DNA of 64,000 nucleotides, from positions 1-64,000 of the forward strand of contig NZ_VAJM01000021.1 of assembly GCF_005771675.1 (NCBI RefSeq). Direction: 5' to 3'. Positions 1 to 64,000 of this stretch are shown here, piece by piece (position 1 is the first letter of the stretch; the number at the start of each line of letters is the position of its first letter). This stretch comes from Hymenobacter jeollabukensis (GTDB lineage: Bacteria; Bacteroidota; Bacteroidia; Cytophagales; Hymenobacteraceae). Below the pieces are notes generated by a model, which searched no databases, was not told where the DNA came from, and saw only the letters and a list, made by a program, of their open reading frames with translations. A program made the translations under genes and the position numbers.

Positions 1-816
1 GTAGCCCGTCGTTACGTCGGCAGCGTCTTCCACCGTGGCCACGTCGCGCAGGTACACGCCCGGGCCGGCGCCGGTGCGCAGGGGCACGTCCAGAAAGTCG
101 GCCGGGTGTTCAATCAGCGAGTTCACCGGGGCCATGTAGGCCACGTCCCCCATCTTCACGTTGCCGGCCGCCGAGGGCTGGTTGCTGCTGACGATGGCCT
201 TGACCACGTCGTCGGGCGTGAGCTGGTAGCCGCGCAATTTGGCCGGGTCGGCCTTCACCACGATGGTGCGGATATTGCCGCCGAACGGGGCCGTGGACGT
301 GACGCCCGGGATGGTGGTAAACATGGGCCGGATGCGGCTGGCGGCCAAGTCCTGCAGCTGGGTCAGGGAGCTTTTGTCACTTTCCAGCACCAATTGGCCC
401 ACGGGCAGGGAGCTGGCATCGAAGCGCACCACCTGCGGGGGCAGGGTACCCGTGGGCATAAAGGCCGTGGCCCGCGAGACCTGGGTGGCCACCTCGGCCG
501 CGGCCTGGGCCATGTCGGTGCCGGGGTAAAAGGAGAGCTTGATCAGGGTCAGTCCCTGGATGCTCTTGGTTTCGATCTTCTTGACCCCGGACACAAACAG
601 GAAGTTGTTCTGGAACTGGTTGGCCATGAAGCCGTCCAGCTGCTCAGGGGAGAGACCACCGTAGGGCTCGGCTACATAGATGGCCGGCACATCCATGCTG
701 GGGAAGATGTCCACGGCAATGTCGCGCACAGCGGCGAAGGCGAAAAAGAGGATGGCCAGCATGGCCACCACCACGGTGAGGGGCCGCTGCAGGGCCGACC
801 GGATGAGTTCGTACAT
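1..816 (-). CDS. RND efflux pump permease, N-terminal part (cut by window edge)
   Basis: First 272 codons of an inner-membrane RND (AcrB/CusA superfamily) proton-driven efflux permease. The ATG at 814-816 is followed by a short cytoplasmic stretch and the first membrane helix, then the porter-domain start with the family-typical FPSMDVPAIYV and YGGLSPEQ segments. The frame is open to base 1, so the gene continues outside the window. It starts 4 bp after the stop of the tolC-like gene, so the two are co-transcribed. The N-terminus resembles HAE-type or unassigned Bacteroidota pumps more than CzcA metal pumps, but the substrate cannot be read from this part. The missing portion probably ends at 63991 at the other window edge. 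Confidence 0.9.
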   Translation of the reverse strand, partial: MYELIRSALQRPLTVVVAMLAILFFAFAAVRDIAVDIFPSMDVPAIYVAEPYGGLSPEQLDGFMANQFQNNFLFVSGVKKIETKSIQGLTLIKLSFYPGTDMAQAAAEVATQVSRATAFMPTGTLPPQVVRFDASSLPVGQLVLESDKSSLTQLQDLAASRIRPMFTTIPGVTSTAPFGGNIRTIVVKADPAKLRGYQLTPDDVVKAIVSSNQPSAAGNVKMGDVAYMAPVNSLIEHPADFLDVPLRTGAGPGVYLRDVATVEDAADVTTGY

Positions 817-820
817 GCGG

Positions 821-2233
821 CTAGGGCGTTACGTGGGTGAAAAAGAAGGAGAAGTCGCCGGCGGCGGCGGTTTGCAGCAGCACGGCCTGCCAGGCAGCGT
901 TGGCGGTAAGCACCTGGTCCTGTTCGGCCTGCTGCAGCCCGTAGAGGGCCTGGGTCACGTCGACCACGGTAGCCAGGCCGGCGTTGTAGAGGGCCAGCTT
1001 CTGGCGGAAGGCCTGGCGGGCCGCCGCGAGCTGCAGCGGGCCCTGGCGGGCGCGCTCGGCGGCCAGCGTCAGGCGCTGCTCAGCCAGGGTGGCCTGGTTG
1101 CTGAGCTCCAGCTGCTGTTGGCGGTATTCGGCCTGCAGCCCCTGGGTGCGCAGGTTTTCGGCTTTGGCCTGAGCCTGCACGCGGGGCCAGTCGAGCAGGT
1201 CGAACACCACCCCTACCCCCACGGCGTAATTGAAGCGGGTGGGTGCCGCCCCGGCCAGCCCGTAGTCGGTCTGGCCGTTGTAGCCCAGACCGGATCCCCG
1301 GCCCCATGTAGCGCCCAGCAACGAAATCCGGGGCCGGTACTGACGACGAATAACCGTCTCGCGGGCTTGGCCCAGGTCCACCGCTCTTTGTTGCAGGCCT
1401 AGCGTGGGGTGCGTGGCCGTGGGCGGCACCAGCGCGGGCGGCAGGGTACGGTTGTAGAGGGTATCCGGCTGCCAGGTAGCACCGGGCTGGCCCAGCAGCG
1501 TGGAAAGGCGGGCCTGGCGGTCGGCTTCCTGTTCCTGGGCACTCACCAGCGCCAGCCGGGACTGCGCCTCGGCCGCGCGGGCCAAAGTGCTGTCCACGCC
1601 GGGGCGCAGGCCGTTCAGGGCCAGCCGGGTGATGGTTTTTTTGAGTACGGCTACCCGGCGCACATCCTGCTCGCGCACCTGGCGCAGGCTCTGGGTGGCC
1701 AGCAAATCAAGGTAGGTCTGGGCCACCCGCAGCTGCTGGGTAAACAGCTCGTTGTCGGCGTCGGCCTGGGCGTAGCTACGGGCCGCTTCGGCGCGGGCCT
1801 GCTGGGCCGGGTACTGGCCGAAGGTGACCGGGCTCCACTCGGCCAGGGCCGTGCCCATACTGCCGAACACGGCGTTGTAGGAGTTGACCCCGCTCAGCGA
1901 GCCGCTGCTGGGGATGATGGTGCCGATGGGCAGCATGGTGCCGGCCACGGCGTTGTTGGAGCCGTAGCTCACCTGCCCGCTGAGCCGCACGGAGGGCAGG
2001 CGCTGGGTTTTAGTCAGGGCAATATCGGCCTCGGCGGCCTGCACCTGGTAGGCTTTGGCCTGCAGGTGCGGGGCCTGGGTGCGGGCCAGCTCCAGGGCTT
2101 CGTTCAAGGATAATGGCCGGCCAGTGGCCGTACCTTGGGCATGGCTGGCCGTTGTCGCCAGCAGTAGGGTGGCAGTCAGGAGCCAGCGGCCCGGTGGCAA
2201 TGCCCCCCGGGTCGGGTAAAAACAAGAAAACAT
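821..2233 (-). CDS. TolC-family outer membrane efflux protein
   Basis: A 470-residue outer-membrane channel of the TolC/OEP family, the exit duct of the tripartite pump whose permease follows 4 bp downstream. It has an N-terminal signal peptide (about residues 1-33, ending near ASHAQ). Two similar halves rich in Ala, Gln and Leu are typical of the long TolC helices, for example SLNEALELARTQAP near residue 42 and the repeated helical segment in the second half. Length is normal for the family. The start was chosen because it gives the full signal sequence. It appears to be the first gene of the operon TolC, RND, then (across the window edge) membrane-fusion protein and TlpA. Confidence 0.88.
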   Translation of the reverse strand: MFSCFYPTRGALPPGRWLLTATLLLATTASHAQGTATGRPLSLNEALELARTQAPHLQAKAYQVQAAEADIALTKTQRLPSVRLSGQVSYGSNNAVAGTMLPIGTIIPSSGSLSGVNSYNAVFGSMGTALAEWSPVTFGQYPAQQARAEAARSYAQADADNELFTQQLRVAQTYLDLLATQSLRQVREQDVRRVAVLKKTITRLALNGLRPGVDSTLARAAEAQSRLALVSAQEQEADRQARLSTLLGQPGATWQPDTLYNRTLPPALVPPTATHPTLGLQQRAVDLGQARETVIRRQYRPRISLLGATWGRGSGLGYNGQTDYGLAGAAPTRFNYAVGVGVVFDLLDWPRVQAQAKAENLRTQGLQAEYRQQQLELSNQATLAEQRLTLAAERARQGPLQLAAARQAFRQKLALYNAGLATVVDVTQALYGLQQAEQDQVLTANAAWQAVLLQTAAAGDFSFFFTHVTP

Positions 2234-2472
2234 GGGCTGAGAGAAGTCAGGATAGAAATCCGGGCCGGGCGCGCAGGGGCGCAGTCGGCCAGTTGACAGG
2301 CAGAGGTGCTGGGACTCTCAGGAAAAGGCGGGGTTGCCCGGGGGCCGGAGCCGGGGCAACGGAAGGGTGCCGCGCATGGCGGCGGGCCGGACCGGGCATA
2401 AAAAAACCGGTTATCGCCCCCATAGCAGGAGGCAATTAACCGGGTACGCACCCGGCTCCACTGCGCGTTTTC

Positions 2473-2844
2473 CTAAGAAAAGCGGACGGGCGGAGCCTTG
2501 TTGGGGTGGTTGGCAAATGACTGCTCGGGGCCGGCATTCGGGCCGCGGGCGGGGTTGAGCGTGGGCGCATCGACCGGAAACAGCAGGCCGAAATACAACG
2601 CCGGGAAATCATTTCCCAACACCACATCCAGGGGCAGCAGCTTGGCTTTGATCTCCAGTGCGTGCTTGGCCTGCGGATCGGCCTGCACGGTCTGCAGCTT
2701 CTTTTTGCAGAGGCCGGTTCGGGACGATTCCTGCTGACTACCCAAATCAGACACCGCTGTCGTGGTCCGGGCAGGCAGCGGCTGGCAATGCAGGGTAATA
2801 CCTGCATAGAGTAGCAACAGCAAATGGGCCAGCAAACGAGACAT
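2473..2844 (-). CDS. Small secreted hypothetical protein
   Basis: A 123-residue protein of unknown function. The chosen ATG (MSRLLAHLLLLLYAG) gives a strong hydrophobic signal peptide; an upstream in-frame ATG at 3012 would put an unlikely hydrophilic extension before it and overlap the hairpin at 2907-2963. After the signal the chain is short, with Pro and Lys/Gln segments and no recognised motif. Bacteroidota efflux operons often carry a small secreted protein just before the tolC gene, and this one lies 239 bp upstream of it on the same strand, so a role tied to efflux is possible but not shown. Confidence 0.5.
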   Translation of the reverse strand: MSRLLAHLLLLLYAGITLHCQPLPARTTTAVSDLGSQQESSRTGLCKKKLQTVQADPQAKHALEIKAKLLPLDVVLGNDFPALYFGLLFPVDAPTLNPARGPNAGPEQSFANHPNKAPPVRFS

Positions 2845-2906
2845 AGACAACGGTAGCAGGTGCAAAGGTGCACACTTTTGCCGGAACGTAACCGGGTCAA
2901 AAGTCA

Positions 2907-2963
2907 CACCGGCTAGCGGCATGGTTGCAGACGGGGCTGCACAAACCATGCCGCTAGCCGGTG
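2907..2963. terminator. Perfect 20-bp inverted repeat, probable terminator or operator
   Basis: Arms at 2907-2926 and 2944-2963 (CACCGGCTAGCGGCATGGTT and its exact reverse complement) with a 17-nt spacer. It sits 24 bp beyond the stop of the minus-strand gene ending at 2987 and is followed on that strand by a short CTTTT run. A transcription terminator is the simplest reading, but such a long perfect stem could also be a protein site or an insertion remnant. Confidence 0.5.
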
Positions 2964-2986
2964 GATTGCCCTTGAGCACAGCCGGA

Positions 2987-3655
2987 TTACAGGCGTCTAC
3001 CGACTGCGGCAAAGAAGTCGTCTTCTCGCTTGTTGACCTTGCCTAACTGGCTCATAGTAAGTGGCGCAAGCTGTCCAAAGCGCTTTCGCTCTGCCGCATC
3101 GGCCAAGTCCCGCAAATCGTGTAACATGGTATAGAAGGCCGTGATAAACTCGTAGTTGAGGATGCTGCTCACCGGTCCCCGCTGAAAGGCACGGTCCAGT
3201 CGGGACTCTCGGCTTAAAAAGAAGAAGGTGGTGATATCATACCGGTAGCCGACGACGATGTTGTTTGCTTGCATGAGCAATGCGCGCTGCTTCGGCGTCA
3301 GCAGCTTAAGGCGACGGGTCGCGCGGTGCTCCACTTCTTCGTAGAGCTTATCCAGCTTGTGGCCGAGGCTCCGGATTTTCAGGTAGGCGTCCTCGGGCGT
3401 TTCGCTGGCTGGCGACAAACTCACCACTAACGACTTGAGTGCGCACTCCGCACTCATGAGCAGGTCCACGTACAGCTTGGCAAAGAACGACGTGGTATCG
3501 TGCGGGCGATTGTCCTTTAGGAGACCGACGCGCCAGAGAAAATCATTGGCATCCGCGGCAAACGACGACGCTATTTTCCGTTTCAATGCTTGATTCGCGT
3601 TGAAACGACGACCTTTTGGCAACAGGTCTAGAGGGTTTAATTTCTTGTTAATCAT
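2987..3655 (-). CDS. Hypothetical helical protein
   Basis: A 222-residue protein with no signal peptide or membrane segment. It is strongly helical and basic at the start. Residues about 65-115 contain a pattern of alternating Ala/Leu and Lys/Glu with RSLGHKLDKLYEEVE, which faintly resembles HEPN-type helical bundles (Arg and His three residues apart), but the full catalytic R-x4-6-H motif is not evident. It is transcribed away from the ArsR-type regulator, separated by about 255 bp, and ends just before the 20-bp hairpin. Function unknown. Confidence 0.55.
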   Translation of the reverse strand: MINKKLNPLDLLPKGRRFNANQALKRKIASSFAADANDFLWRVGLLKDNRPHDTTSFFAKLYVDLLMSAECALKSLVVSLSPASETPEDAYLKIRSLGHKLDKLYEEVEHRATRRLKLLTPKQRALLMQANNIVVGYRYDITTFFFLSRESRLDRAFQRGPVSSILNYEFITAFYTMLHDLRDLADAAERKRFGQLAPLTMSQLGKVNKREDDFFAAVGRRL

Positions 3656-3870
3656 GTACTTATGTGTTATTTTTTACATCCACCCACAGCAGGTAGACAT
3701 AGTTTATAGGATTGGAAAGCCCATTAGTTTGCTCGCAAACCCAACTATTTTTCTTCTCCCCTGCCGCCCAGCACCAGAGATTCTCAAATCATGGTAAGGC
3801 CTTAAGATCATCGTCCTGAATAGTTTGCAGGAGTATTTGAAATATTTTGGAACCAAAGGGGAGAGCAACG

Positions 3871-3901
3871 TTGTATACATGAACAAATGATCATACATTT
3901 G
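3871..3901 (+). promoter_or_regulatory. Bacteroidota promoter of the ArsR-type gene with overlapping operator motif
   Basis: The -7 box TACATTTG (3894-3901) matches TAnnTTTG, with TTG at 3871-3873 as a -33 element and 20 bp between them. The sequence ACATGAACA (3877-3885) lies between the boxes and recurs at 4255-4263 and, inverted, at 17289-17297. This position suggests autorepression by the downstream ArsR-type protein. The promoter also rules out the ATG at 3887 as a start. Confidence 0.65.
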
Positions 3902-3910
3902 CAGCACCTT

Positions 3911-4228
3911 ATGACACCGACTACCACCTCCGCCGATCTGAACCTGACCACTGAGAAGATGGAGAAGGTGGCCTTTATCCTCAAGACCACTGCCCACCCC
4001 ACCCGCATTGCCATCGTGCAGCTGCTGGCTAATCAGGAAAGCCTGTCGGTGACGGACATCAGCGAGAAGCTGGGGGTAGAGCAGAGCCTGCTTTCCCATC
4101 ACCTGACGGGCATGAAGCTGAAGGGCATCCTGAACTCCTCGCGCGACGGCAAGAACATCTTCTACTCTCTGAAAATGCGCGAAGTGGTCGACGTGATTCA
4201 GTGCCTGGCCGGCTGTACATTCCTGTAA
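3911..4228 (+). CDS. ArsR-family transcriptional regulator (probable sulfide/persulfide sensor)
   Basis: A 105-residue winged-helix repressor of the ArsR/SmtB family. The helix-turn-helix spans about residues 45-70 (SVTDISEKLGVEQSLLSHHL), followed by the wing (GILNSSRDGKNIFYSL). No metal-binding ELCVC motif is present. Two cysteines near the C-terminus (QCLAGC) are the only ones and could sense thiol or persulfide, though in known sulfide sensors (SqrR, BigR) the two cysteines are far apart. The start at 3911 follows the -7 box at 3894-3901 by 9 bp. It heads the sulfur gene cluster, and a motif shared with the promoters of the TauE and SQR genes suggests it controls them. Confidence 0.85.
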   Translation: MTPTTTSADLNLTTEKMEKVAFILKTTAHPTRIAIVQLLANQESLSVTDISEKLGVEQSLLSHHLTGMKLKGILNSSRDGKNIFYSLKMREVVDVIQCLAGCTFL

Positions 4229-4246
4229 GGGAACCGGCCTTTTTTT
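4207..4246 (+). terminator. Rho-independent terminator after the ArsR-type gene
   Basis: GGCCGG (4207-4212) pairs with CCGGCC (4234-4239), followed by seven T. The stem overlaps the last codons of the regulator gene. It separates the regulator from the TauE gene, which therefore needs its own promoter. Confidence 0.7.
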
Positions 4247-4252
4247 GTCAAA

Positions 4253-4264
4253 ATACATGAACAA
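4253..4264 (+). promoter_or_regulatory. Candidate ArsR operator before the TauE gene
   Basis: ATACATGAACAA repeats exactly the 12 bases found inside the regulator's promoter (3875-3886). It lies 35 bp before the TauE start. No clean TAnnTTTG box is visible here, so the promoter itself is not located. Confidence 0.5.
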
Positions 4265-4298
4265 CCTTTCATAAATACATACGTTCACTCATTCAGGC

Positions 4299-5114
4299 AT
4301 GTCTCACGCTCTCGGCTATTTCGCGGCTATCTTCATCGGCCTTTCCCTCGGCATCATGGGCGGGGGCGGCTCTATCCTCACCGTCCCGGTGCTGGTGTAC
4401 CTGATGGGCGTGAGCCCGGTGCTGAGCACGGCCTACTCGCTGTTTGTGGTGGGCTCTACCTCCGTGGTGGGCGCCTCCGGCTACTTCCGCAAGGGGCTGG
4501 TGTCGCTGAAGACGGCCGTCGTCTTCCTGATTCCCTCCCTACTAGCCGTGTTTGCGGTGCGCAAGCTGCTGATGCCCGCCATTCCGCACGAGCTGTTCAC
4601 GGTGGGCAGCATTGTCTTTACCAAGGATCTGCTGGTGCTGGTGGCCTTCGCCGTGCTGATGGTGGTAGCGGCCACCTCCATGATCCGCAGCAAGCAGGCG
4701 GAAGAAGTGCTCGACGAGGAGCTGCACCACCAGCATTCCTTTAACTACCCGCTGATTCTGGGCATTGGCCTAATCGTGGGCACGCTCACGGGCTTCGTGG
4801 GTGCGGGCGGCGGTTTCCTCATCATTCCGGCCCTGGTGCTGGGCGCCCGCCTACCGATGAAGCTGGCCGTGGGCACCTCGCTGGCCATCATTGCCCTGAA
4901 CTCGCTCATCGGCTTTACGGGGGATTTGAGCGCCGGCACTCCCATTGCCTGGACGTTCCTGTTCGGCTTCCTGGCCTTTGCCTTAGCGGGCATCGTGCTG
5001 GGCACCTACCTGGCCCGCTTTATCCCGGGGGCTAAGCTCAAGCCGGCCTTCGGCTGGTTTACCCTGGCCATGGGCACCTTCATTCTACTGCGCGAGCTGG
5101 TCTTTACGCATTAA
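4299..5114 (+). CDS. TauE/SafE-family sulfite/sulfonate exporter
   Basis: A 271-residue inner-membrane protein with about eight hydrophobic helices in two homologous halves, each opening with a glycine-rich loop: GIMGGGGSILTVPVLVY near residue 20 and GFVGAGGGFLIIPALVL near 166. This duplicated signature defines the TauE/SafE family, which exports sulfite, sulfoacetate and similar anions. Placement before the persulfide dioxygenase gene, whose product is sulfite, supports sulfite export. It is the first gene after the ArsR terminator and has a copy of the ACATGAACA motif in its leader. Confidence 0.9.
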   Translation: MSHALGYFAAIFIGLSLGIMGGGGSILTVPVLVYLMGVSPVLSTAYSLFVVGSTSVVGASGYFRKGLVSLKTAVVFLIPSLLAVFAVRKLLMPAIPHELFTVGSIVFTKDLLVLVAFAVLMVVAATSMIRSKQAEEVLDEELHHQHSFNYPLILGIGLIVGTLTGFVGAGGGFLIIPALVLGARLPMKLAVGTSLAIIALNSLIGFTGDLSAGTPIAWTFLFGFLAFALAGIVLGTYLARFIPGAKLKPAFGWFTLAMGTFILLRELVFTH

Positions 5115-5206
5115 GCCGCTGCTCCTTGCCCCAGTAATTCCCGCTTTTTTCCTCTCTCCTCCTACTCATTTACCTGCTTCCACTCGCCTCACAACCGCTT
5201 TTGATC

Positions 5207-6562
5207 ATGAAAATCGAACAGTTTGAAGACAAGGGCCTGGCCCACTTTTCCTACGCTATTCTCAGCGAGTGCGCCCGCGAAATTGTGCTGATTGACCCGG
5301 CCCGCGACCCGCAGCCGTATTACGATTACGCCAAGGCCCACGAGGCTACTATCGTCAGCGTCATCGAGACCCACCCCCACGCGGACTTTGTGAGCAGCCA
5401 CCTGGAAATTGCGCAGCAGACCGGCGCCACCATCCGGGTGAGTAAGCTGCTGGGCGCCGACTATGCCTTTGAGGCCTTCGACGAAGGTGACTCCTTTACC
5501 GTAGGCAAGCTCACCTTCCGCGCCCTGAATACGCCGGGCCACTCGCCCGATTCCATCAGCATCGTGGTAAGCCGCGAAGGCAAAGACGAAGCCGTGTTTA
5601 CCGGTGATACACTCTTCATTGGGGACGTAGGCCGCCCTGACCTGCGCGAGAAAGCCGGCAACATGACCGCTAAGCGCGAGGAGCTGGCCAAACAGATGTA
5701 CCACTCGCTGCGCGACAAGCTCATGCCCCTGGCCGGGACGGTGGTCGTATACCCCGCCCACGGCGCGGGCAGCCTCTGCGGCAAGGCCTTAAGCGGCGCC
5801 AACAGCAGCACCATTGCCGACGAGAAATTCGGCAACCCCATGCTGCGGGAGATGAGCGAGGAAGAGTTCGTGAAGGAGCTGCTCCGAGACCAACCCTTCA
5901 TTCCCAAATATTTCGGCTACGACGTGGCCCTGAACAAAGCCGGTGCCCCGGCTTACGCCCCCAGCTTGCAGCAGGTGCCGCGCCTGGCCGCCGGCACCCA
6001 GCTGGAAGCCGGTATACCCGTAGTGGACACCCGCCCCGAAGCCGAGTTCAAGCAGGGCCACGTGGAAGGGGCCCTCAACATTCAGCAGGGGGGCAAGTTT
6101 GAAACCTGGCTGGGCTCCATCGTGGGTCCTGAGGAGCCGTTCTACCTAGTAGCCGCGGATGAGGCCACGCTTGAAAACCTGATTCAGAAAACGGCCAAAA
6201 TCGGCTACGAAGCCCTGATCAAGGGCGCTCTGGTTGGCTCGCCTTCGACGAAGGCCACGCTGCCGAAGCTCGATGTGGAGCAGTTCCGCCAGCACCCTGA
6301 GCAGTACACCATCGTGGACATCCGCAACGCCACGGAGCACCGCGACGAGCCGTTGTTTGCCGGTTCGCTGAACATTCCCCTGCCCGAGCTGCGCGAGCGG
6401 ACCCAGGAGATTCCCACGGATAAGCCCGTGGTAGTACACTGTGCCGGCGGCTACCGCTCGGCCGCGGGCAGCAGCATCGTGGCTCCGGCCCTGCCTGGTA
6501 CCGAGGTGCTCGACTTAAGCGAGGCCGTGAAGTCCTTCCAGTCCGCAGCCGCGCAGCACTAA
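5207..6562 (+). CDS. Persulfide dioxygenase (MBL fold) fused to two rhodanese domains
   Basis: A 451-residue cytoplasmic enzyme. Residues 1-240 form an ETHE1-like metallo-beta-lactamase fold with the non-haem iron ligands of THPHAD (H56, H58, D60), H65, H112 and the GDT aspartate D134. Persulfide dioxygenases oxidise glutathione persulfide to sulfite. Two rhodanese domains follow: the first (about 260-345) lacks the catalytic cysteine, while the second has it in VVHCAGGYRS (C412). Such fusions couple persulfide oxidation to sulfur transfer and usually accompany SQR, which is present at 17347. The ATG at 5207 is preferred to the TTG at 5201. It lies in the same direction as TauE, 92 bp downstream. 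Confidence 0.92.
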   Translation: MKIEQFEDKGLAHFSYAILSECAREIVLIDPARDPQPYYDYAKAHEATIVSVIETHPHADFVSSHLEIAQQTGATIRVSKLLGADYAFEAFDEGDSFTVGKLTFRALNTPGHSPDSISIVVSREGKDEAVFTGDTLFIGDVGRPDLREKAGNMTAKREELAKQMYHSLRDKLMPLAGTVVVYPAHGAGSLCGKALSGANSSTIADEKFGNPMLREMSEEEFVKELLRDQPFIPKYFGYDVALNKAGAPAYAPSLQQVPRLAAGTQLEAGIPVVDTRPEAEFKQGHVEGALNIQQGGKFETWLGSIVGPEEPFYLVAADEATLENLIQKTAKIGYEALIKGALVGSPSTKATLPKLDVEQFRQHPEQYTIVDIRNATEHRDEPLFAGSLNIPLPELRERTQEIPTDKPVVVHCAGGYRSAAGSSIVAPALPGTEVLDLSEAVKSFQSAAAQH

Positions 6563-6575
6563 CCCCCAACGGCCG

Positions 6576-6608
6576 ACCGGAGAGCTGCCGCCACGATGGC
6601 TCTCCGGT
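6576..6608. other. Intergenic 10-bp hairpin between dioxygenase and rhodanese genes
   Basis: ACCGGAGAGC (6576-6585) pairs exactly with GCTCTCCGGT (6599-6608) across a 13-nt loop. There is no T tract, so this is more likely an mRNA processing or stability element, or a weak terminator, than a full intrinsic terminator. Confidence 0.45.
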
Positions 6609-6626
6609 TGCCTTGCCAACTCTTCC

Positions 6627-7001
6627 ATGTCTTCTCTCACCCTGTTGCTTTCTCTCTTCGCTATGTTTGGTCTGTTTCAAGGCGGTTCGCCCGCGTATAA
6701 AAACCTTACCCCCGCCCAGTTTTCGCAGGCCTTGCGCGAGCCCGGCGCGGTGCTACTGGACGTGCGCCGCCCTGACGAGTTTGCCGGCGGCCACCTGCCC
6801 GGGGCGGTGAACATCGACGTGACCGCCCCTGACTTCGCCCAGCGCGTGGCGGCCCTGGACAAAACCAAGCCCACCTACGTGTACTGCCGCAGCGGCGCCC
6901 GCTCGGCTACCGCAGCCGGCCAGCTCACCAAGAGCGGCTTTGCGCACGTGTCCAACCTGCTGGGTGGGGTGCTGGACTGGCCCGAAAAGCTGGTCCGCTA
7001 G
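6627..7001 (+). CDS. Membrane-anchored or exported single-domain rhodanese
   Basis: A 124-residue sulfurtransferase. Residues 1-19 are hydrophobic, giving an N-terminal anchor or signal. A complete rhodanese domain follows with LLDVRRPDEFAGGHLPGA near residue 43 and the active-site loop YCRSGARSAT (Cys near residue 88). The six-residue loop suits sulfur transfer rather than phosphate substrates. The location across the membrane from the cytoplasmic dioxygenase-rhodanese fusion suggests it handles sulfane sulfur in the periplasm. Between two intergenic hairpins in the same operon. Confidence 0.88.
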   Translation: MSSLTLLLSLFAMFGLFQGGSPAYKNLTPAQFSQALREPGAVLLDVRRPDEFAGGHLPGAVNIDVTAPDFAQRVAALDKTKPTYVYCRSGARSATAAGQLTKSGFAHVSNLLGGVLDWPEKLVR

Positions 7002-7034
7002 CCTTCTTCCATTTCCACTTCCTGTTTAGCAAGG

Positions 7035-7069
7035 ACTCCGGCCGGCAGCTGCGGCGGGCGGGCCGGAGT
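7035..7069. other. Intergenic 9-bp hairpin before the YeeE/YedE gene
   Basis: ACTCCGGCC (7035-7043) pairs with GGCCGGAGT (7061-7069). It resembles the hairpin at 6576-6608 and is likewise without a strong T run on the plus strand; possibly an mRNA stability element. Confidence 0.4.
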
Positions 7070-7094
7070 TCTATTCCCCTGACTTTCTAATCGT

Positions 7095-7655
7095 ATGCTT
7101 GACTTCCTTCGCCAGCCCTGGCCCTGGTACGTGGCCGGCCCGCTCATCGGGCTAACCGTGCCGGCCCTGCTGCTCATCGGCAACAAAGCCCTGGGCATCA
7201 GCTCCTCGCTGCGCCACGTGTGCGCGGCCTGCGTGCCCGCCGGCATTCCGTTTCTTACTTACAACTGGCGCGCGGAAATCTGGAACCTGTTTTTCGTGCT
7301 CGGCATCGGCCTGGGCGGCTTCATCGGCTACCAGCTGCTGGGCCATCCCGATACCATTGCCATATCGGCCGAGACGGTGCGCGACCTGAAAGCGCAGATG
7401 CACCTGACCGACTTCTCGGGCCTGCTGCCCAAGGAGTTGTTTGCCCTCGAAAACCTCTCGAACTGGAAAGGCTGGGTGTTTTTGGTACTGGGCGGCTTCC
7501 TCGTCGGCTTCGGCACGCGCTACGCCGGGGGCTGCACCTCGGGCCACGCCATTTCGGGCCTGTCCAATCTGCAGTGGGTGTCGCTGGTGGCCGTCATTGC
7601 CTTCTTCGTGGGTGGGCTGCTAATGACTTGGGTATTCTATCCGATGCTGTTTTAA
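7095..7655 (+). CDS. YeeE/YedE-family thiosulfate/sulfur transporter
   Basis: A 186-residue inner-membrane protein with about five hydrophobic helices. The family hallmark GGCTSGHAISG, carrying the conserved cysteine that passes thiosulfate in TsuA, is near residues 149-158, and another cysteine pair (CAACVP) is near residue 43. At about half the length of full TsuA (about 350 residues) it probably works as a pair with the second YeeE-type protein at 8326, a split arrangement common in Bacteroidota. Thiosulfate uptake fits its place in the sulfur cluster. Confidence 0.85.
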   Translation: MLDFLRQPWPWYVAGPLIGLTVPALLLIGNKALGISSSLRHVCAACVPAGIPFLTYNWRAEIWNLFFVLGIGLGGFIGYQLLGHPDTIAISAETVRDLKAQMHLTDFSGLLPKELFALENLSNWKGWVFLVLGGFLVGFGTRYAGGCTSGHAISGLSNLQWVSLVAVIAFFVGGLLMTWVFYPMLF

Positions 7656-7680
7656 CCGGCCTGTTCTCCCCTACCCTGCC

Positions 7681-8304
7681 ATGCAAGCTGCTCCTCACCC
7701 CGCGGCCGCCGACTTCTGGGATGCCCGCTACGAAAGCGAGGCGTACGCCTACGGCACCGAGCCCAACACCTACTTCCGCCAGCAGCTGGATCAGTTGCCA
7801 CCGGGCCGCCTGCTGCTGCTGGCCGAGGGCGAGGGCCGCAACGCGGTGTACGCCGCCCGGCGCGGCTGGCAGGTGACGGCGGTGGACTTCAGCGACGAGG
7901 CCCGCGCCAAGGCCCAGCGCCTGGCCGTGGCCCAGGGCGTACACGTGGACTACCAAGTGGACGATGTGACCAGCCTGCGCTGGCTGCAGCCCGGGCACTA
8001 TGACGCCATCGGCCTGATTTACGCCCACCTGCCGTCCGTAGCCCGCTGGGCCGTGCACGCCGCCGCCGCCCGCAGCCTGGCCCCCGGGGGACACCTGATT
8101 CTCGAAGCCTTCAGTTCCCGCCAGCTGGGCTTGCCCTCCGGCGGCCCCCAATCGGCTGAACTGCTTTACGACCCTGACACCCTGGCCGCCGATTTCGCCG
8201 GGCTCACGGTGCGGGAAAACCACGAGTTGGGCGTCGTCCTGCACGAGGGCAGCTTCCACTCCGGCCCGGCTAATATCGTGCGCCTGCTGGCCACGCGCGC
8301 CTAA
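7681..8304 (+). CDS. Class I SAM-dependent methyltransferase
   Basis: A 207-residue soluble protein with the Rossmann-like methyltransferase pattern. It opens with DFWDARYESEAYAYGTEPN near residue 11, typical of TehB/thiopurine-type methyltransferases. Motif I is LLLAEGEGRNAVYAAR near residue 40 and motif II is VTAVDFSDEA. It sits between the two YeeE-type genes, 25 and 21 bp away, so it belongs to the same transcript. Similar enzymes are commonly inserted between split YeeE genes; methylation of a thiol or sulfur compound is plausible, but the substrate is not known. Confidence 0.85.
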   Translation: MQAAPHPAAADFWDARYESEAYAYGTEPNTYFRQQLDQLPPGRLLLLAEGEGRNAVYAARRGWQVTAVDFSDEARAKAQRLAVAQGVHVDYQVDDVTSLRWLQPGHYDAIGLIYAHLPSVARWAVHAAAARSLAPGGHLILEAFSSRQLGLPSGGPQSAELLYDPDTLAADFAGLTVRENHELGVVLHEGSFHSGPANIVRLLATRA

Positions 8305-8325
8305 CCTCTCCTTCTCTTACCTGAC

Positions 8326-8736
8326 ATGAAAAATCTAAAATACCTGGTGCTGGGCGTGTTGTTTGGCATTGTCCTGACTAAAAGCGAAGTGGTAAGCTGG
8401 TGGCGCATCCAAGAGATGTTCCGCTTCCAGTCGTTCCACATGTACGGCATCATCGGCTCCGCCATTGTGGTCGGCCTGATTTCCATCCAGCTCATCAAGC
8501 GCAACCGCCTGAAGACCATCAACGGCGAGGAAATCAGCATTGCCGACAAGAAGTACAACCACGGCACTTGGATCGGGGGCACCATCTTCGGGCTGGGCTG
8601 GGCCCTGACCGGGGCCTGCCCTGGCCCGATGTTCGCGCAGCTGGGCAGCGGCGTGGCCGGCGCGGCCGTCCTGATTCTGGCCGCCCTGGCCGGTACCTGG
8701 ACCTACAGCGCCCTGCGCGAAAAGCTGCCCATGTAA
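8326..8736 (+). CDS. YeeE/YedE-family sulfur transporter, second half (DUF6691-like)
   Basis: A 136-residue inner-membrane protein with about four hydrophobic segments: the N-terminal helix, one near residues 37-52, one near 78-98 with the family loop GACPGPMFAQLGSG, and one near 108-125. The conserved Cys-Pro-Gly-Pro motif is the second-half counterpart of the CTSGH motif in the gene at 7095. Together they probably make one thiosulfate channel. Confidence 0.85.
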   Translation: MKNLKYLVLGVLFGIVLTKSEVVSWWRIQEMFRFQSFHMYGIIGSAIVVGLISIQLIKRNRLKTINGEEISIADKKYNHGTWIGGTIFGLGWALTGACPGPMFAQLGSGVAGAAVLILAALAGTWTYSALREKLPM

Positions 8737-8786
8737 GGTTGAGCAACCAACTATTTTTCTCCCCTATCTTCTAGCCTACGCCTGTC

Positions 8787-9842
8787 ATGGAACCTGCTGA
8801 GGAACCCATTGTCGCGCGCCTCTCGGGGCTGGTGCGGGTGCTGCTGCTGCTGACGGCCGCGCTGGTCTTGGTGGTCGTGGTGGTGCTAACCCAGTTCTAT
8901 GGCCCAGCCAGCCCACCGCCGCCGCCCCCGGTAGCCGAAGCCGACGAGGGGCCGCCCCCTTCCGGTAGCTACCACCGGCCGGCCACCCCGGCCCCGGACA
9001 CGGCGACCATTCCCCGCACCGCCGCTGGCCGCCAGATCCGCTACGGCCGCGACCTGATTGCCCACACCGCCCGCTATCTGGGGCCGCAGGGTTCCGTCGC
9101 GCACCTGACCAACGGCATGAACTGCCAGAACTGCCACCTCGACGCCGGCACCAAGGGCTTCGCCAACAACTACCTGGCCGTAGCCGCTACCTACCCCAAA
9201 CTGCGGGCCCGCTCGGGCACGATGGTCACGACGCAAATGCGGGTGAACGACTGTGTGGAGCGCAGCCTCAACGGCCGGGCGCTGGCTGACAGCAGCCGGG
9301 AGATGCGCGCCATCGTGGCCTACATCAACTGGCTGGGCCACGACATTCCCAAGGGGAAAAAGGTGTACGGCACCGGGTTCACGAAGCTGGCCTACTTACC
9401 GCGCGCCGCCGACCCGGTCGTGGGCAAGGCGGTGTTTGCCACCAAGTGCCAGAGCTGCCACGGCCCCAACGGGGAAGGCAAGCAACTAGCCGACGGGCGC
9501 GAGTACCAGTACCCGCCGCTCTGGGGAAAGCACAGCTACAACGACGGCGCGGGCCTGTACCGCATCAGTAATCTGGCCAAGTACGTGAAGGCCGCCATGC
9601 CCTTCGGGGCAGCGTTCGACCACCCCCAACTCACCGATGCCCAGGCCTGGGACGTAGCCGCCTTTGTCAACTCCCAGCCCCGGCCGCACCTGAACACGCC
9701 CCGGGACTGGCCCGACATCAGCAAAAAGCCCGTGGATCATCCCTTCGGGCCTTATACCGACTCCTTCTCGGAGCGCCAGCACAAATACGGGCCCTACCAG
9801 CCCATCGAAGATGCCCACCCGCAACTGGCCAAGGCCAAATAA
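8787..9842 (+). CDS. Dihaem c-type cytochrome, TsdA-like thiosulfate dehydrogenase
   Basis: A 351-residue periplasmic enzyme anchored by one N-terminal helix (about residues 15-37) and a Pro-rich linker. There are two haem c sites: CQNCH (113-117) and CQSCH (221-225). The segment RVNDCVERS (C156) matches the place where TsdA and SoxA relatives carry a cysteine haem ligand. TsdA joins two thiosulfates into tetrathionate and passes two electrons onward. Neighbouring thiosulfate transporters and the porin fit that role. The gene end overlaps the porin start by 32 nt. Confidence 0.83.
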   Translation: MEPAEEPIVARLSGLVRVLLLLTAALVLVVVVVLTQFYGPASPPPPPPVAEADEGPPPSGSYHRPATPAPDTATIPRTAAGRQIRYGRDLIAHTARYLGPQGSVAHLTNGMNCQNCHLDAGTKGFANNYLAVAATYPKLRARSGTMVTTQMRVNDCVERSLNGRALADSSREMRAIVAYINWLGHDIPKGKKVYGTGFTKLAYLPRAADPVVGKAVFATKCQSCHGPNGEGKQLADGREYQYPPLWGKHSYNDGAGLYRISNLAKYVKAAMPFGAAFDHPQLTDAQAWDVAAFVNSQPRPHLNTPRDWPDISKKPVDHPFGPYTDSFSERQHKYGPYQPIEDAHPQLAKAK

Positions 9843-11304
9843 GTCGTTCGCGCTGCCGCGCACCCTGCTCCTGCTGCTGGCCAGCCTGCTGCTGCCGGCG
9901 GCGGCCTGGGCGCAGCACGCCGAGCCGGCCCTGACCCGGCCGGTGACGGGGCGCACGCAACTGCCGCCCTACCCCGCCCCGGCGGCGCCGGATACAGTGC
10001 GGGCCCGCTCCCTGCCGGAGGCCTTCGGCCGGGGGCACTGGCACGGACGGGTGCGGAGTTACTCGATGGCCACCCTGAACCAGGGTCGCTACCCCGACTA
10101 CTACGCCCAGGGTCTGGGTGCTGGGGCCCACTTTGAAACGGCCTCTTTCCACGGGCTACAGGTGGGCGTGGGCGGCTTTTTCTGGGCCAATCTGGCCTCC
10201 AATGACCTAGCCACGCCGGATTCGCTGACCGGCGCCGTGAGCCGCTACGAGGTAGGGCTATTCGACGTGACGAACCCCGGACGGCGCCGGCTCACCGGGC
10301 GGGCCGAGGAGCTGTTTCTGCGCTACCGCTGGCGGCAGTCCACCCTTACGCTGGGCCGGCAGTTGCTCACTACCCCGCTGCTCAACCCCCAGGACGGCCG
10401 CCTGAGCCCGAACTACGCCGAAGGGCTGTGGCTGGAAGTGAAAGAGCTACCCCGTACCATGTTCTCCGTGGGCTGGCTGACCGGGCTGGCCGTGCGCTCC
10501 ACCACTGACTGGACTTCGGTGGGTGGCTCCGTGGGCCTGTACCCGGCGGGCGTAACGGAGGCGGGCCAGCGGGCCCTCTATGCGGGCAGCCTGCGCAGCC
10601 GGGGGCTGGGCATTGCGGGCGTGAGCCGGCAGATTAGCCCGCGCACTACCGCGCAGGTCTGGAACTACTACGCCGATAACCTGTTCAACGCCAGCTTCGC
10701 GGAGCTGACCACCGGCCGGGTCCTGGGCGCGGGCCTGCTCACGCTGGGCGCCCAGTACCATTACCAGCGCACGGTGGGTACCGGCGGCAACGCGAATCCG
10801 CAACTGGCTTACAGCGCCCCGGGACGCCAGGCCCACGCCCTGAGCACGCGCCTGGGCTACCAGCGCGGGGCCTGGAGCGTGAGCGGCAACTACACCCGTA
10901 TCACCCGCCGCGGGCGCTTCCTGTTTCCGCGGGAGTGGGGCCGGGAGCCGTTCTACACCTTTCTGCCCCGCGAGCGGGAGGAGGGCTTTGGGGGCGTAGA
11001 TGCCGCCGCCCTGCTCGGGAGCTATACCTTCGCCCGGGTGCCGGGTCTGAAAGCGGAAGCCGGCTACGGCCACTACTACCTGCCGGACGTAAAGAACACC
11101 CGCCTCAACAAGTACGGGATGCCCTCGTATCGCCAGCTGAACGCTTCCCTGACCTATGCTTTCCCGGGCTGGGCCAAGGGACTGCGCGGACAGCTGCTCT
11201 ACGTGTACAAAGGCCGACTGGGCAACACCTACGGCGAGGACCGCTACGAAGTCAACAAAGTAGACCTGCACTTGCTGAATCTAATTCTCAACTACGATTT
11301 TTAA
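9811..11304 (+). CDS. OprD-family outer membrane porin
   Basis: A 497-residue outer-membrane beta-barrel. Residues 1-35 form a signal peptide ending in AAAWAQ. The rest alternates polar and aromatic residues, with typical OprD stretches (GLQVGVGGFFWAN, LFLRYRWRQSTLTLGRQLL, LWLEVKELP) and a final strand ending in Phe (LILNYDF), the C-terminal barrel signal. It probably admits small anions or sulfur compounds to the periplasm. The start lies within the preceding cytochrome gene, giving translational coupling. Confidence 0.85.
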   Translation: MPTRNWPRPNKSFALPRTLLLLLASLLLPAAAWAQHAEPALTRPVTGRTQLPPYPAPAAPDTVRARSLPEAFGRGHWHGRVRSYSMATLNQGRYPDYYAQGLGAGAHFETASFHGLQVGVGGFFWANLASNDLATPDSLTGAVSRYEVGLFDVTNPGRRRLTGRAEELFLRYRWRQSTLTLGRQLLTTPLLNPQDGRLSPNYAEGLWLEVKELPRTMFSVGWLTGLAVRSTTDWTSVGGSVGLYPAGVTEAGQRALYAGSLRSRGLGIAGVSRQISPRTTAQVWNYYADNLFNASFAELTTGRVLGAGLLTLGAQYHYQRTVGTGGNANPQLAYSAPGRQAHALSTRLGYQRGAWSVSGNYTRITRRGRFLFPREWGREPFYTFLPREREEGFGGVDAAALLGSYTFARVPGLKAEAGYGHYYLPDVKNTRLNKYGMPSYRQLNASLTYAFPGWAKGLRGQLLYVYKGRLGNTYGEDRYEVNKVDLHLLNLILNYDF

Positions 11305-11320
11305 CCCTTTCCCCTGCGCT

Positions 11321-11794
11321 ATGAATGCTCCGCTCCGTTTACTTGCGGCCCTGGCCCTGCTCCTGGCCAGCCTCACCACCGCGCTGGCCCAGACCCCGGC
11401 CGCCGGGAAACCCGCCGCCGAATTCACGGGCGCCGTGGCGGATAAGGCAGAATATAAAGTGGTATACCAGCTCGACAGCGACGACCCCAAGCTCATCAAG
11501 CAGACCCTGCGCAATATGAAAAACGCGCTGGAGGACCCGCGCCTCAAGGGCAAGCTGCAGATGGAGCTAGTAGCCTACGGGGGCGGCACGGATGTGTACC
11601 GCAAAGCCCAGCCCTACGAGGCCGAGCTGAAAGCCCTCCAGCAGCAGGGCGTGCTGCTGGCCCAGTGCCTGAACACGATGAAAGAGCGCAAGATCAGCAA
11701 GGACGAGCTGTTTCCCTTCGTTAGCTACGTGCCCACCGGCAACGGGGAGCTGATTATCCGCCAGGCCCAGGGCTGGGCCATCGTACACCCCTAA
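11321..11794 (+). CDS. Exported DsrE-family protein
   Basis: A 157-residue protein with a signal peptide (about residues 1-23, ending ALAQ) followed by a DsrE/DsrF-like domain: YKVVYQLDSDDP near residue 45, VAYGGGTDVY near 83, and LAQCLNTMKERKIS with the conserved cysteine near residue 108. DsrE-like proteins carry sulfane sulfur on a cysteine. A periplasmic form would fit with the exported rhodanese, the TsdA-like cytochrome and the porin. It is 16 bp from the porin gene. Confidence 0.83.
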   Translation: MNAPLRLLAALALLLASLTTALAQTPAAGKPAAEFTGAVADKAEYKVVYQLDSDDPKLIKQTLRNMKNALEDPRLKGKLQMELVAYGGGTDVYRKAQPYEAELKALQQQGVLLAQCLNTMKERKISKDELFPFVSYVPTGNGELIIRQAQGWAIVHP

Positions 11795-11837
11795 GTAACG
11801 GAGTCTCCTATACTTCCGTCCCCTAAAGCCACTAGCC

Positions 11838-13172
11838 ATGACTACTCCGCGTCTGGGTCTGCGTGAAAACTGGCACCAGTTCAGCCTGCTGGTTTTGGTC
11901 AATGCCTTCGTGGGTGGCATGGTGGGGTTGGAGCGCACCATCCTGCCCCAACTCGCGGAGCAGGAATTTCACCTGGTGGCCCGCTCGGCCATCCTGTCCT
12001 TTATCGTGGTGTTTGGGCTCACCAAAGCCGCGGCCAACTACTACGCGGGGGCCTGGGCCAATACAGTGGGCCGTAAAAACCTGCTGGTACTCGGCTGGCT
12101 GTTTGGCCTGCCAGTGCCGCTGCTGCTGCTGTGGGCGCCCTCTTGGGGCTGGGTGATTGTGGCCAACGTGCTGCTGGGCTTCAACCAGGGCCTGGCCTGG
12201 TCGAGCACGGTGGTGATGAAGATTGACCTGGTCGGCCCCAAGCAGCGCGGGCTGGCCATGGGCCTGAACGAGTCGGCCGGCTACCTGGCCGTGGCCGCCA
12301 CGGCCTTTGCCTCGGGCTGGCTGGCTACCGAGTACGGCTTGCGGCCCTACCCGTTCTACCTGGGCATCGCCCTGGCGGTGCTGGGCCTACTCGGCTCCCT
12401 GCTGGTGCGCGATACGCGTCACCACGTGGCGCTGGAAGCGGCCCAGGCCCCGGCCGGGCCGGTGGGTGCTCCCCTCTCATTCTGGGACGTAACCTGGCGC
12501 CACGCCAACCTGGGGTCCGTGACGCAGGCCGGGCTCGTGAACAACCTCAACGACGGCATGGTCTGGGGGCTGCTACCGCTGCTGCTGGCCGGCAAGGGCT
12601 TTACCCTCACCCAGATCGGGACCGTGGCGGCGGTGTACCCGGCCGTGTGGGGCCTGGGCCAGCTGGTGACCGGCCCGTTATCCGACCGCCTCTGCAAGAA
12701 AGACCTGCTCTTCTGGGGCATGCTGCTGCAGGGGGCGGTGCTGCTGGCCATGCTCTTCACCTCGTCCTACCCGGTGTTTCTCCTGCTGGCCGCCCTGCTT
12801 GGGGCAGGCACGGCCCTGGTGTATCCCACGTTCCTGGCGGCCATTGCCGAGTATTCCCCCCTGACTCAGCGGACCCGCAGCGTGGGTATCTTCCGCCTCT
12901 GGCGCGACGCGGGGTACGCCATCGGGGCGTTGCTCACCGGCGTGCTGGCCGATACGCTGGGGCTTCCGGCAGCGCTGGCGGCCATCGGGGGCCTGACGGT
13001 GCTTTCCTCCCTCGTGATTCGCCGCCGCATGTACTGCCTGCCCGTTTCGAGCAGCGTTGAGTTGCCGGCTGGCAGCTGCAGCCGGCCGACCCCAGCATTC
13101 CGCCTGAGCAGTCAGCTGCTGGCCCGCCCGCTAAGCTCCTACCGATTCCAGCCTACTCTACACTGCGCGTGA
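11838..13172 (+). CDS. MFS transporter
   Basis: A 444-residue inner-membrane transporter with about 12 hydrophobic helices. The MFS inter-helix loop is partly visible (NTVGRKNLLVLGWL near residue 76) and repeated in the second half (GPLSDRLCKKDLLFWG). The last 45 residues, after IRRRMYC, are non-hydrophobic and Ser/Pro-rich and overlap the AraC gene start; they may be a natural tail or the result of a frameshift near 13030. Substrate unknown; uptake or export of an organic sulfur compound is one guess from context. Confidence 0.83.
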   Translation: MTTPRLGLRENWHQFSLLVLVNAFVGGMVGLERTILPQLAEQEFHLVARSAILSFIVVFGLTKAAANYYAGAWANTVGRKNLLVLGWLFGLPVPLLLLWAPSWGWVIVANVLLGFNQGLAWSSTVVMKIDLVGPKQRGLAMGLNESAGYLAVAATAFASGWLATEYGLRPYPFYLGIALAVLGLLGSLLVRDTRHHVALEAAQAPAGPVGAPLSFWDVTWRHANLGSVTQAGLVNNLNDGMVWGLLPLLLAGKGFTLTQIGTVAAVYPAVWGLGQLVTGPLSDRLCKKDLLFWGMLLQGAVLLAMLFTSSYPVFLLLAALLGAGTALVYPTFLAAIAEYSPLTQRTRSVGIFRLWRDAGYAIGALLTGVLADTLGLPAALAAIGGLTVLSSLVIRRRMYCLPVSSSVELPAGSCSRPTPAFRLSSQLLARPLSSYRFQPTLHCA

Positions 13173-14029
13173 AAACGGCTCCGGTTCCTGTCTACTGCAT
13201 CGATTCCTACCCGGAAGGCCACGGGCACGATGCGTTTCACGCCCAGCGGCTGGAGACGGTGATTGCCGGGTTTTCGGGCATCGACAAGGCCCACACCCAC
13301 GACTTTTACCTGCTGCTGTACGTCACGGCTGGCACGGGCACCCACACGGTTGATTTTATTACCTATGCGGTGCACCCCGGCAGCCTGTTTCTGCTGGCCC
13401 CCGGCCAGATGCACAGTTGGAACCTGAGTGCTGACTGCCAGGGGTATTTGCTGTTTTTTGAGGCCGGCTTTTACCTGCAGCGCTACCCCAGCAGCCGCCT
13501 GCACGAGTACCCGTTCTTCAAGCCCCTGCACTCGCCCGTGGTGGAGCTGCCCGCCGGCGCGGGCACCTTTCCCGTGCTGCTGGAACACGTGCTGCAGGAA
13601 GCGGAAAGCCCTTTCGACAACCGGCTGGAAGTACTACGCGCCTGCCTCTACGTGCTGCTGGAAATGGCCGCCCGCTACGCCCGCGCGGAGCCCGCCGGCA
13701 GCAGCCCGCGCCAGGTGCAGCAGCTCCACCAATTCGAGGAGCTGCTGGAACAGCACTTTCGCACCAAGAAAACCGTGCAGACCTACGCCCAGTGGCTCAA
13801 CCTGACGCCGAATCACCTCAACGCCCTGTGCCGCCGGCACCGGGGCCACACGGCCAGCGACCTGATTCAGCAGCGGGTGGTGGTGGAAGCCCAGCGCCTG
13901 CTGGTGCACTCCCGGCAGCCCGTTAAACAGATTGCTGCCGAGCTGGGCTTTCAGGATGCGTCCTACTTCGGGCGCTTCTTCCGCAAGCGCACCGGCCTGA
14001 CGCCCGACCAATTCCGGGAAAATCGTTGA
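13169..14029 (+). CDS. AraC-family transcriptional regulator
   Basis: A 286-residue regulator starting with GTG that overlaps the MFS stop by 4 nt (GTGA). The N-terminal half is a cupin-like sensor (FYLLLYVTAGTGTHTVDF, then HPGSLFLLAPGQMHSW). The C-terminal 100 residues contain two helix-turn-helix motifs, with the AraC signature VKQIAAELGFQDASYFGRFF near residue 250 and the ending GLTPDQFREN. It likely controls the MFS gene or the following oxidase genes; the ligand is unknown. Confidence 0.9.
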   Translation: MKTAPVPVYCIDSYPEGHGHDAFHAQRLETVIAGFSGIDKAHTHDFYLLLYVTAGTGTHTVDFITYAVHPGSLFLLAPGQMHSWNLSADCQGYLLFFEAGFYLQRYPSSRLHEYPFFKPLHSPVVELPAGAGTFPVLLEHVLQEAESPFDNRLEVLRACLYVLLEMAARYARAEPAGSSPRQVQQLHQFEELLEQHFRTKKTVQTYAQWLNLTPNHLNALCRRHRGHTASDLIQQRVVVEAQRLLVHSRQPVKQIAAELGFQDASYFGRFFRKRTGLTPDQFRENR

Positions 14030-14081
14030 TCTGTACGCAAAACACCCTGTTTTGTGCCTTTACCCGCTTTTAGAGAAAGGG

Positions 14082-14089
14082 TAAATTTG
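14082..14089 (+). promoter_or_regulatory. Candidate -7 box before the DUF983 and cydAB genes
   Basis: TAAATTTG matches TAnnTTTG. A TTTG at 14051-14054 is 27 bp upstream, longer than usual for a -33 element, so the match is incomplete. It could start a transcript running into the DUF983 and cytochrome bd genes. Confidence 0.4.
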
Positions 14090-14183
14090 TAAATGTACCA
14101 GAGCACCGGCGCCGCCGGTTCCATCCGCTTGGGTACTGCCCCACCCGTCCGGACGGGGGCCACTCCTTTCGCTCCTATTGGTT

Positions 14184-14630
14184 ATGGCAACTTCCTCTTC
14201 GTCGCTGCTGGCCTTTGCAAACCAGCGCTGCCCCCGCTGCCACCAGGGCCGCGTGTTCAAAACCTCGGCCCTGAACCTGGCCCATTTTCAGGATATGCAC
14301 CAGGCGTGCCCGGTCTGCCACCAGCACTACGAGCCGGAACCCGGCTTTTACTGGGGCGCCATGTACATCAGCTACGCCTTTTCGGTCGCCATCGTGGTAG
14401 CCGTGGGCATTGCCACCTACGTGCTGGGCCACGACCCCGACGCCTGGGTGTACATCACGGCCGTGGCCGTCACGACCCTGCTCATGGTGCCGCTTTCCTT
14501 CCGCTTCTCCCGCCTGGTCATGCTGCACCTGTTCGCCGGCATCGACTACGACCCCGCTGTGGAGGCGCGCGTGACGGGCCACCAGTGGCGGCCGCGGGCG
14601 GCGGCCCGCCCGATGACCGCCGAGCAGTAG
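14184..14630 (+). CDS. DUF983-family membrane protein with zinc ribbon
   Basis: A 148-residue protein. Near the N-terminus two CxxC pairs (CPRCHQGRVF near residue 14 and CPVCHQHYEP near 42) form a zinc-ribbon-like site. Two membrane helices follow (about 60-82 and 88-110). This is the DUF983 pattern common in Bacteroidota and Alphaproteobacteria; the molecular role is unknown, though members are often found near respiratory genes, as here (86 bp before cydA). The ATG at 14184 is preferred to the TTG six bases upstream. Confidence 0.8.
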   Translation: MATSSSSLLAFANQRCPRCHQGRVFKTSALNLAHFQDMHQACPVCHQHYEPEPGFYWGAMYISYAFSVAIVVAVGIATYVLGHDPDAWVYITAVAVTTLLMVPLSFRFSRLVMLHLFAGIDYDPAVEARVTGHQWRPRAAARPMTAEQ

Positions 14631-14715
14631 GTTTTTATCCCGCTGCCGGGTAGCTTTCATGCTATCAGGCGCTTAGCGGCGCCTAATCCAGGGTCTATCC
14701 GCTTTGTCAGCTGCC

Positions 14716-16146
14716 ATGTCCGTCGAAATCCTGTCCCGCATCCAGTTTGCCTTTACCATTGCCTTTCACTACATCTACCCGCCCCTGAGCATCGGGCTCG
14801 GGGTGGTACTGGTGGGCATGGAAGGCATGTACCTGAAGACCCGCAACCCGCTTTACGAGCGGCTGACGCGGTTCTGGATTCGCATCTTCGCCTTGATCTT
14901 CGGCATCGGCGTGGCCACGGGCATCGTGATGGAATTCGAGTTTGGTACTAACTGGGCCACCTACTCGCGTTACGTGGGCGACATTTTCGGCTCGGCCCTG
15001 GCGGCGGAGGGCATTTTCGCTTTTGCGCTGGAATCGGGCTTTTTGGGCATCCTGCTCTTTGGCTGGAACCGCGTCTCGCCACCGGTTCACTTCTTTTCCA
15101 CCATCATGGTCGCCCTGGGCTCCATGTTCTCGGCCGTGTGGATTGTAGTGGCCAACTCCTGGCAGCAGACCCCGGCCGGCTTCCACATCGTGGGCTCCGG
15201 GATGACGGCCCGGGCCGAGGTGACCGACTTCTGGGCCATGGTGTTTAACCCCAGCAGCGTGGACCGGCTTTCCCACACCATCATCGGCGCTTTGCTGGCC
15301 GGCTCCTCCCTGGTGCTGAGCGTGAGTGCCTGGTACCTGCTCAAGGGCCGCTTCGTGGAGAGCTCACGGGCTGCTTTCAAAATTGCGCTGGCCGTGGCCA
15401 CCGTGGCCGGCCTGGGCCAGCTCTTTACCGGCCACCACTCGGCCAACGGCGTGGCCGTGAACCAGCCGGCCAAACTAGCCGCCTTTGAGGGCCACTACGC
15501 CGCTTCCGCGCCGGCCGATATGTACCTGCTGGGCTGGGTCGACAACAACACGCAGCAGGTGAGCGGGCTGGCCGTGCCCGGCGGGCTGAGCTTTCTGTTG
15601 CACGAAGACTTCAAGGCGCCTGTGAAAGGGCTTAACAGTTTCCGGCCCGCGGACCGGCCGCCGGTCAACTTCGTGTTTCAGACCTACCACCTGATGGTGG
15701 CCATCGGCATGGCCCTCATCGGCCTGACGCTGCTGGCCAGCTTCCTGCTCTGGCGGGGCCAGCTCTGGCAGTCCCGCTGGCTGCTGGGCGTGTTCGTGGC
15801 GGCCGTGCTGCTGCCGCAGCTGGCCAATCAGCTAGGCTGGTACTCGGCCGAAGTGGGCCGCCAGCCCTGGGTGGTGTACGGCCTGCTGCGCACCTCCGAC
15901 GCGCTGTCCAAGGCCGTGACAGCGGGTCAGGTGTGGTTTTCCCTGATTCTGTTTACGCTGGTCTACGCCCTGCTTTTCGCCCTGTTCCTGTACCTGCTCA
16001 ACAAGAAGATTCAGCACGGCCCCGACGAGGAGGAGCTCAGCGAAGCCCATCACCTCTCGCCGGCCTCCAAGCGCAACAACCCCGTCATTTCCCACGACGC
16101 ACCGGGAGCTTCCGCCGCCGCGCTGCGTCACGTATCCGACCTCTAA
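14716..16146 (+). CDS. cydA: Cytochrome bd ubiquinol oxidase subunit I
   Basis: A 476-residue inner-membrane protein with about nine helices. Conserved pieces: [20 protein letters not shown] (the His ligand of haem b595), [16 protein letters not shown]-like segment near residue 60, and [12 protein letters not shown] near residue 378, the CydA signature. The quinol-binding loop is short. Cytochrome bd reduces oxygen to water with quinol and is not blocked by sulfide, which makes it a sensible partner for the SQR gene downstream. The ATG at 14716 is preferred to the upstream TTG. Confidence 0.95.
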
Positions 16147-16157
16147 CCCCCACAAGC

Positions 16158-17192
16158 ATGGCAACTTTTCTGGGACTGGACCTGGCCGTATGGTGGTTCC
16201 TGGTGGTGGGGGCAGTGTTTACGGGTTACGCCGTGCTGGACGGCTTCGACCTGGGGGCCGGCGCTGTGCACCTGCTGCTGCGCAAGGAAGAAAGCCGCCG
16301 CATCGCCCTGAACGCCATCGGGCCGGTGTGGGACGGCAACGAGGTGTGGCTGGTGATTGGCGGGGGCACACTCTTCGCGGGCTTTCCAGTGGTCTATGGC
16401 ACCGTGTTTTCGGCCTTTTACGTGCCGTTCATGCTGTTTCTGGTCGCCCTGATTTTCCGGGCCATTTCCATCGAGTTCCGCAGCAAGGAACCCATGCCGT
16501 GGTGGCGTACGCTATGGGATTGGAGCTACTCGGTGGCCTCGGTGGTCATTGCCCTGAGCCTGGGCGTGGTGCTGGGCAACCTCATCCAGGGCCTGCCCAT
16601 TGGCGCCGACCGGGAATTTCACGGTTCCTGGCTGACCTTCCTGAACCCATACGCCTTGCTGGTGGGCGCTACCACGGCGGCGCTGTTTGCCCAGCACGGG
16701 GCGGTGTACCTGCTGCTCAAGACCGAGAACCGCATTTTTGCCCGCCTCACGCTCATCGTGCGCCAGACCCTGCGCGTGTTCGTGGCCCTATACCTGGTAC
16801 TGTCAGTGGCCACACTCTGGCACGTGCCCCACATGCTCACCGTGTTCCGGGCCCAGCCCTGGCTGTTTGCCGTGCCCCTGCTCACGCTGGGCCTAGTGCT
16901 GAGCATTGGCCAGTTGATTCGGCGCCGGCGCTACTTCGCGGCCTTTCTCTGCTCGGGCTCCATTGCCGCCCTGCTGCTACTGATGGTAGCGGCAGGCCTG
17001 TTCCCGGTGCTGGTGCGTTCCACGCTCAACCCGGCCTGGAACCTGACCATCTACAATTCGGCCTCTTCTGCCAAGTCGCTGGGCATCATGCTCACGATTG
17101 CCGCCATAGGCATCCCGCTGGTGGCCACCTACACGGGCTTCGTGTTCTGGGTCTTCCGGGGCAAAGTGCGCCTCGATGAGGCCAGTTACTAG
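16158..17192 (+). CDS. cydB: Cytochrome bd ubiquinol oxidase subunit II
   Basis: A 344-residue inner-membrane protein starting 11 bp after cydA. It has about eight or nine helices and the CydB signatures YAVLDGFDLGAG near residue 23 and IGPVWDGNEVWLVIGGG near residue 54. It completes the two-subunit oxidase. No small CydX-type gene is visible in the 154 bp between this gene and SQR. Confidence 0.95.
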   Translation: MATFLGLDLAVWWFLVVGAVFTGYAVLDGFDLGAGAVHLLLRKEESRRIALNAIGPVWDGNEVWLVIGGGTLFAGFPVVYGTVFSAFYVPFMLFLVALIFRAISIEFRSKEPMPWWRTLWDWSYSVASVVIALSLGVVLGNLIQGLPIGADREFHGSWLTFLNPYALLVGATTAALFAQHGAVYLLLKTENRIFARLTLIVRQTLRVFVALYLVLSVATLWHVPHMLTVFRAQPWLFAVPLLTLGLVLSIGQLIRRRRYFAAFLCSGSIAALLLLMVAAGLFPVLVRSTLNPAWNLTIYNSASSAKSLGIMLTIAAIGIPLVATYTGFVFWVFRGKVRLDEASY

Positions 17193-17288
17193 TTCTGTGC
17201 AAACCCGCTAAGCACTCTTACAATGTCCTGCCAGCTCAACTGCACCATACACACATCATTCATGTGAAAGCATGATCCTATTTACCCA

Positions 17289-17297
17289 TGTTCATGT
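17289..17297 (-). promoter_or_regulatory. Candidate ArsR operator before the SQR gene
   Basis: TGTTCATGT is the exact reverse complement of ACATGAACA found at 3877-3885 and 4255-4263. A related TTCATGT is at 17259-17265. The site lies 50 bp before the SQR start. No clear promoter box was found beside it. Confidence 0.45.
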
Positions 17298-17346
17298 AAA
17301 GTACTCCCCCACTTGTCATTTCCCACTCCCTACAACCCCTGACGCC

Positions 17347-18570
17347 ATGCATGTCCATCCTGCTTCCCATCACCAAGTACTCATCATCGGGGGCGGCAAC
17401 GCCGGCCTCTCGGTAGCCGCCCAGCTGCTCCTGGCTGACCGCCGCCTGCAGGTCACCATCCTTGAGCCCAGCGCCAAGCACTACTACCAGCCGGCCTGGA
17501 CGCTGGTGGGCGGTGGGGCCTATGATATTTATGATACCGAGCGCAACGAGGCCGATTTCATTCCGAAAGGTGCCCAGTGGCTGCAGGACGCAGCGGCCTC
17601 CTTCGAGCCCGACGTCAACGTGGTGGTCACGGCCAGCGGGCAGCGCTTGGGCTACGATTACCTGATCGTAGCCCCGGGTATTCAACTGGACTGGCACAAA
17701 ATCAAGGGGGCCAAAGAAGCGCTGGGCAAGAACGGCGTGTGCTCCAACTACGGCTACGACCTGGCCCCGTACACCTGGGAGTTCGTGCGCACCTTTACCG
17801 GCGGCACGGCCTTGTTCTCCGCCCCGAATACGCCCGTCAAGTGCGGCGGCGCGCCCCAGAAAATCATGTACCTGGCCAGCGACAACTGGCGCAAGCGCGG
17901 CGTGCTTAATAAGGCTGACGTGCGCTTCACTTCCGGCGGCGGGGTGCTGTTCGGGGTGAAGATCTTTGCCGAGGCCCTGCAAAAGGTCGTCAACCGCTAC
18001 GGCATCAAAACGGACTTTTTCCATAACCTGAAGGAAATCCGCGGCGAGCAGCGCGAAGCGGTGTACGACGTGTACCGGGACGGCCAGGTGGTGGGCGAGG
18101 TCACCAAGCACTTCGACCTGCTGCACGTGGTGCCCCCCATGAGCGCCCCGGATTTCATCAAGCACAGCCCCCTGGCCGTGCCCGGCAACCCGCTGGGCTG
18201 GGTGGACGTGGACAAGCACACGCTGCGGCACGTGCGCTACGCCAACATCTTCGGGCTGGGCGACGCCACCTCCACGCCCAATGCCAAAACCGGCGCGGCC
18301 GTGCGCAAGCAGGTGCCCGTGGTGGTAAACAACCTGTTGTCGCTGCTGCGCGGGCAGCAGTTGGCCGGCAACCCGCCCTACAACGGCTACGGCTCCTGCC
18401 CGCTCGTAACGGGCTACGGCAAGCTGATTCTGGCCGAGTTCGACTACGACAACAACCCCACCCCCAGCTTCCCCATCGACCAGGCCCAGGAGCGCTTTTC
18501 CATGTGGCTGCTCAAGCGCTACGCTCTGCCGTGGCTGTACTGGAACAAAATTCTGGCCGGTAAAGCGTAA
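17347..18570 (+). CDS. sqr: Sulfide:quinone oxidoreductase, type II (SQOR-like)
   Basis: A 407-residue FAD enzyme that oxidises sulfide, passes electrons to the quinone pool and hands the sulfane sulfur to an acceptor thiol. The dinucleotide-binding motif is VLIIGGGNAGLSVA (residues 11-24). The two catalytic cysteines of the eukaryote-like type are visible: PVKCGGAPQKIMYLA (C166) and YGSCPLVTGYGK (C351); C132 is also present. It ends in an amphipathic tail suited to monotopic membrane binding. The ATG at 17347 is chosen because the ATP/FAD motif follows directly; an upstream ATG at 17272 would cover the operator-like repeats. Follows cydB by 154 bp. Confidence 0.93.
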   Translation: MHVHPASHHQVLIIGGGNAGLSVAAQLLLADRRLQVTILEPSAKHYYQPAWTLVGGGAYDIYDTERNEADFIPKGAQWLQDAAASFEPDVNVVVTASGQRLGYDYLIVAPGIQLDWHKIKGAKEALGKNGVCSNYGYDLAPYTWEFVRTFTGGTALFSAPNTPVKCGGAPQKIMYLASDNWRKRGVLNKADVRFTSGGGVLFGVKIFAEALQKVVNRYGIKTDFFHNLKEIRGEQREAVYDVYRDGQVVGEVTKHFDLLHVVPPMSAPDFIKHSPLAVPGNPLGWVDVDKHTLRHVRYANIFGLGDATSTPNAKTGAAVRKQVPVVVNNLLSLLRGQQLAGNPPYNGYGSCPLVTGYGKLILAEFDYDNNPTPSFPIDQAQERFSMWLLKRYALPWLYWNKILAGKA

Positions 18571-18691
18571 CCTTTCCGGTTGCTGTCTTTACCCGCATAG
18601 AGCTAGGTTGCTACCTAAACGTGCCCACGGCAGAGCCGTATGGCCTAGTTAACTCTAATCAGGCTAACACTGGCCTTACTGCACCTGACCT

Positions 18692-19489
18692 ATGAAAGGT
18701 TACCACTACCGCTTTGCCATTCGGGGCTACTCGCATCCGCTGCTCTACGACTTATCTGCACGCAACCCTAGTCCCGATCTGGCATTTATGAACGAGGAGT
18801 ACGACAGTGGTGCTCCTCAGTTCTTTTTCACATCTGCTCATCTGAACGAATTAAGTGAGCCAGCGCAGGTTTGGGGAAGGGCCCGGCAGTTGCTTGATAT
18901 GTTCCATGGCATTTACGTACTGGCCTCTTTATCTCCCAATTCCCCCTTCGGGTCAGCACGTCCGGTGCTTCATAATCTGTACGATTTATGGGCTGACAAA
19001 GGGCTCGACTCCGAAACGCCGGATGAGCCAAGCAAGCAGCCTTACACGGCCGCTGTACTGGCTGAGCCAGTGCATCCGGTTTATAGCAGCGGCCCGATGA
19101 GCCAAGCCTTGCTGCTTGCCCGCACGGAGCACGATGTGCTTACGCTATTGATCCAACTGGGCCAAGAACTAGACTTACGCACGCTCTACGCCATTGTGGA
19201 TACGCTGCGCCATTATGAAAGTGACTTTGACGGGCTTCTACAGAAGGCGGGCATTTCCAACGCCAAGTACAAACTGTTCACCCGCACAGCGGACAACTTC
19301 GGCGCTTCGGGCTTGCTAGCGCGTCACGGCCCTAGCAACAACCAACCGCCTGCCAATCCGATGCCATTACCTGAAGCGCAGTACTTGGTTAAGTTGTTGA
19401 GCCGGCAATATCTAACTGACCACCACGGAATCCAGTTTCCAGATCCCATCGTGTACGAGGATGCCGACGGCATGCTGGAAGATTTTTAG
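18692..19489 (+). CDS. Hypothetical protein within the sulfur cluster
   Basis: A 265-residue soluble protein without a signal or membrane segment; no family recognised. The middle has a helical stretch with a leucine-rich pattern (DVLTLLIQLGQELDLRTLYAIVD), and the C-terminal third contains NFGASGLLARHG followed by a Pro/Asn-rich loop and a final helix. It is less GC-rich than its neighbours, which suggests separate acquisition. It lies 121 bp after SQR and 14 bp before the SoxB-like gene. Its presence here need not mean a sulfur role. Confidence 0.6.
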   Translation: MKGYHYRFAIRGYSHPLLYDLSARNPSPDLAFMNEEYDSGAPQFFFTSAHLNELSEPAQVWGRARQLLDMFHGIYVLASLSPNSPFGSARPVLHNLYDLWADKGLDSETPDEPSKQPYTAAVLAEPVHPVYSSGPMSQALLLARTEHDVLTLLIQLGQELDLRTLYAIVDTLRHYESDFDGLLQKAGISNAKYKLFTRTADNFGASGLLARHGPSNNQPPANPMPLPEAQYLVKLLSRQYLTDHHGIQFPDPIVYEDADGMLEDF

Positions 19490-19503
19490 CCTTGCAATTC
19501 ACT

Positions 19504-20940
19504 ATGGGCACCACCCTCTCCTTCTTCCAGCTCAATGATGTGCACGGCTACCTGAACCTGCACCAGGAGCTGTTTTACGGCCCCTCGGGTCCCGAGTACC
19601 GCCCTTGTGGAGGCTATGCCCGCATTGCCACGCTGCTGCGACAGTGGCGCGAGCAATACCCGGCGAGCCTGCTCTTCGATGGCGGCGACACGTTTCACGG
19701 CACCCGGCCGGTGGTGGACACGAAAGGCGAAATCCTGGTACCCATTCTCAACGAGCTGAACATAGCGGGCATGACGGCCCACTGGGATTTTGCCTACGGC
19801 CCGGCTCGGCTGCGGCAGTTGGTAGATCAGCTCAACTACCCTCTGTTGGCCGCCAACGTGTACGATAAGGTCTCGGGGGAGCTGGTGTACGCTCCCTATC
19901 AGGTCTACGAAACGGCCGGCCTGCGCGTGGGCGTCATCGGCCTGGCCTGCCCCATCGTCGACAAAACCATGCCGGCGCATTTCGGCGAGGGCCTGCGCTT
20001 CACCGATGGCACGGCGGAGCTGCCCCGCTACGTGGCCGAGCTGCGCGGGGCTCAACGCGCCGACCTGGTGGTGCTGCTCTCCCACTGCGGCTTCCCCCAG
20101 GACGTGGCCCTACTGCAGGCGCACCCCGGCGTGGACGTGTGCTTGAGCAGCCACACCCACAACCGCCTCTACGAGCCCTTCCGCGCGGGCAACTGCCTGG
20201 TCATGCAGTCCGGCGCCCACGGGTCCTTCGTGGGCCGCCTCACCCTCACCGTAGAAGGCGGCCGCGTCACCGCCCACGACCACGAGTTGCGGGAAGTCGG
20301 CGCGGACCTGCCGCCCGACCCGGCTATGCAGGCGCGCATTGATGCGGCCCTGCAGCCCTATGCTAGCTTGCGCGAGGTGGTGGGCGTCACCGCGACCGGG
20401 CTGCACCGGGGCACGTCAGTGGAATGCCCGGCCGACGATTTTCTGCTGGCCAGCATCCGGGCGCTGGTGCCGGCCGACGTGTACTTCTCCAACGGCTGGC
20501 GCTACGGAGCCCCCATTCCTCCCGGCCCGATGCAGCTCAACGACCTGTACGACCTGGTGCCGATGGACCCGGAGATTGAAACGGTCGAGCTCAGCGGCGC
20601 GGAGCTGCGGGAGATGCTGGAGAAGAACCTGGAAGGCACCTACAGCCAGGATCCACTGCACCAGATGGGCGGCTACGTAAAGCGGGCCCTGGGCCTGAAA
20701 GCGTACTTCAAAGCCGAGAATCCAAAGGGCAGCCGCCTGCAAACCGTATTCGTGCAAGACCAGCCCCTGGACCCGGAACGGACCTATACGGCCGCGTATA
20801 TCACCGCGCAGGGCGTCCCGCCTCAGTTTGGCCGCCACCGCCGCAAAACCGGGCAGCACGTAGTAGCCGCTATGCGGGCCTATTTAACCCAGCACCGGCC
20901 CATGGTCGTTCATCCGCACGCGACGTTCGTAGTGGTATAA
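19504..20940 (+). CDS. SoxB-like thiosulfohydrolase / 5'-nucleotidase-family metallohydrolase
   Basis: A 478-residue two-domain enzyme of the calcineurin-like/5'-nucleotidase family. Metal-site motifs in order: LNDVHG, FDGGDTFHGT, TAHWDFAYG, LLSHCGFPQD and SSHTHNR. HWDF replaces the usual GNHE/D of nucleotidases, as in SoxB (HWE). The C-terminal half also has SoxB-like pieces: FSNGWRYGAPIPPG, the QDPLHQMGGYVKR loop and a PLDPERTYTAAY ending. SoxB removes sulfate from a cysteine-bound thiosulfonate in the periplasm, but this protein has no signal peptide, and no SoxYZ or SoxAX is in the window. The ATG at 19504 is preferred to a TTG at 19492. Confidence 0.72.
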   Translation: MGTTLSFFQLNDVHGYLNLHQELFYGPSGPEYRPCGGYARIATLLRQWREQYPASLLFDGGDTFHGTRPVVDTKGEILVPILNELNIAGMTAHWDFAYGPARLRQLVDQLNYPLLAANVYDKVSGELVYAPYQVYETAGLRVGVIGLACPIVDKTMPAHFGEGLRFTDGTAELPRYVAELRGAQRADLVVLLSHCGFPQDVALLQAHPGVDVCLSSHTHNRLYEPFRAGNCLVMQSGAHGSFVGRLTLTVEGGRVTAHDHELREVGADLPPDPAMQARIDAALQPYASLREVVGVTATGLHRGTSVECPADDFLLASIRALVPADVYFSNGWRYGAPIPPGPMQLNDLYDLVPMDPEIETVELSGAELREMLEKNLEGTYSQDPLHQMGGYVKRALGLKAYFKAENPKGSRLQTVFVQDQPLDPERTYTAAYITAQGVPPQFGRHRRKTGQHVVAAMRAYLTQHRPMVVHPHATFVVV

Positions 20941-20941
20941 G

Positions 20942-20959
20942 GCCCGGGGCAGCCCGGGC
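20942..20959. terminator. Hairpin after the SoxB-like gene
   Basis: GCCCGGG (20942-20948) pairs with CCCGGGC (20953-20959) right after the stop codon. No T run follows, so it is a weak or protein-assisted terminator at best. Confidence 0.35.
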
Positions 20960-21044
20960 GCCCGCTTTACTGCTTCCAAATGCCCGCATTTCCCCGTTAC
21001 CGCCCAACTATGACCAGCAAGGTCTGGCCGCGGCCCGCACCCGC

Positions 21045-21263
21045 ATGGCCAACGAGCGCACGTTTCTCACCTACGTGCGCACCAGCCTGGCTATGCTGGG
21101 CTTTGGTCTGGCCCTGATTCAGCTGCATCCGGTGCGCGCCGGCTCATTGGGCTACTGGGCGGTTGGTGCTGCCGGCGTTGTGCTGCTCACCGGCTGGCTG
21201 CGCTTCCGGATGCGGCAGCAAGAGATAGAAAAATGCCGGCTACCCGTCCCGCGCACGCCATAA
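21045..21263 (+). CDS. DUF202-family small membrane protein
   Basis: A 72-residue protein with two hydrophobic segments (about residues 11-25 and 33-50). It starts with the DUF202 signature ANERTFLTYVRTSLAMLGFG. In-frame codons upstream of the ATG (reading YDQQGLAAARTR) look like the family's natural N-terminus but have no usual start codon, so either a rare start is used or the gene was damaged at its 5' end. Function of the family is unknown. Confidence 0.65.
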   Translation: MANERTFLTYVRTSLAMLGFGLALIQLHPVRAGSLGYWAVGAAGVVLLTGWLRFRMRQQEIEKCRLPVPRTP

Positions 21264-21453
21264 GCGGCAAGGATGGGCAGTCGAGAAAAAGTAGTACCCC
21301 AGAGGAAACTAGTTACAGCTGCTTGGGTGGTGAACGGCTGTACTGATTTCAGGCGCGGTTGCGAGCCCCTCGCGCATCTTTGCCCCTAACGGATTGGGTA
21401 CTTGGTTGGGGACAGCTCGAAACTATTGTCAAACATCTTGCAGTATGGCACTG

Positions 21454-21651
21454 CTAATCTGGCATCTCCAATTGCAGCCAGGTACGTCTTGTGCCACAGG
21501 CAGTGCATTCCATCAAGAACTCCGTGGCGTGTGCATACTGCTCCAAGACCTCCAGATGGGCGTGTAGCGTTTCCTGTCCACAGGTGGCGCAAGGCAGCAA
21601 TTCGGTAGCCGCTAGCTGCTCCTGCAGAAACTCTAGTTCATCGTCGTTCAT
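21454..21651 (-). CDS. Small zinc-ribbon protein
   Basis: A 65-residue acidic protein with two CxxC pairs (CATC near residue 21 and CTAC near residue 50), the spacing of a zinc ribbon. No other motif. The ATG at 21649-21651 is chosen because it gives a compact zinc-binding domain; an upstream start at 21687 is possible. It is 53 bp downstream of the Fic gene, on the same strand, so may share its transcript. Function unknown. Confidence 0.55.
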   Translation of the reverse strand: MNDDELEFLQEQLAATELLPCATCGQETLHAHLEVLEQYAHATEFLMECTACGTRRTWLQLEMPD

Positions 21652-21704
21652 TGATTGGTAAGGTAGTGGCCTGATTGGGGGGTACAAGCGGTGTAGGCAG
21701 TTGC

Positions 21705-23042
21705 CTACCGTTCAGGCCCGTCGTTTTCCGGGCCTGGCTTCGCTGACGCAACTGAGCGCTGCGCTTTCTGCAAGCCGCGTCCGGCACTTCGCAGGGCAGC
21801 GGCCTCGTCGGCTAATGCCGGTATTTTCTCCGCCCTAGTCAATGCCTCGGCTACGGCCTGCAGGTTGGCACCACCCAGGTAGGCAGATTTCTCCACGGCC
21901 TTAGCAGCCCGCCCCAACGAATCAGCTGGCCCGGGGTAGCCCTGCTCCTGTAGTCCGTCAACCAGTTCTTTGGCAGCTTGCACGAATGCGGCCGTCAGCG
22001 CGGGGGGCGAGTTGGTGGAAGACACAGCCGGCGTAGCGGCTACGGTCTTCGATTGCTCCGGGTGTAAGGTGGCCAGCGCGGCCCCGAACCGGGCGGCCTC
22101 GCGCTTCGACTCCGGATCTTGAAACCGTTGATCCTGCTCAACCTCCCGCAGCAGCTCCCGCAGACCATCCCCGTGCCGGGCAAGGCTTTCCTGCGGATTG
22201 CGGTCAATGTCGAGCACCTGGCTCAGCAGGGCGTCCGCGCGCTGGGTGCGCCGGTAATCCACGCCGGCTACCAGCTGCTGCAGGGCCGGGGTGGCGGCCA
22301 CCAATTCGCGCAGCTGTTCTAGCTGTCGGACGGCGGGGGTCGGTCCCTCCGGCAGGGGGCGAGCTTGGCTGGGGTGACGCGCCGCTTCGGCCTCCGGTCC
22401 GGGCAGCGGCGTGGTGTTGCGGGCAAATAAGTCGCGTAGCGCCTGTAAGTCCTTTTCCCGGTGCCCTGCGCCGTGCAAGCTCACAATGCCCTGGTCGCGG
22501 GCGGGGTTGAGCTTTTCGTGCTCCCGGTTGAAGTCGACCTGGTAGCCCGCCTGGTAGGCAATTTCGGCGAAGGTGGCCTGCAGCGTGCGGCCGTTGCCCT
22601 CGCGGAAGGCGTGCACGTGGTTGTAGTGGTCGAAATAGTAGGCTGCCCGCTCAGCAAAAGCCTCGGGCGTCGGTAGGCCCTTGAGGTTGTTTTCACGCTT
22701 GAGCTGCTCGCCCAGCGCGTTTAGCCGCTCGTCAATCCGCTCGAAGGGCGCAAAATGCATCGGCACGGCCGTGGTACCCGGCAGGTCGGCGGCTTTGACG
22801 CCCTGAAATCCGGCCTCCCGGCGGGTTTGCCCGGCCCACTCAAACGTATCCTGGAACAAATGCTGGTGCACGGCCCGCAGCCGCGCAGCATCAAAGGTGT
22901 CGCCTTGCGGCCCGTAGCCGGCGGCCAATTCCTGCAGGCGGCGCAGCGACGCGTCCTTGGTAGCCTGCTCTAATTCATCGGCATCCGTTATACCGAGCTT
23001 GTTGTAAAAGACGCCGGTGTGAGGGTCCGTAAACTTATCCAT
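21705..23042 (-). CDS. Fic-domain protein (probable AMP-transferase toxin)
   Basis: A 445-residue protein. Residues about 20-215 form a Fic domain with the active-site motif HAFREGNGRTLQ (144-155). H144 and the GNGR loop are intact, but the arginine that usually ends the motif (GNGRxxR) is Gln155. Fic enzymes transfer AMP or a similar group from nucleotides to proteins. The N-terminal part (EWAGQTRREAGFQ) is typical of VbhT/Bep-like Fic domains. The C-terminal 230 residues are helical and Ala/Gln-rich, without a clear BID domain. The gene is preceded by a VbhA-like antitoxin and, between them, a terminator. Next to the mobilization genes, so a plasmid-maintenance or transferred effector role is possible. 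Confidence 0.85.
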   Translation of the reverse strand: MDKFTDPHTGVFYNKLGITDADELEQATKDASLRRLQELAAGYGPQGDTFDAARLRAVHQHLFQDTFEWAGQTRREAGFQGVKAADLPGTTAVPMHFAPFERIDERLNALGEQLKRENNLKGLPTPEAFAERAAYYFDHYNHVHAFREGNGRTLQATFAEIAYQAGYQVDFNREHEKLNPARDQGIVSLHGAGHREKDLQALRDLFARNTTPLPGPEAEAARHPSQARPLPEGPTPAVRQLEQLRELVAATPALQQLVAGVDYRRTQRADALLSQVLDIDRNPQESLARHGDGLRELLREVEQDQRFQDPESKREAARFGAALATLHPEQSKTVAATPAVSSTNSPPALTAAFVQAAKELVDGLQEQGYPGPADSLGRAAKAVEKSAYLGGANLQAVAEALTRAEKIPALADEAAALRSAGRGLQKAQRSVASAKPGPENDGPER

Positions 23043-23086
23043 CGCGGGGGTAACTACGAGCGCCGGGCTGCTCGCTGGAATAGGGC

Positions 23087-23117
23087 CAAAAAAGTAGCCC
23101 GACCGAAGCCGGGCTAC
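23087..23117 (-). terminator. Rho-independent terminator between antitoxin and Fic genes
   Basis: On the minus strand the stem GTAGCCCG/CGGGCTAC (23094-23101 with 23110-23117) is followed by six T (complement of 23088-23093). It lies after the antitoxin stop (23147) and 45 bp before the Fic start, so only read-through transcripts would reach the toxin. Confidence 0.75.
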
Positions 23118-23146
23118 TGCAATGAAAGACTTGAAAATATGCTGTG

Positions 23147-23404
23147 TTAGGCTACGTGGGCCAAGGCGTGCTCGACGTTGCGCGCCTGCACCTGGCGCAG
23201 GTGCTCGTCGTGGCGGGCCCCCACGGTGGCCAGGTCAATCTGGCCGGCGATGTACTGCGCGTGCAGCTCCGCCAGCCACTCGGGCTCCTGGTAGGCGCCC
23301 TGGCTGCGGGTAATGCCCAGCGACTGGTTTATGATAAACTGCCGCTGCTCGCGGGTCTGTTCGCGGGGACCAAACTGCGGGGTGTGAGAGGCTTGCGTGT
23401 TCAT
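23147..23404 (-). CDS. VbhA-like antitoxin of the Fic protein
   Basis: An 85-residue protein encoded just upstream of the Fic gene. Its centre (about residues 28-62) aligns by eye with the VbhA antitoxin fold: a helix ending RSQGAYQEPEW, then a helix and the AGQIDL turn that matches VbhA-family V-G-E-(I/L). The VbhA inhibitory motif (S/T)xxxE(G/N) is only partly kept: ITRSQG with Gln in place of Glu. In other systems the antitoxin glutamate blocks ATP at the Fic site. The start at 23404 (MNTQ) was chosen over an upstream ATG that gives an unlikely extension. Confidence 0.6.
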   Translation of the reverse strand: MNTQASHTPQFGPREQTREQRQFIINQSLGITRSQGAYQEPEWLAELHAQYIAGQIDLATVGARHDEHLRQVQARNVEHALAHVA

Positions 23405-23480
23405 AAAAGACAGTACGTAAACGGGGAATCGAGAGTACAAATTAAACAAAAAACCCGGCATTATAGTGCCCCGGTGGCCC

Positions 23481-25625
23481 TTAGAGCATGGGCTCATTAT
23501 CCGGCATCTGCCCAGACTTCAAGGTATTGGCATACTGGCCTACGATGCCCGCCACGTCCTCCCGGATAAGGTCAAAATTCGCTTGAATCACCGCTTGCAG
23601 TGCACTAACCGGGCCGGCCACGGGGCCGCTACCCGCCTGACGGGCCGCGCGCCGCTGACTGAGCCAGTCTTGTTCCTGCCCCTCCCCTACCGGAGCCTTG
23701 CCCAGCGTCGGCGCGGGGCCGCCCTCGAACGTAGCCAACGGCTGCAGGGGGTAATTCCCGGGCGCCGCCTGGCGCTCCACCTTGCCCTGAAAAAAGGGCT
23801 GCTCGGTTTCCACGGTCTGGCCGATGAACTCGCCGGTCTCCAGGGTAATAGTATCCTGCAGGCGCACCAGGTTGCGCTCCTGCCAGCTCACGCTCTGGCT
23901 GGCGTTGCTGCCGGCGCCCCGGCTGCCTCCGCTCTGGCTGCGGCCCGTACTGACCGACACCATCTCCCGGTCCTCCTTGCCCACCAGCTCCGACACGAAT
24001 TTGGCTGTTTCCAGCGAGTTGACCTTGCCGAAAAACTGGTTGTTAAGGTTGCTCACCATCACCTGCATCTTGTCGCGGCCGTAGGCGTCAATCATCTGGC
24101 TCAGGTCCTGGGTCATGTAAATCATGGCCACCTTGTTGCTGCGGGCCGTGGCCGGTATCACCTCCAGGTTGGGCACGTAGATGGTCGCCGCCTCGTCGAG
24201 GAACACATAGCTCGGGTGCTTGTGCTGCTGGTTCATCAGCTTCAGGGCCACGGCCACGATGCAGCTGATAACCGGCGAGAAGGTTTCCTTGAGCGTGGGG
24301 TCGTTGCCCACCACCAGCACCTTGGGTGCCTGCGGGTCATTTAGGTCCAGCGAAAACCCCTCCCCTCTCGCCTCATCTGGCGTGAGCACCCAGGCAATTT
24401 CCGGCGAGTTGATGCGCGTGAGCACGATCTGCAGGGACGCAATGACGCCGGCCACCTGCTTCTCGGCCCGTTGCTTCACGGCCGTGGTAATCGAGCGCAC
24501 CATGTCGCCGCATTCCGGGTCGGTGTCGAGCATGCTCAGCACGTGGGTAAAGTCGCGGTGCAGGGCCGTGTTCACCACGTGGGGCAAGGTGCAGAAGGTG
24601 GGGAAGTTCTTCTTGTAAAACCAGATGATGGCCGTCAGAAAGGCGTTGGCGCTGGTGTCGAAGAAGTCCATCTTTTTGATGCTCTCCGGGTTCAGGTTGG
24701 CCATGATGGCGCGGGCGTACTCGTTGGCGTAGGCCACCACCGGCATCTTGTCGGCCCGCAGCGGGTTTACCCGCTCGCTGCGCTCCAGGTCTTTGAAGTT
24801 GATGATGTGCAGCTGCACCGCCGCTCGCTCCTGCCCTGCCGCCGCGGCTTTGGCGTCGGCCAGCACAAACGCTTTCTGCGCGGCCTCCGCCAGCACCGGA
24901 AACTTGAAGTCGTAGATGAGCCCGGCAAAGCCCTTCTCGGTGAACTGCTCAATCAGGGGCTCCCCAATCGAGTACGACTTGCCCGCCCCGGCCCCGCCGA
25001 GCACCAGCGTGCCCCGAAACGGGTTGGGAATGTTGATCCAGCCGCCGTCGGTGGTGGCCAGGCTAAAGCCGTGCTCCGAGACCTGCTGCCGGCGCTCGGT
25101 GCGCAGGCCAAACCGCTCGGTCTTGTGCAGGGCCCGCGTGATACCGGCTGCCAGGCCCGCGCCCACCACGAGCAGGGCGGCGGCGGGGTATAGCCAGCTA
25201 ATTACCCCAGCGGGAAACGATGCCAGCGCCAGCAGCAACGCGCCGCCCACCAAGCCCACTGCGGCGGCTCCCAGTTGTACCCGCCGCAGCTGCAGCTGCG
25301 TGGGCTGCCAGCGGCGTTGGCCGGGCCGGGCGGGCGGCGCTTTGAGCAGCAGCGCCAGCAACAGCCCGGCGACCAGCACCCCTGCGCGCACGATTAGGCC
25401 AAAGCGGTGGTAGAAGCTTACTAGCCCCGCCAGCAAGCGGCTGATAATGGATGTTCTCAGGCCGGCAGCGGGCGTGCCCGAACCCGCCGCGTCGAGCGCG
25501 AATTCTGGATGGGAAAGCAAGTAGTATTCGCCGGTGGTCAGCAAAACCAACAGCAGGCCCAAGGCCACATACAAGCCGGTCAGGCGGTGGGTAGTCGGCT
25601 GCCGGGGGGCGCTCATCATGCTCAT
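23481..25625 (-). CDS. Conjugation coupling protein (VirD4/TraG-like T4CP)
   Basis: A 714-residue ATPase that brings the relaxase-DNA complex to the type IV secretion channel. The N-terminus has four hydrophobic segments (about 17-33, 63-95, 118-138, 141-162), then a cytoplasmic ATPase domain: Walker A LGGAGAGKSYSIGEP (about residues 209-223) and Walker B YVFLDEAATIYV with the AQ/E segment further on. A Ser/Gly-rich insert and a disordered C-terminus follow. It starts 34 bp after the relaxase and is the last gene of a btgA-relaxase-T4CP operon. Confidence 0.9.
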   Translation of the reverse strand: MSMMSAPRQPTTHRLTGLYVALGLLLVLLTTGEYYLLSHPEFALDAAGSGTPAAGLRTSIISRLLAGLVSFYHRFGLIVRAGVLVAGLLLALLLKAPPARPGQRRWQPTQLQLRRVQLGAAAVGLVGGALLLALASFPAGVISWLYPAAALLVVGAGLAAGITRALHKTERFGLRTERRQQVSEHGFSLATTDGGWINIPNPFRGTLVLGGAGAGKSYSIGEPLIEQFTEKGFAGLIYDFKFPVLAEAAQKAFVLADAKAAAAGQERAAVQLHIINFKDLERSERVNPLRADKMPVVAYANEYARAIMANLNPESIKKMDFFDTSANAFLTAIIWFYKKNFPTFCTLPHVVNTALHRDFTHVLSMLDTDPECGDMVRSITTAVKQRAEKQVAGVIASLQIVLTRINSPEIAWVLTPDEARGEGFSLDLNDPQAPKVLVVGNDPTLKETFSPVISCIVAVALKLMNQQHKHPSYVFLDEAATIYVPNLEVIPATARSNKVAMIYMTQDLSQMIDAYGRDKMQVMVSNLNNQFFGKVNSLETAKFVSELVGKEDREMVSVSTGRSQSGGSRGAGSNASQSVSWQERNLVRLQDTITLETGEFIGQTVETEQPFFQGKVERQAAPGNYPLQPLATFEGGPAPTLGKAPVGEGQEQDWLSQRRAARQAGSGPVAGPVSALQAVIQANFDLIREDVAGIVGQYANTLKSGQMPDNEPML

Positions 25626-25659
25626 GCGGAAATGAAATCAAGAGGTTCGCTCATCGGGA

Positions 25660-26685
25660 TTACAGCTCGGGCTCCCATTGCCGGCGCCCGCGCTGCTCGC
25701 CGATGTCCTGGGTGGCCACGCGGTCGGGTCCGCTGGTGGCGCGCAGGGCCTGCTGAAAGCTGTGCAGGGCGTGCCGCACCTGGTGGCCGGTTTGGCCACG
25801 GGCGGGCTCCTCCCGGCCCGTGGCCAGCAAGTGGTAGGCATTGTCCAAGGGCTGTCCCTGCCGGGCACGCCCCTCCAGCCGGCGGAGCCGGTCGTAGAAA
25901 ATCCGGTCGTAGCCCCTCCCTTGCGCAATGCGCTGCACCCGCGCCGCATCCAGCGGCTGGCTCGGGTCCACCTGCCGGTTTAGCTGCGCGACGCGCTCGG
26001 CAATGCGGGCATTGCGCTGGGGGTTGGGCTCCGTCAGGACTGGGGCGGGTCTTCGGCGGGGCGCCGGACCCTGGTAGGCAAACTGGCGCTCGAATGCCAA
26101 CCGGGCCTCGTCCTGCCAGTCGCGCAGGCTAAAGCGGCTAACCCGGCCGCCGGGGTTCAGCGTGACGCGCTGCGCTCTATCCCGGGCTGAAACAACGACG
26201 TGGACGTGGGCCTGCAGGCCGGGCCGCACCTGTCCTGGCCGAGCCGCTCCGGCCCGCACGGCTGCGTCGGTGCCGCGGTGCGTGCGTTCGTGGTGCACGA
26301 TGGCACCCCACACCAAATCATCCTTCCCCACGGCCCCTCCGTCCTTGAGCCGAAAGCCGGCGGCGTAGGCGGCCATTACCTCCCGGGTGTAAGCGCGCAG
26401 CTTCGCCTCGTCGCCTCCGCCGATGTACGCCAATTCTTCCGGGCTCGGGGAAAGCACCAGGGAATAAAACTTGGCCTCCCCTGCCCGCAGTCCTTTGACG
26501 TTGCCGTCCAGGGAAGCCAGCAATGCCTCCCGGTCCAGCAAGTCCTGCTGGCCGTTGAAGAAGCGCGGCGCCTCGCCGTTTTGGCGAGCCTCGTGGGTCA
26601 GGTAATTCAGCGCCTGGGCCGCACTACCCTGGTTGTTGTAGGCTTTTTTGCCGTTCGTTTTAGGGTTAATAAGCTTGGCGTGCAT
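25660..26685 (-). CDS. MobB-like relaxase (DUF5712 type)
   Basis: A 341-residue DNA-nicking protein of the Bacteroidota MobB/DUF5712 kind. The N-terminus NPKTNGKKAYNNQGS matches the family start, where a Tyr may act as nucleophile. Metal-binding histidines are seen in the two motifs AIVHHERTHRG (H131, H132, H136) and AHVHVVVSARD (H160, H162). The last 120 residues are basic and helical. It is encoded 15 bp after btgA, next to the candidate oriT at 27237-27320. Confidence 0.85.
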   Translation of the reverse strand: MHAKLINPKTNGKKAYNNQGSAAQALNYLTHEARQNGEAPRFFNGQQDLLDREALLASLDGNVKGLRAGEAKFYSLVLSPSPEELAYIGGGDEAKLRAYTREVMAAYAAGFRLKDGGAVGKDDLVWGAIVHHERTHRGTDAAVRAGAARPGQVRPGLQAHVHVVVSARDRAQRVTLNPGGRVSRFSLRDWQDEARLAFERQFAYQGPAPRRRPAPVLTEPNPQRNARIAERVAQLNRQVDPSQPLDAARVQRIAQGRGYDRIFYDRLRRLEGRARQGQPLDNAYHLLATGREEPARGQTGHQVRHALHSFQQALRATSGPDRVATQDIGEQRGRRQWEPEL

Positions 26686-26700
26686 GGCGGTAATCCTGAT

Positions 26701-27177
26701 CTAACGGGCCTTTTTAAGAGCCTTTATATCTAGAGCAGCCAGTCCGGCCGCTACGGCTTCGGCGATGCGCGTCTGGTTTTTCTGCTGTATTTTGCGCAGC
26801 GCTTCCCCTCCTTCCGGGGCTAATAAATTCTCGACAACGCGTAGTGTTTGGTCCTGCACTGCCTGCTGCCGCAGCTGAAAGCGCAGCATTTCCAGCAATA
26901 TGCCTCGCTCCTGCTCCTGTAGGTAAGCGAATACCCGGTCGCCCAGCCGCTTTACCTCGGCCATGATGAGTTGACCTTCCCGAGCCTGCGATTCCACTGG
27001 GTTCAGGCCTCGCTCCGCGAAGTAGCGAATGGCCGCATCAGCGTATTCGGTGCGGGTAATGCCTAGGCGCGCAGCCTCTGCTCCTACTAGGCGGTGGGCC
27101 GGCCCACTCACGGTCAGGTGCTTGACGGCGGAGCTCTGGGCGGGTTGAGGTGGCGGGTTTTGTGGCAGTTCCTGCAT
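26701..27177 (-). CDS. BfmA/BtgA-family mobilization accessory protein
   Basis: A 158-residue basic protein. The middle (HLTVSGPAHRLVGAEAARLGITRTEYADAAIRYF, about residues 20-54) fits a ribbon-helix-helix DNA-binding domain, and a long coiled coil follows (about 70-150). This is the BtgA/BfmA type that helps the relaxase bind oriT in Bacteroidota mobile elements. It is the first gene of the mobilization operon, next to the AT-rich region that holds the candidate oriT. Confidence 0.75.
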   Translation of the reverse strand: MQELPQNPPPQPAQSSAVKHLTVSGPAHRLVGAEAARLGITRTEYADAAIRYFAERGLNPVESQAREGQLIMAEVKRLGDRVFAYLQEQERGILLEMLRFQLRQQAVQDQTLRVVENLLAPEGGEALRKIQQKNQTRIAEAVAAGLAALDIKALKKAR

Positions 27178-27236
27178 ATCAGTGATTTTAACTTCTAGAC
27201 CCTGACTGTCAACTTTTTAAAGGATCATATTAACTA

Positions 27237-27320
27237 ATATCAACTTTGTTGATATGTAACTACCATTTAGTCAGCGTATTAGCGCGAGTAAATGGTGGTC
27301 TTCTTGCTAACTACCATTAA
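27237..27320. other. Candidate oriT region: inverted repeats and ACTACCATT direct repeats
   Basis: Two inverted repeats lie beside the btgA start. ATATCAAC-TTT-GTTGATAT is at 27237-27255. ACTACCATTTA (27259-27269) pairs with TAAATGGTGGT (27289-27299), one mismatch, around a 19-nt loop. AACTACCATTAA recurs at 27309-27320. Repeats close to a relaxase operon are the usual layout of oriT; a regulatory operator is the alternative. Confidence 0.45.
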
Positions 27321-27514
27321 GCCCGGCTTCGCACTATCTGCAGGTGTGCTGGTTAAGTGAGTTTTAGCTACTGCCCTATCCCTATGCTTCCTTTCTGCTT
27401 TCAGGTATGGAGACCTGTGACCTCTAGGTATACCCTCGCATTGAAGCGGCCGGGATGCTATTAGCAGGGAACTGGTGAGAGCAACAGAGCAAAGTGGCCT
27501 AATTTTTTATTTCT

Positions 27515-27761
27515 CAGGAAACAAGTAAATCAAAAGTTTAACTGTGAATCCTGGCCGCTTTACGCCCCGTATGCCACTTTGTTTCTTAAGATTTTAGGAA
27601 ATAAGTTTCTTAAGAACTTTTGTAGAATGTTTACTGAGCAACTTGTTTTCTGTTTTACTGAGCACCTTTTATGTTTATTTACTAGGAAATAAGTAAAATA
27701 GGAAATATCCATCTCATTTTTCAAGTAATTCAGCTTCTTTATTTTCTAGGAAATAAAAAAA
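27515..27761. repeat. AGGAAATAAGT repeats upstream of parA, candidate parS
   Basis: In an otherwise very AT-rich stretch the core AGGAAAyAAGT appears at about 27516, 27596 and 27684, with shorter AGGAAATA copies at 27699 and 27748. GTTTCTTAAG is also repeated (27581 and 27605), as is TTACTGAGCA (27631 and 27655). Type Ib partition loci have their centromere just upstream of parA, as here. The rest of the 676-bp gap (27178-27853) shows no gene besides the candidate oriT. Confidence 0.5.
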
Positions 27762-27853
27762 CAAGTTTACAAGTAGCTTTGAAAACTGAGAAACAAGATG
27801 CTTATTTTGCAAACTGCTTCTCCAGTGGCTTTCCCTATTAGTTCCCCTGCCTT

Positions 27854-28582
27854 ATGAAAATCATTTGCGTTGCCAACCAGAAGGGTGGCATTGGTAAGAG
27901 TACCCTCATCACCGTGCTGGCTGGTGCGCTGGCCGCCGACTACGGCTACCGCGTGCTCGTGGTCGACGCGGACTCGCAGCAGACGCTGGCGGGGGTACGC
28001 CTCACCAACGACCAGCCGAGCGTCGAGTTGGAGCGCGAAGCCGGTACACTGACCGAGCCAGCGTTTCCCTATGCGCTGGAATCGGTAGGCATGAGCCAGG
28101 TGTATGATCGGCTCGACGAAATCAGCGACGACTACGACGTGGTGTTTATTGACGTACCAGGCCGCTCCGATGACACAGCCATGATTGACGTGCTCAGCGG
28201 TGCCAACGTGGTGCTCGTGCCGGTAGGGGCCTCGGATGCCGAGCGCCTGGCCACGATTTCCTTTATGCAGCTGCTGCAGGAGATTTCCCGGCTGTCGCGG
28301 GAGCAGGGGCTGGACTTCCAGTTCTTCGGCGTGCACTCGCACCGCACCAACCTGAAGGAGGAAAAGGACATGGATGAATTCACCGACGCCCTGGGGCTGC
28401 CGCGCCTGCAGGCCTCGTTGCGCCAGCTGGGCTGCTACAAGCGCCTCTCCACCCGTTACAGCTACCTCAATCCGGCCTACCGCCGGGCCGTGGGGGCCGA
28501 TGCTTCGGTGGAAGCCGAAGTACGGGCCTTGTGCGACGAACTGATTGCCCGTGCCGGGCTCACCGCTGAACTCGTATCGTAA
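27854..28582 (+). CDS. parA: ParA-family partition ATPase
   Basis: A 242-residue ATPase with the deviant Walker A motif NQKGGIGKSTLI (residues 7-18) and the ParA Walker B-like VVFIDVPGRSDD. It lacks the N-terminal helix-turn-helix of larger ParA proteins, so it is of the small type Ib (ParF-like) class. It forms the segregation machine with the protein at 28582, whose ATG overlaps its stop (TAATG). The AT-rich repeat region directly upstream probably holds parS and its promoter. Confidence 0.9.
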   Translation: MKIICVANQKGGIGKSTLITVLAGALAADYGYRVLVVDADSQQTLAGVRLTNDQPSVELEREAGTLTEPAFPYALESVGMSQVYDRLDEISDDYDVVFIDVPGRSDDTAMIDVLSGANVVLVPVGASDAERLATISFMQLLQEISRLSREQGLDFQFFGVHSHRTNLKEEKDMDEFTDALGLPRLQASLRQLGCYKRLSTRYSYLNPAYRRAVGADASVEAEVRALCDELIARAGLTAELVS

Positions 28583-29064
28583 TGGCCAAGATCCAACGCC
28601 TGAAAATCTCCACGGACGAGAAGATGTCCATGCTGCGCGGGCAGCCTGGGCACATGCCGGCCGCGCCCGTAGCAGCAGAGCCCACCACGGCATCTGCTCC
28701 TGAGCCCGCGCCTGTACCGGCACCCGAGCCAGCGCCAGTGGCTCCGCCGGTGGTAGAGGCTGCGGCTCCAGCGCCGGCACCGGTTGTTGCAGCAGTAGCG
28801 GCTCCTAAGCCAGCTGCCCCTGCCACGCAGGCAGTAAAGCGGGGTCGGGGCCGGCCACCAAAAGCCGAAACAGCAGCTGCCGAAACGGCTCCGTCCGGAC
28901 TGCAGCCGTCACTGATTCGTCTGGAAGGGGAGACGCAACGGGCCGCGCTGGCCTACATCCACGAGGAGCTGATGCTGCACAGCCGCCGCGTGTATCTGAA
29001 GGAGTTGGTAGATGAAGCGGTGAACTATTACCTCCAGCACGGACCGCCATCGAAAATGAAGTAA
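28582..29064 (+). CDS. Probable ParB-type centromere-binding partner with AT-hook and ribbon-helix-helix
   Basis: A 160-residue protein translationally coupled to parA. It has a short N-terminal basic segment, then a Pro/Ala/Glu-rich linker (about residues 26-83), an AT-hook KRGRGRPPK (86-94), and a C-terminal region (about 110-155) whose pattern (SLIRLEGETQRAALAYIHEELML, then VYLKELVDEAVNYYL) resembles a ribbon-helix-helix dimer. Small RHH proteins serve as ParB in type Ib partition systems. The AT-hook fits the AT-rich repeats upstream. Not a classical ParB; role inferred from position. Confidence 0.6.
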   Translation: MAKIQRLKISTDEKMSMLRGQPGHMPAAPVAAEPTTASAPEPAPVPAPEPAPVAPPVVEAAAPAPAPVVAAVAAPKPAAPATQAVKRGRGRPPKAETAAAETAPSGLQPSLIRLEGETQRAALAYIHEELMLHSRRVYLKELVDEAVNYYLQHGPPSKMK

Positions 29065-29101
29065 GCTCCCATCGGCCTCTTTCCAACTCTCAAGACTGAA
29101 T

Positions 29102-30466
29102 ATGAAGCAAATTTCAGGTTTGCGATTTGACGCTTTGGCTGGATATGCCCGTCAACCTGCTACCAAACACATGTTTCAAGAAGTTGCTTGGTTTTCACAT
29201 TTTGACGAGCGTGTTCTAGGTGTATTGGTGAAGCACTGGGAGGATGGTGACTTTGCGGGAGCAGTTTTTGGCCGTGACAGGAAAGGACGTTACCGCGCAG
29301 TAGAGCTTACAGTTCCATTTCAGGAAAATGCCACCCTCGCGAGAATAGATCTACGCCGGGCAATGGAAAGAGTATCGGGACAACCTGATGAATCTTATTT
29401 TCAGGGTGATGAGAAGGGGAAACCTTTAGACTTCTTTGCGCCTCAAGCACCCGATAAAGAACAAAATCCCTCGTTTCGCATGCTACTGAACGACGAGGGG
29501 CATGCGGCTGCCAAAGGGATTATCAAACCATTGATGCACTGGTTTGAAGACCCAGACGGAAATTTTGTTGAGCAATTTCAATCAAGTGGATTTGATGCGC
29601 GCATTTGGGAGCTATACCTATATGCGGCTTTTGTAGAGATGGGTTATGCGTTCGACCGCACTAAACCAATGCCTGATTTCACTTGCGAAGGCATAAACGG
29701 CATTTTTTGCGTTGAGGCAGTTACAGTTAACCCTACAGTTATAGATGGGGCTATTCAGCCTCCTCCACAGATTAATACGCCGGACGATATTCTACAATAT
29801 CAGCGTGAGTACATGCCCATTAAGTTTGGCAGCCCACTCACATCCAAGCTAAAGAAGAGGTACTGGGAAAAACCTCATGTTGCAGGTAAGCCGCTAATAT
29901 TTGCTATTCAGGACTTCTCTGCACCAGGTAGCCTGCTGGATTCCCGAGCTGGCCTCCCCATTTACCTATATGGTATAGACTACGATTGGACCCATGATAA
30001 TGATGGCCAATTGGTTATAACTCCCCGTGAGGTAAAAACCCACCGTTGGGGCTCAAAGGAAATTCCCTCCGGCTTCTTTAATCTACCCGACTCCGAACAC
30101 ATTAGCGGGGTGCTGTTCAGCAATAGTGGTACTATTTCCAAGTTCAACAGAATGGGGGTACTGGCTGGGTTTGGCTTAGAAAACGTAACGTTACTCAGGC
30201 ATGGATCTGCCGTAAACCACGATCCCAATGCAACAGAACCATTACCATTCATTCACCGTGTTGACCCAACGGTATATACCGAATCATGGAGCGAGGGTCT
30301 AGAGTTATACCATAACCCTAATTCCTTACACCCTCTGGACCCTGCGTTACTACCAAACATCGCTCACTATCACCTGCTTGAAGACGGTTTACTGCAAGGC
30401 ATTACACCGAAATGGCATCCTCTGGTATCTCATACGCAAGTATTAGTAGGAGTTAAGGAGCTATAG
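29102..30466 (+). CDS. Hypothetical protein with PD-(D/E)xK-like core
   Basis: A 454-residue soluble protein of unknown function. In the middle, IWELYLYAAFVEMGY (E170), MPDF (D192) and FCVEAV (E205) follow the order of a PD-(D/E)xK nuclease core (helix with Glu, then Asp, then Glu on a beta strand), but the usual Lys two residues after the last Glu is replaced by Val. Upstream and downstream parts are beta-rich without known motifs. It is less GC-rich than its neighbours and lies 37 bp after the partition genes. A defence or DNA-processing role is a guess. The name applied to similar proteins is not recalled with certainty. Confidence 0.6.
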   Translation: MKQISGLRFDALAGYARQPATKHMFQEVAWFSHFDERVLGVLVKHWEDGDFAGAVFGRDRKGRYRAVELTVPFQENATLARIDLRRAMERVSGQPDESYFQGDEKGKPLDFFAPQAPDKEQNPSFRMLLNDEGHAAAKGIIKPLMHWFEDPDGNFVEQFQSSGFDARIWELYLYAAFVEMGYAFDRTKPMPDFTCEGINGIFCVEAVTVNPTVIDGAIQPPPQINTPDDILQYQREYMPIKFGSPLTSKLKKRYWEKPHVAGKPLIFAIQDFSAPGSLLDSRAGLPIYLYGIDYDWTHDNDGQLVITPREVKTHRWGSKEIPSGFFNLPDSEHISGVLFSNSGTISKFNRMGVLAGFGLENVTLLRHGSAVNHDPNATEPLPFIHRVDPTVYTESWSEGLELYHNPNSLHPLDPALLPNIAHYHLLEDGLLQGITPKWHPLVSHTQVLVGVKEL

Positions 30467-30489
30467 TTCTGCCAAGCACACAGAATGGG

Positions 30490-30777
30490 TTATGGCACTG
30501 TGAGATGAGGCTGGTTGGCCTTTAACTCATCTAATACAACAGCTAAGACATCCTCCGCAGTAATGTTTAACAGATCTGCCACGCGCAGTAACTCAGCCAC
30601 GGTAAGCGTGGACGGATCTGCCTCGCGTTGCTTAATGGTGCGGTAGGTCATGCGAAGATGTTCCATCAGTTCGCGCTCTGTAAAGTGGTATCGGCCGTTT
30701 CGAAGCAGGTCAGTGAATCGCCGCGGGGCGGATGACTCCACTTGGCTTTTGGGCGGTAGGTGAGGAGTATTCGGCAT
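30490..30777 (-). CDS. Small helix-turn-helix-like protein
   Basis: A 95-residue basic protein. The central segment (TERELMEHLRMTYRTIKQREADPSTLTVAELLRVADLLNIT) has the look of a Cro/C1-type (XRE) helix-turn-helix, where the recognition helix would be around YRTIKQRE and the last helix ITAEDVLAVV. The ATG at 30777 is preferred to an upstream one at 30864 that adds a low-complexity Gly/Pro stretch. It may regulate the convergent or neighbouring genes. Confidence 0.6.
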   Translation of the reverse strand: MPNTPHLPPKSQVESSAPRRFTDLLRNGRYHFTERELMEHLRMTYRTIKQREADPSTLTVAELLRVADLLNITAEDVLAVVLDELKANQPHLTVP

Positions 30778-30873
30778 GGTGGTTATTGGATGAGGAAGTA
30801 AAGGAGTGTGGCGAGCGGGTACCCCACCGCCCCCGGCCCCGCCCGGTAATGGGCGAGGCGACAAGGTGAATGG

Positions 30874-32163
30874 CTATTCCGGCGCGTGCTCCAGGGCCGT
30901 AAAGTGGGGGTTCTGCCGCGCTTCTTCGGCTAACGTGCGTTCCTCCCACTCGGCAATCTGCCGCATGATGTTGGTCAGCCAGAGGCCCAGCCGGGCGGGG
31001 TCTGCCTCGGCTAAAATTCGGGCCGTCGCGGTGCGGCGCTGCTCGTCGGTGAAAGCAGGATGCTCCATCAGGCGCGTTAGCTCGATGCGCTGCGTGGAAA
31101 CCACTACAGCCGTGAGCGTAGGCAGCGCTTCCTGCCCCAAAGCAACCAGGGGCAAGGCGGGCCGGGCCGGACGGGGCAGCGCAGGGGAAGGGGCTTCCTC
31201 GGGCTCGTCATTTACCACAGGGGCCGCAGGGCTTGCGCTGGGCGGGGTCGGTTCCGGGGTGCTCGGCTCGTTATCATCGGTGCCCGTGGTACCTAAGATA
31301 AACTCAGCGGCCCGCTGGGCCCGGCTGGCGGCCTGCACGACCAGCTTTTTGTCGCCGCGCAGCTGCTCCAGCCAAAACTGCAGGTAGGCGGCGGTATTTT
31401 CCAGCGTCGCGCTGGGGTCCAGCCCCGCATGGCCACACAGGAAGGCGGCGCCCATCTCGGCCGTCAGCTCCTCGCGGGCGTAGCTGGCGCGGCCGCTCGG
31501 GCGCAGGGCCTCGGTCAGGTCGGGCCGGTCCAGGCGGCTGGCGTGGCCGGTGGCGTGGGTCAGCTCGTGAAACAGGGTTGAGTAATAGGCCTCGCCGCTG
31601 GTGAAGGTTTCCGGGCGGGGCACGTGCACGAAGTCGGGGCCGGGGGCGTAGTAGGCCTGGCTGCCGCCGTGCTCGATGCGGGGGCAGGTGGCCCAATTTG
31701 CTACCAGGGCCTCCGCAGCCGCCAGGGGCTCGTGGGCCCGGTCCTGGGGTTGCTCCGGTAGAACGATATCCACGCCTTCGACATCATCCACCGAAAAGAC
31801 GGTGTAGTACTTGATAAAGGGTTTTTTTTCCTCTTCGCCGGTTTGCTTGTCCGTGCGGGTCGTGACGTTGTAGTAAATCACGGGCATGCCTTTGGCCCCT
31901 TTGCGAATGTTGCCGCCCAACTCACGCGCCTGCCGAAACGTGAGAAAGAAAGGCGTACCGCCTACCAAGTGCAGTAGAAAAGCATTGATGCCGGTGTAGG
32001 CCCGCCCGCTGACGTAGTTGCGGGGCAACCCATAGGCGGCATGCCAGGGCTTGCGCCAAGCAATCTGGCCCGCTTCAAGGGCAGCAATTACCCGGTCGGT
32101 AACAATCTGGTACACGTCGGGGCGGGTGGTCGTTTGGGCGGCGGTGCTGGTTTGCTTTTTCAT
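30874..32163 (-). CDS. ArdC-like antirestriction protein with zincin domain
   Basis: A 429-residue protein. The N-terminal 120 residues match the ArdC single-strand DNA-binding domain (DVYQIVTDRVIAALEAGQIAWRKPW, then GRAYTGINAFLL). A zincin-like metallopeptidase domain follows with the active site HELTHATGH (H199, E200, H203; third ligand H207 or further on). Residues 290-350 are Pro/Ala-rich. ArdC coats incoming plasmid DNA and protects it from host restriction early after transfer. An imperfect inverted repeat (about 32230-32258) lies 67 bp upstream and could be an operator. Confidence 0.88.
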   Translation of the reverse strand: MKKQTSTAAQTTTRPDVYQIVTDRVIAALEAGQIAWRKPWHAAYGLPRNYVSGRAYTGINAFLLHLVGGTPFFLTFRQARELGGNIRKGAKGMPVIYYNVTTRTDKQTGEEEKKPFIKYYTVFSVDDVEGVDIVLPEQPQDRAHEPLAAAEALVANWATCPRIEHGGSQAYYAPGPDFVHVPRPETFTSGEAYYSTLFHELTHATGHASRLDRPDLTEALRPSGRASYAREELTAEMGAAFLCGHAGLDPSATLENTAAYLQFWLEQLRGDKKLVVQAASRAQRAAEFILGTTGTDDNEPSTPEPTPPSASPAAPVVNDEPEEAPSPALPRPARPALPLVALGQEALPTLTAVVVSTQRIELTRLMEHPAFTDEQRRTATARILAEADPARLGLWLTNIMRQIAEWEERTLAEEARQNPHFTALEHAPE

Positions 32164-32352
32164 CGCTAAGTGGAGGCTAAGTGACTGTTTTTAAAACCGT
32201 TTCCTTACTTATTAAACGTAAAATCAACAGTTTTTGTTGCTAAAAAGACAACAAAAAACAGCATTAACAAGCCATTATTTTGTCCCCCCAAACCATTTCT
32301 TCCCCACTGCCCCCGCCGCTCGGTTCGCCTTTCCACTTACCTTGAGGGGCCG

Positions 32353-32388
32353 GAAACAAAAGCGCCCGACAGGTTTGCTGTCGGGCGC
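32353..32388 (-). terminator. Rho-independent terminator of the small gene at 32411
   Basis: GCGCCCGACAG (32362-32372) pairs exactly with CTGTCGGGCGC (32378-32388); on the minus strand it is followed by TTTTGTTT. The 247-bp gap 32164-32410 otherwise holds only the AT-rich leader of the ArdC gene. Confidence 0.8.
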
Positions 32389-32410
32389 GTTCACCGCTTC
32401 ACAGGGCAGA

Positions 32411-32626
32411 TTATTCGGGTTGGCTGAGCTCTTGTTGGAGACACTCTTGCAGGCTCGCCCGGGAGGCTTCGCCGATTTGAATCAGGGGCGCTCCATCGTT
32501 GAGGTAAAACAAGACCGGATTAGCTTTGGCAACCGCTTGGCTCCAGGAATCTTCCGAGAGGTTCGCGGGCAGGTGCAGCAGGGGCTGATACTCGTCGCGG
32601 ATGAGCTGCAGAATCAACCCTTTCAT
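32411..32626 (-). CDS. Small hypothetical protein
   Basis: A 71-residue acidic, mostly helical protein (MKGLILQLIRDEYQPLL start). No motif recognised. The ATG at 32624-32626 is chosen because it follows a purine-rich stretch and gives a compact ORF with a clear terminator right after the stop. It could be a small helical protein accessory to the toprim protein or a regulator; unproven. Confidence 0.5.
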   Translation of the reverse strand: MKGLILQLIRDEYQPLLHLPANLSEDSWSQAVAKANPVLFYLNDGAPLIQIGEASRASLQECLQQELSQPE

Positions 32627-33043
32627 TGCGGGGCAAAAACTAGAAAAAGGCCGGTGACCGGTAAATATCATAACAGGGGTGATGGCGTGGGAAGGAAGGC
32701 AACGAGGGTTCCGGGCCGGCCGCGTAGCGGGGCCCGGAAATAGACAGCCCAACCCGTTGGCTAATAGCAAGCCGACGGCAGCCGCAGCAGCAGCTGCGGG
32801 GGATGTCTACCAGAAAGTTGGATTAGCCTCGATGCGGTCCGACGAACAGGGCTGGGCGCTCGGAAATAGGCAGCGGCCGCCGGGCGGCGGGTGCCAGGGT
32901 TCGGCCCATTAGAGGGAAGCCGAACGGAGCATATAAGGATGTAAGACCTGTTTTCGCCAGCATGGTAAGCAGCTTGCTATGGTCGCAAAGCTAAATAATC
33001 GGCCTATACTTTGAGAGCTTTTCAACGCTACGCCTTATAACCG
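32627..33043. other. Gene-poor interval of 417 bp
   Basis: Between the minus-strand genes ending at 33044 and starting at 32626. No convincing gene. An approximate direct repeat CGGAAATAGrCAGC occurs at about 32736 and 32862. Nothing else supported. Confidence 0.4.
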
Positions 33044-35308
33044 CTACCGCTCTTGTTCGTTAGTGCGCCCGGTTAGCATATTGGCATTTACACCGCTAGG
33101 CGCAAGGCGGTGCCGCTCGGCCCGGTCGGCAGAATGTTCGTGCACGTGGGCGCCAGGCTGACGGGCCACATCGTCGAGCGCGGCATTGACGCGCGCTAAA
33201 TCCGGCTGGTCGAGGCGGTAGCTGACCTCCATCTCGCTGTGGCGCTGGTGGGTGGCCGGGTCGGTGGCGCTGCGCAGCGAGCCGGTATTCAGTCCGGCCT
33301 CGCGCAGCTGCTCGGCCACGGCTTCGGCTTGGCCGGTGCAGCCCGGCTGTGGTTCGGGCTCGTCGATGCGGATAATAGCAGTTTTCGTCACTTGCGGGGG
33401 TGGGGTGGCCGCCGCCAGCTCCCGGCGCTGGGCCTGCTCGCCGGCATCCTCGCGCAGCGTTACCAGGGGCGACTTCTCCAGCGCGTCCAGCGTCTGGCTG
33501 AGCTGGCGCAGCCCGCCGGGGGTGCCATGGGGATGGTAGCGCACGTCCAGCTCGCTGCGCAAGTGCCCGCTGGCCGGGTCCGCTTCGGCCCGTAACGCCA
33601 CGTCGGCGCCGGCTTTGCGCAGCAGCTCGCGCATCTGCTGGGCCTGGCTGGGCGTGGCCTCGTCGGCGTGGCTTGGTTCGGTTACCGTCAACTGCACGGC
33701 GCGCTGCAGGGCCGGGTCCCCGGCTGCCGCGGCCACGGCTAGGGTTACGGTCTGGCGCTGCTGCTCCGCTTCCCGGCGCTGCTCATCCGGGCTCTGCGCG
33801 GCGGCGCGCTGCTCGGCCTGTTGCCGCTCAGCCTGCTCCTGGCGGGCGCGTTCCTGACGCTGCTGCTCCTTGGCCAGCTCATCGGCGCGGGCCTGTTGGG
33901 CCACCTGCTCGCGGCTCAGGCCCTGGCTCAGCAGCTCCAGGTCCCGGTTAAAGTCCTTGCTGATGGCGTATTCCGTGCGAATGAAGTTCTCGGGCTGCCG
34001 GCCGGGCTCGGCGGGTTGTCGCTCCAGCTGCTCGCGCTGCCGTTCGCGCTGGGCGTGCAGGGTGCGGGCCAACTCCTCCAAGGCCTGGCTGTCGGCATTA
34101 GGCGCGACTAGGCGCACCACGGTTTCCCGCCGGCTGGCCCGCTGCACTTCCAGACTCAGGGCGTCATCGGCCCCGGGCCGCAGCTGCTGCACCTGCGCAG
34201 CAAGCTGGGCCAGGTGCTCGGTGCCCTCGGCGCGGGTGGCGTGGTGAAACTCCACGCGCAGGGCCGTATGGTACTTACCAGCCGCCGTGGCGTGCCATTC
34301 CACGGGGCGCGGCGCCTCGTCGTAAGCCACGTGCCCGTCGGCCACTTCGCGGGCGCGGCGCGGGGCCTGCAGCTCGTTGAGGTAATTGATATTGAAGCGC
34401 CGGCCGGCCGCGTCGTTGTCGTTGGCCAGCACCACCTCCCGGGGCTCCTGCTTATCGATGAGCTTTTGAATTAGCTCCACCTGCCGCTCGGTGACGGTGC
34501 CGCTAGTGGCCACATACAGGGTATTGGGCCGGCCCTCAGCACCGCGGTGGTGCAGCTGGTGGTAGCTCATGGCATCCACGGGGCTTTCCGACACGACCAG
34601 GCGCTGCACCGGGGTATCCTTGCCTTCGGTGGGATGCGACACCCACACGCCCGTCTTGGGCAGCTGCAGCAGGTGCTTGTAGTCCTCGTTACGCTGCTCC
34701 ACGGTGGCAATGCCGTGTTCGTTGTAGAGCGGAAAAGCGGTGTTGCGGAAATTCCCCTGCTGGCTGGTAAATACCCGGCCCTGGAAAGCCGGGCTGTCAA
34801 TGGTCTCATCCGACAGGTGCCGGTGGTGCAGGTAGCTGCGGTCGGTCAGCGCGGCATGGGTGCCCATCACGGCGGCCACGAGGCGGGCACGCCGCTCGGC
34901 TTCGGTCTCGACCTCAGCCGGCTCGCTGGGCTTGGGCGCGTAGGCCGCCGGGGTGGGCGGTGGGGGAACGGTGGCCGCCTGCCAGCCCTGCTCCGGTTCG
35001 CCCAGGTACTGGCGCAGGGTCTGCCGAACTTGGCCCAATGTCTGGTTTTCGCGCGTTTTTACGAAGTCGATGATGGAGCCGGAGTCCCGGTCATCCCCGG
35101 GGTTCAGGTACACCTGGTGGTCCCCCTTGCGGGAAACGATGAGCATTTCTCCGTCCTTTTCCAGCTGGTGCCACTGGCCGCGGGGGCCGGCCTTTTTCAC
35201 GTCGTAGCCATGGCGCCGGGTGGCGTATTCCACCAAGTCGATGGACTGCTTGAAGCGGTCAAGCTCTTGGGGGTCGTTGTCGCGTAGGGGAGGGGTTGAG
35301 GTTGGCAT
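33044..35308 (-). CDS. DUF3991/toprim primase-like protein with tandem C-terminal repeats
   Basis: A 754-residue protein. The N-terminal part has a DUF3991-like segment (SIDLVEYATRRHGYDV near residue 22, then GDHQVYLNPGDDRDSGSIIDFVK), followed by a toprim domain with VSESPVDAMSYHQLHHRG and VLANDNDAAGRRFNINYL (the DxD pair). A Gln/Arg/Glu-rich coiled coil lies in the middle. The C-terminal 200 residues contain two related units of about 95 residues (each with L-[RE]-x-AG, ADPA-like and a final R-EL/RHRL). Such proteins travel with Bacteroidota mobile elements and are thought to process or prime DNA. The start at 35308 (MPTSTPPL) avoids an unlikely Cys-rich extension. Confidence 0.8.
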   Translation of the reverse strand: MPTSTPPLRDNDPQELDRFKQSIDLVEYATRRHGYDVKKAGPRGQWHQLEKDGEMLIVSRKGDHQVYLNPGDDRDSGSIIDFVKTRENQTLGQVRQTLRQYLGEPEQGWQAATVPPPPTPAAYAPKPSEPAEVETEAERRARLVAAVMGTHAALTDRSYLHHRHLSDETIDSPAFQGRVFTSQQGNFRNTAFPLYNEHGIATVEQRNEDYKHLLQLPKTGVWVSHPTEGKDTPVQRLVVSESPVDAMSYHQLHHRGAEGRPNTLYVATSGTVTERQVELIQKLIDKQEPREVVLANDNDAAGRRFNINYLNELQAPRRAREVADGHVAYDEAPRPVEWHATAAGKYHTALRVEFHHATRAEGTEHLAQLAAQVQQLRPGADDALSLEVQRASRRETVVRLVAPNADSQALEELARTLHAQRERQREQLERQPAEPGRQPENFIRTEYAISKDFNRDLELLSQGLSREQVAQQARADELAKEQQRQERARQEQAERQQAEQRAAAQSPDEQRREAEQQRQTVTLAVAAAAGDPALQRAVQLTVTEPSHADEATPSQAQQMRELLRKAGADVALRAEADPASGHLRSELDVRYHPHGTPGGLRQLSQTLDALEKSPLVTLREDAGEQAQRRELAAATPPPQVTKTAIIRIDEPEPQPGCTGQAEAVAEQLREAGLNTGSLRSATDPATHQRHSEMEVSYRLDQPDLARVNAALDDVARQPGAHVHEHSADRAERHRLAPSGVNANMLTGRTNEQER

Positions 35309-35392
35309 AAACAGGATAGGAAAGGGCATGCCGCAGCCACACCCGCAGAAGGGGGCGTGTAGCACTGACCAGTAAGTAGGAGGGAAGAGGCG

Positions 35393-35791
35393 CTAGCTGA
35401 CCAGCTGCTCGTGGGCAGCCAGCTGCTCGCGCAGGGAGGTCAGTAGGGCGGCATCGGCGAAGAGGTAATGCTCGCAGAGCTGGCCGCCCACCGGCAGGCG
35501 CACCAGCTCCGTCTCGAAGCCAAATACGCGCAGGTGCTTTTGCACGAGGCGGTATTCCTCCCGCTGCAGGCTGCCGGTTTTCAGGCCCACGCTGGTGGTG
35601 TAGGGAAAGCCAAAAGCGGTACAAGTGGCCCGCAGGCCCCCGTGGGGCAGGCTGCGCAGCCGCAGCTGCACGTAGCGGCGGGCCTCGTCGTAGTCAATGG
35701 CCAGCGCGGGGTTGGGCAGCTGCGGCCCCAAGGCGACTGGGGAGGTAGGGGATTTTGCCGGGCGGCGGCGGGAAGCGACGGAAACAGGCAT
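35393..35791 (-). CDS. Hypothetical protein, paralogue A
   Basis: A 132-residue basic protein with no signal. It shares a pattern with the next protein upstream (35837-36253): PNPALAIDYDEARRYVQLRLRSLPHGGL against its counterpart, then FPYTTSVGLK and a helix ending FGFETELVRL. The domain looks DNA-binding-sized and helical, but no known family was recognised. Lies between the toprim gene and its paralogue on the same strand. Confidence 0.5.
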   Translation of the reverse strand: MPVSVASRRRPAKSPTSPVALGPQLPNPALAIDYDEARRYVQLRLRSLPHGGLRATCTAFGFPYTTSVGLKTGSLQREEYRLVQKHLRVFGFETELVRLPVGGQLCEHYLFADAALLTSLREQLAAHEQLVS

Positions 35792-35836
35792 AGGGGAAAG
35801 AGCAACATGGAGCGGGCAGGCTCCATGGCCTTTCCG

Positions 35837-36253
35837 CTAGTTAGGAGGGGTAGTGGGCGACGCCGGAGCGTCAAACGGGGGGTTGTCGAACAGCTGGAGC
35901 TCGGCTTTGAAGCGAGCCAGGTTTTCCAGGGAGGTGAACAGGAAAAAATGCCGGCGCGACTGGTGCACGATGATGCGCAGCAGCTCGGTAGGAAACTGGA
36001 AGTGGGCCATCAGGCGCTGCAGCAGCACGGCCTGGGTTTCCTCCTCCAGCTTCTTGAGTTCAATCAGCCGGGCGTAGTTGAACTTGTGCTCCTGGGCCCA
36101 GGGCTTGAGCTGCCCGTGCAGCAGGGTGTTGAGGCGGTGGCGGATATAGCGCAGAACGGTAGCATAGGAAACAATCAAAGCGGGGTCCGGAAAGCCCGCA
36201 TTTAGTGGCTGCTGGGGAGCAGTAGGAGGGACGCTTGGCGTTGCAGTAGGCAT
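35837..36253 (-). CDS. Hypothetical protein, paralogue B
   Basis: A 138-residue protein that resembles the neighbouring gene at 35393: PDPALIVSYATVLRYIRHRL followed by LLHGQLKPWAQEHKFNYARLIELKK and FQFPTELLRIIVH. Shared spacing of PALxxxY, the RY/RL pairs, HGxL and the FxF(P/E)TEL(L/V)R end shows a gene duplication. The ATG at 36253 is preferred over one at 36286. First gene on the minus strand of the divergent region facing the conjugation operon, so a regulator of transfer is possible. Confidence 0.5.
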   Translation of the reverse strand: MPTATPSVPPTAPQQPLNAGFPDPALIVSYATVLRYIRHRLNTLLHGQLKPWAQEHKFNYARLIELKKLEEETQAVLLQRLMAHFQFPTELLRIIVHQSRRHFFLFTSLENLARFKAELQLFDNPPFDAPASPTTPPN

Positions 36254-36403
36254 TAGAGCAAATAGGTGTGTGACGCAAGGTAACAAACCAGTCGGCCGTG
36301 TGCACTACCCGATTGCTGTCGGTACATGACTACACTGGTCCGACAGTCAAAACACCGCAAAGCTTCGGCATAGCTGCTGCAAAACTTCACCAAAACCAGA
36401 ACT

Positions 36404-36424
36404 TATACGGAAGTGTTCCGTATA
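36404..36424. promoter_or_regulatory. 21-bp perfect palindrome in the tra control region
   Basis: TATACGGAA-GTG-TTCCGTATA, a typical dimer-binding site, is centred in the 219-bp gap between the divergent paralogue B and the conjugation operon. A second inverted repeat, CTGTCGG/CCGACAG (36316-36346), and an approximate direct repeat (TTCnGnATAGnTGCnGCAAA at 36364 and 36416) surround it. A repressor operator for the tra operon is the simplest reading. Confidence 0.55.
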
Positions 36425-36472
36425 GTTGCCGCAAATGCTCACAAAAAACTTTGCTCCGCTTGCTTGAAACCG

Positions 36473-36940
36473 ATGCTTTGGTTGCTGCTTTTTCTGCTGC
36501 TATCAGCCCTGGGCGTACTCTGGTGGCGTTTTGCCATGCCGGCAGGCCCCAGCGTAGCGGTAACCCCGCCGGCGCTGAGCGGCAACCATCCCTCGCTGCG
36601 CACCCGCCACTATCGGCTGGCTGATTTCCACCCGGCGCCCGTGGTTGTGCCACCGGCCCCGGAGCCCGCACATGAACCGGAGCAGCCTGCCATCAACCCA
36701 CAAGAGGTACCAGCAGCTGCGCCTCTACTGACAGAGCCGGAGCAGCCATCGCCGCCGGCAGCCGAAGCCGGAGAGCTGCCAGAGGGTGCCCGGCACAATT
36801 ACCTCTCCGCACCGGCCCCCACGGCCACCGACGCGCACAACCGCGGCGTGGAGCTCACTGCGGCCGAGCGCCGCGCCAAAATGCGCGCCCTGATGGGCAC
36901 CGCCCTCGAAAACCGCCGCGCGGCGCCGTCCACCACCTGA
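36473..36940 (+). CDS. Pro-rich single-helix membrane protein
   Basis: A 155-residue protein with one N-terminal membrane helix (residues 1-20, WLLLFLLLSALGVLWW) followed by a Pro/Ala/Glu-rich periplasmic tail. It is the first gene of the conjugation operon on the plus strand. The ATG at 36473 is chosen because the helix follows at once; a GTG at 36413 would add 20 residues. A structural or anchor role in the transfer apparatus is plausible but unproven. Confidence 0.5.
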   Translation: MLWLLLFLLLSALGVLWWRFAMPAGPSVAVTPPALSGNHPSLRTRHYRLADFHPAPVVVPPAPEPAHEPEQPAINPQEVPAAAPLLTEPEQPSPPAAEAGELPEGARHNYLSAPAPTATDAHNRGVELTAAERRAKMRALMGTALENRRAAPSTT

Positions 36941-36994
36941 AGATTACGCCCTCACCGATCTGCTTTTCCACACCATTCACCCACTTCCTTCTTT

Positions 36995-37414
36995 ATGCAA
37001 ACTCCCTTGCTCTCGCGCCTGCACCGCGGCGCCGCCCACGCGGCTGCCGGCGGGCTGCGCCTGCTCGCGGCGGGCCACGCCTACCAACCCTCCCGCGCCG
37101 AACGCTTCGCTATGGCCCTGCTGCTGGCCACTTCCCCGGATTTGGTATTTGGCCAGGCCGGCGCCGGCGGCCGCGCCGTGGGGGCCCTGCGCAGCGTGCA
37201 GACCATCGTCATCAGCATCGTGCAAGTGCTTTTCATCATCGTGCTGGCCATCGGCCTGGTGCGGGTGGTGCAGAAGTTTATCAGCGGCGCCCCGGATGCA
37301 CTGGGCTCCCTGGGTTGGCTGATGGGCGGGGTCATCCTCTGGTTCGGCTTCAACTACTTCAAGGAAGACCTGGCCAGCGCCATGGGTGGGGGCGAAGGCG
37401 GGGTAACGCCCTAA
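36995..37414 (+). CDS. traE: DUF4134-family conjugal pilin-like protein (VirB2/TraE type)
   Basis: A 139-residue protein with a long leader and two hydrophobic helices (about 68-92 and 101-120) separated by a small polar loop, the layout of VirB2-type pilins and of the Bacteroidota DUF4134 family. Glycine-rich C-terminus (GGGEGGVTP). It is followed 12 bp later by the DUF4133 gene, the standard traE-traF order. Confidence 0.75.
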   Translation: MQTPLLSRLHRGAAHAAAGGLRLLAAGHAYQPSRAERFAMALLLATSPDLVFGQAGAGGRAVGALRSVQTIVISIVQVLFIIVLAIGLVRVVQKFISGAPDALGSLGWLMGGVILWFGFNYFKEDLASAMGGGEGGVTP

Positions 37415-37426
37415 GCAAACCGGCCC

Positions 37427-37774
37427 ATGCGTTCCTACAAAAGCATTGAGCGCCCCGCCCAGGTGCTGGGCATGAACCTGCCGGACCTGGGGCTGGTGGT
37501 GGGCCTGTTTCTGGCCGCCGTGCTGGCCATCGGCGTCACGGGTCTGGTCGTCACCGTGCCGCGCTTTCTCTACCTGCTGATTCTGGTGGTGCTGGTCGTG
37601 CTGCTCTACGGCCTGCGCTACCTGGCCAAGCACCGTCCGCCGGGCTTTCTGCTCAGCTGGCTATCCTTCCACCGGCGGCAGCCGCGCCGCATTGCCCTGG
37701 GCCGCGCCCGGTCCGGGCCTTCGGCGGGCGACGCTACCGCACTTCTCCCTTCGCATGAACATTCTCCCCGCTAA
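37427..37774 (+). CDS. traF: DUF4133-family conjugation protein (VirB3/TraF type)
   Basis: A 115-residue protein with two hydrophobic helices (about 20-40 and 46-66) and a basic C-terminal segment, matching DUF4133, the VirB3 counterpart of Bacteroidota. It overlaps the traG ATPase start by 20 nt, so is translationally coupled. Confidence 0.8.
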   Translation: MRSYKSIERPAQVLGMNLPDLGLVVGLFLAAVLAIGVTGLVVTVPRFLYLLILVVLVVLLYGLRYLAKHRPPGFLLSWLSFHRRQPRRIALGRARSGPSAGDATALLPSHEHSPR

Positions 37775-40409
37775 GGCGGCTGACCGCACCGCGGACTTCG
37801 CGGACCTGCACCCGGCCTACGCCTACCAGGACGACAAGGTCATCTTCCGGGATGGCCGCGTGGGCGTCGGCTTCGTGCTCGAATGCCCCGAAATGGAAAG
37901 CTGGCAGGCCGAAGAGTTTGTCAACCTCCAGTCGGCCCTGCTCGGCGCTCTGCGCACGCTACCCGTGGGCACGGTGGTGCAGAAAACCGATATCTACTAC
38001 GACCGGCCCTTTCAGGGCCTCGGCGGCGACGCCCGCCCCGGCTACTTCGAGGGCAAAATGAACGCGCACTTCGCCGAACGGCTGGTGCTGTTTCACCGCG
38101 CCTACCTATTCGTCTCGTTCGCCCCCTCGGATGAGGCCAAGCCCGTGCGGCCGAACGCGCTGAGCGCGCTGGTGAATCGTGCCGGTGAGAAGCTGGCCAA
38201 AAACCCGTTTGCCGGGGTGGTGCAGACTCTGGACGCGGCCGAGCGCCTCGCCACCGAGCTGCTGCAGAGCCTGCGCGGCCTCGGAGGCCTGGACTACCGC
38301 CGCCTTAACCAGACGCAGCTGCCGCAGGTCTTCACCCAGTACTTCAACCTGGAGTTCGACCAGCAGTCCGCGGGGCTAACCCGCGAAATCAGCAACGTGC
38401 CCGGGGCCTTCACCGTGGGCGAAAACCAGGTGAGCATCGTTTCGCTGGTGGGGCAGGGCTCGGAAGCTCACCCGGCCGTGCGCAACGGCTACGGGGTGAC
38501 CTCGCCCATGCTCTACCCGCTCACCGCCTTCTTGTCCTGCCCGCACGTGCTCACGCAGGCCCTGCTGATTCAGGATTCGCGGGCGGAGCTCAAGAGCCTC
38601 GACAACGACAAGAAAATCAACAATTCGCTGTCTTTCCTGGCCACGCAGGACAACCACCTACGGGCTGCGGAGATTGATGAGTTCACCGCCGAAGTGCGTT
38701 CGGGCAGCAAGCAGGTCGTGGGCCTGCACCTGTCGGTGCTGCTCTGGGACGTGGATGACCAGGCCCGGCGGGAGCACGTGGAAAAGACCACGGCCGCATT
38801 TCGCGCCATCTTCGGGGCCGAAGCCGTGGTGGAAAGCTACCTGACCCTACCGCTGTTCTTCGGCTTGGCCCCCGGCAACGCCTACCAGGTGCCCGACCGC
38901 TGGCTGACGACCTCGGCCGACCGGGCGGCCTGCTACTTTCACTGGACCACCACCTACCGGCCCGAGTCCACCGGCGAGTACCTCTGCGACCGGTTCCGCA
39001 ACCTGGTCAAGGTAAACCTGTTCAACACCGACCTCGACAACCAGAACGCGCTGGTCATCGGCCCCTCCGGCTCGGGTAAGAGCTACACCTTCGGCAACTT
39101 CATCGTGCAGCGCTACGAGCGCGGTGCCCGCCAGATCATCATCGACATCGGGGGCACCTACCGCAATGTTTTCCAGAGCCTGATGGGCCCGGACTTCGAA
39201 AACACCTACTTCGAGTACGACCCGCAGAACCCGATTGAGTTTAACCCCTTCCTGCTCCCGCGCGAAGGCGAAAACGGTCCCTGGCACTACTCCGACGAGA
39301 AGCTTAACTTCCACCTGGCTTTGCTGGCGGCCCTCTGGAAGGGCGGCAAGGATCGGGCCCTGAGCAAGTCCGAGCGCACCATCCTCTCGCGCTTTCTCAC
39401 CGGCTACTACCACGACCTGAACCAGCATGAGCGGCTGGGCCAGTCGGACGAGGAGTTTCCGGGCATGGAAAGCTTCTACAAGTACGTGCAGCGCTTTGAC
39501 CAATGGATGCGGGCCGAGACGCCGGCAGCAGGGGAGGGCGAAGCCTCCGACGAGGCCGCGGCCGTGCTGGCCCTGCAGCGGGCCCAGTACCAGACCGACA
39601 TGAAGTACATCGACATGCACGAGTTTTTCCTCGTGCTGGGTGAGTTCGTGTCGGGTGGGCGCTACGCCAAGGTGCTCAACTCCACCCGCGAAGCCCAGCT
39701 GAGCCAGTACCCGCTCATCTGCTTTGACCTGGCACGGGTGAAGTCGGACCCGACTCTGTACCCCGTGGTGGCCATGCTCATCACCGAGCTGAGCCTGGAC
39801 TTGTTCCGCCAGTATCCCGACGCCGTGAAGTACATCGCCCTCGACGAGGCGTGGGCCCTGCTTTCGGGGGTGCTGGAGGAGTTCATCGTCTCGATGTACC
39901 GCACCATCCGCAAAACCAACGGCAGCATCACCATCATCACCCAGGGCATCCAGGAAATCATTGACTCGCCCATCGGCTACACGCTGATTGACAACTCCTC
40001 CACGAAAATCATCCTGCGCCACGCCAACGAGGCCTCGCTCACCCGCCTGCAGGCCCCACTGGGCCTCACCGGCCACGAGATGGATCTGATTCGCTCGGTG
40101 CGCTCCACCGACTCGTTCCGGGAGTTCTTCATCAAGCAGGGCAGCCAGGCCAAGGTGTACGCGCTGGAGGCCTCACCTCAGCTCGACGCGGTGCTGACTT
40201 CTCGCCCGGCGGAACGCAACTACCTCAACCAGCTCGTGCGCCACTACCAGCGCCAGCGGCCGGTGGAAGTACGCGACGCGCTTGGCAACCTGGTGCGCGA
40301 CGCCGACGGGCGGCCCACCTACACCACCGTCACCGAGCAGCGGCTGGACTTCGCCGTCGACCAGTTTGTGGAGGAAAAGCAGAAGCGCAAGGGGGCGCTG
40401 CCGGCATGA
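37755..40409 (+). CDS. traG: TraG-family conjugation ATPase (VirB4 type)
   Basis: An 884-residue ATPase that powers the type IV secretion system. Walker A is VIGPSGSGKSYTFGNF at about residues 432-447 and Walker B YIALDEAWALL near residue 690; the sequence following (TIRKTNGSITIITQGIQEI) and DNSSTKIILRH are typical VirB4 pieces. The ATG at 37755 is preferred to one 63 bp upstream because it gives the family start ILPAKAADRTADFADLHP. Overlaps traJ by 4 nt (ATGA). Confidence 0.93.
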   Translation: MNILPAKAADRTADFADLHPAYAYQDDKVIFRDGRVGVGFVLECPEMESWQAEEFVNLQSALLGALRTLPVGTVVQKTDIYYDRPFQGLGGDARPGYFEGKMNAHFAERLVLFHRAYLFVSFAPSDEAKPVRPNALSALVNRAGEKLAKNPFAGVVQTLDAAERLATELLQSLRGLGGLDYRRLNQTQLPQVFTQYFNLEFDQQSAGLTREISNVPGAFTVGENQVSIVSLVGQGSEAHPAVRNGYGVTSPMLYPLTAFLSCPHVLTQALLIQDSRAELKSLDNDKKINNSLSFLATQDNHLRAAEIDEFTAEVRSGSKQVVGLHLSVLLWDVDDQARREHVEKTTAAFRAIFGAEAVVESYLTLPLFFGLAPGNAYQVPDRWLTTSADRAACYFHWTTTYRPESTGEYLCDRFRNLVKVNLFNTDLDNQNALVIGPSGSGKSYTFGNFIVQRYERGARQIIIDIGGTYRNVFQSLMGPDFENTYFEYDPQNPIEFNPFLLPREGENGPWHYSDEKLNFHLALLAALWKGGKDRALSKSERTILSRFLTGYYHDLNQHERLGQSDEEFPGMESFYKYVQRFDQWMRAETPAAGEGEASDEAAAVLALQRAQYQTDMKYIDMHEFFLVLGEFVSGGRYAKVLNSTREAQLSQYPLICFDLARVKSDPTLYPVVAMLITELSLDLFRQYPDAVKYIALDEAWALLSGVLEEFIVSMYRTIRKTNGSITIITQGIQEIIDSPIGYTLIDNSSTKIILRHANEASLTRLQAPLGLTGHEMDLIRSVRSTDSFREFFIKQGSQAKVYALEASPQLDAVLTSRPAERNYLNQLVRHYQRQRPVEVRDALGNLVRDADGRPTYTTVTEQRLDFAVDQFVEEKQKRKGALPA

Positions 40410-41503
40410 GTGCACCCCTGCTGCTGCTCGTCGGCATGGACCTCGACACCGACTTTATCACGGCCGCCGACGGGGCCCTGCGCAAGGTGCTGCAGGCTTG
40501 TCAGCTGTATCTGATTCCGCCGTTTCTCTCGGTGGCCTTGCTCTACACCGTGGGCCGGGGCTACCTGCAGGGCGGGCAGCTGCGCATGGACTTTTCGCCG
40601 CTGCTCAAGGCCTTGTTTGTCTACTTCATCCTGTTCTTCTACCGCGACTTCATGGACCTGATTGGCGGGGCTATTGGGGCATTTTCCAGCCTCGTCGCCC
40701 CGAGCGACCCCGGTGTGATTGCCCGGGCGCTGCAGGGGCTGACCAATCCGGCCGGGGCGCCCACCGTCGCGCCCGACCAGGCCGTCAACACGGCGGGCTT
40801 TGTCAACGACCAGGTGAGCAACATCACGTCCATCTGGGACAAGCTCACTCACTTCTCCCTGCTGAACCTGCTCACCGAACTATTTACCACGACTACCGTG
40901 GCCCTGATTCGGCAGCTGCTGGTGCTCGTGCGCCAGTACGTGGTGGCCTTCCTGTACGTGAGCGGCCCCATTGCCATCTGCCTGTCGGCGCTGCCGCCCT
41001 TCGCCCAGCTGGGCAAACAGTGGCTGCAGAATTTCATGGCCGTGCAGTTCTGGTCGCTCACCTACTCGCTGCTCGATACCATCTACGCCAACTACGCGGC
41101 CACCCGGCCCGCGACTGGCAACGTGCTCTTGCCCACGGGCATGACGTCCGGTGACTACGGCAATGATTTAACCTACCTGATTAACTCGATTGGCTTTGTC
41201 ATACTCTACTGCATGGTGCCCTGGCTGACCAGCTTTCTGATTGGCTCCTCGGCCGTGCAGGGCTTCGTGGGCATGTTCAGCGGCGCCGTGGCCGGGGCCG
41301 CAGGGGCCGTGAGCGGGGTGGTGTTTCCCGGGGCCTACGGCGGGGGGGCCAGCGGCGCGCTGGGTCGCAAGATGGGCTTCGGGCCCGAGAAAGGTAGCAG
41401 TACCGGTGGCTCTGCCAGCAGTGCTCCGACGAGTTCCGCTTCGGTGGAGCTGCCCACTATGTCTTCGGCCGACACCAGCGCCCCCACGCGCCGCCGTCGC
41501 TAA
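40406..41503 (+). CDS. traJ: TraJ-family membrane protein (VirB6 type)
   Basis: A 365-residue polytopic inner-membrane protein with several hydrophobic segments: near residues 33-48, 65-92, 160-200, 238-262. The family-typical loops FVYFILFFYRDFMDLIG and GPIAICLSALPPF are visible. The C-terminus is Gly/Ser/Thr-rich and ends in RRRR. Bacteroidota TraJ corresponds to VirB6, which forms the inner-membrane part of the channel. Coupled to traG by ATGA overlap. Confidence 0.88.
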   Translation: MSAPLLLLVGMDLDTDFITAADGALRKVLQACQLYLIPPFLSVALLYTVGRGYLQGGQLRMDFSPLLKALFVYFILFFYRDFMDLIGGAIGAFSSLVAPSDPGVIARALQGLTNPAGAPTVAPDQAVNTAGFVNDQVSNITSIWDKLTHFSLLNLLTELFTTTTVALIRQLLVLVRQYVVAFLYVSGPIAICLSALPPFAQLGKQWLQNFMAVQFWSLTYSLLDTIYANYAATRPATGNVLLPTGMTSGDYGNDLTYLINSIGFVILYCMVPWLTSFLIGSSAVQGFVGMFSGAVAGAAGAVSGVVFPGAYGGGASGALGRKMGFGPEKGSSTGGSASSAPTSSASVELPTMSSADTSAPTRRRR

Positions 41504-41515
41504 CCACTTACCCTG

Positions 41516-42193
41516 ATGAAAAAGCTTGTTTGTGGCCTGCTCAGTGCGGGCCTACTGTTGCCCGGATGCAAAAGTGACAGCGAGAAAGCGGCCGACGCCT
41601 TGCAGCAAGTAGCCCGGGCGGCCGCCGAGTCCCCGGAAGCCAAAGCCCGGGAAGCGGCCTGGAAGCTGGCTACCACCCGGCCGGCGAAGCTGGCGGCCGG
41701 TGCTCCCAAGAATCTGCGCCTGGCCGTCGAGCAGTTGCTGCCCCTAGAGGGCTACCTGCAGGTGGTGTCAGTACGGGCAGTCAGTCCGGCCGAACCGGCT
41801 ATCCTGCAGCTGCCCACCTTGTGGCGGCCGGTCAAAGGCAACTACCCCACGGTTGCGCCGGGCTACCGCCAGCCGTTTGAGGCCGTGCTGAAGTGGAAGC
41901 CCACCGGCTACGCGCCCGGGGAGAAAGTACCAACCGCCCTGGCCTTGGAGGGGCCCTGGGCACCCGATACCCTGCGCGGCTTTGCCCTGCGCGAGCCACA
42001 AGGTCCCCTGCCGGGTCAGGCTACGCCCGCAACTATTCTGGTGAAGGCCGGGCAGACGGTGACTGTGCGCGGGCTGCTCTACGCTTATGCCACCAGCCCC
42101 ACTGCGGGCGACTCGCCCCGCCTGCTGCTCTACCCTTACCGCAACCCGCTCGGCCCGCCCGATACCCGCCACATGGTCTACCTGCCGCTCTAG
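41516..42193 (+). CDS. Lipoprotein of the conjugation operon
   Basis: A 225-residue protein with a lipoprotein signal (MKKLVCGLLSAGLLLPGC, lipobox Cys18). The rest is Ala/Pro-rich with beta-type stretches and no known motif. It lies between traJ and traK in an operon where VirB7-type lipoproteins usually appear, so an outer-membrane anchoring role is plausible. Not recognised as a named family. Confidence 0.6.
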   Translation: MKKLVCGLLSAGLLLPGCKSDSEKAADALQQVARAAAESPEAKAREAAWKLATTRPAKLAAGAPKNLRLAVEQLLPLEGYLQVVSVRAVSPAEPAILQLPTLWRPVKGNYPTVAPGYRQPFEAVLKWKPTGYAPGEKVPTALALEGPWAPDTLRGFALREPQGPLPGQATPATILVKAGQTVTVRGLLYAYATSPTAGDSPRLLLYPYRNPLGPPDTRHMVYLPL

Positions 42194-42263
42194 GCCGGGG
42201 CAGTGGGGATAAAATTCCTCGGGGCCAACACCCTTTTCTCAACCAAAACTCCTTGACTTTCCG

Positions 42264-43004
42264 ATGAATCCAGTGCAAGACCTGAATAAGTCCTTCGTCA
42301 CGATGCGCACCATGGCGCTGGCCGCCCTGGCGCTGCTGGGCGTGGTCACGGTGGCCGCCGGCGCGCTGCTTTACCGCGCCTACGAATCCACCGGCCAACG
42401 CGTGTACGTGGTCAGCGACACGGGCTCGTTTTCGGCCCAGATTGGTCGCGGTACGGGCCACACACCCTTCGAGGCCCGCAACCTGGTCAAGACGTTTCTG
42501 CTGACCATGTTCGGACATGACCAGTACAGCTTCAAGCACAACCTCGACGCGGGCCTGCCCCTGATTGAAGAGCGTGGCGGGCGCTTTCTGTTCGAGAGCT
42601 TCCAACGAGGGCAGGTGCTGCAGAACTACATCCGCTACGGCGCCCGGCAGGCCGTGACCGTGGACAGCATCCACCTGGACATGAACCATCGGCCCATCAC
42701 CGGGCGCGCCTACATCAAGCAGACGGTGTTCATTGGTGACCAGCAAAGCCAGAGCAAGCCCCTGGGTGCCAAGTTCGCCCTGGTCGAAACCGACCGCTCC
42801 GACGCCAACCCTTTCGGACTGCTCATCACTGACTTCGACTTCATCGCATACAACCCGCCTGTCACGCAGGAAGAGAAAGACCAGCTGCGTGACCAAGAGC
42901 AGGCCCGGCAACGCAAGCTGCGCGAAGAAGCCGAAGCCGCTGGCGTGCCCCTGACGCAACCGGCCCCGACCACGCCTGCCCCCGCAGCCCAACCTGCTCA
43001 GTAA
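42264..43004 (+). CDS. traK: TraK-family conjugation protein (VirB8 type)
   Basis: A 246-residue protein with one N-terminal membrane helix (about 17-40) and a periplasmic VirB8-like domain with RAYESTGQRVYVVSDTG, ARNLVKTFLLTMFGHDQYSF and RAYIKQTVFIGDQ pieces typical of Bacteroidota TraK. A coiled, Pro/Ala-rich C-terminus follows. VirB8 proteins nucleate the channel in the inner membrane. The gene is 70 bp after the lipoprotein gene. Confidence 0.9.
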   Translation: MNPVQDLNKSFVTMRTMALAALALLGVVTVAAGALLYRAYESTGQRVYVVSDTGSFSAQIGRGTGHTPFEARNLVKTFLLTMFGHDQYSFKHNLDAGLPLIEERGGRFLFESFQRGQVLQNYIRYGARQAVTVDSIHLDMNHRPITGRAYIKQTVFIGDQQSQSKPLGAKFALVETDRSDANPFGLLITDFDFIAYNPPVTQEEKDQLRDQEQARQRKLREEAEAAGVPLTQPAPTTPAPAAQPAQ

Positions 43005-43024
43005 GCTACCCCTATCCATTTCTT

Positions 43025-43948
43025 ATGCGTTTTCTCTTCTCCTCCGCTTCCTGCGCGCTGCTGGCGCTTTTGCCCGGCACTTTGCAAGCGCAGTCCCGTG
43101 CTTCGACTACCACACCTTCTGCCAGCGTGCAGGCTCCGCATCCAGCCAACGTGGCGCCCAAGATGCAGCTGGAAATAGCGGTTTCGGATTCTTCCACTAC
43201 TTACCTGGTATTTCCCGGCCCCGTCTCTCTGGTCGACGTGGGCCAGGCGCCGCACTACTTAGTCAAGATTGAAAGCAACGCCGTGTTCGTGCGGGCCAAG
43301 CGGCGCAACCCGCCGCCCACGCCCATTCTGGTGCGCTACGGCTCGCGCTATTGGATGGGGCACCTGGTGTATACCGGCCGACCGGTGCTGCAGCTCTACG
43401 ACTTTCAGGACGGGGGCGCCCTGGGCGTCAGTGCTGGCGGCAAGGCCCGCAACGGGGCTGGCGTCGATGACGCACTGGCTCTGGACCAGGGCCGCGAAAA
43501 GCGGGAGCTGGCCGAAGCCCGCCTGGCCAAGCTGGCCACGGCCAAGCATCCTGATACAAGTGGACTGCGCACGGCTGACAACGACCTGGTGCTCTCGCTG
43601 GCCAACGTGCGTAACGACAAGGATTTTACCTACCTGCGCCTGAAGCTGCGCAACACCACCACCATCGACTACGCGGTGGACTTTACCGACTTCGAGCTGG
43701 TAGAAAACTCACGCAAGAAGTTTCTGGGCAAGAAGAAAAACGAGGCGCGACGGCCCCTTGCGCCCGCCGGAGGGGCGGAAAGCCAGACGATTCCGGCCCG
43801 GGCCACGGGCTACCTGCTCTACGCCGTGCCGCTGTACGCCGCCACCGACCGCGGCCACTTGGAAATCACGCTGCGCGAGAAGTTCGGGGCGCGGGTGCTG
43901 GTGCTCAAAGTGCCCAGCAAAGTCATCAACACGGCCGCTGCCATCTAA
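43025..43948 (+). CDS. traN: TraN-family conjugation protein (DUF4138, VirB9 type)
   Basis: A 307-residue exported protein: signal peptide about 1-23 (ending LQAQ), then a beta-rich domain with SSTTYLVFPGPVSLVDVGQ and the later block DKDFTYLRLKLRNTTTIDYAVDFTDFELV, both hallmarks of the DUF4138/TraN family, the VirB9 equivalent. Follows traK by 20 bp. In most Bacteroidota conjugative elements the order is K-L-M-N; here N precedes M. Confidence 0.85.
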   Translation: MRFLFSSASCALLALLPGTLQAQSRASTTTPSASVQAPHPANVAPKMQLEIAVSDSSTTYLVFPGPVSLVDVGQAPHYLVKIESNAVFVRAKRRNPPPTPILVRYGSRYWMGHLVYTGRPVLQLYDFQDGGALGVSAGGKARNGAGVDDALALDQGREKRELAEARLAKLATAKHPDTSGLRTADNDLVLSLANVRNDKDFTYLRLKLRNTTTIDYAVDFTDFELVENSRKKFLGKKKNEARRPLAPAGGAESQTIPARATGYLLYAVPLYAATDRGHLEITLREKFGARVLVLKVPSKVINTAAAI

Positions 43949-43960
43949 TTCCTCTTTCCC

Positions 43961-45364
43961 ATGTCCGAGCACAACATGCAGCCGGTGTACCCTGCCGGCG
44001 ATACCACTGCTTCTGAATCCCAACCGGTGTCGGCCGCTGGTCCGCCGCCCGGCCACCAACCTCCGTCTCCGCGGGCGTCCGTGGGGGAGCTGGCCCGCCG
44101 GCACTGGCTCCCTCTGCTGGTCGGTATCGGCCTGCTAACGGCCATCACGCTGTTTTTCTACGCCCGCTCCCTTTCCCAGGAAGTCGCCCAACAGAATAAC
44201 CCCGTCGCCGCAACCTCCCAGAACCTGGAGCCCAGCATTGCGCCGGCCACGCCCAGCGCGGCGCCGGCGCCAACCGATGTACTGGAGCAAAAACAGGCCG
44301 CAGCCCGGCAGGCCGGAACGGCGCCCGACGCCGTGCCGTCCCCGGACCAGCTGGCCGGTGGTATGGCCGTCGATACGGTTGGGCAGGCGGCCCTGCGCCG
44401 CCGTACGGCGTTGGCTGCCGCGGAGCGCCAGGCCCGCGCGGCGGCTAACCGTGCCGCCTTGCCGCCGCCCGACTCGACGGAGATAACCGCCGTTGATGCG
44501 CAGACCGGCGCGTACCGGGCCGTACGTGTTCCGGTGGTGCAAACCAGTTACCGGGGTAACAACGGGAGCTCAGACCCGCGCCGCCAACTGCGCGCCGGGG
44601 CCCGGCCCCGCACGGCCCCCGATGGCGTGCCGTACGAGCAAAACGATGACGTGCTGGATATGCTCGATGCAGCCTCCCCGGCTTCCCGCACCTCCTACGA
44701 ACAGATGACCGGGCGCCGCTACTTTGACCGGCGCGCCGCCGTGCGCGCCGGCGGCGCAAACGCGGCTGGTAGTAATGCTGCGGGCTACGATGCCTTCGGG
44801 ACCATCAAAGCCGGTAATTTCCGGTACGCTTCGGATAACCAGGCGCAGCTGCTGCCGGATATCTTCTACAAAGCAGTCGTTAACGGGGAGCAGAAGATTC
44901 GGACGGGTTCGGTGGTGCTACTGCGCCTGGTCGAGGATGCTGTCATTAGCGGGCAGACCTTCCCCAAAAACCTGGTGTTTGCCGGCGTGGCCAGCGTTGA
45001 AACCAACCACGTGGCCATTCGCATCTCGCGGCTGGGCCCTACCCGGGTGGCGGCCGATATCTACGATTACCATTATCTGCCGGGGCTCATGATTGACCCG
45101 CAGAAGCGTCAGCCCCTGCCAGCCGGGGACAACCCGCTGAACGATGCCCGCGCCATTGGCGCCCAGGAAGTAGGCCTGGCCATTGACCGCTCGGCCTCGG
45201 CGGCCAACTCAGTGGTTGGGGTGGGAGGCCGGGTAGCCGCGGCTATGGTAGGCCGGGCTTCGACGCCCCGCCAGAAGCTGCGCGACGTGCGCCTGCCCGA
45301 TGGCTACCCGGTGCTCATCACCACGGGGGCTACCGATGCCAGCGCGCCCACGGCTAACAACTAA
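43961..45364 (+). CDS. traM: TraM-family conjugation protein (VirB10 type)
   Basis: A 467-residue protein with one membrane helix (about residues 49-68, WLPLLVGIGLLTAITLFFY), a Pro/Gln-rich periplasmic linker, and a C-terminal VirB10-like domain (IKAGNFRYASDNQAQLLPDIFYKAVVNGEQ-like segment from about 280, then KNLVFAGVASVETNHVAIRI). It spans the envelope and senses energy from the ATPases. Encoded 12 bp after traN. Confidence 0.88.
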   Translation: MSEHNMQPVYPAGDTTASESQPVSAAGPPPGHQPPSPRASVGELARRHWLPLLVGIGLLTAITLFFYARSLSQEVAQQNNPVAATSQNLEPSIAPATPSAAPAPTDVLEQKQAAARQAGTAPDAVPSPDQLAGGMAVDTVGQAALRRRTALAAAERQARAAANRAALPPPDSTEITAVDAQTGAYRAVRVPVVQTSYRGNNGSSDPRRQLRAGARPRTAPDGVPYEQNDDVLDMLDAASPASRTSYEQMTGRRYFDRRAAVRAGGANAAGSNAAGYDAFGTIKAGNFRYASDNQAQLLPDIFYKAVVNGEQKIRTGSVVLLRLVEDAVISGQTFPKNLVFAGVASVETNHVAIRISRLGPTRVAADIYDYHYLPGLMIDPQKRQPLPAGDNPLNDARAIGAQEVGLAIDRSASAANSVVGVGGRVAAAMVGRASTPRQKLRDVRLPDGYPVLITTGATDASAPTANN

Positions 45365-45386
45365 GTAGTACTTCACTGTCCAAGCC

Positions 45387-46265
45387 ATGAAAAGGATTGT
45401 CGTTGCTCTCGCGCTGGCTGCTGTGGCTGGCACCGTTCCCTATTTCGCATCCGCCCAAATGGTTGTGAACGACCCCGTACACATGGGTGTGCACATTGGG
45501 CAGTTTGCCAAGCAGCTTAAGCAGTGGACCGAGACCATTAAGAACTACCAGGTCATCAAGGATGCCCGGCAAATAGCCGGCGTCACACGCGACATCACAG
45601 GGCAGGTCAAGGAGCTCACCTACGAAGGGCTGGAGCTGCAGAGGCAGATTCAGGCCGACCTGCGCAAGGTGGAATCGGTGAAGGATCTGCGCTACGCCAA
45701 TCCGCTGGAGCTGTTTAGCCGGGGCATGGCTATGAACACCTCCTCCCAGCCGGACTACATGCCGCCGGTGAATAAGGCCCGACGCCTCCGGCAGGCCTTG
45801 CAGAACCGCACCGAGCGGGACGTAGAAACCGTTTACCAGGCTTTCTCTGGCCTCGACGTGGGCCGCGCCGGCAGCCAGTCTTTTACCTACCGCGACTACA
45901 AGAACATGCGGGAAGAGGCGTTTGCCTCCGCCTACGCCTACGAGGAAGTGGTGAAGAAAAAGAACGTGGAAACGGCCTTTAACTACCAGAAGATTGCCGA
46001 CGAGATGACGGCTCAGAGCATTGAGCTTATGGCCACGCTGAAGAACCCCGGCCGCTACTCGATGACGGAGGCGGAGAGGCTACGGGCCATGGGGCAGGCC
46101 AATGACAACATGGTGAAAGCGCTGCAGTTGCGTCAGGAAGCCGACCGGCTAATTCAGGAGGCAGGTAAACCTGGGCCAGCCCGTCAGGCAGTGGAAGGAG
46201 CTTACCGCGACCAACTGTTGCAGAATCAGTTGCTGCGGAGCATTAGCCGTTCGGGCAAATTCTGA
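45387..46265 (+). CDS. VirB5-like exported conjugation protein
   Basis: A 292-residue exported protein with signal peptide (about 1-24, ending ASAQM) and a long helical core with heptad patterns (FAKQLKQWTETIKNYQVIKDARQI, later the EEVVKKKNVETAFNYQKIADEM segment). This matches the VirB5/TraI-like minor pilin group of Bacteroidota. It is the last gene of the operon, before the strong terminator at 46303-46344. The operon has no obvious TraO, TraP, TraQ or TraL genes, so it is compact. Confidence 0.7.
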   Translation: MKRIVVALALAAVAGTVPYFASAQMVVNDPVHMGVHIGQFAKQLKQWTETIKNYQVIKDARQIAGVTRDITGQVKELTYEGLELQRQIQADLRKVESVKDLRYANPLELFSRGMAMNTSSQPDYMPPVNKARRLRQALQNRTERDVETVYQAFSGLDVGRAGSQSFTYRDYKNMREEAFASAYAYEEVVKKKNVETAFNYQKIADEMTAQSIELMATLKNPGRYSMTEAERLRAMGQANDNMVKALQLRQEADRLIQEAGKPGPARQAVEGAYRDQLLQNQLLRSISRSGKF

Positions 46266-46302
46266 CACTGGGCCTGAGAGTGTACTCTACTGTTGAGAAC
46301 AA

Positions 46303-46344
46303 AAAACTCCCCGTAAGGCTGGTGCCTTCGCGGGGAGTTTTGAT
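46303..46344. terminator. Strong bidirectional terminator between tra operon and CBASS operon
   Basis: AAACTCCCCG (46304-46313) pairs with CGGGGAGTTT (46331-46340), and an inner stem AAGGC/GCCTT (46315-46319, 46324-46328) extends the hairpin. A run of A precedes and a run of T follows, so it works for the plus-strand tra operon and the minus-strand CBASS operon that ends at 46367. Confidence 0.85.
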
Positions 46345-46366
46345 TGTGCCGCTGGCCGGCAACAGT

Positions 46367-47608
46367 TCAGGAATTCACAGTTAGTGCAAGCGCAAAGTTG
46401 CTTGGGCACCGGTCGTAAACCAGCAGTTCAGGATGCACGTTGGGCATTAAGTCCATTCCCACTGCCACGCCTATACTAAGCGGCACGCTGGGAAATAAAT
46501 GCAGTTGTCGAGCCGACTTGTGCTCTTGCTCCAACATACCCAGGAACTGCCGGTAGCAGCCTCGAAAGGCTCCTAGCGTTGCTTGCGATGCTATCAGTCC
46601 AGGCACGGGCGTTACGCCAACAGGGCGCAACTCATATACAGTGAAGCGCTGGTCAAAGGCTGAGGGCAAATCAGCGATTGGAATAGTGCCGCTGATATTG
46701 ACGATGAGCGCCACGGAATCTACCTGAGTGCCCTGCTGAAGACGTCGCCACTCAAATGCGAGAGTGGCGGCATCAGGCTGCCAATACCATTCTTCTTCCG
46801 CTACCCGGTGTCGCTCGAATAAAGTAACCCGCACTTTATTACCCAGGTGAAATCCAAAGTACACTAGGGCGGGAATGCGGGCAAAGGGAAAGATGGACAA
46901 GTGTGTAATATCCCCGGCTTTCACGGCATCCTGAATCTTGCCGATACCCTTGATAATAGCCGTTCGGGCTGCGCTCCAGTAGATTTCGAGGCTGGCATGG
47001 TCTTCGGGATTGCCCAGAGGAGTCAGCTCGATTTCGGTGCCTTCATTGCGAGGATCCAGGTAGAACTGGGCGAATCGGGGATTGGCGTGGCGCAGCGTTG
47101 TTTCGTTACACTCCTGCCGCGAGAGTTGAACAGTGTTGCTTCGGATGGTGCCGAACACCCGGACTACACACGTCTTTTTATTGCGCGGCAAGCCGGTTAC
47201 GTGACGCATGTGAGCTTCCTGCTCTCGCTTCAGCTCGTGCAGCTTGGCAATGGTGAATTCACCCACGCCCAGCTTGTGGTCAATGGTATCGTGGTCGGGC
47301 TGACACAAGAGCATGAAGTTGTCAGGGTTTTCACGCTGCTCCTTGGTAAGGGGGGAATCGGTGCGGGGAGAACGGGGGTCGTCGCTCTGCCCCACGATAT
47401 GGGCCATTTCGCCCCGGCGGTAGGAGTAATGGCCGATTTGTGTCGATTCGAGCAGCCACTCGTTGCAGAGCTGACAGCGTCCGGCGGCGCGGGTCCACAC
47501 TTCAACCCGCACGCTTTCGGTAGGGGATGTGCGTTGCGCTTTCTTCTGCTTGGCCGGCTGACCAGCTGGTGCAGCAGGGGTTTTGCGGGATGTTTTAGCG
47601 GCGGGCAT
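46367..47608 (-). CDS. cap5: HNH-SAVED endonuclease effector (Cap5-like) of CBASS
   Basis: A 413-residue effector. The N-terminal HNH nuclease (about residues 40-125) has zinc cysteines CQLC (C45, C48), C102, and the catalytic pattern MAHIVG (H70), N97, LLCQPDHDTID (H106). The C-terminal 200 residues match a SAVED domain, which senses cyclic oligonucleotides: LFPSVPLSIGVAVGMDLMPNVHPELLVYD is its hallmark. When bound to the signal, Cap5-type proteins degrade DNA and stop phage growth. The start at 47608 overlaps the E2-like gene by 14 nt. Effector of the operon with the genes at 47595 and 48122. Confidence 0.88.
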   Translation of the reverse strand: MPAAKTSRKTPAAPAGQPAKQKKAQRTSPTESVRVEVWTRAAGRCQLCNEWLLESTQIGHYSYRRGEMAHIVGQSDDPRSPRTDSPLTKEQRENPDNFMLLCQPDHDTIDHKLGVGEFTIAKLHELKREQEAHMRHVTGLPRNKKTCVVRVFGTIRSNTVQLSRQECNETTLRHANPRFAQFYLDPRNEGTEIELTPLGNPEDHASLEIYWSAARTAIIKGIGKIQDAVKAGDITHLSIFPFARIPALVYFGFHLGNKVRVTLFERHRVAEEEWYWQPDAATLAFEWRRLQQGTQVDSVALIVNISGTIPIADLPSAFDQRFTVYELRPVGVTPVPGLIASQATLGAFRGCYRQFLGMLEQEHKSARQLHLFPSVPLSIGVAVGMDLMPNVHPELLVYDRCPSNFALALTVNS

Positions 47609-48122
47609 GGAGTTGTTGAAAACGGAGTTGGCGCAGCCGGGCTGCAATGGTAGGGCCGGAGGCTCGGCGTGGTCGTGGGGACGGCGGCGTGAGGGCAGTA
47701 CTCCCGTGCGGAGTGCCTCCGCCACGCCATACCCGGTCGGGAAGCCAGTCTTCGAAGTAGTATAGCCAGAGCATGGCCCAGGGCAGCAGCGTGTGGGCCA
47801 CCGACATGGTGCGGTTCCATTGTCCTTTGGCTGGCGTGTAAAGGCACAAATGCATCCGCTGCTGGCAGTATAGATGCGGAATCTCGCCAGGGCCTGCCAG
47901 AGCCCGTAAGTCCGGCTCAAGCACTTCTACCACTGGCGGGCCTAACCGAGCCGGCAGCGTGAGCCGCACCCGGTAGGTGCGGCTCAGGACAGTTGGCGTG
48001 AGAAAGCCCGTCCAAACCAGCCCGGCACTGGTGATGGACGCGTTACCCAGGGGCCATAGGGCCCGCAGGTTCGCCAGTTGCTGCTCCTGCGGCAGCTGGC
48101 GAGGGCGAGGAAAGCGCCCCAT
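47595..48122 (-). CDS. E2-like conjugating protein of CBASS (short type II)
   Basis: A 175-residue protein between the CD-NTase and effector genes. Residues about 45-125 match the E2-like fold known from type II-short CBASS: SRTYRVRLTLPA, IPHLYCQQRMHLCLY with candidate catalytic C93, and TLLPWAMLWLYYFEDWL after a Gly-Gln-Trp turn. E2-only CBASS proteins are reported to join the CD-NTase to a target and to raise its activity. The C-terminal 40 residues are Arg/Pro-rich and unusual. Its ATG overlaps the CD-NTase stop (TAATG). No E1 or JAB partner gene is present. Confidence 0.75.
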   Translation of the reverse strand: MGRFPRPRQLPQEQQLANLRALWPLGNASITSAGLVWTGFLTPTVLSRTYRVRLTLPARLGPPVVEVLEPDLRALAGPGEIPHLYCQQRMHLCLYTPAKGQWNRTMSVAHTLLPWAMLWLYYFEDWLPDRVWRGGGTPHGSTALTPPSPRPRRASGPTIAARLRQLRFQQLHARR

Positions 48123-49360
48123 TATGCGGCCCCGAAAAAGTCCGTTTCCCGCCGGATGGGCAAGCCTGCCGCATTGACCAGGCCCTTGGCCCCGGCGCTT
48201 ACTAGCGGGGTGAGCGTGGCCGCTTTTTGCAGACGCTGCGCATTAAGATTTGCCGTCTGAACGCCAAACGCCGGGTCCGTGTCACGGGTGCCAAACAGGC
48301 CCCGCATGGATTCTTGCAGCCGGTCGCGACCCTCAAGTTCGGCCAGGCGGCTGAAGTCGGCCAGAGCCCGTTGCTGCCAATCGGCGAAGGCCAGTTGATA
48401 GGCTGGGCCCCGCTTCCACTTGTCGGCGAAGTTCTCGCCGTTGGTGGTGGGGTTGGCCACTACACGCACGTACTGGTTGGTGTCGCGGTCCAGCTCCAAG
48501 CTTATAAAGTTAGGCATGCCGTGCAGCACGGCTAGCAATACGTCCAGTTCCGAGTCAAACACTTGGGTAGCTACGGCGTGCTCGTAGGCATGCGCGGCCA
48601 GTGTGGTGATGATAATGGAAATGGGCGCGAAATCAGCGTCGGAGCGATTTTCGAAATACAAGTCGCGGTGACGCTTGAACAAGCGTATCATGCTGCGCAG
48701 CGCCCCCTGGCCCTGCGTATGCTCCTCGGGCAGCGGGTCGGTTTGGCCCGAGAGGGCAATGTGGCGCTGCTCATAGGCCTTCTCCAGCAGCCGGAAGCGG
48801 GGCACCAGTACGGCTCGTTCCTTAAACCACGCTACGTAGCCAGCTGGGTGGGATTCCTTCCAATTGTGCAGCTCCCGGTCGGGCACAAGTAGGCCACCAT
48901 TGGGGCATAGCGGGTTGCTCACGGCCACCGTAATGTCCATGTGAAAAAGATTGGCGTACACTACTCGGACGCAGCGATTCTTAAGCTGCACCATTTCTTC
49001 GTACGTCCCGTGTTCCTTTAGCCGCTTGAAGAGCAGGTCATACACGTTACGGGGCGTGTGTACAGTGTAGCCGGCAGCCAACAGGTGGCAAATGAAATCG
49101 AGGTCGTATTCCTCGCCGTTCAGCGGTCGGGTTACCGTTCCGAGGGCAAAAGAACCCTGTGGGAACATGCGGGGTTTGAGCTCGGCCAGCCGCGGGCAGT
49201 CTTCAAGCAGCTTTGTAAGCGTGTCATAACGCTTATTGGCTTCGTCGTAGCGGCTGCTTGGAATGTTGAGCGACTGCGAAACGGTTGTCAGAAGCTGGGC
49301 AACGCCTTGGCGACGCGCGAGCTGCGCGGGCAATTCGGGTATTAGTTGTTGAGGGGTCAT
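48122..49360 (-). CDS. cdnG: CD-NTase cyclic oligonucleotide synthase of CBASS
   Basis: A 412-residue nucleotidyltransferase that senses phage infection and makes a cyclic nucleotide signal. The catalytic motif is FPQGSFALGTVTRP (G69-S70), then EEYDLDF with D86 and D88, and the third Asp in FHMDITVAV (D142). The C-terminal helical part is typical of the family. Subclade cannot be assigned from sequence alone; the symbol is a suggestion for a clade often paired with HNH-SAVED effectors. First gene of the operon, on the minus strand; promoter not identified in the GC-rich leader. Confidence 0.85.
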   Translation of the reverse strand: MTPQQLIPELPAQLARRQGVAQLLTTVSQSLNIPSSRYDEANKRYDTLTKLLEDCPRLAELKPRMFPQGSFALGTVTRPLNGEEYDLDFICHLLAAGYTVHTPRNVYDLLFKRLKEHGTYEEMVQLKNRCVRVVYANLFHMDITVAVSNPLCPNGGLLVPDRELHNWKESHPAGYVAWFKERAVLVPRFRLLEKAYEQRHIALSGQTDPLPEEHTQGQGALRSMIRLFKRHRDLYFENRSDADFAPISIIITTLAAHAYEHAVATQVFDSELDVLLAVLHGMPNFISLELDRDTNQYVRVVANPTTNGENFADKWKRGPAYQLAFADWQQRALADFSRLAELEGRDRLQESMRGLFGTRDTDPAFGVQTANLNAQRLQKAATLTPLVSAGAKGLVNAAGLPIRRETDFFGAA

Positions 49361-49672
49361 GAGGAGGCTTCCTTGAGGCGCGGCTCCGCCAGCCGACCCT
49401 TAAGGCCGGTTTTTTTGATGGACGAATCCGCAGTAAAAAATGGGATTGATAAGGATGTGCCGGCCCGCCGTGCCAAAAGTGCACGCGGAATACCCTACGC
49501 CTAAAATCAAGCGAAGGAGGCTGCGTGCTGGTTAGAAACCAACCAGCACGGCAGGCCGAACATCCTTAAACTGTGGGTGGCCAGGCGCTACGCGCTGACC
49601 CATGGTGGGCGCCCCGGAAGCCTCAACGGGGGGCGATACGTCGAACCTGGCGACGGGTGAGTGCAGAGGGTA
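49361..49672. other. GC-rich, structured non-coding stretch before the CBASS operon
   Basis: No convincing gene. It holds the perfect hairpin CGTGCTGGTT/AACCAGCACG (49524-49533 and 49541-49550, 7-nt loop) and further GC-rich self-complementary stretches. It is the 5' side of the CBASS genes on the minus strand and precedes the small-RNA promoter at 49673. Confidence 0.4.
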
Positions 49673-49704
49673 TTGACCAAACGTAATTGTTTTTCGTACC
49701 TTTG
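49673..49704 (+). promoter_or_regulatory. Strong Bacteroidota promoter of the small RNA
   Basis: A perfect -7 box TACCTTTG (49697-49704) with TTG at 49673-49675 as -33 element, 21 bp apart. No start codon with a fitting gene follows on the plus strand; instead a structured RNA and terminator follow. Confidence 0.8.
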
Positions 49705-49710
49705 CACTCC

Positions 49711-49859
49711 CGCTCACCAAGAGGCGGGATTCATGTATGGAGTAGGGGCAGCCATGCCCCGGCTTAAACTGAAGTGTGAAGTAGATTGGACCCCGCTTCG
49801 CACATCGCGTAAATTTTCGGCCAGCTTGCGCAGAGGTTCTCTGACGGGCTGGCCTTTTT
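49711..49859 (+). ncRNA. Predicted structured small RNA of about 150 nt
   Basis: Between a perfect promoter and a clear terminator lie about 150 nt that form successive hairpins by eye: TCCCGC/GCGGGA (49708-49713 with 49724-49729), GGGGCA/TGCCCC (49745-49750 with 49755-49760), GTGTGAAG/CTTCGCAC (49774-49781 with 49796-49803, one G-U pair), and the terminator GGCCAGC/GCTGGCC (49819-49825 with 49848-49854) then T5. Neither strand has a convincing protein. No SRP, RNase P or tmRNA signature was recognised. It lies in the defence island between CBASS and the type I restriction operon. Confidence 0.65.
49819..49859 (+). terminator. Rho-independent terminator of the small RNA
   Basis: GGCCAGC (49819-49825) pairs with GCTGGCC (49848-49854), followed by five T (49855-49859). 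Confidence 0.75.
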
Positions 49860-50012
49860 CATGTCGTTGGCTAGGAAAAATTGAAACTGGGGAACTAAGC
49901 ACCCTAGTTAATGCTTACAGCAGCTTCGTCAGCAAAGATACATCCTATCTTGGCACCTACAACATATTCACTGTTCTTTCGGTTAAAATTTATCCGATAG
50001 TAGGCGCATTAT

Positions 50013-50846
50013 TTACGCCGGGCTGGGAGAAACCAGACCGGCGCTTGTTTCCAACAAGCTTTCCAGCTCTGCGAGGCGCTGTTGCCAATGCGGCCAATCG
50101 GGCATAAGGCGGGTCTGAAGGGCGTAGAAAGCCTGATTATGGCGTCTTATAAGTAGGTGAGCAAGTTCATGACACACGACGTACTCAATGCAGTGTCGTG
50201 GTGTTTTTACTAGGTCGGGGTGAAGAAGAATGGTACGAGTAGCGGCAGCACAGCTTCCCCAGCGGCTGGGCATGGTGAGTAAACGTAAGCGTAACTCGGG
50301 TCCGGGCGGCAGCAGCGTTGCAGGCAACCGTGCAAGAACTGCCGCGAACTCACGAGGCAAGTGACGTTGGGCCTGCTCGCGGTACCACTGCTTCACCAGC
50401 TGGCCTACCCGCGCGGTGTTGGTAGGGTCGGCAACAGTTACCAGGAGCCGCCTTCCTACCAACCGTACGGCTGCTGGGCCAGCTTCCACGCGCAGGCGGT
50501 ACTGCCGTCCTAAGTAATAGTGCATTTCGCCGCTACGATAGTGGCGAGGCTGAGCCACGGCCTGCCGACGCTGGGCCTCCCATTGCCGCACCACCCATGG
50601 AGCGCGTTTACGTACGCTGTCAGCAATGGCCGCGCTGGTGGCGTCTTCGGGTGCAGCTACAAGCAGTCGGCCATCGGGCAGTACATTCAGGGCCAGGGTG
50701 CGGCGTGAGCGGCGCTCTATCACATAGCGAAGCGTTAGCGAACCAAAGTCGACGGAGCCGGTCTCGGGCTCTGTCGCCGCGGAGTTGGCAAGCGGAGGGT
50801 ACACACTTAGCTCAGCCGCTGTTGACGGGTGGGAAGAGCGCGGCAT
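50013..50846 (-). CDS. YgjP/WLM-like metallopeptidase of the type I RM operon
   Basis: A 277-residue protein of the SprT/YgjP metallohydrolase family. The zinc motif CHELAHLLIRRHNQAFY (HELAH) lies near residue 230, following LLHPDLVKTPRHCIEYVV. The N-terminal part has the YgjP pattern IERRSRRTLALNVLPDGRLLVAAPEDA. Its ATG overlaps the hsdR stop (TAATG), so it is the last gene of the restriction operon. YgjP genes commonly follow type I R genes; their exact job is unclear. Confidence 0.85.
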   Translation of the reverse strand: MPRSSHPSTAAELSVYPPLANSAATEPETGSVDFGSLTLRYVIERRSRRTLALNVLPDGRLLVAAPEDATSAAIADSVRKRAPWVVRQWEAQRRQAVAQPRHYRSGEMHYYLGRQYRLRVEAGPAAVRLVGRRLLVTVADPTNTARVGQLVKQWYREQAQRHLPREFAAVLARLPATLLPPGPELRLRLLTMPSRWGSCAAATRTILLHPDLVKTPRHCIEYVVCHELAHLLIRRHNQAFYALQTRLMPDWPHWQQRLAELESLLETSAGLVSPSPA

Positions 50847-53800
50847 TATGGACGGTAGCGAGCTTGGGCTAGCTGTTCCAGTTGCAGAATCAGGTCGTCG
50901 AGCCAGATGGGAGTAAGGGATGGTAGTAACCGACGCAAGTCCCAGGCGTGGTCCTCGAATGCTTGGCGCAACTGGCTGCTCACCCTCGACTGACGAGCGT
51001 CCACGCGAACGGCACCGGTAGCAGGGTCGGTGAGGACACGGCGCATGATAGACTCGGCCTCAGTTGCCCACTCGGCCACGGCTTCGGCAGGCAAGGAGGC
51101 ACCGGTAGTCCCTGCTTCGTTATGCAGTTGGGGCTGCACCATTCGAAACACGGCGGCTGCCACGCTGTGACTATCCTGCAAAGCGCCTGGTAGGTCGTGC
51201 CTCACCGAACCGGGCTCGCCGACTACCGCTGCCTCGTGGGCACGGGCTTGGCGCAGCAATTCGGCATCGGCTAGGCGACCGGCTTCGTAATCAGCAAGGG
51301 TAGCTTTTATAAGGTCGGAAAACCGCTGGTTGAGGGCAGGGTCTTCGGCAAAGTGGTCGGTGACAGTTCGTAGAGTACGAGTGAGAATGGTAAGGGCCTG
51401 TGCTGTGGTGCCTTCCTGGGCCAGGCGGGCCACTTCGGCAGCGAATTTTTCGCGGTCGAAGATGTCCACAGGCTCAGTCAGCACGCGGATGTCGCCGGCG
51501 GTTACGTGCGTGTCAATCAACTGCTGCACCTGGGGTTCGTATTGGGCGTAGTCAACCCGCAGTGAGTACTGCTGGATGATGGCTCGCCGCAGGTTTTCAA
51601 AGAAAACCAGGTCCTGCTCGTATAGTGCCCGTTGCTCTGGAGACACGGTGCGCACCCACTGTAAGGTACTTAGTCCCAGCTGTAGCAAACGACCAAAGCG
51701 CCGTAGCCGCTCGAAAAACCGGGTGCGCAGCGCTTCGTCTGCCAGCACCAGAATGTAAGCGGCAGGATCATGCCGGTTCGATACATAACCCCTAAATAGC
51801 TCGTGTACGTCGGTGTGGGCCGCGCCCAGCTCCTCCAACTCGGTGTTCACATCGAGCAGGCTCAGTCCTGGCACAGCGGCGTCGTGCAAGGCCTGGGGGT
51901 CGTAGGTAGCGAAGTCGTCGGTTGCAAATTCTTCCAGGGCCGCGCTAAGCTCTGTGGTAACACCATCGTAATCAAGAATAAAACCGCGCGATTTGCCGGG
52001 CGCACAACGGTTGACGCGGGCAATTGCCTGAAATAAGGTGTGGCCTGTGAGGCGGCGGCAGAGGTAGAGCACCACGTTGCGTGGGTTGTCGAAGCCGGTG
52101 AGCAGCTTGTCAACCACTATCATCAGATCAGGCCCGCCGTCGGGATTCAGCCACTGGCTTTTTAGATTTTTCTCATACTGGTCGGGACGGCCGAAGCGGT
52201 CCATCATACGTGCCCAGAAGGTAAGAACCTCATCAGTGGGACCAGCGGCGTGGGCGTCGTCGTAACCCTCGCGCTCATCGGGCGGCGAAATCAATACCTC
52301 ACTCGTTACCAAACGAGTTTCATCAAGCAAGCGTTTGAGTTGCACAGCGGCCCGCTTGCTGGGCGCAACCACTTGGCCTTTAAATCCACCCTCATTGCCT
52401 TTCCAGAAACGCGAGAAGTGCTTCGCGATGTCCCAGGCTTTGGCCCGCAGCACCTGCTGGGCTTGGTTGAGGGCCCCGCTGCGGCTGAACTTGCGCTTTA
52501 GGTCGGCCTGGGCGTAAGGCGTAAGCGGCTCAGCGATGTGATTGAAGTAGCGGTCGAGTGGGTCAGCGTTGACTTGGAAATCAGGCAGTCGGCTTTCGTA
52601 CACCAATGGCAGAACGGCCCCGTCGCGTACAGCGTCGGTGATGGGGTATTTATGGAGAAACCCGCCAAACTGCTCGGCTGTATGCTTTTCGCCCCGCTGC
52701 AAGGGTGTGCCGGTGAAGGCCACAAACCGCGCCCTGGGAAACACCTGCCGCATTTGCACGCTCAATCGGCCGTACTGGGTGCGGTGGCCTTCGTCTACGA
52801 GCACAAACAGGTTGTCGCGCTCCACGGGCTGCAGGGTTTTCACCACTGCTGCAAACTTGTGGATGAGCGTGGAGATGATAGTGCTCGAATGTGCCTCGCC
52901 CAGCAGCTTCACCAAGCGCTGGCCGGTGCTAGCATGCTCCACCGACAGCCCTGCCCGCTTAAAAGTGTGGAATAGCTGCTCGTCTAGCTCCACTCGGTCG
53001 GTGACGAGCACAATCTTGGGATTCGGAAAAGCCGGGTGGCGCGTGAGCTGCCTGGCCAACATTACCATAGTTAGGCTTTTACCCGAGCCTTGCGAGTGCC
53101 AGAGCACGCCACCTGGTCGGGTGGGGTCGTCGGCAAGGCCGGCGAGGGTGCGGCGTACGCCGTAGTATTGCTGGTAGCGGGCCACCACCTTATGGCCGGC
53201 CTCGAACAACAAATAGTCGCGCACCAATTCCAACAGGCGAGCCGGTTCGCAAAGGTGAAACAGCAGTTCGTCCTGCTCGGTGAGCTCCCAAGACAGAGGA
53301 GCGCCGCCAGCCGGCACCGTAGGCGGGTGCAGGGCCGCGTGCTCGGGGTGCTGGCGTAGAGCGGCATACAGAGTCTCGTTGACGGATGCCTCGTTTTTGA
53401 GGGTTTGCAAGCGGGCTCGGCGGGCAGCATGGTCGGGGGTATCCTGAGGCCGCTCACGCCAGCGGGCCCACAGCTCAGTTGGGGTAGCGGTGGTGGCGTA
53501 ACGGGCAGGACCAGGGCCGCACATAGCCATCAGCAGCTGAGCGTACACATATAGGCCCCGAATGCCGTCGGGTGCTTGGCTGCGCATATGCTGGCGGATG
53601 CCCTGGTGCTCGGGGCTGTTCTGGTCAGGGGCCTTGCACTCGATAACTACTAAGGGAATGCCGTTCACATACAGCACGATGTCAGGCCGGAAAGTATCGG
53701 CGCGACCGGAGCGGGCCACAGCCAGTTCCTCTGTCACGTGAAAGGCATTGTTGGCGGGCGTTTCCCAGTCGATGTAACGCACCGCGTGTGAGCGTCGCTC

Positions 53801-54151
53801 CCCGTTGGCCGTAGTGGTTTCATGGTAGCGGCCCAGCGTGAGCAGCTCGTGCAAGTGACGGTTGGCAGCCACGTAACCGCGCTCCAGGGGGTAGCGGCGC
53901 AAGGCCTCCACCGAGGTACGCACGCCGGCCTCGGCCAGTGGCTGGGGGGCCATACCTAGAGCAGGCGGACGCTGGTTGAGCTGAGCCAACGCCTCGTTCA
54001 GCACCGGGGTCAGCAGTACCTCGTCAGACCGTTGTCCGCGCAGGGTGCGGACTTGGGCAGGTGGCAGGTAGGTATAGCCCAGAGCCTGCAATAGCAAGAG
54101 CGCAGGCACCTTGCTGGCGGGTGTTTCGCGAAATAGAGAGGCCGTGGGCAT
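50846..54151 (-). CDS. hsdR: Type I restriction endonuclease, R subunit
   Basis: A 1101-residue restriction and translocation subunit. N-terminal nuclease: RPDIVLYVNGIPLVVIECK (D and ExK). Helicase motor: LWHSQGSGKSLTMV (Walker A), FVLVDEGHRTQYG (DEAD-type box), FTGTPLQRGEKH (motif III region), SKRAAVQLKRLLDE, and MIVVDKLLTGFDNP (motif V). Length is normal. The ATG at 54151 (MPTASLFRE) is preferred to the ATG at 54205, which lies inside hsdS. Acts with HsdM and HsdS to cut unmodified DNA. Confidence 0.92.
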   Translation of the reverse strand: MPTASLFRETPASKVPALLLLQALGYTYLPPAQVRTLRGQRSDEVLLTPVLNEALAQLNQRPPALGMAPQPLAEAGVRTSVEALRRYPLERGYVAANRHLHELLTLGRYHETTTANGERRSHAVRYIDWETPANNAFHVTEELAVARSGRADTFRPDIVLYVNGIPLVVIECKAPDQNSPEHQGIRQHMRSQAPDGIRGLYVYAQLLMAMCGPGPARYATTATPTELWARWRERPQDTPDHAARRARLQTLKNEASVNETLYAALRQHPEHAALHPPTVPAGGAPLSWELTEQDELLFHLCEPARLLELVRDYLLFEAGHKVVARYQQYYGVRRTLAGLADDPTRPGGVLWHSQGSGKSLTMVMLARQLTRHPAFPNPKIVLVTDRVELDEQLFHTFKRAGLSVEHASTGQRLVKLLGEAHSSTIISTLIHKFAAVVKTLQPVERDNLFVLVDEGHRTQYGRLSVQMRQVFPRARFVAFTGTPLQRGEKHTAEQFGGFLHKYPITDAVRDGAVLPLVYESRLPDFQVNADPLDRYFNHIAEPLTPYAQADLKRKFSRSGALNQAQQVLRAKAWDIAKHFSRFWKGNEGGFKGQVVAPSKRAAVQLKRLLDETRLVTSEVLISPPDEREGYDDAHAAGPTDEVLTFWARMMDRFGRPDQYEKNLKSQWLNPDGGPDLMIVVDKLLTGFDNPRNVVLYLCRRLTGHTLFQAIARVNRCAPGKSRGFILDYDGVTTELSAALEEFATDDFATYDPQALHDAAVPGLSLLDVNTELEELGAAHTDVHELFRGYVSNRHDPAAYILVLADEALRTRFFERLRRFGRLLQLGLSTLQWVRTVSPEQRALYEQDLVFFENLRRAIIQQYSLRVDYAQYEPQVQQLIDTHVTAGDIRVLTEPVDIFDREKFAAEVARLAQEGTTAQALTILTRTLRTVTDHFAEDPALNQRFSDLIKATLADYEAGRLADAELLRQARAHEAAVVGEPGSVRHDLPGALQDSHSVAAAVFRMVQPQLHNEAGTTGASLPAEAVAEWATEAESIMRRVLTDPATGAVRVDARQSRVSSQLRQAFEDHAWDLRRLLPSLTPIWLDDLILQLEQLAQARYRP

Positions 54152-54188
54152 AGCGGGTAGCAAAATGCAAGAGAAGAATTTTGCCTTA

Positions 54189-55418
54189 TCAGGCCGATAT
54201 ATCACTCACCCGCAGCTGACCCGTGAGGAGTTGTTGCATGAGCCCTCGCTTTTGCTCCCGTAATGCCTTCAACTCGTCCTCACGCAAGCGGATTTCCTCG
54301 GCGGCCGTGTTGAGAACGGCTGCAATTGCTTGCTGCTCGGGAAGGGAGGGTATGAAAATGGAATGACGGAGAAAATCATTGAAATCAAATGTCATTTTCT
54401 CAATATGAACCCCATAGCTTGACACATAACAAAGTCTATAGAAAGCAGGCAGTTGAGAATAGAAATCGAAGAAGTTTATGTCCAGCTTACCAGAATCTTT
54501 TGCAACAAGAGCTAAATAAGAGCCGGAAATTTTGCGGCCATCATGTTCTGCCCTAACTAAGCCAGAAGCACCATGTACAACCTGCATTTTTGAAATCAGA
54601 AAATCTCCTGCCTTAGCGGTGCGCAGGTTTTTAGTTTTGATTTCGGAACCCTTGAGACTTTCGCGGTAGAACACACCACCTGAACGCCTCTTGATTGATA
54701 GCAGCTCATAAGTCTCGTCGTCATTCCAAGAGACAGGCCTTTTCACCTCGCGCAGCAAAGCACTCAACTTGTGCTTTTTCCACTCATCTGCAAATCCCGG
54801 TAGTCTCTTAGCACCCGTAAGCAACTGCTGCCGTAGGGCACGCTGCTGCACGCGCAAGGTTGTCAGTAGCTTAGTTTGGATTTGGATAGCCTCATCCCAA
54901 GTTACGAGCACGGCAGCAATGCTGCGCTGCTCTGGCAGCGGAGGAAGTGGAATCTTATAGCTTTTCAGGCTCGAAAACTCCAGGCTTTCTACTGTAGTGC
55001 CCACCTTGGCCGCGTACTGAAGTAGGCTCTGATTAAAGCCTCGCAGACAAAACAACACGTAATGCAGGTCATGCCCCTGGTCTAACCTTAAGCATTTCAT
55101 GTCCTGATTGATTGCCACGGGCACAGTATTTACAGCTACAGGAATTAGCCTGCGCAAAATGCCGCTTCGCGTTACAACCAGCAGTGACCCAGCCGGAATC
55201 AAATTGGTGGCTGAATTGGCAATTGCTTCCTCTGTGATGTGGTCTTCGGCGTCGCTAACCCACAGGTGACGCATGTCTTTGGGTGAAACCCATGGAATGG
55301 TGCCTTCCGTCCAGTATGCGGCCTTGTCCTTACTAGGCGTGCCACCGCCGTACCATTTGCCTAACTCGCCGAGCGGTTTCATAACCCACCCGGTCGGCAG
55401 CTGTTGCGTGTTATTCAT
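54189..55418 (-). CDS. hsdS: Type I restriction system specificity subunit S
   Basis: A 409-residue DNA-recognition subunit with two target-recognition domains (about 5-170 and 205-370) joined by conserved helices: LPPLPEQRSIAAVLVTWDEAIQ near 177-195, then the second copy SLPEQQAIAAVLNTAAEEIRL near 362-380. Central and C-terminal helices bind HsdM. The first domain (GWVMKPLGELGKWYGGGTPSK) is a normal TRD start. Located between hsdM (18 bp) and hsdR. Confidence 0.92.
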   Translation of the reverse strand: MNNTQQLPTGWVMKPLGELGKWYGGGTPSKDKAAYWTEGTIPWVSPKDMRHLWVSDAEDHITEEAIANSATNLIPAGSLLVVTRSGILRRLIPVAVNTVPVAINQDMKCLRLDQGHDLHYVLFCLRGFNQSLLQYAAKVGTTVESLEFSSLKSYKIPLPPLPEQRSIAAVLVTWDEAIQIQTKLLTTLRVQQRALRQQLLTGAKRLPGFADEWKKHKLSALLREVKRPVSWNDDETYELLSIKRRSGGVFYRESLKGSEIKTKNLRTAKAGDFLISKMQVVHGASGLVRAEHDGRKISGSYLALVAKDSGKLDINFFDFYSQLPAFYRLCYVSSYGVHIEKMTFDFNDFLRHSIFIPSLPEQQAIAAVLNTAAEEIRLREDELKALREQKRGLMQQLLTGQLRVSDISA

Positions 55419-55436
55419 CGCTTTTCCGACTTTAGG

Positions 55437-56999
55437 TTAGTTACCGCTCAGCTCCTTTAAGTACTGTTGCATTCGCTGGCGTACATCGGTAAGCTGTTGT
55501 TCTAGGGTGTGGAGTTCAGCTTGCACGGTGGGCAAATCCACAGTGTCTTCCGCCTCGAAGGTGTCCACGTAGCGCGGAATATTGAGATTGAAGTCGTTGG
55601 CTGCCAGCTCGGCCAGAGTAGCGCGGTAGGCTAGACGGGGCTCCAGCACGCCGGCTGGCCCTGCGGCGCCAGCCTGCCGAAAGCCCTTCACTACGTCCAC
55701 AATGCGGGCCGCATGCTCAGGCATCAGCATGGCACGGGTGCGCACGTCGGTGTAGAGGCGGCTGGCATCCACAAACAGAACGTCAGTGGTGGGGCGCTGC
55801 CGGCGCAGCAGGATAATAGCCGTGGGGATTCCAGTGCCAAAGAACAGGTTAGCTGGCAAGCCAATCACGGCTTCAATCAGGCCCTCCTCAAGTAATTGCC
55901 GCCGAATTTTCCCCTCGGCTGCTCCCCGAAACAATACGCCATGAGGTACTACCACGCCACCGCGTCCGTCGGTTTCGGTCATGGTTTCCACCAGGTGCGA
56001 GATGAACGCGAAGTCGCCTTTGCTCTTGGGCGGCAGCCCACGGTGGAAGCGGCGGTAGGGGTCGGCGGCGGCAGTCTCGTGTCCCCACTTATCGAGCGAA
56101 AATGGCGGGTTGGCCACCACCACATTGAAACGTAGCAGCCGGTCGCCGTCGGTAAGCAGCGGATTGGTAAGCGTGTCGCCCTGTACCAATACAGCATCGT
56201 CTTGGAAGTGCAGCACGCAGTTCTGACGAGCCAGCGCGTAAGTAGCTCCATTCAACTCCTGCCCATACAAAGCAAAGCTTCCCCCATTGGGTACCTGCTG
56301 ACCAGTACGGATGAGCAGAGAGGCCGAACCGCAAGTGGGGTCACAGATTCGGTCGCCGGGACGGGGCTCTACCAACTGCGCCAACAACGCCGATACAGCT
56401 TTAGGCGTGTAAAACTCACCTGCCTTCTTGCCTGCATTCGAGGCGAAGCGTTCAATCAGGTACTCGTACACGTCGCCGATGACGTCTTGGCTCGTGAGGT
56501 GGTCTGGTGTCAGGTCGATGGCGCGGAAATCCTCAATCAAGTGCTTGAGGCGACGCTTCATGTCCTTGGTGGCACCGAGCTGAGCTTCGGAAGCGAAGTC
56601 AATGCCGCGAAACACCTTGTCAAGCTTGGCTCGGTTGGCATCTTCGAGCGAGTCGAGGGCGTGATTAATCAGCTCTCCGATATCATCCTGGTCGCGGCAT
56701 TCATAAAGGTATTGGTAGCGGCTTTGGTCAGGCACCTGAAACCGCTCGTGACGCAATGCGCGCTGCACGCGTAGGTCGCGCTCAGGGTCAGTGGCGTACT
56801 TTTCTTCGTAGAAGCGGCGGCGCTCATCCCAGAGGTCCGACAGATACTTCAAGAACAGAAATGTGAGAATATAATCCTTGTAGGAGCTTGGGTCAATTAC
56901 ACCGCGAAATGAATCGCAGGCCCGCCAAACCGCGTTGAAAATTTCTTCGGTTGTGGCCGGGCGCGGATTAGCAGGAGCAGGAAACAGGGAAGTGGTCAT
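55437..56999 (-). CDS. hsdM: Type I DNA methyltransferase subunit M
   Basis: A 520-residue N6-adenine methyltransferase. Motif I is GDRICDPTCGSASLLIRTG (about residue 220), preceded by FYTPKAVSALLAQLV, and motif IV is VVANPPFSLDKWG near 300. The N-terminal helical domain (DSFRGVIDPSSYKDYILTFLFLKYLSDLW) is typical of HsdM. Length is normal. It methylates the system's recognition site to protect host DNA. Confidence 0.94.
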   Translation of the reverse strand: MTTSLFPAPANPRPATTEEIFNAVWRACDSFRGVIDPSSYKDYILTFLFLKYLSDLWDERRRFYEEKYATDPERDLRVQRALRHERFQVPDQSRYQYLYECRDQDDIGELINHALDSLEDANRAKLDKVFRGIDFASEAQLGATKDMKRRLKHLIEDFRAIDLTPDHLTSQDVIGDVYEYLIERFASNAGKKAGEFYTPKAVSALLAQLVEPRPGDRICDPTCGSASLLIRTGQQVPNGGSFALYGQELNGATYALARQNCVLHFQDDAVLVQGDTLTNPLLTDGDRLLRFNVVVANPPFSLDKWGHETAAADPYRRFHRGLPPKSKGDFAFISHLVETMTETDGRGGVVVPHGVLFRGAAEGKIRRQLLEEGLIEAVIGLPANLFFGTGIPTAIILLRRQRPTTDVLFVDASRLYTDVRTRAMLMPEHAARIVDVVKGFRQAGAAGPAGVLEPRLAYRATLAELAANDFNLNIPRYVDTFEAEDTVDLPTVQAELHTLEQQLTDVRQRMQQYLKELSGN

Positions 57000-57029
57000 T
57001 AAGAAGCAAAGGGCAAGAAAACAGAACAG

Positions 57030-57611
57030 TTACAGGGAAAGTTGAGCAGCGAAAAGCAGGTTAAATTCTGCTTCGCGCATCATGGTGAGACGCAGTGCGA
57101 GCCGTTTTTCCTCCAGACGCAAATGATTCAGCTCTACTAAGCGGCGCTGACCTTCCAAAGAAGGCAAGTGACCAGGCATAGGCAAGTCGAGCAGGTCTCG
57201 TTTATTGAGCGTAGCTACTGAAGTGGCACTCATGCGGCTTTGCAGTGCCAAACGTGTGGCTGGCTGGTTGAGCCAAATGGCTAAAAATTCGGGTTGGCAT
57301 ACCGCTGGGTCCGGGCGTAGCACCAGTAATGTAGTGGCAGCAGCTGCTGGCAGCCAGTGCGGCTCAACGCAGGCTGCCAGCAAACGGGCTCCTTTGGCAG
57401 CCAATAGCACATCGCCAGCTTGTAGAAGATGGTGTGAAGGCACACCATTTAAGGGTACCCGTACCCGGGGAGCGTCGGATTGCAATGAGCCATCTGTGGT
57501 AAAGTCGGCAAGCTGCAGCACGGCACAGTCGCCGTTGAGGGACGTGTCTTTAGGAGCAAACCCAGCAGAGACGGAAGTAAATTCGCCTAGATGTAAAGGG
57601 GCGATGGGCAT
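57030..57611 (-). CDS. Half-size HsdS-like protein
   Basis: A 193-residue protein resembling one target-recognition domain of HsdS: start LGEFTSVSAGFAPKDTSL, LLQAGDVLLAAKG and FLAIWLNQPATRLALQSRMSAT typical of TRDs, then a linker helix LEGQRRLVELNHLRLEEKRL. It is about half the usual S length and precedes hsdM, where type I operons sometimes carry regulators or spare S parts. It may pair with HsdM as an alternative specificity or control assembly. First gene of the operon. Confidence 0.75.
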   Translation of the reverse strand: MPIAPLHLGEFTSVSAGFAPKDTSLNGDCAVLQLADFTTDGSLQSDAPRVRVPLNGVPSHHLLQAGDVLLAAKGARLLAACVEPHWLPAAAATTLLVLRPDPAVCQPEFLAIWLNQPATRLALQSRMSATSVATLNKRDLLDLPMPGHLPSLEGQRRLVELNHLRLEEKRLALRLTMMREAEFNLLFAAQLSL

Positions 57612-57635
57612 ATGAAATTAAGACAAGGAGTAACA

Positions 57636-57666
57636 CAAAGGTATGCCCAAAATCCAGACTTCCAAA
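57636..57666 (-). promoter_or_regulatory. Promoter of the type I restriction operon
   Basis: On the minus strand the -7 box TACCTTTG (57643-57636) and TTTG -33 (57666-57663) are 19 bp apart: a perfect Bacteroidota promoter about 25 bp before the half-S start. It should drive the whole operon half-S, M, S, R, YgjP. Confidence 0.85.
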
Positions 57667-57704
57667 TTTATTTTCTTGTAATGCTCATTATTTATAATGG
57701 AAAT

Positions 57705-57737
57705 TAAGGTATGATAACTAAGACTTATCATACCTTA
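57705..57737. other. loxP-like inverted repeat, candidate recombination site of the recombinase
   Basis: TAAGGTATGATAA (57705-57717) and its exact reverse complement (57725-57737) flank a 7-bp spacer CTAAGAC. This 13-bp arm and short-spacer layout matches tyrosine-recombinase core sites such as loxP (13/8/13) and FRT. It lies 61 bp before a tyrosine recombinase gene and overlaps the region upstream of that gene's -7 box, so an autorepression operator is the alternative. Confidence 0.65.
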
Positions 57738-57742
57738 TCCAC

Positions 57743-57750
57743 TACTTTTG
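57743..57750 (+). promoter_or_regulatory. -7 box of the tyrosine recombinase gene
   Basis: TACTTTTG matches TAnnTTTG. The -33 region falls within the inverted repeat at 57705-57737, so a protein bound there would also block transcription of the recombinase. Confidence 0.6.
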
Positions 57751-57797
57751 GGGACCGTACGTTTTTCGCGTTTTCACTCCTTGTATAATAGGCTGCC

Positions 57798-58757
57798 GTG
57801 AGCTCCGTCCCTGTCGTTCCCACATTATCCAACTCCGCCGGCCTAGCGCACCTGAACGAGCACACGACTCGCTACGTCGAGGCCGGCCTGCAGGGTGCCC
57901 CCAATACGGCCCGGGCGTACGCCGGGGACTGGCGCCGCTTCACCGACTGGTGTACTGCGCACGGACAAGTGGCGATGCCGGCGTCAGTGGATACGCTCGC
58001 GGGCTTTGTGACCCACCTGGCCGAAGCCGGCAAAAAAGTGTCGACCATTCAACGCCACTGCGCGGCCATCAGCAAGGCCCACGCGCTGCGCGACCTGTTC
58101 TCGCCAACGGATGATAAGAAATTCAAGGTACTCGTGGAAGGCATCAGCCGGTTGAAGGGCGTCCGGCAAAAGCAGGCCCCGGCGTTTTCACTGGCCAGCT
58201 TCAAGAAAACAATTAAGCACATCGACGCGTCGACGCCGGCAGGCTTGCGAGACCGGGTGATTCTGCTGTTGGGCTTTACTGGGGCATTCCGGCGGTCCGA
58301 ACTTTCAGCCCTGGACCTGGACGATTTGACATTTTCCGAAGATGGGCTGACAATCAACCTGAAGCGCAGCAAGACCAACCAGCTGGGAGAAGCGGAAGAA
58401 AAGGCTATTTTCTACTCACCAGACCCCGAACTGTGCCCTATTCGCACGCTGCAGGCCTGGTTACGGCTGTTGGAACGCACTTCGGGACCCATTCTGGTTT
58501 CTTTCCGTAGGGGCGGTCGACTGACCGACCGTCGGCTGACCGATGTACACCTCAATAAAATCGTGCAACGGCACCTAGGTCCGAAGTTTACGGCGCACTC
58601 GCTGCGAGCCTCCTTTGTGACGGTCGCCAAACTCAACGGCGCCGACGACAGCGAGGTAATGAACCAGACCAAGCACAAGACAAGTGAGATGATTCGCCGC
58701 TATACTCGGCTGGACAATGTTCGGCAGCATAATGCGGGCAAAAAACTTGGTTTGTAA
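57798..58757 (+). CDS. Tyrosine recombinase (Xer/phage integrase family)
   Basis: A 319-residue site-specific recombinase beginning with GTG. The N-terminal SAM-like DNA-binding domain spans about residues 15-115. Catalytic residues of the C-terminal domain: R165 (FTGAFRRSELS), K192 (RSKTNQLG), H267-x-x-R270 (HSLRASF), H293 (KHKTSEMIRRY) and Y302. It is shorter than typical integrases and has no visible arm-binding domain, as in Cre-like resolvases. A resolution role for plasmid dimers, using the repeat at 57705-57737, is the best guess. Confidence 0.88.
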   Translation: MSSVPVVPTLSNSAGLAHLNEHTTRYVEAGLQGAPNTARAYAGDWRRFTDWCTAHGQVAMPASVDTLAGFVTHLAEAGKKVSTIQRHCAAISKAHALRDLFSPTDDKKFKVLVEGISRLKGVRQKQAPAFSLASFKKTIKHIDASTPAGLRDRVILLLGFTGAFRRSELSALDLDDLTFSEDGLTINLKRSKTNQLGEAEEKAIFYSPDPELCPIRTLQAWLRLLERTSGPILVSFRRGGRLTDRRLTDVHLNKIVQRHLGPKFTAHSLRASFVTVAKLNGADDSEVMNQTKHKTSEMIRRYTRLDNVRQHNAGKKLGL

Positions 58758-58785
58758 AAAAAGCACAGAATAGAAACTAACCCCT

Positions 58786-60108
58786 ATGATGGTTAACAAC
58801 CTTTCTCCGTTCTTTAGTAAGCTACGTTCTGTACTAACTGTTGAACTAGCCTCCGCTAAATCGGTGTGTGTGGCAGCTGCCTTGTTTAGCAAAAAAGGAG
58901 TTGAAGAGTTACAAGAACTAACACAGTCAGATGCCACTGTAGAAATTCTCGTCGGTCTTGATCTACCTACGCCCCCTGCTGCTTTGGCTCGGTTACTTAA
59001 ATGGAGTCAAGAGTCCGAACGAGTATCAGTGCGGGTGTGGGTTACACCAGATACATATTTCCACCCCAAAGTGTACTTGGTCAAACAAGTTGATAAGTGG
59101 GTAGCTTTTGTGGGTTCAGCTAACTGCACCGAAAGTGGTTGGCAGCATAACGAGGAGTTGTCTACCCGGGTAGCTGGCACTGCAGCTGACGACTTGCAGG
59201 AGAGTTGGTTTAGACCCCGATTCAGAGAGGGCGTTCTGCTTACGTCTGAATTTATTGAGGAATACAGTGCTTCTTTCGCGTCACGAGATGAAGCTGACCA
59301 GGCTGCTCGGGAAGCTGCTCGAAAAGCCCGACAGGCTTGGCAAAAATGGCTTGCTGAACAAAGAAAGGCGGCCGAAGCAGCGGAAATAGAAACCTCTCTC
59401 AAACGTCCCGTGCGGCTTGGACAGTATTTCCGAGAGGAACATTATGCAGCGTTTGATGGAACAATGCCTCTCAATGAAACAGCGGCTGCCAATCGTGAGC
59501 GATACAAAGTGTACGATCAAATGATGCGGCTCCATCGCTCGCTGGAGCCACTAGTTGTAGCAGCTGGCTGGGACTTGCACCCTCACTACGAGCCTAGTAA
59601 TGTGGTTTCGTCACCGGAGCATACCTCGCGTACAGAAAAAGCCATTCGGGCGATGTGGCTGAACTATGGACGTCATAAAGATGATATTAAGAGCTACGGT
59701 AGGGAGTTTACTCCTATGGTCTTTATACGATTGGAGGTTATCATTTTCAACAACCATCTTGCTACCTGGTGTCGCATCGGTAAAGACGGAGCTTTCGACC
59801 GAGATGCTTTTAAAGCGAAGATGCTGGAACCTAGCAACCGTGCTGACTATTTTGCTTTGTTGCAGGCGTTAGGTGAGCGGTACTTCATTGAGGTGCAGGG
59901 CATTAAAAAGACTGCCAATGCTTTCGAAAGTGCTGATTCATTAGCCAATTTTGTGCGCAGTGACAGACAAGGCAGTTATTTGGTGATCGGCAAAGACTAT
60001 GAACCTAATGACCATGAAATTTCAGAAGCACTTTTGCCACAAACTATCATGCGTGATTGGGCTCACCTGTATCAAGTCTATCAATGGATGAGGCGCCACG
60101 AGCGCTAA
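58786..60108 (+). CDS. PLD-like nuclease-family protein, possible defence gene
   Basis: A 440-residue protein. Residues 1-130 contain a single phospholipase D-like domain: YFHPKVYLVK (H93, K95), then VGSANCTESGWQHNEE (G110, S111, N113). PLD-type domains of this sort act on DNA or phospholipids; a second HKD copy is not seen, so it would work as a dimer. A long Glu/Arg/Ala-rich helix (about 165-200) leads to an unrecognised C-terminal half with many aromatic residues. It lies 29 bp after the recombinase, on the plus strand, so may be a mobile passenger of the defence island. Confidence 0.65.
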   Translation: MMVNNLSPFFSKLRSVLTVELASAKSVCVAAALFSKKGVEELQELTQSDATVEILVGLDLPTPPAALARLLKWSQESERVSVRVWVTPDTYFHPKVYLVKQVDKWVAFVGSANCTESGWQHNEELSTRVAGTAADDLQESWFRPRFREGVLLTSEFIEEYSASFASRDEADQAAREAARKARQAWQKWLAEQRKAAEAAEIETSLKRPVRLGQYFREEHYAAFDGTMPLNETAAANRERYKVYDQMMRLHRSLEPLVVAAGWDLHPHYEPSNVVSSPEHTSRTEKAIRAMWLNYGRHKDDIKSYGREFTPMVFIRLEVIIFNNHLATWCRIGKDGAFDRDAFKAKMLEPSNRADYFALLQALGERYFIEVQGIKKTANAFESADSLANFVRSDRQGSYLVIGKDYEPNDHEISEALLPQTIMRDWAHLYQVYQWMRRHER

Positions 60109-60606
60109 TCAATCGATAATCATTGAAGCTTTTGAGGCTTATGAAATCTATTACTTCGCATTCGACATAAGCTGAACTGTAAGCTTAGCCACTGGTTAGA
60201 GACTAGAGAATAGCTTTTATAAGCTTAAGGCACCCTGCTAAGGTAACTTTCGCCACTGTCACCATGAGAATGGATACCTTTGACCAGCTTGCAGAGCAAG
60301 GTCAGAGCTTTTTGCAAGGCTTATAAAAACTATTAATAAGTCCTCCTGCTGCATGCTACCGTCGTTCTCCATATGGCGAGCAAGGCCTAAAATAGCAGTA
60401 AAAGGTAATAAAATCTTATAAAAGTGCAATCGCATTTTGTGCTTATTTAGACTCCTATTTTTGTTGTTTTCGTTCTGATTCCGCCCTAAATCACCACTCT
60501 AATAGCTTTTGTACTGCAGCTTCAACAAGGTTGTGAGTATTTTAAGTATTTAAGGTATTTGCAGGGTTCATAACATTTTGTACTTCAGTTGCTTAAGAGG
60601 TCATAG
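60109..60606. other. AT-rich approach to the origin with isolated iteron copies
   Basis: No gene seen. One near-iteron GAATAGCTTTTATAAGC lies around 60207-60223, and an inverted one, GCTTATAAAAACTATTA, at 60319-60335. A weaker inverted match is near 60413. These may be extra Rep-binding sites away from the main array, as used for copy-number control. Confidence 0.45.
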
Positions 60607-60929
60607 TAATAGGTTTTATAAGCAGGTTAATAGGTTTCATAAGCTAAGTAATAGGTCTTATAAGCTGAGTAATAGGTTTCATAAGCGCAAGTAATAGCTT
60701 TGATAAGCTCATTAATAGCCTTTACTGGTGGCTCTATTAGTTCTCCGTTCTGATCTAACTAATAGGTTTTATAAGTCGCTTTGGCTGCTGGCTTAACTCC
60801 AAGCTACTTCCGCCATCACTCAACTAATAGCTTTCATAAGCCTAACTAATAGCTTTTATAAGTCTCGTGAAAAGCTCGCGCTCATCTAACTAATAGATTT
60901 CATAAGTCTAAGTAATAGCTTTTATAAGC
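60607..60929 (+). repeat. Iteron array of the plasmid replication origin
   Basis: The 17-bp unit TAATAGsTTTyATAAGy occurs in one direction at 60607, 60628, 60649, 60670, 60692, 60760, 60825, 60847, 60891 and 60913, with a degenerate copy at 60713. The first spacings are 21, 21, 21, 22 and 21 bp, that is, two helix turns, so Rep molecules would line up on one face. The array stands 111 bp before the rep ATG. It marks the replication origin. Confidence 0.88.
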
Positions 60930-61006
60930 CACTCAGCTCTGCTCCTTACCCCATGCTGATAGAGATAGAGATCGAATTCGTCTCTATTACTTTCCAGTTT
61001 AAGCCG

Positions 61007-61014
61007 TATGTTTG
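61007..61014 (+). promoter_or_regulatory. -7 box of the rep gene
   Basis: TATGTTTG matches TAnnTTTG and lies 26 bp before the ATG at 61040, showing that the upstream in-frame ATG at 60953 is not the start. A clear -33 element is not seen. Confidence 0.65.
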
Positions 61015-61039
61015 CTATGTATCCTTTACCAGAGTAGTT

Positions 61040-61969
61040 ATGGCCGCGCCCGAGTCCACCGTCCCAATTGAAATCCGGCAGCACAACGCGCTGACGACGG
61101 CGCGCTACGAGATGAGCGCCTGCGAGATGGACATCGTGTTCTCCCTGCTCTCCAAGCTCACCAAGCAGGACAAGGCCGGCACCATCTATGAGATTCGGGT
61201 GCAGGAGCTGATGGAGATGACCGGCCGCACCTGGAACTACAAGCAACTGCTCGAATCCACCGAGAATCTCAACAGCCGCGTCTACCACATCGAAAACGGT
61301 AAGACCTTGCTACAAGTGAGTCTCTTGGCCTCGGCGCTGTACCGTAAGGGGGAAGGCACCATTGAACTGGAAATATCCGAGCGCATGCGGCCCTTCCTGA
61401 TTGATCTGAAAAGCAACTTCACGTCTTACCGCCTGCAAGCCGCTTTCAGTCTGAGCAGCAAGTACGCCAAGCGCATCTACCAGCTGGCTTCGCAGTGGAA
61501 GGACATCGGGGAAACCAAAACCTATTCCCTCGATGAGTTTAAGGCTATGCTTAAGCTCAAAGACCCCGCCGGCAAGGAGCCCGAGCAGTATGCTCAGATT
61601 TCAGCCCTGCAGAAGTACGTGCTCGACGTGGCCACGAATCAGATCAACGAGCACACGGACCTGCGCATTAAGTATGAGTTGCTCAAGAAGGGCCGCTCCT
61701 ACCAGAGCATCAAGTTTTACGTCAACACCCAAGTACCCCAGCAGCTGCCCATTCCCTTCGAGCTGGAGGCCGACGATGCCAAGGTGCAGCTGGCGCGGAA
61801 GCACCTGGACACACTGGGCATTGCCGAGCCCAAGCTGGTGCAGGAGATACTGCAATCCGCCAAGCACGTGGATGCCCTATTTGCCTTTGTGTATAAGTTG
61901 AAGACCGATAAAATCAAGGCTACCAAAAACCCAGGGGGGCTGTTCCTGAAAATGCAGGGACTGCGCTAA
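61040..61969 (+). CDS. Rep_3-family (RepB/Pi-like) replication initiator
   Basis: A 309-residue replication initiator of the Rep_3 type, with two winged-helix domains. The N-terminal domain opens with IEIRQHNALTTARYEMSACEMDIVFSLLSKL, a pattern common in Rep_3 proteins, and a WH motif LNSRVYHIENGKTLLQVSLLASA. The second domain, about 120-230, contains the YAKRIYQLASQWKDIG helix. It binds the iterons upstream. The ATG at 61040 is preferred because it follows the -7 box at 61007 by 26 bp. Confidence 0.88.
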   Translation: MAAPESTVPIEIRQHNALTTARYEMSACEMDIVFSLLSKLTKQDKAGTIYEIRVQELMEMTGRTWNYKQLLESTENLNSRVYHIENGKTLLQVSLLASALYRKGEGTIELEISERMRPFLIDLKSNFTSYRLQAAFSLSSKYAKRIYQLASQWKDIGETKTYSLDEFKAMLKLKDPAGKEPEQYAQISALQKYVLDVATNQINEHTDLRIKYELLKKGRSYQSIKFYVNTQVPQQLPIPFELEADDAKVQLARKHLDTLGIAEPKLVQEILQSAKHVDALFAFVYKLKTDKIKATKNPGGLFLKMQGLR

Positions 61970-62096
61970 GCAGTGCGGCCCTTTTGCCCGCACAGGTCCA
62001 GCTGGTTGAAGCTGAGCTCCCGGAGCTGCTGCTTCATTTAAGCTACTTGGCAGCACTACAATCATCGGCTTGCCCTAAATGATTTTGGGCCAGTAA

Positions 62097-62126
62097 AAAG
62101 CCCTGGCTGATATCAGCCAGGGCTTT
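62097..62126. terminator. Perfect 30-bp palindromic terminator between rep and tlpA
   Basis: AAAGCCCTGGCTGA-TA-TCAGCCAGGGCTTT: the two halves pair fully, and A/T runs at each end suit transcripts from both directions (rep from the left, TlpA from the right, ending at 62141). Confidence 0.85.
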
Positions 62127-62140
62127 GAGAGGAATGGAAA

Positions 62141-62740
62141 TTAACGCGCTAGCTTTTCCAATGCTGCCTTGAACTCCGGCGTGTCGTACTCGGCCATGCC
62201 GTCGTGGCGAGCGGCTACCTGCCCGTCCGGGCCCAGGATAACCGTGGACGGAATCGAGTTAGAATCAAAGGGGGGCACAAGGGGGCCGGCCGGGAAATAC
62301 ACCGGGAAGGTGTAGCCCTGGCGCTTGAGCATGGCCTGGGCCTTGGCCGGGTTCTCATCCAGCGAAATCATCACGAAAGCCACCTTCTTGGGGTCCATCT
62401 TCTTGTACAGAGCGTGAATGCCTGGCATTTCGGCCACGCAGGGCGGACACCAGCTGGCCCACAGGTTGACGAACACCACTTTGCCTTTCAGGTCACTCAG
62501 GTTGACGTGTTTGCCATCAGGGGTCAGTAGCGGCAAATTATGGGGGTAAACGCTACTGCTAGTTGATGAAACGGGCGTGGCAACGGGGGCCGCCGCTGGG
62601 GCTGGCACGTCCGCTTTCCACAGGCCCGTGGCCAGCAAGCCGCGCTGAATGCCACCCAATACCGGAGTGCGCAATGGGGTGAACAATACGAGGGCAAACA
62701 GGGCCAGAGGCAGCCACTGCAACAGGGATTTACGATTCAT
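62141..62740 (-). CDS. TlpA-like membrane-anchored thioredoxin
   Basis: A 199-residue thiol-disulfide oxidoreductase. The N-terminal helix (about 7-27) anchors it facing the periplasm; a thioredoxin fold follows with NLWASWCPPCVAEM (active-site CxxC) and IPSTVILGPDGQVAARHDG (cis-Pro). The ATG at 62738-62740 is preferred to one 45 bp upstream. It closes the efflux operon, after the membrane-fusion protein. Such proteins keep cysteines of other exported proteins reduced or help build cytochromes. Confidence 0.9.
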   Translation of the reverse strand: MNRKSLLQWLPLALFALVLFTPLRTPVLGGIQRGLLATGLWKADVPAPAAAPVATPVSSTSSSVYPHNLPLLTPDGKHVNLSDLKGKVVFVNLWASWCPPCVAEMPGIHALYKKMDPKKVAFVMISLDENPAKAQAMLKRQGYTFPVYFPAGPLVPPFDSNSIPSTVILGPDGQVAARHDGMAEYDTPEFKAALEKLAR

Positions 62741-62792
62741 TGTCAGGGAATTTATGTCAGCAACAACAAACAAATGAAAAAACATTCATATA

Positions 62793-63962
62793 TCAGACTC
62801 CGGCGGGCTTACCCTTGGCAACCGTGACGGGCTGCCCATCGGCCACCTGCTCCGCGGCTTCACGCACCAGCTCATCGCCGGGCGCCAGCGGGCCGAATAC
62901 CACCACCGTGTCGCGGCTCAGCAGCTGGCCCTTGCGCACGGGCACCCACTGGGCCCGCCCCTGCTGCACGCGCACCACCTGGGCCTGCTTGGGCGCATCG
63001 GGGGCAGCAAACACGGCCGAAGTCGGTACGGCCACGGCTTTCGCATCGGTGGGCAGCGCCACCATTACCTGGGCGTACATCCCCGCCTTCAGGCGGCCGT
63101 CCGCGTTGGGCACATCCATCTCTACCAGTTCCGAGCGCACGGTCTGGCTCAGGCGGCTGGCGTTGCGGCGGAACACACCGGTAAAAGTCCGGCCGGGAAA
63201 GGCCGGCACCGTGAAAGGCACCGAGGCGCCGGGCTGCAGCCACTGGCTGGCCGCGGCCTCGGGCACGGCCACTTCCAAGCGCAGGGTGCGGCTGTTCTCC
63301 AGCGAAAACATCGGCGCGGCCGGCTGGCCCCCACCCGGCCCCACCAGGGCGCCGGCCGATACATTGCGGGCCGTGATGGTGCCGCTAAAGGGGGCACGCA
63401 CCACCAGGTAGTTGCTCAGTTCCCGGCTGGCCTGCAGCTCAGAGTAGGCAGCCTGCACATTGGCCTGATCGGCCTGCATTTCGGCGCGAGCCCGCTCCAG
63501 GTCGTTGGGCGAGATGGTGCCCGGCTCCTGGCTGGTGCGCAGCAGGCGTTCGTAGCTGGCTTTAGTGCCGGAAAGCTTGGCCTGCGCGGCCTGCCAGCGC
63601 GAGCGGGCGCGGGCCAGCTGGGCCGCCAGCTCCGGGGCTTCGAGTACGGCCAGCGTCTGGCCCTTGGTTACCCGCGAGCCGCGGTCCACCAGCACCCGCT
63701 GCACGAAAGCTCCTACGCGGGGGAAAAGGTCGACCTGCTCATAGGGCTTGAGCTCGGCGGGCAAGCGCAGCCGGCGCACGGCCGGGGCGGTGGTCAGCCG
63801 AAAGGTAGTAACAGCGGCCGGGGCGGTGGGGGAGGGTTTTTCAGCGGCAGGCTCCGAAGCGCCGGACGAGCAGCTGCCCAGCGCGCCGCTCAGCAGCAGG
63901 CCAGCCGCCAGTAAGGAGGAATGTCTGGGTAAACGGGCAAGCAGTTTTAGGAAGGCATTCAT
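62793..63962 (-). CDS. Membrane-fusion protein of the RND efflux system
   Basis: A 389-residue periplasmic adaptor lipoprotein (lipobox near LLLSGALGSC, residue 30). It has the HlyD/AcrA layout: barrel-sandwich segment (DLFPRVGAFVQRVLVDRGSRVTKGQTL near residue 78), a helical hairpin (ELAAQLARARSRWQ and onwards), a second lipoyl part (VVRAPFSGTITARNVSAGALV), and a beta barrel (LEVAVPEAAASQWLQPG). It links pump and TolC. Encoded 52 bp before the TlpA gene and probably 28 bp after the pump's stop at 63991. Confidence 0.9.
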   Translation of the reverse strand: MNAFLKLLARLPRHSSLLAAGLLLSGALGSCSSGASEPAAEKPSPTAPAAVTTFRLTTAPAVRRLRLPAELKPYEQVDLFPRVGAFVQRVLVDRGSRVTKGQTLAVLEAPELAAQLARARSRWQAAQAKLSGTKASYERLLRTSQEPGTISPNDLERARAEMQADQANVQAAYSELQASRELSNYLVVRAPFSGTITARNVSAGALVGPGGGQPAAPMFSLENSRTLRLEVAVPEAAASQWLQPGASVPFTVPAFPGRTFTGVFRRNASRLSQTVRSELVEMDVPNADGRLKAGMYAQVMVALPTDAKAVAVPTSAVFAAPDAPKQAQVVRVQQGRAQWVPVRKGQLLSRDTVVVFGPLAPGDELVREAAEQVADGQPVTVAKGKPAGV

Positions 63963-63990
63963 AGAGACTCAGGAGGAAAAGAGGAAAAGA

Positions 63991-64000
63991 TTAAGCCGCC
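63991..64000 (-). CDS. Probable 3' end of the RND permease gene
   Basis: On the minus strand the last bases read Ala-Ala-stop (stop TAA at 63993-63991), 28 bp before the membrane-fusion protein start. A pump gene cut by the left edge of the window has its N-terminal part on the same strand at the other end, so this is likely its C-terminus on a circular molecule. Confidence 0.4.

What the first reader, a model, noticed from the sequence alone, without database searches (positions are those of the whole stretch)
49673..49859. Structured small RNA inside the defence island
A perfect promoter (TACCTTTG) and terminator with T5 bracket about 150 nt with at least three internal hairpins, one kept by a G-U pair, between CBASS and a type I restriction operon. 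No coding frame fits and no known RNA family was recognised. It may regulate defence genes or the plasmid.
Basis: partly seen in the sequence, partly recalled or inferred. Interest (0 to 1): 0.75.

Follow-up and report, generated by a model that had tools for sequence, protein, structure and literature searches.

The report
Undescribed RNA beside immune operons
A short structured RNA gene sits back to back with a bacterial anti-virus operon on a plasmid, and related bacteria carry structured RNAs that no catalogue lists in the same place, so it may belong to an unrecognised RNA switch for bacterial immunity.

Summary
A TTG-N21-TACCTTTG promoter (49673-49704) and a strong terminator (49819-49859) bracket about 150 nt that fold unusually well (z -3.5), match no Rfam family and code for nothing convincing. 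It is the only such TTG-promoter/terminator pair in the window.

The gene is transcribed divergently from a CBASS operon and towards the 3' end of a type I restriction operon. Nine of the ten nearest relatives of its CD-NTase found in the family have a structured RNA in that same slot. Those RNAs form a family absent from Rfam, with strong covariation (20 of 32 pairs change on both sides). They also sit beside NucC-CBASS and ubiquitin-like immune operons. In 21 of 27 DUF2188 genes of the bacterial family an RNA gene lies divergently upstream, at near-constant spacing.

The window RNA is probably a diverged member. It shares slot, promoter class, length, terminator, the stem order of sub-family B and a similar hp2 loop. 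But the covariance models do not detect it, and it lacks the DUF2188 partner and the tight promoter palindrome. Best reading: a local RNA controller of the CBASS operon. Expression and mechanism are untested.

The parts
49673..49704 (+). Bacteroidota-type promoter: TTG (-33) 49673-49675, TACCTTTG (-7) 49697-49704
   Evidence: TAnnTTTG consensus seen in two passages of PMC9723704; the -33 TTG is recalled
49705..49859 (+). small RNA gene; transcript probably starts at about 49705-49710 and ends at the T5 run
   Evidence: start inferred from the promoter
49708..49729 (+). stem-loop hp1 (CCCGC/GCGGG)
   Evidence: fold
49740..49765 (+). stem-loop hp2: 4 bp + 1x1 mismatch + 6 bp, loop GCCA
49771..49806 (+). 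stem-loop hp3 (GUGUGAAG/CUUCGCAC, with a G-U pair), loop with GAUUGGACCC
49819..49859 (+). intrinsic terminator, stem 49819-49854 plus T5 49855-49859
49678..49685 (-). divergent -7-like box TACGTTTG facing CBASS, 2 bp from the sRNA -33 element
   Evidence: promoter activity inferred, no TTG at its -33
48122..49360 (-). CD-NTase (SMODS/DncV-like), first gene of the CBASS operon
47595..48122 (-). E2-like CBASS ancillary protein
46367..47920 (-). SAVED endonuclease-type effector
50013..57611 (-). type I restriction operon (193-aa S-like, HsdM, HsdS, HsdR, YgjP metallopeptidase), convergent with the sRNA

Best explanation
The feature is a gene for a roughly 150-nt non-coding structured RNA. It is probably a diverged member of an undescribed class of structured RNAs that Hymenobacteraceae transcribe divergently from immune operons, usually paired at near-constant spacing with a small DUF2188 protein. 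It most likely works as the RNA arm of a local controller of the CBASS operon. RNA polymerase drawn to the strong sRNA promoter competes with the overlapping, weaker CBASS-side start site, and the folded RNA acts on a shared protein (DUF2188 or an adjacent regulator in relatives; an unknown host factor here). Together these would keep CBASS low in uninfected cells. Shown: promoter, terminator and fold as sequence features, slot, and covariation and synteny of the relatives. Inferred: transcription, membership of the window RNA, promoter competition, protein binding and the direction of the effect.
For: Nine of ten near CD-NTase relatives have an RNA gene on the opposite strand upstream. 16 strong R2 loci in 14 of 204 genomes. 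Covariation on 15 members: 96.8% of cells paired, 20 of 32 pairs with both-side changes against 3-5 when slid. 12 of 18 RNA loci carry a divergent DUF2188 gene, ATG 102-116 nt from the RNA start (one reads 154 from a misplaced model start). 21 of 27 DUF2188 loci have an RNA gene. A tight palindrome on or against the -7 box in 12 of 15 class promoters by score. The window centroid is nearer to sub-family B folds than 400 of 400 shuffles. MAFFT put its GCCA loop on the family's GCUA loop. A CBASS-facing -7-like box abuts the sRNA -33. CapK/CapS regulators can take the slot between a restriction system and CBASS (PMC13373217 section 7).
Against: R2 and R3 do not score the window RNA. R1 finds no convincing homologue. 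No DUF2188 in its genome or beside it; no tight -7 palindrome. Against natural segments the structural likeness is weaker: rank 7 of 132, one unrelated segment closer. Adding the window to five sub-family B sequences lowers the consensus from 42 to 32 pairs and turns the covariation term from -0.16 to +0.25. No sRNA-mRNA pairing beyond shuffles in the window (z -0.2) or in the 8 relatives validly tested (lowest p 0.065). R2 finds the class in Hymenobacter CBASS loci only. No expression data.
Confidence: 0.5

Rival explanations
1. The sRNA is real but unrelated to the DUF2188-linked class. It acts in trans on other chromosomal or plasmid mRNAs and sits here by accident of plasmid assembly.
For: No model or sequence match to the class; no DUF2188; promoter without the tight -7 palindrome; no pairing with the CBASS leader beyond shuffles.
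Against: Same strand, slot, length and terminator as in 9 of 10 near CBASS relatives; about 0.002 such promoters expected on that strand of the gap.
Confidence: 0.2
2. The act of transcription matters, not the RNA. Opposing transcription from the strong sRNA promoter blocks read-through from the restriction operon and interferes with the CBASS start site; the RNA is a by-product.
For: The sRNA runs against both flanking same-strand operons; its -33 is 2 bp from a CBASS-facing -7-like box. A second minus-strand box TTG-N19-TATCTTTG at 49933-49962 would send an antisense transcript through the sRNA towards CBASS.
Against: Relatives conserve the RNA's stems by compensatory change, which transcription alone would not require.
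Confidence: 0.2
3. The RNA is a direct ligand of the CD-NTase, holding it inactive or activating it, in the manner of the phage-made RNA reported for a staphylococcal CBASS.
For: An RNA is near-constant beside this CD-NTase clade in Hymenobacter; a structured viral RNA is sensed by a bacterial cyclase (PMC10686824, title and abstract start seen in the listing).
Against: The same RNA class stands beside operons without this CD-NTase: Multi_ubiq/ThiF/DUF6527, ThiF, NucC-CBASS with another cyclase, and genes of no known family.
Confidence: 0.06
4. Promoter and terminator are chance look-alikes and there is no RNA gene.
For: No expression data; no homologue of the sequence itself.
Against: Joint rarity of promoter and terminator, fold z -3.5, shared slot with a covarying RNA class.
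Confidence: 0.04

Closest known systems
Cap controllers of adjacent immune operons (CapH+CapP, CapW/BrxR, CapK+CapS; PMC13373217, section 7 and passages)
   Different: Those controllers are proteins. Here the element is a structured RNA. No such regulator stands beside it in the window; scanned relatives have HTH-M78 (L056, L091) or HTH-Panacea (L061) genes.
Phage RNA sensed by a CBASS cyclase (PMC10686824, title and abstract start only)
   Same: A structured RNA linked to CBASS.
   Different: That RNA is transcribed from phage terminase genes; this one is encoded beside the operon, and its class also accompanies non-CBASS systems.
Bacterial regulatory sRNAs in Rfam
   Same: sRNA anatomy: own promoter, stem-loops, intrinsic terminator.
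   Different: No Rfam 15 RNA family matches the window; in eight loci of the class only a tRNA matched.
PADLOC candidate PDC-S16 (DUF2188)
   Same: The protein partner of the RNA class (L090 scanned).
   Different: PDC-S16 is a protein model; the divergent RNA is not part of it. DUF2188 is absent from the window's genome at the cut used.

Membership tests
DUF2188/immune-operon-linked structured RNA class (defined here) | Transcribed divergently from an immune operon, convergent with the next same-strand gene | tested here: met
DUF2188/immune-operon-linked structured RNA class (defined here) | TANNTTYG promoter, about 125-155 nt, strong terminator | tested here: met
DUF2188/immune-operon-linked structured RNA class (defined here) | Score against the class covariance models R2 and R3 | tested here: not met
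   filters off: R2 lists nothing at 49705-49859; R3 gives at most 4.5 bits, a 16-nt hp2 piece
DUF2188/immune-operon-linked structured RNA class (defined here) | hp1-hp2-hp3-terminator fold of sub-family B with a GRCUA-like hp2 loop | tested here: inconclusive
   0 of 400 shuffles as close, but rank 7 of 132 natural segments, one unrelated segment closer; loop AGCCA resembles GRCUA; the joint alignment loses pairs
DUF2188/immune-operon-linked structured RNA class (defined here) | DUF2188 gene about 102-116 nt from the RNA start | tested here: not met
   none beside the RNA or in the genome; also missing in 6 of 18 RNA loci of the class
DUF2188/immune-operon-linked structured RNA class (defined here) | Tight palindrome at the -7 box | tested here: not met
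   best dyad 4 bp, 196 of 300 shuffles as good; a wide 11-nt inverted repeat 49659-49669/49699-49709 exists
Rfam 15 families | Match at gathering score | tested here: not met
   0 matches in the window
Type III toxin-antitoxin RNA | Tandem repeats in the RNA (feature recalled) | tested here: not met
   no tandem repeat in 49361-50012
Cap-type controller | Changes transcription of the adjacent immune operon | not testable with these tools
   needs a reporter assay
Retron or DRT non-coding RNA | Adjacent reverse transcriptase | tested here: not met
   no reverse transcriptase family among the 19 window ORFs (41516-63962) scanned against Pfam; the rest of the window was not scanned

The most novel reading that the evidence does not exclude
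A structured RNA and the small protein DUF2188, transcribed back to back from promoters that share an operator, form a portable ribonucleoprotein controller that different immune operons (CBASS of two kinds, ubiquitin-like systems) have taken up. The window holds a branch that has lost DUF2188 and acts as a stand-alone RNA controller of CBASS.
Probability: 0.3. Interest if true: 0.85.

Novelty: new variant of a known kind. Interest (0 to 1): 0.68.

Why it matters
The local controllers of CBASS and related immune operons named in PMC13373217 are proteins. A conserved RNA in the same slot, beside immune operons of several kinds, would mean that part of the control of costly bacterial immunity runs through an unrecognised RNA. 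It would also give DUF2188 (PDC-S16), a candidate defence protein of unknown function, a partner to test. The class is compact, covaries strongly and occurs on sequenced plasmids of Hymenobacter sp. BRD67, so it is directly testable.

Tried and rejected
Coding gene: the open frame runs through the terminator, lacks coding-like base composition and has no convincing relatives. Known RNA families: none at gathering scores. tRNA or tmRNA: none in the window. Plasmid and phage records: no match to the window stretch. Viral contigs: no exact match to one class hairpin or to the window hp2.

Antisense pairing to the divergent mRNA start: z -0.2 for the window. Ten relatives were run: eight at the first divergent start codon, none beyond shuffles (lowest p 0.065, L207). 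L203 was given a wrong start that overlaps the RNA gene, so its perfect match is an artefact; L208 was given the start of a downstream frame. Neither counts. L091 was not run.

DNA search: besides the own locus, the listed matches in other genomes cover the promoter side (query 17-67) or short terminator-side pieces (134-175) only; not taken as homology of the RNA body. R1 matches at E 0.007-1 in 14 other genomes and one at 29683-29811 of the window (16.6 bits) were not followed. Weak R2/R3 matches in G002, G042, G026 and G097 looked, on the sequence printed, like gene ends and terminators; the weak one in G139 proved to lie before DUF2188. Weak R3 matches (22 of 271 genomes at E 0.01, two of them strong) were not inspected. 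A kissing-loop idea between hp1 and hp3 held only in some sub-families and was dropped. In one search the L253 stretch was misplaced and is not used.

Full report
WHAT IS THERE. The window is part of a 66,434-base contig whose first and last 77 bases are identical, so probably a circular plasmid. It carries a Rep3 initiator, conjugation genes, a CBASS operon (CD-NTase, E2-like protein, SAVED endonuclease; 'type II' is a recalled label) and a type I restriction operon ending in a YgjP metallopeptidase gene. Both operons run on the minus strand. In the 652-nt gap between them, on the plus strand, lie the promoter TTG-N21-TACCTTTG (49673-49704), about 150 nt of stem-loops, and a terminator with T5 (49819-49859). 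Of the TANNTTTG boxes with a TTG in the window it is the only one followed at 80-200 nt by a strong terminator. The RNA folds at z -3.52. Rfam has no match at gathering scores. The frame that stays open passes through the terminator and does not look coding.

NO CLOSE HOMOLOGUE. The stretch occurs once in its own genome. In 204 family genomes the listed DNA matches, apart from the own locus, cover only the promoter side or short terminator-side pieces. A model of the single sequence (R1) gave 14 other genomes at E 0.007-1, best 21.9 bits against 203 for the window, none convincing.

THE SLOT IS OCCUPIED IN RELATIVES. The CD-NTase has relatives at E 1e-20 or better in 14 of the other 203 family genomes. 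I took the best 10 of these 14 loci with flanks. Seven showed a TACCTTTG promoter and a hairpin-rich RNA with terminator on the strand opposite CBASS, upstream of it. Two more (G057, G084) show a diverged RNA in the same place. In the tenth (G134, partial gene) none was seen. Of the four distant relatives (G017, G167, G169, G185), R3 found nothing at E 1 in the fetched loci of the first two; the other two were not searched with R2 or R3. Of 80 CBASS loci from named genomes (the best 80 of 471), R2 matched the nine Hymenobacter loci, seven strongly and two weakly (E 1e-5 and 0.011); two non-Bacteroidota loci at E 0.95 are chance level.

A NEW RNA CLASS. Model R2, built from seven sequences, found 16 strong loci in 14 of 204 genomes (E 3.7e-11 or better; strict filters). 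On 15 aligned members 96.8% of cells pair, and 20 of 32 pairs show a change on both sides, against 3-5 when partners are slid by 1-3 columns. That alignment was fitted to the model, so it leans towards the structure. An independent MAFFT alignment of the first seven gave 9 of 32 pairs with both-side changes. MAFFT on nine recovered only hp2 and the terminator, 8 of 19 pairs. In eight loci Rfam matched only a tRNA.

NEIGHBOURS. Divergent side of the 16 strong loci: the CD-NTase of this clade in 7. In 4 (G135 C3, G051, G091, G102) another cyclase with an E1-JAB protein and NucC; only G135 C3 was scanned, the others have the same or similar ORF lengths. A ThiF protein in one. Multi_ubiq, ThiF and DUF6527 in one. 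Genes of no known function in three, two of them with DUF2188. Convergent side, where scanned: HTH-M78 in L056 and L091; Panacea in L061 (with HTH), L203 (with an MqsA-like hit) and L208; DndB-like in L089; P63C in L207; no family for the nearest gene in L090. Others were judged by ORF length only.

DUF2188. In 12 of 18 RNA loci the divergent operon starts with DUF2188, its ATG 102-116 nt from the RNA start (one reads 154 because the model start is off, compare). Conversely, PF09954 occurs in 25 of 204 genomes, 27 loci. In 21 of 27 a promoter box stands about 95-109 nt upstream on the opposite strand (from the start codon or start of the domain match) and is followed by a hairpin-rich stretch with terminator: 14 loci, 7. 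This was judged by eye on printed sequence. Six loci lack it. The RNAs include forms that R2 scores weakly, which I call sub-families B, C and D; 8 of their 11 hp2 loops read GGCUA.

PROMOTER PALINDROME. In 12 of 15 class promoters a tight inverted repeat with arms of 5-8 bp overlaps or abuts the -7 box, with arms that differ between lineages. Shuffles reached the score in 1 to 50 of 300, so single cases are modest; the constant position is the stronger point. L059, L203 and L060 fell short of the score. The window promoter has no such tight repeat. It has a wider 11-nt inverted repeat (49659-49669/49699-49709) and a divergent -7-like TACGTTTG at 49678-49685, 2 bp from the sRNA -33.

IS THE WINDOW RNA A MEMBER? 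For: slot, orientation, promoter class, length, terminator, stem order and loop. Its centroid fold is nearer to four sub-family B folds (mean distance 59.5) than any of 400 shuffles of its body with the terminator kept (mean 98.2, sd 16.5). Against 132 natural terminator-ended segments it ranks 7th. Of the six closer ones, three are copies of the reference RNAs themselves, two are other RNAs of the class (L252 minus, L189) and one is unrelated; some class members, one reference copy (L098) among them, rank below the window. MAFFT places its GGGGCAGCCATGCCCC on the family's GGGGTGGCTACATCCCC, but the joint consensus loses pairs (42 to 32) and its covariation term turns unfavourable. Against: R2 and R3 miss it, DUF2188 is absent and so is the tight palindrome. 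I put membership at about 0.7, by judgement.

MECHANISM. Pairing between the sRNA and the start of the divergent mRNA does not exceed shuffles in the window or in eight relatives validly tested. Because the class serves several operon types, a ligand role for one CD-NTase is unlikely. The slot matches that of the Cap controllers: PMC13373217 (section 7 read, further passages seen) describes CapK/CapS next to CBASS and Bub operons, 88 of 443 immediately downstream of a restriction system, 57 of 443 followed by a YegP homologue. A model of DUF2188 (pLDDT 81) resembles AcrIF5 and YegP only weakly. I therefore propose a local controller: promoter competition plus an RNA acting on a protein. The first part is read from the sequence; the second is inference.

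VERDICT. The larger finding is the RNA class with its DUF2188 pairing, which I found in none of the listings searched.

Noticed in passing
window 49450-49568: Large imperfect inverted repeat in the CBASS leader (TAAGGATGT...ACATCCTTA enclosing CGGCCCGCCGTGC/GCACGGCAGGCCG and CGTGCTGGTT/AACCAGCACG); the minus strand of 49361-49640 folds at z -5.8. No other match to 49380-49672 at E 0.001 in 204 family genomes. It lies where DUF2188 would lie in relatives.
   Followed up: partly
window 49933-49962 (minus): TTG-N19-TATCTTTG box downstream of the restriction operon, pointing through the sRNA gene towards CBASS.
   Followed up: no
window 49784-49793: The hp3 loop holds GATTGGACCC, the exact reverse complement of GGGTCCAATC in the third stem of several class RNAs. 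Chance or a swapped interaction: unexplained.
   Followed up: partly
L154 upstream of the CD-NTase match at 3501: Aquimarina agarivorans CBASS locus also shows a divergent TANNTTTG box followed by a hairpin and a T-rich stretch.
   Followed up: no
L207 / L261 (Hymenobacter sp. BRD67 plasmid unnamed2): A class RNA lies about 1.6 kb from a gene annotated as a reverse transcriptase domain protein, with a 443-aa gene of unknown function between.
   Followed up: no
window 57636-57665 (minus): The restriction operon has its own TTG-N19-TACCTTTG box.
   Followed up: no
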